A DNA stretch of 20,482 nt, from the NCBI GenBank assembly GCA_027356675.1, contig DAHVXO010000304.1:1-20482 (forward strand), given 5' to 3'. The DNA comes from Symbiobacteriaceae bacterium (GTDB lineage Bacteria > Bacillota_E > Symbiobacteriia > Symbiobacteriales > Symbiobacteriaceae). Within the stretch, counting starts at the first letter, position 1, and each line of letters opens with the position of its first letter. Of the stretch, positions 1 through 20,482 are shown piece by piece. The translations under genes and the position numbers were made by a program. Below the pieces are notes generated by a model. That model had not been told where the DNA came from, made no database searches, and saw only the letters and a program-made list of their open reading frames with translations.

Positions 1-910
1 CGGGGAGCGCCTGGTCAACGATGTCTCCCCCAAGGACCGGGACATAGCCATGGTCTTCCAGTCCTATGCCCTCTATCCCCACATGAACGTCTACGACAAC
101 ATGGCCTTCGGGCTCAGGATGAGGAAGCTCTCACGCGGAGAAATCGACAGGCGGGTCAAGGAGGCGGCGGGCATCCTCGGCATAGAGATGCTCCTTGAGC
201 GGAAGCCGAAGCAGCTCTCCGGTGGGCAGCGGCAGCGGGTGGCGCTGGGAAGAGCCATCGTGAGAGAGCCAGCGGTCTTCCTGATGGACGAGCCGCTCTC
301 CAACCTGGACGCCAAGCTGCGCGTGCAGATGCGCACCGAACTTTCCAAGCTGCACCTGCGCCTGCAGACCACGACCATCTACGTCACCCATGATCAGGTC
401 GAGGCCATGACCATGGGCGACCGCATCGTCGTCATGAAGGACGGCATCATCCAGCAGGTGGCGCCGCCGCAGGAGCTCTACGATCAGCCCACCAATCTCT
501 TCGTGGCCGGGTTCATCGGCTCGCCTGCCATGAACTTCCTGAAGGGCAGCATCTCCGGCGACGGCACCGCCTTCGACGGTGGCACCTTCAAGCTGAACCT
601 CCCCGCCTCCTTGCAGACCGCTGTGCGGCCGTACGCCGGCAAGCCCGTCGTTCTGGGCATCCGCCCGGAGGATGTGGAAGCCGATCCCGCCTTCGTCGAA
701 AGCCATCCCGGCGCCCGGGTCCCAGCGAAGATCGAAGTGGTTGAGCCTCTGGGTTCCGAGATCTTCCTGTACCTGAGCACCGGCGAGAACCAGGTCACAG
801 CCCGGGTGGAGCCCTCTCTGCGGTTCCGTCCCGAGGAACAGATTACCCTGGCTCTGAACACCGACAAGGTACATCTGTTTGATGCAGAGACGGAGAAGGC
901 CATCCGCTAG
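1..910 (+). CDS. ABC transporter ATP-binding protein, sugar/glycerol-phosphate importer type (5' end outside window)
   Basis: ATPase subunit of an ABC importer, of the MalK/UgpC/MsmK type that energises carbohydrate uptake at the inner face of the membrane. The frame is open from base 2, so the gene begins before the window and its Walker A motif is missing here. Visible in order are the Q-loop (MVFQSYALYPHM), the ABC signature (LSGGQRQRVALGRA), Walker B with the catalytic Glu (VFLMDEPLSNLD) and the H-loop (YVTHDQ). A C-terminal extension of about 120 residues contains GIRPEDVE, typical of the TOBE/regulatory domain of this subfamily. The exact substrate cannot be told from the ATPase, because such subunits are often shared between importers. 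The gene ends in TAG, and a 12-bp hairpin follows 19 bases later. Confidence 0.95.
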   Translation, partial: GERLVNDVSPKDRDIAMVFQSYALYPHMNVYDNMAFGLRMRKLSRGEIDRRVKEAAGILGIEMLLERKPKQLSGGQRQRVALGRAIVREPAVFLMDEPLSNLDAKLRVQMRTELSKLHLRLQTTTIYVTHDQVEAMTMGDRIVVMKDGIIQQVAPPQELYDQPTNLFVAGFIGSPAMNFLKGSISGDGTAFDGGTFKLNLPASLQTAVRPYAGKPVVLGIRPEDVEADPAFVESHPGARVPAKIEVVEPLGSEIFLYLSTGENQVTARVEPSLRFRPEEQITLALNTDKVHLFDAETEKAIR

Positions 911-929
911 CACGGTTGCGAACCCAAAC

Positions 930-957
930 AAGGCCATCTCCCAACGGAGATGGCCTT
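930..957 (+). terminator. Hairpin terminator after the ABC ATPase gene
   Basis: A perfect 12-bp stem (930-941 with 946-957) closes a CAAC loop. The T-tract is weak on the + strand. It lies 19 bases after the ABC ATPase stop codon and before the acetyltransferase start, so it probably ends the transporter operon. Confidence 0.7.
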
Positions 958-1027
958 CGCTAACACCGGAGCGACAGGCGGGGGTGGGGGAAGGTTGCAG
1001 CCCGGAATCAGCGCGGGAGCCTTTACC

Positions 1028-1831
1028 ATGGATCGGGCGGGAGCGACATTACTGGAACGGGTGATGCTGACGGTCCGGTGCCACTGGTTCAACGCCAAAG
1101 CCACGGACCTGCGTTGTGCTGTGGGGTTGGTGGAGTCCGGTGGTGAGCTCATCAGCCTCATCGACAGCGACCCCGCCGAAGCGGATGCGCTGCTGGCCGA
1201 AGCCGCCCTGCGGGGCGCCTATGTGGTAACCACCACATTCTCCCGGCCCTCCGATCTGTCTCTGCGGCTACGGCGCCAAGGGTTTCGCCTGATTCAGCGG
1301 CATGGGGTGTACGTGTATGACCCTGCCGCCACGGCATTACCCGCCCGCGCAGAGCGACGGGGACTGCTCTCCCGCCTGATCTGGCGAGAACCGCTGCCCG
1401 TGAACATTCGAAAGGTGGACGCCGGGGAGATCCCGGTCTGGAATGAAATTTGCTGGCGAGCCTTCGGACCCCGGGGCACCCTCGAAGCCTCGCTGCGTGA
1501 GAAGCAGCAAGCCTTTCATAGCATGGCGGGGCGCGGTAGCTGGTTCTTGGCAGCGGTCGGGGAGCGGGCAGTCGGAACGGCCTGCCTCTTCCGCTCACCG
1601 GAGGCGTCTCAGGTCCTTGCCGTTGGTACCATCCCCGCCTACCGGGGACGCGGCGTAGCCGCGCGCCTCATGGAGACGGTCATCCATGACTGGCGCTTGG
1701 AAGGCGGGGGACCATTGTTCCTCGACACCAACCCGGGGGGTGTGGCCGAACGCCTCTATCTGCGCATCGGGTTCCACCGCTTCTACATGCGGGAACTCTA
1801 CGCGCCCGTGCGTGGGGTCGGCTTGACTTGA
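1028..1831 (+). CDS. GNAT-family N-acetyltransferase
   Basis: Predicted acyl-CoA-dependent N-acetyltransferase of about 267 residues. The C-terminal half carries the GNAT core. Motif A reads AVGTIPAYRGRGVAARLM, with the acetyl-CoA pyrophosphate-binding RGRGVA, followed by a helix and a typical last strand (LYLRIGFHRFYMRELY). The N-terminal 115 or so residues form a separate region of unknown role and may be a degenerate second GNAT-like domain. The frame is open back to an ATG at 950, but that ATG sits inside the upstream terminator stem, so I prefer ATG 1028. ATG 1064 is also possible. Neither has a strong ribosome binding site. The substrate cannot be deduced. Confidence 0.85.
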   Translation: MDRAGATLLERVMLTVRCHWFNAKATDLRCAVGLVESGGELISLIDSDPAEADALLAEAALRGAYVVTTTFSRPSDLSLRLRRQGFRLIQRHGVYVYDPAATALPARAERRGLLSRLIWREPLPVNIRKVDAGEIPVWNEICWRAFGPRGTLEASLREKQQAFHSMAGRGSWFLAAVGERAVGTACLFRSPEASQVLAVGTIPAYRGRGVAARLMETVIHDWRLEGGGPLFLDTNPGGVAERLYLRIGFHRFYMRELYAPVRGVGLT

Positions 1832-1846
1832 TCCGGGGCACAGGAT

Positions 1847-2239
1847 ATGATTGGGAAAGATTTCATGTTGGATCGATGGGAGGGCGAAGCGCCCATGCTC
1901 ACAACCCAGACCCTACTGCACTCCAAGGTCTTCGGCGATTATCTCTCTGCGGGCAAACCGCTGGAGTACCGGCGAGCGGAATGGCAGGAATTGAACAAAG
2001 GCAAGGAGCGTTCCGTCCGGCTGATCGTGCGGGCAATGCTTGGGATCCCCAGCGCCCATCACGGCGAGCAGGAGTACGCAATGTGGTGCTTTCAGTTCCC
2101 GGAAAATGCCCTCCTGGTGGCGTACTTGCAGCGCGGTAGCGTCATGGACCTGTACGGGGCCAACGAGGAGCACAAGGACCTGCGCGAGGCCGTGGATTTC
2201 CTGATCGCTGAAGTTACCACCCGCCTGAAGACGCTCTAG
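1847..2239 (+). CDS. Conserved-looking hypothetical protein
   Basis: I do not recognise this protein of 114-130 residues. It has no signal peptide or membrane segment. It looks like a compact alpha/beta domain, with a basic N-terminal half and an acidic helical end (EEHKDLREAVDFLIAEVTTRLKTL). Start choice is open. ATG 1847 gives the longest form, ATG 1865 has GGGAAAG just upstream, and ATG 1895 has GGGAGG 11 bases upstream, which makes it the strongest initiation signal. It follows the acetyltransferase by 15 bases (to 1847) on the same strand, so the two are probably co-transcribed. A hairpin follows directly after its stop. Confidence 0.75.
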   Translation: MIGKDFMLDRWEGEAPMLTTQTLLHSKVFGDYLSAGKPLEYRRAEWQELNKGKERSVRLIVRAMLGIPSAHHGEQEYAMWCFQFPENALLVAYLQRGSVMDLYGANEEHKDLREAVDFLIAEVTTRLKTL

Positions 2240-2247
2240 AAAAGCGA

Positions 2248-2269
2248 ATGCCGCCCCTTGGGGCGGCAT
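2248..2269. terminator. Bidirectional terminator between convergent genes
   Basis: A perfect 10-bp GC-rich inverted repeat (2248-2257 with 2260-2269) lies 9 bases after the stop of the unknown + strand gene and 22 bases past the stop of the SASP gene on the - strand. The - strand continuation carries a short T run (CGCTTTTC), and the + strand has TCGTTTG. It probably serves both transcripts. Confidence 0.75.
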
Positions 2270-2290
2270 CGTTTGCGGGCGAGCTTTCGT

Positions 2291-2518
2291 CTAACGGGTG
2301 GTCGTGGATACGGTCCCACCGGACAACTGCTGCTCAGCCTGAGCGATCATGGTCTTGACCATCTGCCCGCCAACGGAGCCGTTGACACGGCTGGGGCGGT
2401 CGCCGCCGTACCCCGAGAAGTTGCCGAGTCCGAGCTGTTGAGCCGACTGCTGCTTGAGAGTCTCTAGTCCGGCCCGAGCCTGTGGAATCAGGATCTGGTT
2501 GCTAGTGTTGGTCGCCAT
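2291..2518 (-). CDS. Alpha/beta-type small acid-soluble spore protein
   Basis: DNA-binding protein that coats and protects the spore chromosome. Its 75 residues match the family through the ILIPQARAGLETLK helix and the C-terminal motif NGSVGGQMVKTMIAQAEQQL. The start has an excellent ribosome binding site (GGAGGT, 9-base spacer). In typical members the first helix carries the germination-protease site, E followed by I/F and A, as in KYEIAQEFG. Here the aligned stretch is KQQSAQQLG, so the scissile-site Glu is replaced by Gln and the following Ile by Ser. A sigma-G-like promoter lies upstream. The family call is firm. The consequence of the altered site is inference. Confidence 0.93.
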   Translation of the reverse strand: MATNTSNQILIPQARAGLETLKQQSAQQLGLGNFSGYGGDRPSRVNGSVGGQMVKTMIAQAEQQLSGGTVSTTTR

Positions 2519-2563
2519 CTCTCATCTGCACCTCCGTTGGATTTCTGATATTACTGTCCCTTG

Positions 2564-2592
2564 TCTGATGAATTTGTATTCCCGTGAAATGC
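2564..2592 (-). promoter_or_regulatory. Candidate sigma-G-type promoter of the SASP gene
   Basis: On the - strand GCATT (-35) is followed after 17 bases by CATCAGA (-10). This is close to the forespore sigma-G consensus (GMATR, 17-18 bases, CATNHTA) with one -10 mismatch. It lies about 45 bases upstream of the SASP start codon, as expected for a late forespore gene. Confidence 0.5.
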
Positions 2593-2677
2593 TGGAGGCC
2601 TCGGTAATCGTTGTCAATCCAGCTTGCGGGTGAGGCCCGCCGCTACACGAAGCAGTTCAACGGAAGGGTCGCTCGGA

Positions 2678-3274
2678 TTGCACACCATTCAAGGACTCTT
2701 GAGGGACTATGGGTATATATCACTTGTCGTGGTCCTTCTGCTGGACAGTTCTGGCGTGCCATGGCCGACCGAGGCCACGTTGGTGGTGGCGGGAGTGGCG
2801 GCCAGGAACGGGCATTTCAACTTGGCGCTGGCCGTGGCCGCATCGGCCTTTGGGTCGGCCCTCGGTTCAGCTTTGTCCTATTACCTGGGGCGCCGAATGG
2901 GTCCCAAACTGATGCGGCGGATTGCCCAGTTCTTCCGGCTGACGCCTGAGCATATGGACAAGGTCGACGCCTGGTTCAAGCGCTACGGCGACAAGGCGGT
3001 CTTCTTCGGGCGCTTCATCCCATTCGTACGCAACTTCTCCGGCTTCCCGGCCGGTGTGGGTCGCGTCGAGTTCAAGAAGTATCTGGTTTACTCCCTCGCG
3101 GGGTATACACTCTATATCAGTTTTGCCCTCTCCCTGGGCTATCTGGGATCCTCGCTGGCCAGGATCATCCAGGAGTTTGAGTTCCTGCTCTGGATTGTGA
3201 TCCCGGCGGCACTGCTCTTCGTCTGGTTCCGCTGGGGCCGCAAATGGCGACAAAAGCTATGGGGGAAGGGTTAA
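2678..3274 (+). CDS. DedA-family membrane protein
   Basis: Integral membrane protein of 198 residues in the DedA/SNARE-associated superfamily. Several members are undecaprenyl-phosphate or phospholipid flippases. Family motifs visible are the re-entrant DSSGVPWPTEATLVVAG near the N-terminus, with the conserved acidic residue, and FGRFIPFVRNFSGFPAG in the second half, with the conserved Arg residues. Hydrophobic segments lie near residues 10-30, 45-70, 140-165 and 170-190. The frame is open further upstream, but TTG 2678 is preceded by GGAAGGG at good spacing and gives a normal DedA N-terminus (MHTIQGLLRDYGYISLV). The last codons lie in the terminator hairpin shared with the convergent gene. 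The exact lipid substrate is unknown. Confidence 0.9.
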   Translation: MHTIQGLLRDYGYISLVVVLLLDSSGVPWPTEATLVVAGVAARNGHFNLALAVAASAFGSALGSALSYYLGRRMGPKLMRRIAQFFRLTPEHMDKVDAWFKRYGDKAVFFGRFIPFVRNFSGFPAGVGRVEFKKYLVYSLAGYTLYISFALSLGYLGSSLARIIQEFEFLLWIVIPAALLFVWFRWGRKWRQKLWGKG

Positions 3275-3285
3275 ACCCTTCCCCC
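3261..3285. terminator. Bidirectional terminator whose loop holds both stop codons
   Basis: A perfect 10-bp stem (GGGGGAAGGG with CCCTTCCCCC) closes a TTAAA loop. The loop contains the TAA of the DedA gene on the + strand and the TAA of the facing gene on the - strand. The stem encodes the last residues of both proteins. Confidence 0.85.
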
Positions 3286-3654
3286 ATGTCCCTGCACCAC
3301 CTGGACGGCTTCGTCGACCCGGTCCGCCGTGGTCACCACCGTAACCAGGAACGTCGGGAAATCCCCGGTGAGCGGCCCGGCCATGCCGCTGGCCTCCGGC
3401 GTGGCGTTCAGCAACACCCTGACGTCGTCATCGAGTAGCTTCTCGTGGCCGAACAACGTGGCGGTCACCGCGCTGCGTTCCCCGCCCAAAGCAACCCGAT
3501 CCTGATTAGGCTCCGGATCATAGCCGAATGCGCCAACCTGGTCGAACTGGACCTCAGTAAACCCGGCCTGCCGTAAGGCGGCCTCAGCGGCCTGCGCCGC
3601 CGGCCCAGTCTCGAAACTGGCCAACACGGACCGCTCCCCGGGTTCCAACTTCAT
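3271..3654 (-). CDS. Hypothetical protein, possibly of general-stress type
   Basis: A protein of 127 residues with no sure family. It begins RSVLASFETGPAAQAAEAAL, then an AGFTEVQFDQVG segment, and ends with a FPTFLVTVVTTADRVDEAVQVVQGHGG strand-helix unit. This layout suggests a small ferredoxin-like alpha/beta fold, as in general-stress (YflT/17M-like) or ACT-like domains, but that is inference. The frame extends to an ATG at 3696. ATG 3654 is preferred because a run of GAGGAGGAGG sits just upstream of it. It converges on the DedA gene with a 4-base overlap and diverges from the next + strand gene across 88 bases. Confidence 0.75.
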   Translation of the reverse strand: MKLEPGERSVLASFETGPAAQAAEAALRQAGFTEVQFDQVGAFGYDPEPNQDRVALGGERSAVTATLFGHEKLLDDDVRVLLNATPEASGMAGPLTGDFPTFLVTVVTTADRVDEAVQVVQGHGGRV

Positions 3655-3742
3655 GTCCGCAGCCTCCTCCTCGTGGGGCGTGGGCCTGATACTCACCGGG
3701 TAGCTTCATCTGCCCGATAGACTTTCATGCGGAGGATCGCAT

Positions 3743-4489
3743 ATGAACTGGTGGGAAGATGCCGAAGCACGTGCTCTGCGTGCCCGCAGCCCGGCTGGCG
3801 CCGGCCACCTGCTCTGGCAGCGGCTGCAATCCGCTGGGCTTGACCCTGAATTGACGGCCACGCCGGCGCATGACCTGGCGCGACTCTATGACCTGTGCAC
3901 AGACTTCGTGAAACTGCTGGAGGGTGTCCTCGTCCTATCAGACGGGGACCTACCCGGTCTGCGCCGCCAACTGCTCATCCTCCAGCGCTGGGCTCAGTAT
4001 GCCTCCCATTGGGCGGACCTCTCCGCGCCAGCCTTCAACCAGTTGATGGACGCCCTGGATCTGGGGCCGGAAACCCTGGCCCGGCGCGCCGATGACCCGG
4101 AGGACCCCGCCGACGCCGCACCGGCCGAACAGGCGAAGGTTGACGGCCGCTATCGCTACTGGCACCTCCTATATGAACGGCTGGACCTGAAGTTTGCCGC
4201 CGCCGGCCTGGCTGAACAAGTGCGCAGGGGCCTGGCCCGCAGCCTGGCAAGGCTGTATGAGGAGGCCCTGGTGACCGTTCGGGTGGTAAGTAGCCTGGAG
4301 CGGGAGGCAAACCCCCGGTTTCGCCAGGTAGCGCGCACCCTGCTCACTGTCAATACGACGTGGCATTTCGACCTCGGGCCCAATCACCTGGGGCCAGGGC
4401 GCGCCCGGTCCGCCGGCGCAGGCACTCTGGGCGTTCAGACCTGGCTGTTGCTGGCCCTCGCACGCGACGGCCTGTCGACCAGTCCTTAA
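3743..4489 (+). CDS. Hypothetical all-helical protein
   Basis: I do not recognise this 248-residue protein. It appears almost wholly alpha-helical, with many Leu/Ala/Arg heptad-like stretches (LARLYDLCTDFVKLLEGVL, QVRRGLARSLARLYEEALV) and a short acidic linker (ADDPEDPADAAPAE) near the middle. There is no signal peptide or clear membrane segment. The start is well supported by GGAGGATCGCAT before ATG 3743. It is the last gene before the strong promoter and leader of rny. It runs in the same direction but is separated from rny by 338 bases, so it is probably a separate unit. Confidence 0.8.
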   Translation: MNWWEDAEARALRARSPAGAGHLLWQRLQSAGLDPELTATPAHDLARLYDLCTDFVKLLEGVLVLSDGDLPGLRRQLLILQRWAQYASHWADLSAPAFNQLMDALDLGPETLARRADDPEDPADAAPAEQAKVDGRYRYWHLLYERLDLKFAAAGLAEQVRRGLARSLARLYEEALVTVRVVSSLEREANPRFRQVARTLLTVNTTWHFDLGPNHLGPGRARSAGAGTLGVQTWLLLALARDGLSTSP

Positions 4490-4491
4490 CC

Positions 4492-4520
4492 TTGACAGAA
4501 AGTACAAACAGACCTATGAT
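4492..4520 (+). promoter_or_regulatory. Perfect-spacing sigma-A promoter upstream of rny
   Basis: TTGACA (4492-4497), a 17-base spacer and TATGAT (4515-4520) give a near-consensus vegetative promoter, starting three bases after the stop of the preceding gene. Predicted transcription start is near 4527. The transcript would run through two hairpins, at 4601-4620 and 4740-4765, before reaching rny. A weaker second candidate is TTGGCA 4639-4644 with CATATA 4662-4667. Confidence 0.85.
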
Positions 4521-4600
4521 AGATGGTAAGTTCGTCCGAGTCTGTCTGCCATAAGGTTGTTCGATAGATGAGGCCAATGGCCTCCGACCAGTAGGTCATC

Positions 4601-4620
4601 ACGAGTTTATTCTCGTTTTT
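4601..4620 (+). terminator. Short hairpin with T-run in the rny leader
   Basis: ACGAG (4601-4605) pairs with CTCGT (4612-4616) and is followed by TTTT. With the promoter at 4492-4520 this would end a transcript of about 95 nt. The stem is only 5 bp, so termination would be partial at best. A perfect inverted repeat GAGGCCA-A-TGGCCTC (4570-4584) lies just before it. Confidence 0.4.
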
Positions 4621-4699
4621 GCTGCTAGCGCATTCGCCTTGGCATAAAGTCAAGGTTAATTCATATAGGCAAAACCGACCTGGTCAACAACCCTTTCGC

Positions 4700-4765
4700 G
4701 GCCCCATACGGGACCTGCGAATCCATTGCAGCAACTGGACGGACCGAACGCAGGTCCGTTTTTTT
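4700..4765 (+). promoter_or_regulatory. Attenuator-like leader of rny (anti-antiterminator, antiterminator, terminator)
   Basis: Three mutually exclusive pairings are visible. (1) GGCCCC 4700-4705 pairs with GGGACC 4710-4715 around ATAC, with one mismatch. (2) GGACCTGCG 4711-4719 pairs perfectly with CGCAGGTCC 4749-4757. (3) CGGACC 4740-4745 pairs with GGTCCG 4753-4758 and is followed by seven Ts (4759-4765), a standard intrinsic terminator. Pairing 2 uses the 3' arm of the terminator, and pairing 1 uses the 5' arm of pairing 2. This is the architecture of a transcription attenuator or riboswitch. I see no T-box sequence and cannot assign a ligand. Confidence 0.6.
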
Positions 4766-4827
4766 CGTGTCTCGCTTCTTTTGCTCGTGCATTTTCGTTC
4801 TGCTACACAGCAACCGAACAACAGGGG

Positions 4828-6381
4828 GTGAAACGGATTCTTACTGTCTTGCTGATTGTACTTGGACTGATTGTTGGAGGTGCTGCCGGCGCTGCCGGTG
4901 GTTACCAGTGGTATCAGACGCAGGCCCAGAAGCGGCTGCACTCCGCCGAGTCCCGCGCCCGGAGCGTGGTGGACGAGGCGGTGAAGGAAGCCGAGGCCAA
5001 GAAGAAGGAAGCCGTTCTGGAGGCCAAGGAAGAGGTCCACCGACTCCGCAGCGACTTTGAGCGTGAAAGCAAGGAACGGCGTACTGAGGTCCAGCGCCTC
5101 GAACGGCGCCTGATGCAGAAGGAGGAGACCCTCGACCGCAAGGTCGAGGCGCTCGAGCGCAAAGAGGAAACCCTGACCCGCAAGGAGCGCGATGTGGAGC
5201 GCCAGGTCCAGGCCGCTCAGGAACTCACCAACAAGCAGCTGGCCGAATTGGAGCGCATCTCCGGCCTGACCACCGAGGAGGCTCGCAAGATCTTCCTGGC
5301 CCAGGTCGAGCAGGAAGCCCGCGCCGACGCCGCCCGCCTCATGCGGGAGATCGACTTTGAAGCGAAGGATACCGCTGAGAAAAAGGCCCGTGAGATCGTG
5401 GGCATCGCGATTCAGAAGGTCGCCGCTGACCACTCTTCCGAGCTGACAGTCTCCGTGGTCCAGCTGCCCAACGATGAGATGAAGGGCCGCATTATCGGCC
5501 GCGAGGGCCGCAACATCCGGACGCTGGAAACGCTGACAGGCATCGACCTGATCATCGATGACACGCCGGAAGCGGTGGTACTCTCTGGGTTCGACCCGGT
5601 GCGGCGTGAGGTCGCCAAGATCGCCCTGCAGAAGCTCATCGCCGACGGGCGGATCCATCCCGCTCGCATTGAAGAGATGGTGGAGAAGGCCCAGCGCGAG
5701 GTGGAGACCCGGATGCGCGAGGAGGGCGAAGCCGCCTGCTTCGAGCTCGGGATCCACAACCTCCATCCGGAACTGATCAAGCTCCTGGGTCGGCTTCGGT
5801 TCCGCACCTCTTACGGTCAGAACGTGCTCAAGCACTCTGTGGAGGTGGCGCACCTCGCCGGCGTCATGGCAGCCGAACTCGGTGTCAACGTCGAAGTCGC
5901 CAAGCGTGGCGGCCTCCTGCACGATATCGGCAAGGCCGTCGACCACGAGATCGAGGGACCGCACGTGGCGATCGGCGTCACGCTGCTCAAGAAGTACAAA
6001 GAGACCAGCGAAGTCATTCACGCCATGGAGTGCCACCACGGTGACGTGGAGCCCCGCAGCGTGGAAGCCGTGCTGGTCACCGCTGCGGATGCCATCTCGG
6101 CCGCCCGGCCGGGCGCCCGCCGCGAGACACTCGAGACTTACATCAAGCGTCTGGAGAAGCTGGAGGCCCTGGCCGATGGCTTCGAAGGCGTCGAGAAGTC
6201 CTTCGCCATTCAGGCCGGACGCGAGATTCGGGTCATGGTCAAACCTGAGCGCATCGACGACTACGCGGCGATCAAGATGACCAAGGAGATCGCCAAGAAA
6301 ATCGAAGATGAGATGGAGTACCCCGGCCAGATCAAAGTGGTAGTGGTGCGGGAGACTCGAGCAGTCGAGTACGCCCGCTAA
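4828..6381 (+). CDS. rny: Ribonuclease Y
   Basis: Membrane-anchored endoribonuclease that starts decay and processing of many mRNAs in Gram-positive bacteria. Its 517 residues show one N-terminal membrane helix (about 4-25), a long charged coiled coil to about residue 190, a KH RNA-binding domain ([20 protein letters not shown] and the following [17 protein letters not shown]) and an HD domain with metal-binding His365-Asp366 in [12 protein letters not shown]. The C-terminus ([18 protein letters not shown]) matches the family closely. GTG 4828 gives the normal length, but the G-run lies unusually close to it, so initiation is not certain. The leader carries an attenuator-like structure. Downstream order matches rny-ymdB-spoVS of B. 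subtilis. Confidence 0.97.
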
Positions 6382-6423
6382 GCGAACCTTATCGCTTCTT
6401 AACACGTCTTAAGGATGCAAGCG

Positions 6424-6453
6424 GAAGCCGGCGAGGCACCCTTCGCCGGCTTC
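6424..6453 (+). terminator. Hairpin terminator after rny
   Basis: An 11-bp perfect stem (6424-6434 with 6443-6453) closes an 8-base loop, 42 bases after the rny stop. The T-tract is poor (TCATCC), so termination may be incomplete. Confidence 0.65.
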
Positions 6454-6470
6454 TCATCCGTCAAAAGGAA

Positions 6471-6499
6471 TTGCACTCCTTGTGCACGAAGCATAATAC
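6471..6499 (+). promoter_or_regulatory. Weak sigma-A-like promoter before the 171-residue gene
   Basis: TTGCAC (6471-6476) is followed after 15 bases by CATAAT (6492-6497), or after 17 bases by TAATAC (6494-6499). It lies between the rny terminator and the next start codon. Spacing or -10 match is imperfect in either reading. Confidence 0.35.
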
Positions 6500-6526
6500 G
6501 CGGTTTGCATGAAAGAGGTGATCTCT

Positions 6527-7042
6527 ATGGGACACCGCAAGAGCGATGAACCCACCTCCCGCAGCGTCGGCCTGTTGATTAGTATGCTCGTTCGCTACCC
6601 GGAGGTAGGCACGGTCAAGTACGATCCCCGCCATCAGACCATTCGCATGGGCCTCCTGGCGTCCGGAACGCTGGAGGAGACCGAATTCCAGCGCATGCGT
6701 CAGCGGTTGATCGACACACTGGAAGTATACAATCTATTGGATCAGCGGCGTCTGGCGGTCCTCGAGGTCACGCACGAAAGCTTCGACAATCTCACGGCGT
6801 TCGCGATCACCCGGGATGTGGGCACCATGTCCCCCCCGGAGATCTGGACCATCGTCGAGTTCCTCCGGGACTGGTTCGCCGGGAGTCTGGTGACCGAGCC
6901 AGTCGACCTTGGCGGCGAGGACGAGATGCTCGCCCAGGATGAGATGATCGAAGAGATCCTGGACGACCTGGAAGGCGGAAAGGGCGCACACGACCTGATT
7001 GCCATTCGGGAAGAGGGTCGGGTCATGGTCTTCTCCAAATAG
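6527..7042 (+). CDS. Hypothetical acidic protein between rny and ymdB
   Basis: I do not recognise this 171-residue soluble protein. The N-terminal part reads as an alpha/beta domain (SVGLLISMLVRYPEVGTVKYDP, then a helix EFQRMRQRLIDTLEVYNLLDQ). The C-terminal third is strongly acidic (DLGGEDEMLAQDEMIEEILDDLEGG) before a short final strand (LIAIREEGRVMVFSK). An ATG lies at 6509, but ATG 6527 is chosen because AGAGGTGAT sits directly upstream at ideal spacing. In B. subtilis rny and ymdB are adjacent, so this gene is an insertion between two RNA-metabolism genes. A role linked to them is a guess from position. A strong terminator follows. Confidence 0.85.
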   Translation: MGHRKSDEPTSRSVGLLISMLVRYPEVGTVKYDPRHQTIRMGLLASGTLEETEFQRMRQRLIDTLEVYNLLDQRRLAVLEVTHESFDNLTAFAITRDVGTMSPPEIWTIVEFLRDWFAGSLVTEPVDLGGEDEMLAQDEMIEEILDDLEGGKGAHDLIAIREEGRVMVFSK

Positions 7043-7051
7043 GGTAGTGGA

Positions 7052-7081
7052 AGGGCCGCCTGGTGAGGCGGCCCTTTTTTT
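7052..7081 (+). terminator. Strong intrinsic terminator
   Basis: AGGGCCGCC (7052-7060) pairs perfectly with GGCGGCCCT (7067-7075) around TGGTGA and runs into a T7 tract. It ends the 171-residue gene and separates it from ymdB. The following 150 bases up to the next promoter hold no gene that I can see. Confidence 0.92.
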
Positions 7082-7232
7082 GTGATCTTTTTTGTTTTCC
7101 CTTCGAACATTTCAGGTGTGATGTACGTATGAGGGAGTGAGGGCGATCTGAAAAAAGGAGAACAGCGTCACGGGCGGAACCAAGCAAAGGGGGAAGGGCT
7201 AAAGTCACCCCGAGCACATGGGCGGCCTCCGG

Positions 7233-7253
7233 GTCAGGTATAATGGACCTGAC
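7233..7253 (+). promoter_or_regulatory. TATAAT -10 element inside a perfect inverted repeat, upstream of ymdB
   Basis: GTCAGGT (7233-7239) and ACCTGAC (7247-7253) form a perfect 7-bp inverted repeat around ATAATGG, and the repeat encloses a consensus TATAAT (7239-7244). No good -35 is visible 17 bases upstream. A dyad over the -10 is a common operator position, so a repressor site is plausible. It lies 60 bases before the ymdB start. Confidence 0.55.
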
Positions 7254-7312
7254 AGGCGCCCGCCACAAGCTGCAGGGGCCGGAGCAATTGATACAGTACA
7301 GGAGGAGCACAC

Positions 7313-8131
7313 TTGCGGGTTCTGTTCTTTGGCGACGTGGTGGGGCGGCCCGGACGGGATGTCCTCGTCCGGCGGATGCACGCCCTGCGCCGGTCACTGG
7401 GGGCCGACGTGGTAATCGTAAACGGGGAGAACGCGGCCGCAGGTGCGGGGATTACCAGCCAGATCTGCCGGGAATTCTTCGACCTTGGCGCCGACGTCGT
7501 GACCCTGGGCAATCACGCCTGGGATAAACGTGAGATCGTCACATACATTGACGAGGAACCCAGGCTGATCCGACCGCTGAACTTCCCACCCGGAACGCCG
7601 GGGTTCAGCTCTTACGTGGTCAAGCGGGGATCCCAACCGGTTCTCGCCGTCGTGCAGGCCCACGGTCGGGTCTTCACGCCGCTTCTGCTCGACGACCCCT
7701 TCCGGGGCCTGGAGCAGGAGATCGAACGGCTCAGTAAGGTGACGCCCAACATTGTTGTGGACTTCCACGGCGAAGCCACATCCGAGAAGAGTGCGATGGG
7801 CTGGTTCCTGGACGGACGTGTCAGCGCCGTCATCGGCACGCACACGCACGTGCAGACGGCCGACGAGGTCATTCTACCCGGCGGTACCGCCTACATCACC
7901 GATGTGGGCATGTGCGGACCCTGGCTCTCCGTCATCGGGACGGACCGCCGGCTGGTGCTGGAGCGGTTCCTGACCCAGATGCCGGTGCGGCTGGAGGTGG
8001 CCAGAGGCCCTGCCATCCTCTCCGCTGTCCTGTTGGAGATTGACCAAGCCACAGGGCGAGCGACGGCGATTCAGCGAATTCAGGAACGTGATCTGCCAGA
8101 AGAGGCGCTTGATGGGGAACAAGGAAACTGA
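7313..8131 (+). CDS. ymdB: YmdB-type metallophosphoesterase (cyclic nucleotide phosphodiesterase)
   Basis: Metal-dependent phosphodiesterase of the YmdB family. The B. subtilis protein hydrolyses 2',3'-cyclic nucleotides and influences motility, biofilm choice and RNase Y-dependent transcripts. The length of 272 residues is normal. Dinuclear-site residues are visible: Asp8 (FFGD), Glu39-Asn40 (NGEN), Asn67-His68 (LGNH), His152 (DFHGE), and His177 and His179 (GTHTHVQT). The start is TTG 7313, placed by an AGGAGGAG ribosome binding site. It precedes spoVS by 52 bases, the same order as in B. subtilis, and the two are probably co-transcribed. Confidence 0.95.
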   Translation: MRVLFFGDVVGRPGRDVLVRRMHALRRSLGADVVIVNGENAAAGAGITSQICREFFDLGADVVTLGNHAWDKREIVTYIDEEPRLIRPLNFPPGTPGFSSYVVKRGSQPVLAVVQAHGRVFTPLLLDDPFRGLEQEIERLSKVTPNIVVDFHGEATSEKSAMGWFLDGRVSAVIGTHTHVQTADEVILPGGTAYITDVGMCGPWLSVIGTDRRLVLERFLTQMPVRLEVARGPAILSAVLLEIDQATGRATAIQRIQERDLPEEALDGEQGN

Positions 8132-8183
8132 TAACATGGATCCTGGTGGCAAACAAATTATGCCAGTGGAGGGGACATTTGTT

Positions 8184-8444
8184 ATGGAAGTGTTGAAAGT
8201 ATCGGCCAAGTCCAGCCCGAACGCGGTGGCGGGGGCCCTCGCCGGGTGCCTGCGTGAGCGGGGATCGGCCGAACTCCAAGCAATTGGGGCGGGTGCACTC
8301 AATCAAGCAGTGAAGGCGGTGGCCATTGCACGGGGGTTTGTGGCGCCAAGTGGCATGGATCTGATCTGCATTCCGGCATTCACGGACCTGAAGATCGACG
8401 GCGAGGAGCGCACAGCGATCAAGCTGATCGTCGAGCCACGCTGA
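8184..8444 (+). CDS. spoVS: Stage V sporulation protein S
   Basis: Small Alba-like protein required for timely septation and spore coat assembly in Bacillus. Its 86 residues are nearly the family consensus from end to end (MEVLKVSAKSSPNAVAGAL, AIGAGALNQAVKAVAIARGF, ending IKLIVEPR). The frame is open upstream into ymdB, but ATG 8184 has GGAGGGG nine bases before it and gives the exact family length. It sits behind ymdB, and a strong hairpin follows. No convincing sigma-H promoter was found in the 52-base gap, so ymdB read-through is likely. Confidence 0.97.
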   Translation: MEVLKVSAKSSPNAVAGALAGCLRERGSAELQAIGAGALNQAVKAVAIARGFVAPSGMDLICIPAFTDLKIDGEERTAIKLIVEPR

Positions 8445-8472
8445 CCCCGGCTGCTTAGGTACATCTGCAACA

Positions 8473-8499
8473 AATCCGCCCGGCGCCGCCGGGCGGATT
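8473..8499 (+). terminator. Intrinsic terminator after spoVS
   Basis: A 12-bp perfect stem (8473-8484 with 8488-8499) closes a GCC loop and is followed by ATTGTTT. It ends the ymdB-spoVS unit. Confidence 0.85.
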
Positions 8500-8549
8500 A
8501 TTGTTTCCCGAGGAGGGTTTTCCCGCCGCCGGGTGGAAGCGAATCATTT

Positions 8550-9641
8550 ATGACACCAAGTACCGCAAAGAGATGGGAGGGAGCCGGGGGCATCCAATGG
8601 CCCCGGCGCGACATGTCCACGAATCTACAACGAGCATCTGAATTGCACCGCCGGTACCCTGTGGTCGACGGACACGCTGACAGCATCCTGACGGTCATCG
8701 ATGGTGTGCGCACCCTCAATGAGCGCTCGGAGAAGGGTCATCTCGACTTCCCCCGGGCTTTGGAGGCAGGCCTGGCCTGCACCGTGCAGGCAGCGTGGCC
8801 AGGCAATGAGTTTGCCAGCCTGCTTCCCAGGGAGGCTAGAAGCCGGTTTGACAGCATGCACCGCGACCCCCACCGGCGGGTCGCACAGGAGATCGACGCC
8901 CTGCGCAACCAGATCGATAACGCAGGCGGCTCCGTGCGGCTGGCCTTGACGGCCGCCGACGTGCGCGCGGCGCACGCGGCCGGTCAACTGGCCGTCCTGA
9001 TCAACATCGAGGGCGCAGAGGCAGTTGAGGGCGACCTGGCGTTGCTGCGCAACTTCTACCGCCTGGGTGTCCGGATGATGGGCCTGGTCTGGAACTTCCC
9101 CAACAAGGTGACCGATGGGGCCGGGGACGAGGGCCGGGGTGCGGGCCTGACCAAATTCGGCCGCGCCGTCATCCGGGAGATGAACCGGCTAGGTATGCTC
9201 ATCGACCTGGCGCACATCACGCCCACGGGCTTCTTCGAAGTGCTGGAACTGTCGACGGCGCCGGTGCTCTTCACCCACGGCAACTGCCACGCGCTCTGGC
9301 AGCACGCCCGCAATCTGACAGACGCGCAGATCAAGGCGCTGGCGGCCAAGGGCGGGGTCATGGGCATATCCGTCGTGAGTACCTTTATGGGTCCGGAGAC
9401 AGCCACCCGCAAGACAGTGGCGGATCACATCGACCATGTGGTTCAACTGCTGGGGAGTGCTGATCATGTTGCGTACGGCTCCGATTTCGACGGCTGCACA
9501 CCGCCACCCGGGCTGGAGGACGTGACCAAGCTCCTGGACCTCACGGCCGATCTCCTCGATCGCGGATATACCGAGGCCGATATGGCCAAGATCCTGGGTG
9601 GCAACTACCTGCGCGTATTCGAAGAGGTTCTGCGACCCTAA
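8550..9641 (+). CDS. Membrane dipeptidase-type metallopeptidase (family M19)
   Basis: Zinc dipeptidase of the renal dipeptidase family, hydrolysing dipeptides including those with a D-residue at the C-terminal side. Over 363 residues the full ligand set is visible: His42 and Asp44 (VVDGHADS), Glu154 (INIEGAE), His222 (DLAHI), His243 (FTHGNCHALWQHARN) and Asp312 (YGSDFDG). The 21-residue distance between the last two His residues matches the human enzyme. There is no signal peptide, so it is probably cytoplasmic. ATG 8550 has GGTGGAAG upstream. ATG 8613 would still keep the whole domain. It leads an operon with aminopeptidase and PHP genes, suggesting peptide recycling. Confidence 0.92.
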   Translation: MTPSTAKRWEGAGGIQWPRRDMSTNLQRASELHRRYPVVDGHADSILTVIDGVRTLNERSEKGHLDFPRALEAGLACTVQAAWPGNEFASLLPREARSRFDSMHRDPHRRVAQEIDALRNQIDNAGGSVRLALTAADVRAAHAAGQLAVLINIEGAEAVEGDLALLRNFYRLGVRMMGLVWNFPNKVTDGAGDEGRGAGLTKFGRAVIREMNRLGMLIDLAHITPTGFFEVLELSTAPVLFTHGNCHALWQHARNLTDAQIKALAAKGGVMGISVVSTFMGPETATRKTVADHIDHVVQLLGSADHVAYGSDFDGCTPPPGLEDVTKLLDLTADLLDRGYTEADMAKILGGNYLRVFEEVLRP

Positions 9642-9659
9642 TTGCGGGAGGGCTTTTCA

Positions 9660-11135
9660 GTGGATATTCGCACGAGTGCGCAGAACCTGGGCAGCGTCCA
9701 GACCGATGTGTTGGCTCTCTTCCTGGCCGAAGGCGAGTCGCTGCCCCTTGGGCTGGCCGGCGCTACGGCCCAGATCGTTCACAAGGCTCGGGAGGCCGGG
9801 GACTTCAAGGCCGGCTTCGGGGAGACGGCACTCTTCTACAGTGCGGGCGACATTGCTGCCCGCAAGCTCCTGCTGTGCGGGCTGGGCAACGCCAGCAAGC
9901 TCGACATTGGCCGCCTCCGCCGCGCTGCGGGTATCGCCGCCCGGGCGGGACGGCAGACCGGGGCCAAGGCCCTGGCGATCACCGTGCCATCCATCGCCGG
10001 GATCGCCCCCGCCAAGGCCGGCCAAATGGTCGCCGAAGGCGCTCTCCACGGACTTTTTCGCTTCAAGTCCTTCAAATCCGAGGCGAAGCCGCAGGCAGAG
10101 GTCGAGTCGCTGGTGCTGATCGCCAGCGGTGAGGCCGAAGCGGGTGTGGCCACCGGCAAGGCGATCGCACAGGCGGTCAACCTGGCCCGGGCTGCCAACT
10201 GGCTCCCCGGCAACCACCTGACGGCGACGAATCTGGCGGACCTGGCTCAGACGGTCTGCCGCGAGTCCGGCATCGAGATCACGGTCCACGACAAGGCGGG
10301 CTGCAAGGCCCTGGGCCTGGGCCTGCTGCTGGCGGTCAACCAGGGCTCGGTCGAGGAGCCGCGCTTCGTGGTCATGCGCTACAAGGGCAACGGCGGGCAG
10401 GGCCCGTGGCTCGGTCTCGTCGGCAAGGGCGTCACCTTTGACTCCGGCGGCATCTCCCTCAAGCAGAGCGAGAACATGTGGGACATGAAGCACGACATGT
10501 CGGGCGCCGGGGCCGTGCTGGGGGCCATGCAGGCCATCGCAGCCATCAAGCCCAAGGCCGACATTATGGCGGTCCTCGCCTGTACCGACAACCTGCCCGA
10601 CGGCGGGGCCTACAAACCCGGCGACGTGATCGCGGGCCTCTCCGGCAAGACTGTCGAGATCCGGTCGACGGACGCCGAAGGCCGCCTGGTGCTCTCCGAT
10701 GGTCTGGCGTATGCAGTCAAGCAGGGTTGCACCAAGCTAATCACGGCATCGACCCTGACCGGGGCCGTCAACATCGCCCTGGGACCGCAGCGCTACGGCA
10801 TCGTGTCGAACAACGACGAGTGGGAGGCCCGGGTCTTCCAGGCGGCAGAGGAGGCCGGCGAACGCGGTTGGCGCCTCCCGCACGACGACGACTACTACGA
10901 CCTGTTCAAGAGCCCCATCGCCGACATGTCCAACTCCGGCACCGGCCGCTCCGCCGGCACCGTGGTCGGTGGCCTCTTCCTGATGCGGCATGTGGACGGG
11001 ACGCCCTGCGTCCACCTCGACATCGCTGCCCAGGCATGGGTGCACAAGCGCGATGACTACGAAGATGAGGGGGCCACCGGTGTCGCAGTGCGAACGTTCG
11101 TACAGGCCGCCGTCCGGTTCGCAGAGGAGAACTGA
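9660..11135 (+). CDS. pepA: Leucyl aminopeptidase (family M17)
   Basis: Cytosolic dizinc aminopeptidase that removes N-terminal residues from peptides, normally a hexamer. Its 491 residues show the N-terminal regulatory domain and the C-terminal catalytic domain, with Lys256 and Asp261 ([10 protein letters not shown]), Asp279 (KHDMSGAG), Asp338, Glu340 and Arg342. The family signature NTDAEGRL reads STDAEGRL here, an Asn-to-Ser change outside the metal ligands. GTG 9660 is chosen over TTG 9642 because GGGAGGGC lies just upstream of it. It starts 18 bases after the dipeptidase and its stop overlaps the next start (TGATG), which indicates one operon. Confidence 0.95.
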
Positions 11136-12013
11136 TGCACTTGGTCCACATACCGATGCCCTCCCCTCAGGGGAGGGCCGACCTTCATACGCACACCACC
11201 GCCTCGGACGGGACGCTAAGCCCGTCCGAGCATGTACGGTGGGCGGCTGCGCAGGGTCTGGCTGCACTGGGGATCACGGACCACGATACGATTGCCGCCT
11301 GGCCGGAAGCGGCCCAGACTGGGCAGAGTCTGGGGCTGGAGATCGTCCCGGGTTGTGAGCTCTCCACGGAGGTCGGCGCCACGGAGGTGCACATCCTGGC
11401 GTATTACTTCGATCCGGTGGAACCCGCCATGGCAGCGCTACTGAGCCGCATGCGGGGCGGGCGCAGGGCGCGTGCCGCCGAGGCGGTCACCAAGCTGCAT
11501 CGCCTGGGCATGACCGGGGTGAGCCTCGAGCGTATCCTCGAACTCGGGGGCGAAAGCGTGGGCCGGCCACACATCGCAAAGGCGATGGTGGAGGCCGGGT
11601 ATGTCCGCTCTCTGGAGGACGCCTTCGACCGTTTCCTCGGCCGTGGCCAGCCCGGCTACGTGTCCAGACCCAAACTGACCCCTGAGGAGGCCATCGCGAC
11701 CATCAAAGCGGCCGGTGGCGTACCTGTGGTCGCCCATCCCGGGCTGATTCGCGACGACAACTGGGTGCGGCGGTTCATCGCACACGGCGCCATGGGCATC
11801 GAGGCCTACCACACCGACCATGGGGACCACCAGCGCCAATTCTACGCCCGGTGGGCAATCGACGCCGGTCTGATCTGTGCGGGCGGGTCGGATTCCCACG
11901 GGCCCAAGGGCATGCGCACGGTGGTGCCGGGATCGGTCAGTGTGAGCATGGATGTGGTGGCGCAACTGAAGCAGGCAAGCGCCTACTGGCGGCGCCAACA
12001 CCTGGGGGAGTAG
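11135..12013 (+). CDS. PHP-domain phosphoesterase
   Basis: Metal-dependent phosphoesterase of the PHP family, of the YciV/RNase AM type. Characterised members remove 5'-phosphate from nucleoside 3',5'-bisphosphates or digest short RNA from the 5' end. The 292 residues contain the metal motifs ADLHTHTTASDGT, GITDHDT, VPGCELS, VVAHPG and GGSDSHGP, with the typical inserted helical domain near residues 105-190. The start ATG overlaps the aminopeptidase stop by one base with a GAGGAG site upstream, so translation is probably coupled. The exact substrate is not deducible. An RNA-end role would fit the neighbouring rny/ymdB theme, but this is inference. Confidence 0.92.
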   Translation: MHLVHIPMPSPQGRADLHTHTTASDGTLSPSEHVRWAAAQGLAALGITDHDTIAAWPEAAQTGQSLGLEIVPGCELSTEVGATEVHILAYYFDPVEPAMAALLSRMRGGRRARAAEAVTKLHRLGMTGVSLERILELGGESVGRPHIAKAMVEAGYVRSLEDAFDRFLGRGQPGYVSRPKLTPEEAIATIKAAGGVPVVAHPGLIRDDNWVRRFIAHGAMGIEAYHTDHGDHQRQFYARWAIDAGLICAGGSDSHGPKGMRTVVPGSVSVSMDVVAQLKQASAYWRRQHLGE

Positions 12014-12062
12014 TGTCTTCCCACACTCTGCCTGCCGAGGCATAGGACCGCACCGGAGAAGG

Positions 12063-12068
12063 TATAAT
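12063..12068 (+). promoter_or_regulatory. Consensus -10 element before the coiled-coil gene
   Basis: TATAAT within GGTATAATAAGGG, 40 bases before ATG 12108. No recognisable -35 element is seen 16-18 bases upstream, so the call rests on the -10 alone. Confidence 0.4.
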
Positions 12069-12107
12069 AAGGGCAACGTGAGCGGTTTCGGCAGGGGAGG
12101 GGGTGCC

Positions 12108-12377
12108 ATGCAAGAGTTGGATGAAGTGGGCGAGCTGAGACGGCGGATTCGGCTCCTGGAGGAGCGGGTGCAGGGGCTCCGGGCCAGCCGGCGCATCCTG
12201 ATGAACCTGGTGGCCTCTCAGGAGCGGGAGAAGCGGGCCCGCATCCAGCGACTTGAGAAGGAGAACGTCCGCCTGCAACAGCAGAGCACCCGCTTCGCCA
12301 AAATCGTGCTGGAGCGGAACATCCGGATCATTCGGCTCCAGGAGTCGATGAAGCAGACGGATGAGGACATCTCCTGA
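12108..12377 (+). CDS. Small coiled-coil protein
   Basis: A protein of 89 residues that is almost entirely one charged coiled coil (VGELRRRIRLLEERVQGLR, then KRARIQRLEKENVRLQQQ, then ERNIRIIRLQESMKQ). It has no membrane segment or catalytic motif. Function is unknown. Such short coiled coils may be division, spore or regulatory adaptors, but nothing here decides it. GTG 12078 is in frame, but ATG 12108 is preferred because GGGGAGGGGG precedes it. It has its own -10 element upstream and is the last + strand gene before the accessory region. Confidence 0.8.
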   Translation: MQELDEVGELRRRIRLLEERVQGLRASRRILMNLVASQEREKRARIQRLEKENVRLQQQSTRFAKIVLERNIRIIRLQESMKQTDEDIS

Positions 12378-12426
12378 CTCCATCCATGCAGGTCTGTGTC
12401 ATCATACGTACGACAAAGGCCAAAGG

Positions 12427-12462
12427 CTAAAAAGAAGGCCCCGAAGCACCAGGCTTCAGGGC
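12427..12462 (-). terminator. Intrinsic terminator on the - strand
   Basis: Read on the - strand, GCCCTGAAGC pairs with GCTTCGGGGC (one G-U pair) around CTGGT and is followed by CTTCTTTTTA. It lies 15 bases beyond the stop of the small Pro-rich gene and supports that gene being real. Confidence 0.8.
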
Positions 12463-12476
12463 TTTCGGCTATGCGG

Positions 12477-12692
12477 CTACAACGGTCGGCGGGCGGGGAC
12501 CATGGTCTTTTCAGCCTGGACCTCCCCGGGCGGCTCAGGCTGGCTCTCCCAGTCCATATAGGGATCGCCGGGGAAGGCGGGGCGGTCACGGTGCCAATCC
12601 GGGGGCACCATCTGCCGGAGGGTGAGGGGTGCAGGCGGGAGCGAACCCTTCTGTTCACGCCACTGCGGAACCGACACATCGTTCTGTGTCAT
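12477..12692 (-). CDS. Small proline-rich protein, function unknown
   Basis: A 71-residue protein rich in Pro, Trp and acidic residues (RQMVPPDWHRDRPAFPGDPY, then MDWESQPEPPGEV). I do not recognise it, and it looks unstructured. Three things support it as a gene: a perfect AGGAGGTG site before ATG 12692, a good intrinsic terminator just past its stop, and the lack of a better frame on either strand. Its start overlaps (ATGA) the stop of an upstream open frame that has no start codon. Given the nearby spore genes, a late-sporulation role is possible but not shown. A longer start at 12701 has worse spacing. Confidence 0.65.
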   Translation of the reverse strand: MTQNDVSVPQWREQKGSLPPAPLTLRQMVPPDWHRDRPAFPGDPYMDWESQPEPPGEVQAEKTMVPARRPL

Positions 12693-13144
12693 CTGGCACA
12701 CCTCCTGTACAGGATTTGAGACCCGGACGTGAGGGTGGGGGACACGATTGGTGATGCGAGAATTCCAACCTCAATGCTAGCACCGTTGGCCTTCGCCGTG
12801 AAGAGCTTGCGTGGAAAATAGGATGCACGCTCGCTGCGCACTACATACGGAGCCGCCAGGCCAAGTGGGAAGAAGCCAGCGCCATCGGGAACGTTTGGTG
12901 GGTCGCTTGCATGCTTGAGGCCCGGCGCAGCGGCCGGGCCTCATCTACTGTGTAGGGATCAGATGCCGCCGAAACCGAACGCTCCAACGCCCAAAGCGGG
13001 GTTGTAGGCCGCGATGCCCGGGAGACCCGCCGTTGTCGGCAACGCCGAGGGTACTGTGGCCACCGTTGTGACGGGCACGGCGTACTCATACACACGATAT
13101 ACAGTAGCGTTGGCAGCGGGGACAAAGTGACCATCCGAGGAACC
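12689..13144 (-). pseudogene. Decayed or unrecognised - strand frame with two internal stops
   Basis: One - strand frame is open from just after TAG 13145-13147 to TGA at 12689, broken only by two stops at 12959-12961 and 12941-12943. The first part reads protein-like (FVPAANATVYRVYEYAVPV, ending NPALGVGAFGFGGI). The second also does (VPDGAGFFPLGLAAPYVVRS, ending SGSQILYRRCAR). Neither part has an ATG or a ribosome binding site. GTG 13093 is the only early start option for the first part. The final TGA overlaps the ATG of the Pro-rich gene, as in an operon. A hairpin (12917-12942) lies 16 bases after the first stop. This looks like an eroded gene or gene pair, but chance openness at high GC is not excluded. 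Confidence 0.35.
12917..12942. terminator. GC-rich hairpin, terminator-like
   Basis: GAGGCCCGGC (12917-12926) pairs perfectly with GCCGGGCCTC (12933-12942) around GCAGCG. No T-tract follows on either strand. It lies 16 bases past the first stop of the - strand frame ending at 12959. Confidence 0.45.
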
Positions 13145-13224
13145 CTAGAGTGGTAATGGTTTGCGGGCAGTCGGTAGACGCGGCCTGAGGCCTAAAGGGG
13201 TGGGCCGCTGCCCTCGGCTTCAGG

Positions 13225-13264
13225 TATACTGCGGTCACTTTGCATAATCAACTCAGATTATGCA
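13225..13264. other. Candidate left attachment site of the recombinase element
   Basis: Positions 13225-13243 match 14993-15011 at 16 of 19 bases in direct orientation, including CTGCGGT, the central CT (13238-13239) and TTT. The right arm runs into an AT-rich perfect inverted repeat, TGCATAATC (13241-13249) with GATTATGCA (13256-13264). That repeat could be a second recombinase-binding motif or a terminator past the recombinase stop. The assignment as an att site is inference from position and shared core. Confidence 0.5.
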
Positions 13265-13316
13265 GTGCGCTACCTCTGGGCGCGGCATTCCATTTTCGTA
13301 GGAAAACACCGAGCGA

Positions 13317-14972
13317 TTACTCGGCCTTGAGCCTGTCCGTCCGCCATCTGATCGCCAGAGCTTTCGACCGCTGACGCCCCGGCGACGGATCCTCGGAGAT
13401 CGTGACCTTGTCGATCCACTGGTGGAAAAGCTTTCGCAGCGCCAGGGTGTCATCGAGTTGGACGAGCAGTCCATGCTCCAGCACATCCTTGATGTCGCGC
13501 TGAAGCTGCACGAGATCATCGTGGTCAGACCCAGTGCGCATCAGATCCTTCTGCAGCCTGGTCCGTTCGGCTTCGAGTTGGCGCACCTGCTGCTCCATCT
13601 GCTGGGTGACAACTCGCCGCACGGATTCGCTGAAATCCTCTGCAGCAAGCACAAACTGTGCGATTTTGTTGGCTGCCTGCTGGATCTCTGAATCAAGATT
13701 CGCCAGACGGCGCTCCAGACGGTGCACAGGGTTGTCCGACAGCCGGAAGTAATCCCAGAACTCACTGTCGTGCCGGATGGCCTCGAATTGCTCCTCAAGC
13801 TTCAAGAGGATCGTCTCGTGGAGCACATCCGCGCGGACATTCTGCTGATTACAGACGGCCAGGCCTTTGCGGAGTTTCGTGGCGCAGGTGTAATACTGAT
13901 ACCCCCGCTCGGGGTTGCGGCCGTGGTGGATCATGGGTCCGCCGCAATGGCCGCAGACCATGATCCCGGTGAGCGGGTAGCGGGCATTCGGGGGCTTGCG
14001 CTGTTTCAATCCCTCCGTCGCCCGGCTGCGCCGGTGGGCTTGCACACGCTCAAAGAGCTCCCGGGAAACGATGGGCTCGTGGGCGTCCTCCACGATGATG
14101 GCCTCCTGTTCGGGGATGAGCTCCAGCCGCCGGCGTTTCTTCCCAAACAGGTAGCCCCCAGAGCGTGAGTGCTCCAACTCCCGGGAGTACTTGTAGTTGT
14201 GCACACCGGCGATGAGGTCTCCCACATAAGCCCGGCGCGAGAGGATCCGCTGAATCAGCGTGACAGTCCAGATTCGCGGGTCCGCCTTCGCCCATTTGCG
14301 CCTCTCGTTGAAATGGTGAGCGATCCATGCGGCGCCCTTTCCCTGGCCCGCAAGCTCAAAGATGTCCACAACGACCGGCCGCAGCTGTGGCATGGGTTCG
14401 AGTTTCTTGCGCTGTGGGTTGTACTGAAAACCATACGGCGGGATTCCGCCCTTCCACTGGCCCTTCTTGGCCTTTTCGCGCATGCCGATCTTGACGGCGA
14501 TCGATTTCTTGTCGGACTCCATGCGTGCGAGAAACGAATGCACGTGGAAGAGGGCCAGGGCACCCCCCTTGTCGCGGGAGTCAAAGCCCTCTTCCAGGGA
14601 CTTGACCCGGACACCCTTGCCGTCCAACCATTCCAGGAACATCTTGGCCTCAGATTCGTCGCGGTTAAACCGCGATAGCCCCTTGATGAAGAGGCACCGG
14701 ACTTCACCGTGCTCCACGGCGTGAATGAACTGTTTCATCGCCGGTCGTTCGAGGAGTGACACCTTGTAGCCCGAGACCCCGTCGTCCCGGAAGATATGCT
14801 GTTGTCGGATTACGAACTGCTCGCCAGATTCGGCTCCTGACAGTTTTTTTGCCCATTCCGTCAGCGCCTGAATCTGGTGGTCCACCGTGTCTCCTTGGCG
14901 GTCAGTGGAAGCGCGGGCCACGATTGCAGCCGGAACGACAGCCAGGGCCGGGTCAACCTTGAGCGTCGCCAT
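13317..14972 (-). CDS. Large serine recombinase (site-specific integrase/excisionase)
   Basis: DNA recombinase that cuts and rejoins att sites through a phosphoserine link. Its 551 residues show the resolvase domain with nucleophile Ser22 (AAIVARASTDRQGD) and the catalytic Arg motif LSRFNRDE, then the recombinase domain (GGIPPYGFQYNPQRKKLEP onward). A zinc ribbon follows (CGHCGGPM and the later CATKLRKGLAVC pair), and then a long coiled coil near residues 400-480. This order is that of phage integrases and of sporulation recombinases such as SpoIVCA. ATG 14972 is chosen over 14993 because GGGGAGG precedes it. Candidate att sites lie on both sides, and the gene reads as intact. Confidence 0.96.
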   Translation of the reverse strand: MATLKVDPALAVVPAAIVARASTDRQGDTVDHQIQALTEWAKKLSGAESGEQFVIRQQHIFRDDGVSGYKVSLLERPAMKQFIHAVEHGEVRCLFIKGLSRFNRDESEAKMFLEWLDGKGVRVKSLEEGFDSRDKGGALALFHVHSFLARMESDKKSIAVKIGMREKAKKGQWKGGIPPYGFQYNPQRKKLEPMPQLRPVVVDIFELAGQGKGAAWIAHHFNERRKWAKADPRIWTVTLIQRILSRRAYVGDLIAGVHNYKYSRELEHSRSGGYLFGKKRRRLELIPEQEAIIVEDAHEPIVSRELFERVQAHRRSRATEGLKQRKPPNARYPLTGIMVCGHCGGPMIHHGRNPERGYQYYTCATKLRKGLAVCNQQNVRADVLHETILLKLEEQFEAIRHDSEFWDYFRLSDNPVHRLERRLANLDSEIQQAANKIAQFVLAAEDFSESVRRVVTQQMEQQVRQLEAERTRLQKDLMRTGSDHDDLVQLQRDIKDVLEHGLLVQLDDTLALRKLFHQWIDKVTISEDPSPGRQRSKALAIRWRTDRLKAE

Positions 14973-14989
14973 CGCTGAGCCTCCCCGAG

Positions 14990-15023
14990 ACATATCCTGC
15001 GGTAACTTTACCGCAGGATATGT
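14990..15023. repeat. Perfect 16-bp-arm palindrome with CT spacer; candidate right attachment site or operator
   Basis: ACATATCCTGCGGTAA (14990-15005), spacer CT (15006-15007), then TTACCGCAGGATATGT (15008-15023), every base paired. It begins 18 bases before the recombinase start codon, between promoter region and ribosome binding site. Serine-recombinase att sites are typically inverted repeats around a non-palindromic dinucleotide, which this matches. It could equally act as the operator or leader hairpin that controls recombinase expression. Its left half and centre recur at 13225-13243. Confidence 0.7.
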
Positions 15024-15336
15024 GGGGCGTCAATCCAACACATAGACATTACGGCATTTGTGCCGTTTACTGTAAGATCGAAACCCTGACGGCCTATCTG
15101 GGCGCAGGTGACCCGGGACGGGAGCCAGACCGGCGCTTCGGAGCGGTCCAGGAGGGGCTACAGCACGTTCAGAGACCCTCGCGTGACATGGGCCGGCAAG
15201 GCCCTGCTGTGTGCCCGTGAACACCCTTCAGGCCGAGCAGGCGAGCAGGCAAGATAAAAGCGGCCACCCGGCCGCTGCAACGTCAAGTGGCCCAAGGCAT
15301 TGAGTGGCTGGCCAGGTGCATCTCGGGCATCCGGGA

Positions 15337-15730
15337 CACACTTTCCCCTTCACGGTGCGCAGAGATAAAGCACGGTGTCGTCGAGCCTGTCTTGCTTGTG
15401 ACAGTAAGCCTGATGACGGTGTCAGACCCCACCGGGCAGGGTGTAGCCGTGCCACAAACCCTTGTGGGACATGGCCCCGCTACGGTGTCACCAGCCTCAG
15501 AGGGCGAAGGCACGGAACCGCGTTTCTCGGCACGGAAGCGTGCACGCAGGATAGAAGCGGCCACCCGCTGACCCCAAACCGTTGTAGCATAAGGCGTTGA
15601 GTGGGTGGCCAGACTTTTCGGTCGGCCACCCAAAGTCCACAAAGCGTTCTCCCCCAAAGGTCGAAGTGGGTGGCCGGGTACTTCCCGGACATTCGGCACA
15701 CTTTCCCCTTCACGGTGCGCAGAGATAAAG
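15337..15730. repeat. Diverged direct repeat, 34-base identical cores 360 bases apart
   Basis: Bases 15337-15370 and 15697-15730 are identical (CACACTTTCC... to ...AGAGATAAAG). Similarity continues at lower identity on the lower-coordinate side. Motifs GTGGNTGGCC, AAGGCRTTGAGTGG and GATARAAGCGGCCACCC appear in the same order in both copies (about 15246-15336 and 15550-15696). The second copy carries an extra segment of about 60 bases. The 360-base offset is a multiple of three. No product is known. Confidence 0.75.
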
Positions 15731-15860
15731 AGAGTGGGCCGACATGCCTCGACCGATTGCAGCTCAAGTGCGCAGCCGTGGGACTGGCGAATCATCTGCA
15801 CCCACAATCGTGGGCCGATGGCGTCGCGCGTCTTGTCGGACAAGGCTTCCAGCATGGGTA

Positions 15861-16005
15861 CAGGACCGGCCGGGCTGGTTGATGAGTGTAACCGGGGTGC
15901 CCGCCCTGTCAAGCCCTGGCCGCTCTGCGGCCACGGCGCAGCCGCAAGGGGCTTGACAGGGACGGCGCGCCCCGGTGGACCATCTCTCAAGCCCGGCTGG
16001 TCCTG
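15861..16005. repeat. Long two-tier inverted repeat (possible structured RNA or element end)
   Basis: The outer stem, 15861-15876 with 15990-16005, is 16 bp with one G-U pair. After an internal loop the inner stem, 15891-15916 with 15949-15976, is 26 bp with one G-U pair and two single-base bulges on the 3' side. The apical part holds another perfect 7-bp hairpin (TGGCCGC-TCT-GCGGCCA). No T-tract follows. It is far longer than a terminator and would be extremely stable as RNA or as a DNA cruciform. I recognise no named RNA family in it. Confidence 0.7.
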
Positions 16006-16197
16006 TGTGGGAGGCAACACACGCCCGTCATCCGTTGCGGTGCAGCGGAATAGACCGGAGCATGGGGCGGAAAGCAGATGCTCCCGGGTGAAATACCGTT
16101 TGACCGTTGAGAGACTCGCCAACTTTCGATACCGTAAGGGTGTCGATCCAGTGCGCCAACCTCCACCGGGTCACCCAAAGGGAGAGGAGGATACCAG

Positions 16198-16365
16198 TTG
16201 GATGGTCAGCGGAGACGGCGGCTCACCGAGTTGCAGGAGATGTTTCACATCACTGAGGAACACGGTTCGGAGCCGACCTGGGCCGTTTTGTCGGAGACCC
16301 TTGCTGACTATCTCAACCGGAAGTATTGCCGCCAAGTGGTCGTGGCCCGGGAACGAAAGCGGTAA
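16198..16365 (+). CDS. Small basic protein of unknown function
   Basis: A 55-residue protein starting at TTG 16198, supported by a strong GGGAGAGGAGG site and an intrinsic terminator 46 bases past its stop. It begins with an Arg cluster (MDGQRRRRLTELQEM), has a central TWAVLSETLADYLNRKY helix and ends in a basic tail (VVVARERKR). It is small, basic and probably helical, which would suit a nucleic-acid or membrane-surface adaptor, but I recognise no family. It is the first convincing gene after the recombinase on this side and lies downstream of the long hairpin region, which could be its leader. Confidence 0.6.
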   Translation: MDGQRRRRLTELQEMFHITEEHGSEPTWAVLSETLADYLNRKYCRQVVVARERKR

Positions 16366-16410
16366 ACGCTTGGTCCACATCCGGGCGTTGGGCTCGACAA
16401 TCGAATCAAG

Positions 16411-16435
16411 ATACCCCTGCATCTGGCAGGGGTAT
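16411..16435. terminator. Intrinsic terminator between two convergent small genes
   Basis: ATACCCCTGC (16411-16420) pairs perfectly with GCAGGGGTAT (16426-16435) around ATCTG, followed by TTCTGT on the + strand. It lies 46 bases after the 55-residue gene and 59 bases past the stop of the facing 49-residue gene. Confidence 0.8.
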
Positions 16436-16493
16436 TTCTGTCAAGACCGGCTCTGGAGCTTTCCTTGAGCACGGAACCATTGGTAACTTTGAG

Positions 16494-16643
16494 TTACAGT
16501 GGGGTACTCGTCACTTTAGGTACAGTCGCCTTGGCAGCGGGGTAAGCGGCAGTTCCCGGGCCTATGAACAGGTCGCTGACCCCGGCCTGTGCTCCAATGA
16601 ACGGCGAGGCGGCTGGCATCGCTGCCCCGAATCCGTAAAACAT
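16494..16643 (-). CDS. Small Ala/Pro-rich protein, possible spore-associated
   Basis: A 49-residue protein. It starts MFYGFGAAMPAASPFIGAQA and ends with TAAYPAAKATVPKVTSTPL. ATG 16643 has an excellent GGAGGTG site with an 8-base spacer. Low charge, Ala/Gly/Pro richness and aromatic residues at the N-terminus are reminiscent of small spore coat or structural peptides, but no family is recognised. The C-terminal PAAxATV motif recurs in the decayed frame near 13100, where the DNA is also similar. It is transcribed away from the LysR gene, with the starts 132 bases apart, and a CATACCCT box 24 bases upstream of its ATG resembles a mother-cell -10 element. Confidence 0.6.
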   Translation of the reverse strand: MFYGFGAAMPAASPFIGAQAGVSDLFIGPGTAAYPAAKATVPKVTSTPL

Positions 16644-16691
16644 GGGGATACACCTCCGCCGTCAGGGTATGCACGATGGCGCGGATTCGCC

Positions 16692-16720
16692 TTCACAACA
16701 GGCCAATGGCGGTCTATAAT
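16692..16720 (+). promoter_or_regulatory. Sigma-A promoter of the LysR gene
   Basis: TTCACA (16692-16697), a 17-base spacer and a perfect TATAAT (16715-16720) lie 55 bases upstream of the start codon. Only one base deviates from consensus. Confidence 0.85.
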
Positions 16721-16775
16721 GAATACGCCCACATTGAATCGTTCCCATTCCCATGGGGAATTGAGGAGGGTGCCT

Positions 16776-17672
16776 GTGCTCCTGCAGCATTTGATCACGT
16801 TCTGTCGGGTAGTGAACGAAGGTTCTTTCACACGGGCGGCCCAGGCCCTCAATCTGACCCAGCCTTCTGTGACCAAACAGGTCGGTGCACTTGAGGACCA
16901 TCTGCAGATTCAACTGTTCACGCGCACCGGAAAGCAGGTCCACCTGACGCCAGCCGGCGACTTGGTGTATGTCTATGCCCGTCAGATCTCCCATCTGGTG
17001 GGTCAGTGCGAAAATGCCGTACACGAACTGCGCTCGCCCGGCAGCGGTCACGTCACCGTGGGCTGCGTTCATACGATTGGGCTCTTCACCTTGCCAGATT
17101 TGCTGGCGGAGTACGCCCGCGAGCACCCGTTGGTGAAGCTCAACGTCAAGACTGGCAACAATCTGGAGACCGTGACGATGCTCCTGCACGGGGAGGTGGA
17201 CCTGGGTCTGATCACAACCCCGCACCTCGACGAACGGCTGGAGGTCCATCCCCTGTTCGAGGACCCACTGCTGGTGGTGGCTAGCCCCGAGTATGCGGCC
17301 AACCTGCCCGAGGCCGTGTCGCTGCCGGCGCTCTCACGCCTGCCGATGATCGCCTACGTCCGGGGGGCGCGATTCCGGATCACCACCGACCAGCTCCTGG
17401 AGCAGGTCGGCATCAGTCCGAATGTCGTCATGGAATTCGACAATCACGATGCGATCAAGACGATGGTGCGCCTGGGCTTCGGTGTGGCGCTGGAACCGGC
17501 GAGCGCTGTGGCCAAGGATGTGGAGGCGGGCACTCTGGTCTCCCTGAACGTCCCCGGCCTGCCGGACAGCAGCCGGACCACGGCGCTAATCCTCCGCCGG
17601 GATGAGCGGCGACCACCTGCTGTGGAGTCATTCGTGGGTCTGCTGGGACGTCGCTTCAAGGCCGGTCGTTAG
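16776..17672 (+). CDS. LysR-family transcriptional regulator
   Basis: DNA-binding regulator of about 298 residues. The N-terminal winged helix-turn-helix is clear (FCRVVNEGSFTRAAQALNL, then TQPSVTKQVGALEDHLQIQL), followed by the FTRTGKQVHLTPAG wing and a linker helix. A periplasmic-binding-protein-like effector domain follows, with the usual GHVTVGCVHTIG, HGEVDLGLIT and LGFGVALEP strands. The frame is open far upstream to 16326, but that part overlaps a promoter and an opposite-strand gene. GTG 16776, five bases after GAGGAGGG, gives the normal LysR N-terminus. The divergent 49-residue gene is the nearest possible target. The effector is unknown, and the gene ends in a hairpin with its stop in the loop. 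Confidence 0.94.
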   Translation: MLLQHLITFCRVVNEGSFTRAAQALNLTQPSVTKQVGALEDHLQIQLFTRTGKQVHLTPAGDLVYVYARQISHLVGQCENAVHELRSPGSGHVTVGCVHTIGLFTLPDLLAEYAREHPLVKLNVKTGNNLETVTMLLHGEVDLGLITTPHLDERLEVHPLFEDPLLVVASPEYAANLPEAVSLPALSRLPMIAYVRGARFRITTDQLLEQVGISPNVVMEFDNHDAIKTMVRLGFGVALEPASAVAKDVEAGTLVSLNVPGLPDSSRTTALILRRDERRPPAVESFVGLLGRRFKAGR

Positions 17673-17681
17673 ACCGGCCTT
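17658..17681 (+). terminator. Terminator overlapping the LysR stop codon
   Basis: AAGGCCGGTC (17658-17667) pairs with GACCGGCCTT (17672-17681) around GTTA. The TAG stop spans the loop and the first base of the 3' arm. The T-tail is short. Confidence 0.7.
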
Positions 17682-17760
17682 TCCGCGGTCTGTCCACTGA
17701 ACGTCGGCGGCGCACGCCTCAGGCAATATCACGTCTGGACCGGTGATCGTTCGGGTCGGC

Positions 17761-17790
17761 TTCACGCTGGCCTCGCCTGCCGCCTATAAT
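17761..17790 (+). promoter_or_regulatory. Promoter of the RRM protein gene
   Basis: TTCACG (17761-17766) is followed after 18 bases by a perfect TATAAT (17785-17790), 34 bases before ATG 17824. Confidence 0.65.
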
Positions 17791-17823
17791 GGCCGGGAGT
17801 AGGAAGGAGGCGAAGGAGATCCC

Positions 17824-18090
17824 ATGACCAAGACCCTGTATGTTGGCAACCTGCCCTGGGCCGTAACCGAGACCGACCTGGTGCGCGCCTTTTCGCAGTA
17901 CGCCCAGGTCTCATCTGCACGCGTGGTGACCGACCGGGAGACCAACAAGTCGCGCGGTTTCGGCTTCGTCGAAGTGAATGCCGACCAGGCAGCTGCGGCC
18001 ATTGAGGCCCTGGGCGGCGCTGAGTGGGGGGGGCGGATCCTCACGGTCAACGAGGCCCAGCCGCGACCAGAGCGGCGAGCATCACGATAG
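17824..18090 (+). CDS. RNA-binding protein with a single RRM domain
   Basis: An 88-residue protein that is essentially one RNA recognition motif: RNP-2 is LYVGNL (residues 5-10) and RNP-1 is RGFGFVEV (44-51), followed by a short basic tail (PRPERRASR). Such proteins bind single-stranded RNA and in bacteria often act as cold-shock or RNA-chaperone factors, a role not tested here. It has its own promoter, two successive GGAGG-type sites before the ATG, and a strong shared terminator after it, so it is a single-gene unit. It fits the RNA-metabolism theme of the locus. Confidence 0.95.
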   Translation: MTKTLYVGNLPWAVTETDLVRAFSQYAQVSSARVVTDRETNKSRGFGFVEVNADQAAAAIEALGGAEWGGRILTVNEAQPRPERRASR

Positions 18091-18098
18091 CGGACAGC

Positions 18099-18132
18099 AA
18101 AGGTCCCGGCACAAAAACGCGCCGGGACCTTT
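18099..18132. terminator. Bidirectional terminator
   Basis: A 12-bp perfect stem, AAAGGTCCCGGC (18099-18110) with GCCGGGACCTTT (18121-18132), closes a 10-base loop between the convergent RRM and DUF1360 genes. Confidence 0.85.
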
Positions 18133-18142
18133 CTAGGCGTCT

Positions 18143-18424
18143 TCAGGGCTCGCGTGACTGGACCATACGCTCCAAAAGCACCTGGCCGCCGGCAACGGCC
18201 AGAATCAGCATCAACGGGCGCAGGGGTTGGCGCCACAGAGCATCCAGGAGGACGATGCCCGCCGAGACCCAGATGCCGGCGCACCAATAGCACGAGACGA
18301 GGGCGCCCATGAATGGGCGGTCTTTTAGCACGTCTCGCAGCCCTTCCGTGATGGAATCAAACACCACGAGGTGCGTCAGTCGGAACGAGGCCAGAATCAG
18401 GAGAACGAGTTCCAGCCAACCCAT
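18143..18424 (-). CDS. DUF1360 membrane protein (sporulation-type)
   Basis: A 93-residue membrane protein of the DUF1360 family, which includes the B. subtilis sporulation protein YjcA. The hallmark is the Cys pair in SCYWCAGIWVS (Cys45 and Cys48), between an N-terminal hydrophobic segment (LELVLLILASFRLTHLVVF) and two further hydrophobic stretches. The Cys pair suggests a metal or redox function, not demonstrated here. The frame is open to 18484, but ATG 18424 has GGAGG upstream and gives a typical family N-terminus. It faces the RRM gene across a shared terminator and diverges from miaB. Confidence 0.85.
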   Translation of the reverse strand: MGWLELVLLILASFRLTHLVVFDSITEGLRDVLKDRPFMGALVSCYWCAGIWVSAGIVLLDALWRQPLRPLMLILAVAGGQVLLERMVQSREP

Positions 18425-18529
18425 GTTCGCATCGCCTCCGCTACGGGTGACCCGCCACACTCCAGCATATTCTCCTTGGTTCACCTATGGCGCCAGAGCG
18501 GCTCCACCCCTGCATGACAGCACCGCCTT

Positions 18530-18557
18530 TTTACATAGCGCTTCCGTGTGGTACACT
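18530..18557 (+). promoter_or_regulatory. Promoter of miaB
   Basis: TTTACA (18530-18535), a 16-base spacer and TACACT (18552-18557) with an extended TGG directly before the -10. It lies 45 bases upstream of the miaB start. Confidence 0.65.
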
Positions 18558-18602
18558 ACTAAGCGTATCCATAAGTCAACTCACCCATTGGGGGTCCACA
18601 TA

Positions 18603-20186
18603 ATGAGTAAGGGACACGAACACCCCGAGCCGGATTTCAACAAGATCCTGGATCGGGTGGAACAGATGATCAAGGCTGGTACGCTTGTGGAACTGCCCAT
18701 GGTCGGGCGCATCGACACCGCTCCGGCACTGGCGCTCCTCGCCGATGAGCAAGAAGCGATGGGCGGATTCGACCACCTCGAGGCGGGCGTCACCCGCATG
18801 GCCATCGACCCCGAGGCCGCCCGCCGCATCCACGGCAAACCCGACCCGAAGGTCCACATCGAGACCTACGGCTGCCAGATGAACGAGCACGATTCGGAGA
18901 TCATGCACGGGATCCTCAGCCAGATGGGCTACGCCAAGGCCGCTGGTCCTCATGAGTGCGATGTGCTCCTCTTCAACACCTGCGCCGTGCGTGAGAGCGC
19001 CGTGGAGCATGCCTTCGGCCGCATCGGTCAGCTCAAACCGCTCAAATATACGAACCCCGACCTGGTGATCGGGGTCTGCGGTTGCGTTCCTCAGGTCGAC
19101 GGCCAGGTCGCTCGCATGCAGCGGCTCTTTCCGTACCTTGACCTCATCTTTGGCACCCACAACATCCACCATCTGCCGGACCTGATCCAGCGGGCCCGCA
19201 GCGAGCGGGAGACGGTGGTAGACGTCTGGGAGTCCATGGGTACCGACTTCCCGGATCTCCTGCCCGCACAGCGGGAGGGCGACCTCAAGGCCTGGATTAC
19301 CATCATGTACGGCTGCGATAAGAAGTGCACGTACTGTATTGTGCCGGCGACGCGGGGCGAGGAGCGCAGCCGCACTCCGGAAGTGATCCTCCAGGAGGCC
19401 CAGCAGCTTGGGCTGCAAGGGTTCAAGGAGATTACCCTGCTGGGTCAGAACGTCAATGCCTACGGTAAGGACCTGGACCAGACCTTCGACTTCGGTGACT
19501 TGCTCACGCTCCTCGACCAGAACACCCCCGGCGTTGACCGGATTCGCTTCACCACGAACCATCCCAAGGATTTCTCCCGCAAGATGGTCGCGCAAATCGC
19601 CCATGCGACCAAGATCTGCGAGTGGTTCCACCTGCCCGTGCAGTCCGGCTCCGACAGCGTCCTGCGGCGCATGAAGCGCTCATACAACCGGCAGCAGTAC
19701 CTGCAACTGATCCGTTGGGTCCGGGAGCTGATCCCGAACGCCGTCATCACGACGGACATCATCGTCGGCTTCCCGGGCGAGACGGAGGCCGAATTCCTGG
19801 ACACGCTCTCGGTGGTGGAGGAGGTCGGCTACGACGCCGCCTTCATGTTCATGTACTCCGAGCGGGCGGGGACCGCAGCGGCGGCAATGGAAGACCGCCT
19901 GAGCGTACCCGAGAAGAAAGCGCGGCTCCAGCGGTTGATGGAGGTCCAAAACCGGATCTCGCGCCAGCGGAACATGGCACGGGTCGGGCGAGTGGAGCCC
20001 ATCCTGGTGGAGGGCCTCGATAAGGGCAAGCCGGATGTGGTCTTCGGGCGGACCCGGGGGAATATCCTGGTCACCCTGGCGGGCGATGCCAGCCTGCGCG
20101 GCCGAACCGTGCCTGTCAAAATCACAGGGGCCAACACCTGGACGCTCGAGGGCGAGATGGTGGTAGCCGAGGCCCTGACCCCGTGA
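18603..20186 (+). CDS. miaB: tRNA-2-methylthio-N6-dimethylallyladenosine synthase
   Basis: Radical SAM methylthiotransferase that converts i6A37 of tRNA to ms2i6A37. Of 527 residues, the N-terminal methylthiotransferase domain carries the auxiliary cluster cysteines Cys91 (YGCQMNEHDSE), Cys127 (NTCAVRE) and Cys161 (GCVPQ). The radical SAM motif is Cys238, Cys242 and Cys245 (GCDKKCTYC), and a C-terminal TRAM domain reads ILVEGLDKGKPDVVFGRTRGN. The N-terminal extension of about 80 residues is long for the family in general, but similar to that of Bacillus MiaB. ATG 18603 follows GGGGG at a workable distance, and the frame upstream of it overlaps the promoter. The next gene is a ricA homologue, as in B. 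subtilis. Confidence 0.96.
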   Translation: MSKGHEHPEPDFNKILDRVEQMIKAGTLVELPMVGRIDTAPALALLADEQEAMGGFDHLEAGVTRMAIDPEAARRIHGKPDPKVHIETYGCQMNEHDSEIMHGILSQMGYAKAAGPHECDVLLFNTCAVRESAVEHAFGRIGQLKPLKYTNPDLVIGVCGCVPQVDGQVARMQRLFPYLDLIFGTHNIHHLPDLIQRARSERETVVDVWESMGTDFPDLLPAQREGDLKAWITIMYGCDKKCTYCIVPATRGEERSRTPEVILQEAQQLGLQGFKEITLLGQNVNAYGKDLDQTFDFGDLLTLLDQNTPGVDRIRFTTNHPKDFSRKMVAQIAHATKICEWFHLPVQSGSDSVLRRMKRSYNRQQYLQLIRWVRELIPNAVITTDIIVGFPGETEAEFLDTLSVVEEVGYDAAFMFMYSERAGTAAAAMEDRLSVPEKKARLQRLMEVQNRISRQRNMARVGRVEPILVEGLDKGKPDVVFGRTRGNILVTLAGDASLRGRTVPVKITGANTWTLEGEMVVAEALTP

Positions 20187-20226
20187 AGGGATCGGCAGTC
20201 TCACTATCGAATCCCTCTGCATAATC

Positions 20227-20240
20227 GGCCGTCAGCGGCC
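20227..20240 (+). terminator. Small hairpin between miaB and the YlbF-family gene
   Basis: GGCCG (20227-20231) pairs with CGGCC (20236-20240) around TCAG, followed by TTTA. The stem is only 5 bp, so it may be a partial terminator. The downstream gene has its own strong AAAGGAGGGG site. Confidence 0.4.
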
Positions 20241-20266
20241 TTTACTATAAAGGAGGGGTTGCCTTG

Positions 20267-20482
20267 GTGACCACTGCGACTGAGAAAAATGTGTGGCTGC
20301 TGGCCCGTGAGCTGGCAGAAGCGATAGAGGAGTCGCCGGAACTGGTGGCTTATCGTGAGACCGAGGATGCGGTGCTGGCGGATGACGAGGCCCTGGCGCT
20401 GATCCGGGAGTACGAAGTGAGCAAGCGGGCCGTCAAGAAGTCCAAGACCCTGCCCCCGGCTGAACAGATCATGCTGGTGAAC
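20267..20482 (+). CDS. ricA: YlbF/YmcA-family protein, probable RicA (3' end outside window)
   Basis: The first 72 residues of a helical protein of the YlbF/YmcA (DUF964) family. In B. subtilis, YmcA (RicA), YlbF (RicF) and YaaT (RicT) form an iron-sulfur complex that binds RNase Y and directs maturation of operon mRNAs. It also affects sporulation and biofilm. The visible part reads LARELAEAIEESPELVAYRE, then ADDEALALIREYEVSKRAV, typical of the family. GTG 20267 is chosen over the adjacent TTG 20264 for better spacing from AGGAGGGG. The assignment to RicA and not YlbF rests on its place directly after miaB, as in B. subtilis, so the symbol is tentative. Confidence 0.8.
   Translation, partial: MTTATEKNVWLLARELAEAIEESPELVAYRETEDAVLADDEALALIREYEVSKRAVKKSKTLPPAEQIMLVN

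Follow-up and report, generated by a model that had tools for sequence, protein, structure and literature searches.

The 20,482-nucleotide stretch of Symbiobacteriaceae DNA analysed here (the window) carries an insertion of 3.4 kb that divides a small protein-coding gene. Judged from sequence comparison, we hold it almost certain that the insertion, its ends and the split gene are as described below. The inserted DNA is quite likely a stand-alone attL-int-(rdf)-attR unit within a sporulation gene, a tiny counterpart of skin or gin.

Ends of the insertion and the divided gene

In a 398-genome sample of the phylum, the genome nearest to the window by its Rny sequence was G350 (80% identity; other listed genomes 62–71%). 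The PHP-domain neighbour of the element was present in 5/5 family genomes of G350, with 70–78% identity. One of these five, G519, contains a related locus without the insertion, L107, and the empty site rests on this one genome; at the orthologous place in the other four the small gene was absent. Two adjoining stretches of L107 were found 3.4 kb apart in the window, positions 12990–13121 aligning to L107 8628–8757 and positions 16522–16779 to L107 8737–9000. The overlap of the two alignments corresponds to a 22-bp direct repeat with 20/22 identical bases, which no other stretch of the window, on either strand, matched at more than 15/22. The 3399-bp insert itself gave a single 40-bp match across the five family genomes. 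At the insertion place L107 has an intact minus-strand gene of 79 aa (8861–8622). The corresponding features of the window are:

13122..16520, no strand: inserted DNA of 3399 bp, a 3421-bp unit including one repeat copy (L107 alignment)
13100..13121, no strand: attL core, the left of the two 22-bp repeat copies, lying in the gene's 3' part; marks the left boundary of the insertion in the comparison with L107
16521..16542, no strand: attR core, the right of the two 22-bp repeat copies, lying in the gene's 5' part
16497..16643, minus strand: 5' part of the split gene, ATG at 16643, 49 codons, its frame reaching a stop shortly inside the element
12959..13121, minus strand: 3' part of the split gene, beginning PAANATVYRVYEYAVPV, separated from the gene's start

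By tblastn, the 5' part was 73% identical to the L107 small protein over residues 5–45 and the 3' part 87% over residues 36–79. Both repeat copies lie in the same reading phase, and their join gives a frame of 87 codons with no stop that resembles the intact gene of L107. An earlier note on this DNA had placed the element's ends elsewhere and stated that joining the outer flanks does not obviously rebuild a gene; joining at the 22-bp repeat does rebuild one, in frame. Between the window and L107, pN was 0.15 in the first part (36 codons) and 0.06 in the last (42 codons), with synonymous change saturated. The low pN against this saturation points to selection on the small gene over the divergence of the two loci, most of which conservation may predate the insertion. 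Another sample yielded P0194, a 49-aa truncated first half that is 98% identical to the window's 5' part. The left repeat copy and L107 share AAC, but the right copy reads AAG, and this difference fits an attP origin of the left half of the right copy; P0194 carries the AAC residue.

Two further observations concern the DNA beside the element. At 12719–12990 the window is without about 3.6 kb that 5/5 family genomes have between the PHP/coiled-coil genes and a LysR gene. In L107, L108 and L110 the ORFs of this stretch resemble, by eye, an operon of MoxR ATPase, DUF58 and a third gene, and the other two family loci align to these three over it. At 12477–12701 lies a small minus-strand ORF without a Pfam match, in a region partly conserved in relatives.

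The recombinase, its sites and the rest of the element

The following features lie within the insertion:

13317..14972, minus strand: large serine recombinase, 551 aa, with Resolvase, Recombinase and Zn ribbon domains and long helices
13225..13243, plus strand: left site of the earlier note, with GGTCACTTT; possible recombinase-binding motif within the element
14990..15023, no strand: perfect 34-bp palindrome with GGTAACTTT; putative operator of the recombinase gene
15005..15033, minus strand: sigma-A-like promoter of the recombinase, TTGACG-17-TAAAGT, overlapping the palindrome; 9/12 consensus bases
16198..16365, plus strand: 55-codon ORF with TTG start; candidate recombination directionality factor by size and ribosome site
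16510..16517, no strand: right inner arm GTCACTTT of an attP-like inverted repeat
13124..13131, no strand: left inner arm AAAGTGAC of the same repeat
16482..16490, plus strand: another GGTAACTTT motif, close to the element's right end

The earlier note had taken the gene between its two sites for a large serine recombinase, and this assignment is borne out by Pfam matches above cut-off to Resolvase, Recombinase and Zn_ribbon_recom (PF00239, PF07508 and PF13408), together with a match to the PHROG 95 integrase at 4e-93. The best start is the ATG at 14972, preceded by GGGGAGG, and we take the serine in ARASTDRQ to be the catalytic residue. The structural model (pLDDT 71, pTM 0.36) has long helices at residues 415–446 and 449–500. 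The SPbeta integrase was the best PDB match by both sequence and fold, with TM-scores that are low, 0.2–0.3, for a low-confidence multidomain model.

Relatives of the recombinase were sought among proteins by scoring the best 7999 candidates by shared words. One was near-identical (P0001) and ten were 50–71% identical, after which identity dropped to 30%. Genome contigs gave three distant loci (23–27%) and viral contigs one (27%), and the best matches in plasmids and phages reached 31% and 29%, respectively. Among the 154 genomes of the class of G350, 84 matched the recombinase alignment, the best at 141 bits, much less than a close member would score; in the 398-genome phylum sample the best match was 153 bits.

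The repeats described in the earlier note are present as reported. Positions 13225–13243 and 14993–15011 are identical at 16/19 bases with a spacing of 1768 bp, and 14990–15005/15008–15023 are perfectly inverted 16-bp arms separated by 2 nt. First-order Markov shuffles of the window reached 16/19 for the 19-mer at 14993 in 0/1000 runs, and for 19-mers taken anywhere in the 34-bp palindrome in 7/1000, so the match is above chance. The proposal that these two sites bound the element is contradicted by the empty site: since L107 aligns up to 13121 and resumes at 16522, the outer flanks 13122–13224 and 15012–16520 lie inside the insertion, and both sites are internal to it. An empty junction with the outer halves of these sites joined was sought in the five orthologous family loci and matched at 22/38 bases at best. 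What survives of the recombinase-only element proposed there is that it is integrated, nearly cargo-free and may be excised, perhaps during sporulation; its boundaries at 13225 and 15023 are wrong.

The palindrome is probably an operator of the recombinase gene, which is likelier than an att site because it overlaps the sigma-A-like promoter, spanning the -10 and 13 of the 17 spacer bases. By itself the promoter match is weak, with three such sites in the region against 1.2 in shuffles.

Joining the inner ends of the insertion gives GTCACTTT-27-AAAGTGAC, a near-symmetric 8-bp inverted repeat of a kind that occurred within 15 bp at 164/200000 random junctions. The centre of this repeat is one base, whereas the attP of a large serine recombinase is an imperfect inverted repeat around a central dinucleotide, and the longer symmetry at that centre (11/22) was no better than at the other centres tried (best 10/18; 18–25 positions). 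The motif GGTNACTTT was found at five places in the window, four of them in the element (13132 on the minus strand, 13233, 15001 and 16482) and the fifth at 7209, a clustering with P of about 0.003 for a motif chosen after the fact. The two sites of the earlier note have this motif in common with the true ends and may bind the recombinase. Exact matches of TATNCTGCGGTNACTTT occurred in 46 viral-contig stretches and were judged, by estimate, to be at chance level for 15 fixed bases.

Among insert ORFs of at least 35 codons, only the recombinase gene and the 55-codon ORF have a strong ribosome site. The GC content of the latter by codon position (0.64/0.42/0.73) follows the pattern seen in the PHP gene and miaB. 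Searches with it gave no family match and no PDB match, and a relationship to Spo0E was considered and dropped, there being no Pfam match. From its size and ribosome site, our guess is that it encodes a directionality factor.

The insert also contains degenerate direct repeats at 15170–15740, including an exact 34-nt pair (15337 and 15697), and nested strong inverted repeats at 15860–16006 (15860/15990 and 15894/15949) that could form a long stem-loop; the window had no Rfam match. A similar direct-repeat motif lies between two other serine recombinases on contig C585 of G519 (L143, 2145–2182). There, positions 1–4278 of L143 hold two tandem large serine recombinase genes, one running off the contig, which adjoin two ORFs without an identified family; no convincing small-gene match was found on this contig.

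The small-gene family, its promoter pattern and a recurrent split codon

The small protein had no protein family match. It has 131 homologues, of which 120 were listed, and statements on homologues cover those 120. Within the class of G350, 10/154 genomes carry 23 small-gene matches. Nearly full-length matches make up 20 of the 23, at 1–3 per genome; the other three are weak and partial, two being other glycine-rich ORFs and one overlapping another match. SpoIVA was found in all ten carrier genomes, but its presence does not single them out, because 137/154 genomes of the class have it.

Upstream of the small gene, the promoter pattern AC-N15-18-CATANNNT was found in 14/23 distinct regions, whereas 1000 shuffled runs averaged 0.2 and never exceeded 3. 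The 23 regions comprise 22 from loci (one duplicate dropped) and the window, the latter without the pattern; start codons were picked by script, and that of L118 is probably wrong. The same pattern precedes dpaA in 4/4 full-length family loci, a fifth, truncated dpaA locus being left out. In B. subtilis dpaA is a sigma-K gene, and we take the pattern, as known from that species, to be of sigma-K type. YabG, sought as a second sigma-K control, was not found in 5/5 family genomes. A stricter form, TCACC-N15-17-CATANNNTG, occurred at seven places in G350 against none for the reversed control, and two of the seven are its two small genes. At the other five, Pfam showed no known spore family among four first-ORF proteins (the 85-aa ORF of L136 was left out and one protein was cut at 160 residues); two of the four matched Pfam, as a UDP-sugar dehydrogenase and an M23 peptidase. 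The pattern suggests mother-cell, sigma-K-like promoters for the small-gene family, and the split gene is probably spore-related and may be a late mother-cell gene. Inside the element the sigma-K-like pattern had no occurrence. The window's own copy retains one half of it:

16664..16671, minus strand: -10-like CATACCCT of the split gene, located at -28; the window copy has no AC where the -35 usually lies

Despite this -10-like sequence, the split gene of the window may be poorly expressed, because the -35 AC is absent.

Among the 120 listed homologues, three are without the N-terminal half (P0191, P0192 and P0193). In each, an unrelated leader runs into (P)AANATVYRV, which is the codon split in the window, and the 3' half stays intact. 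For two of the three, the longest contig has the same length as that of a recombinase relative: 17770 bp for P0191 and recombinase P0011, and 362102 bp for P0192 and recombinase P0007. The chance of two such coincidences is about 0.0015 (10% jitter of lengths). Because the longest contigs are equally long, each recombinase would be located together with its truncated homologue. Hence two diverged recombinases, about 61% and 51% identical to that of the window, are very probably located at this very codon in members of the small-gene family. The contig of P0193 is 1330 bp, too short to show a recombinase. GTCACTTT could be encoded by the leader of P0191 at -11 nt from the split codon and by that of P0193 at -12 nt, close to its place in the window (-11); the background for such compatibility is 1% of peptides. 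The leader of P0192 is not compatible with this arm.

Proposed function, competing explanations and known elements

The 3.4-kb element would consist of attL, a large serine recombinase, a possible directionality-factor ORF and attR, with little else. Recombination with a target that is largely copied in its own attP may have placed it in the small, presumably late-sporulation gene, at a fixed codon within PAANATV. The palindrome operator over the recombinase promoter would perhaps serve autorepression. In the mother cell, the directionality factor would turn the recombinase to excision between the two 22-bp repeats, restoring the small gene there while the spore genome keeps the element. By analogy with known systems and by comparison, such excision in development is likely.

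The main rival to this developmental reading is an ordinary integrated or decayed element that landed once and broke a dispensable gene, with no developmental excision and with paralogues doing the work. We consider this unlikely, although it deserves real weight: carrier genomes of the class have 1–3 strong copies, so that losing one may cost little, the window's copy has no -35, and no timed promoter was found inside the element. An accidental break sits less well with two halves that are both open and conserved (pN 0.15 and 0.06), though that conservation may be older than the insertion, or with an intact recombinase gene and the cutting of three other homologues at the same codon with intact 3' halves. 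The in-frame repeat is, moreover, a requirement of a reversible system.

The boundaries drawn in the earlier note would instead give a 1.77-kb element between CT cores at 13238–13239 and 15006–15007, perhaps nested in the larger insertion. Such an element would account for the 16/19 direct match, the perfect palindrome and the position of the recombinase between the two sites. We regard it as very improbable, given that its flanks belong to the larger insertion absent from the empty site, that its inner halves joined by eye form no palindrome, that the palindrome overlaps the recombinase promoter and that the shared motif marks the true ends too. Least probable of all, and barely credible, is transposition that duplicated a 22-bp target and had nothing to do with the carried recombinase. 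The direct repeat at the ends and the internal repeats at 15170–15740 would be in keeping with it, but neither of the insert ORFs with a ribosome site is a transposase, the right copy differs from the left copy and L107 (AAG against AAC) as expected from attP, and a fixed codon was used in the other cases.

The developmental reading rests in part on likeness to known systems, and the attL-int-rdf-attR plan in a mother-cell gene is common to skin, SPbeta, gin and yin; the 3.4-kb element would follow it too. It differs from all four in size, in having no other evident genes, in host group and in target. Closest in its solved recombinase is SPbeta, which splits the spore-envelope gene spsM in Bacillus subtilis and excises in sporulation (PMC4191935). 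SprA and the 58-aa SprB suffice for that excision, and such a set is the kind proposed for the 3.4-kb element (PMC4191935). SPbeta is a 134-kb active phage, unlike the 3.4-kb element (PMC6957869); SPmini is a laboratory-minimised, man-made SPbeta (PMC4191935), whereas the 3.4-kb element is natural; excision is demonstrated for the SPbeta system. The gin element in gerE of Bacillus cereus ATCC10987 is, like the present one, non-phage, has a serine recombinase and splits a very small gene, the 225-bp mother-cell gene gerE (PMC5595907). It has a 9-bp core repeat, an inverted repeat in the att site and a separate directionality factor, GirX, and differs in its 28.6 kb, 31 genes and three recombinases, in its demonstrated excision and in host class and gene (PMC5595907). 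The skin elements in sigK of B. subtilis and Clostridium difficile share the large serine recombinase and the reconstitution of a mother-cell gene, but their target is a sigma-factor gene, and the C. difficile element has 19 genes (PMC5025042). In C. difficile the recombinase promoter is sigma-A-dependent and the directionality factor, CD1234, has 72 aa (PMC5025042); the known directionality factors of this kind are small and without shared sequence, as SprB (PMC4191935) and CD1234 (PMC5025042) illustrate. In yin, within the sporulation gene yabG of Clostridium botulinum, the recombinase lies downstream of the gene's 5' part in the same orientation, as here, but the element is prophage-like and its host is another (PMC10747680).

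'Almost all' known intervening elements are in mother-cell genes (PMC6957869). The sporulation-intervening elements described in these papers are prophage-like or, in one case, a 28.6-kb island. Within the literature covered, which takes in little of the subscription literature, no report of an intervening element in Symbiobacterium was found. The present case also illustrates that repeats beside an integrase need not be its attachment sites even when they share a motif. We give even odds to the view that late spore genes of Symbiobacteriia harbour a class of cargo-free selfish attL-int-rdf-attR units, in effect DNA-level introns, that are removed in the doomed mother cell alone, pass on through the spore and recur at one codon of one spore-gene family. 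A natural 3.4-kb element with one recombinase and no more than one small helper would demonstrate that a bare recombination unit is able to persist within a spore gene, which the SPmini experiment only implied; it would also supply a small integrase whose att sites are defined, and the choice of late mother-cell genes by such elements would become testable.
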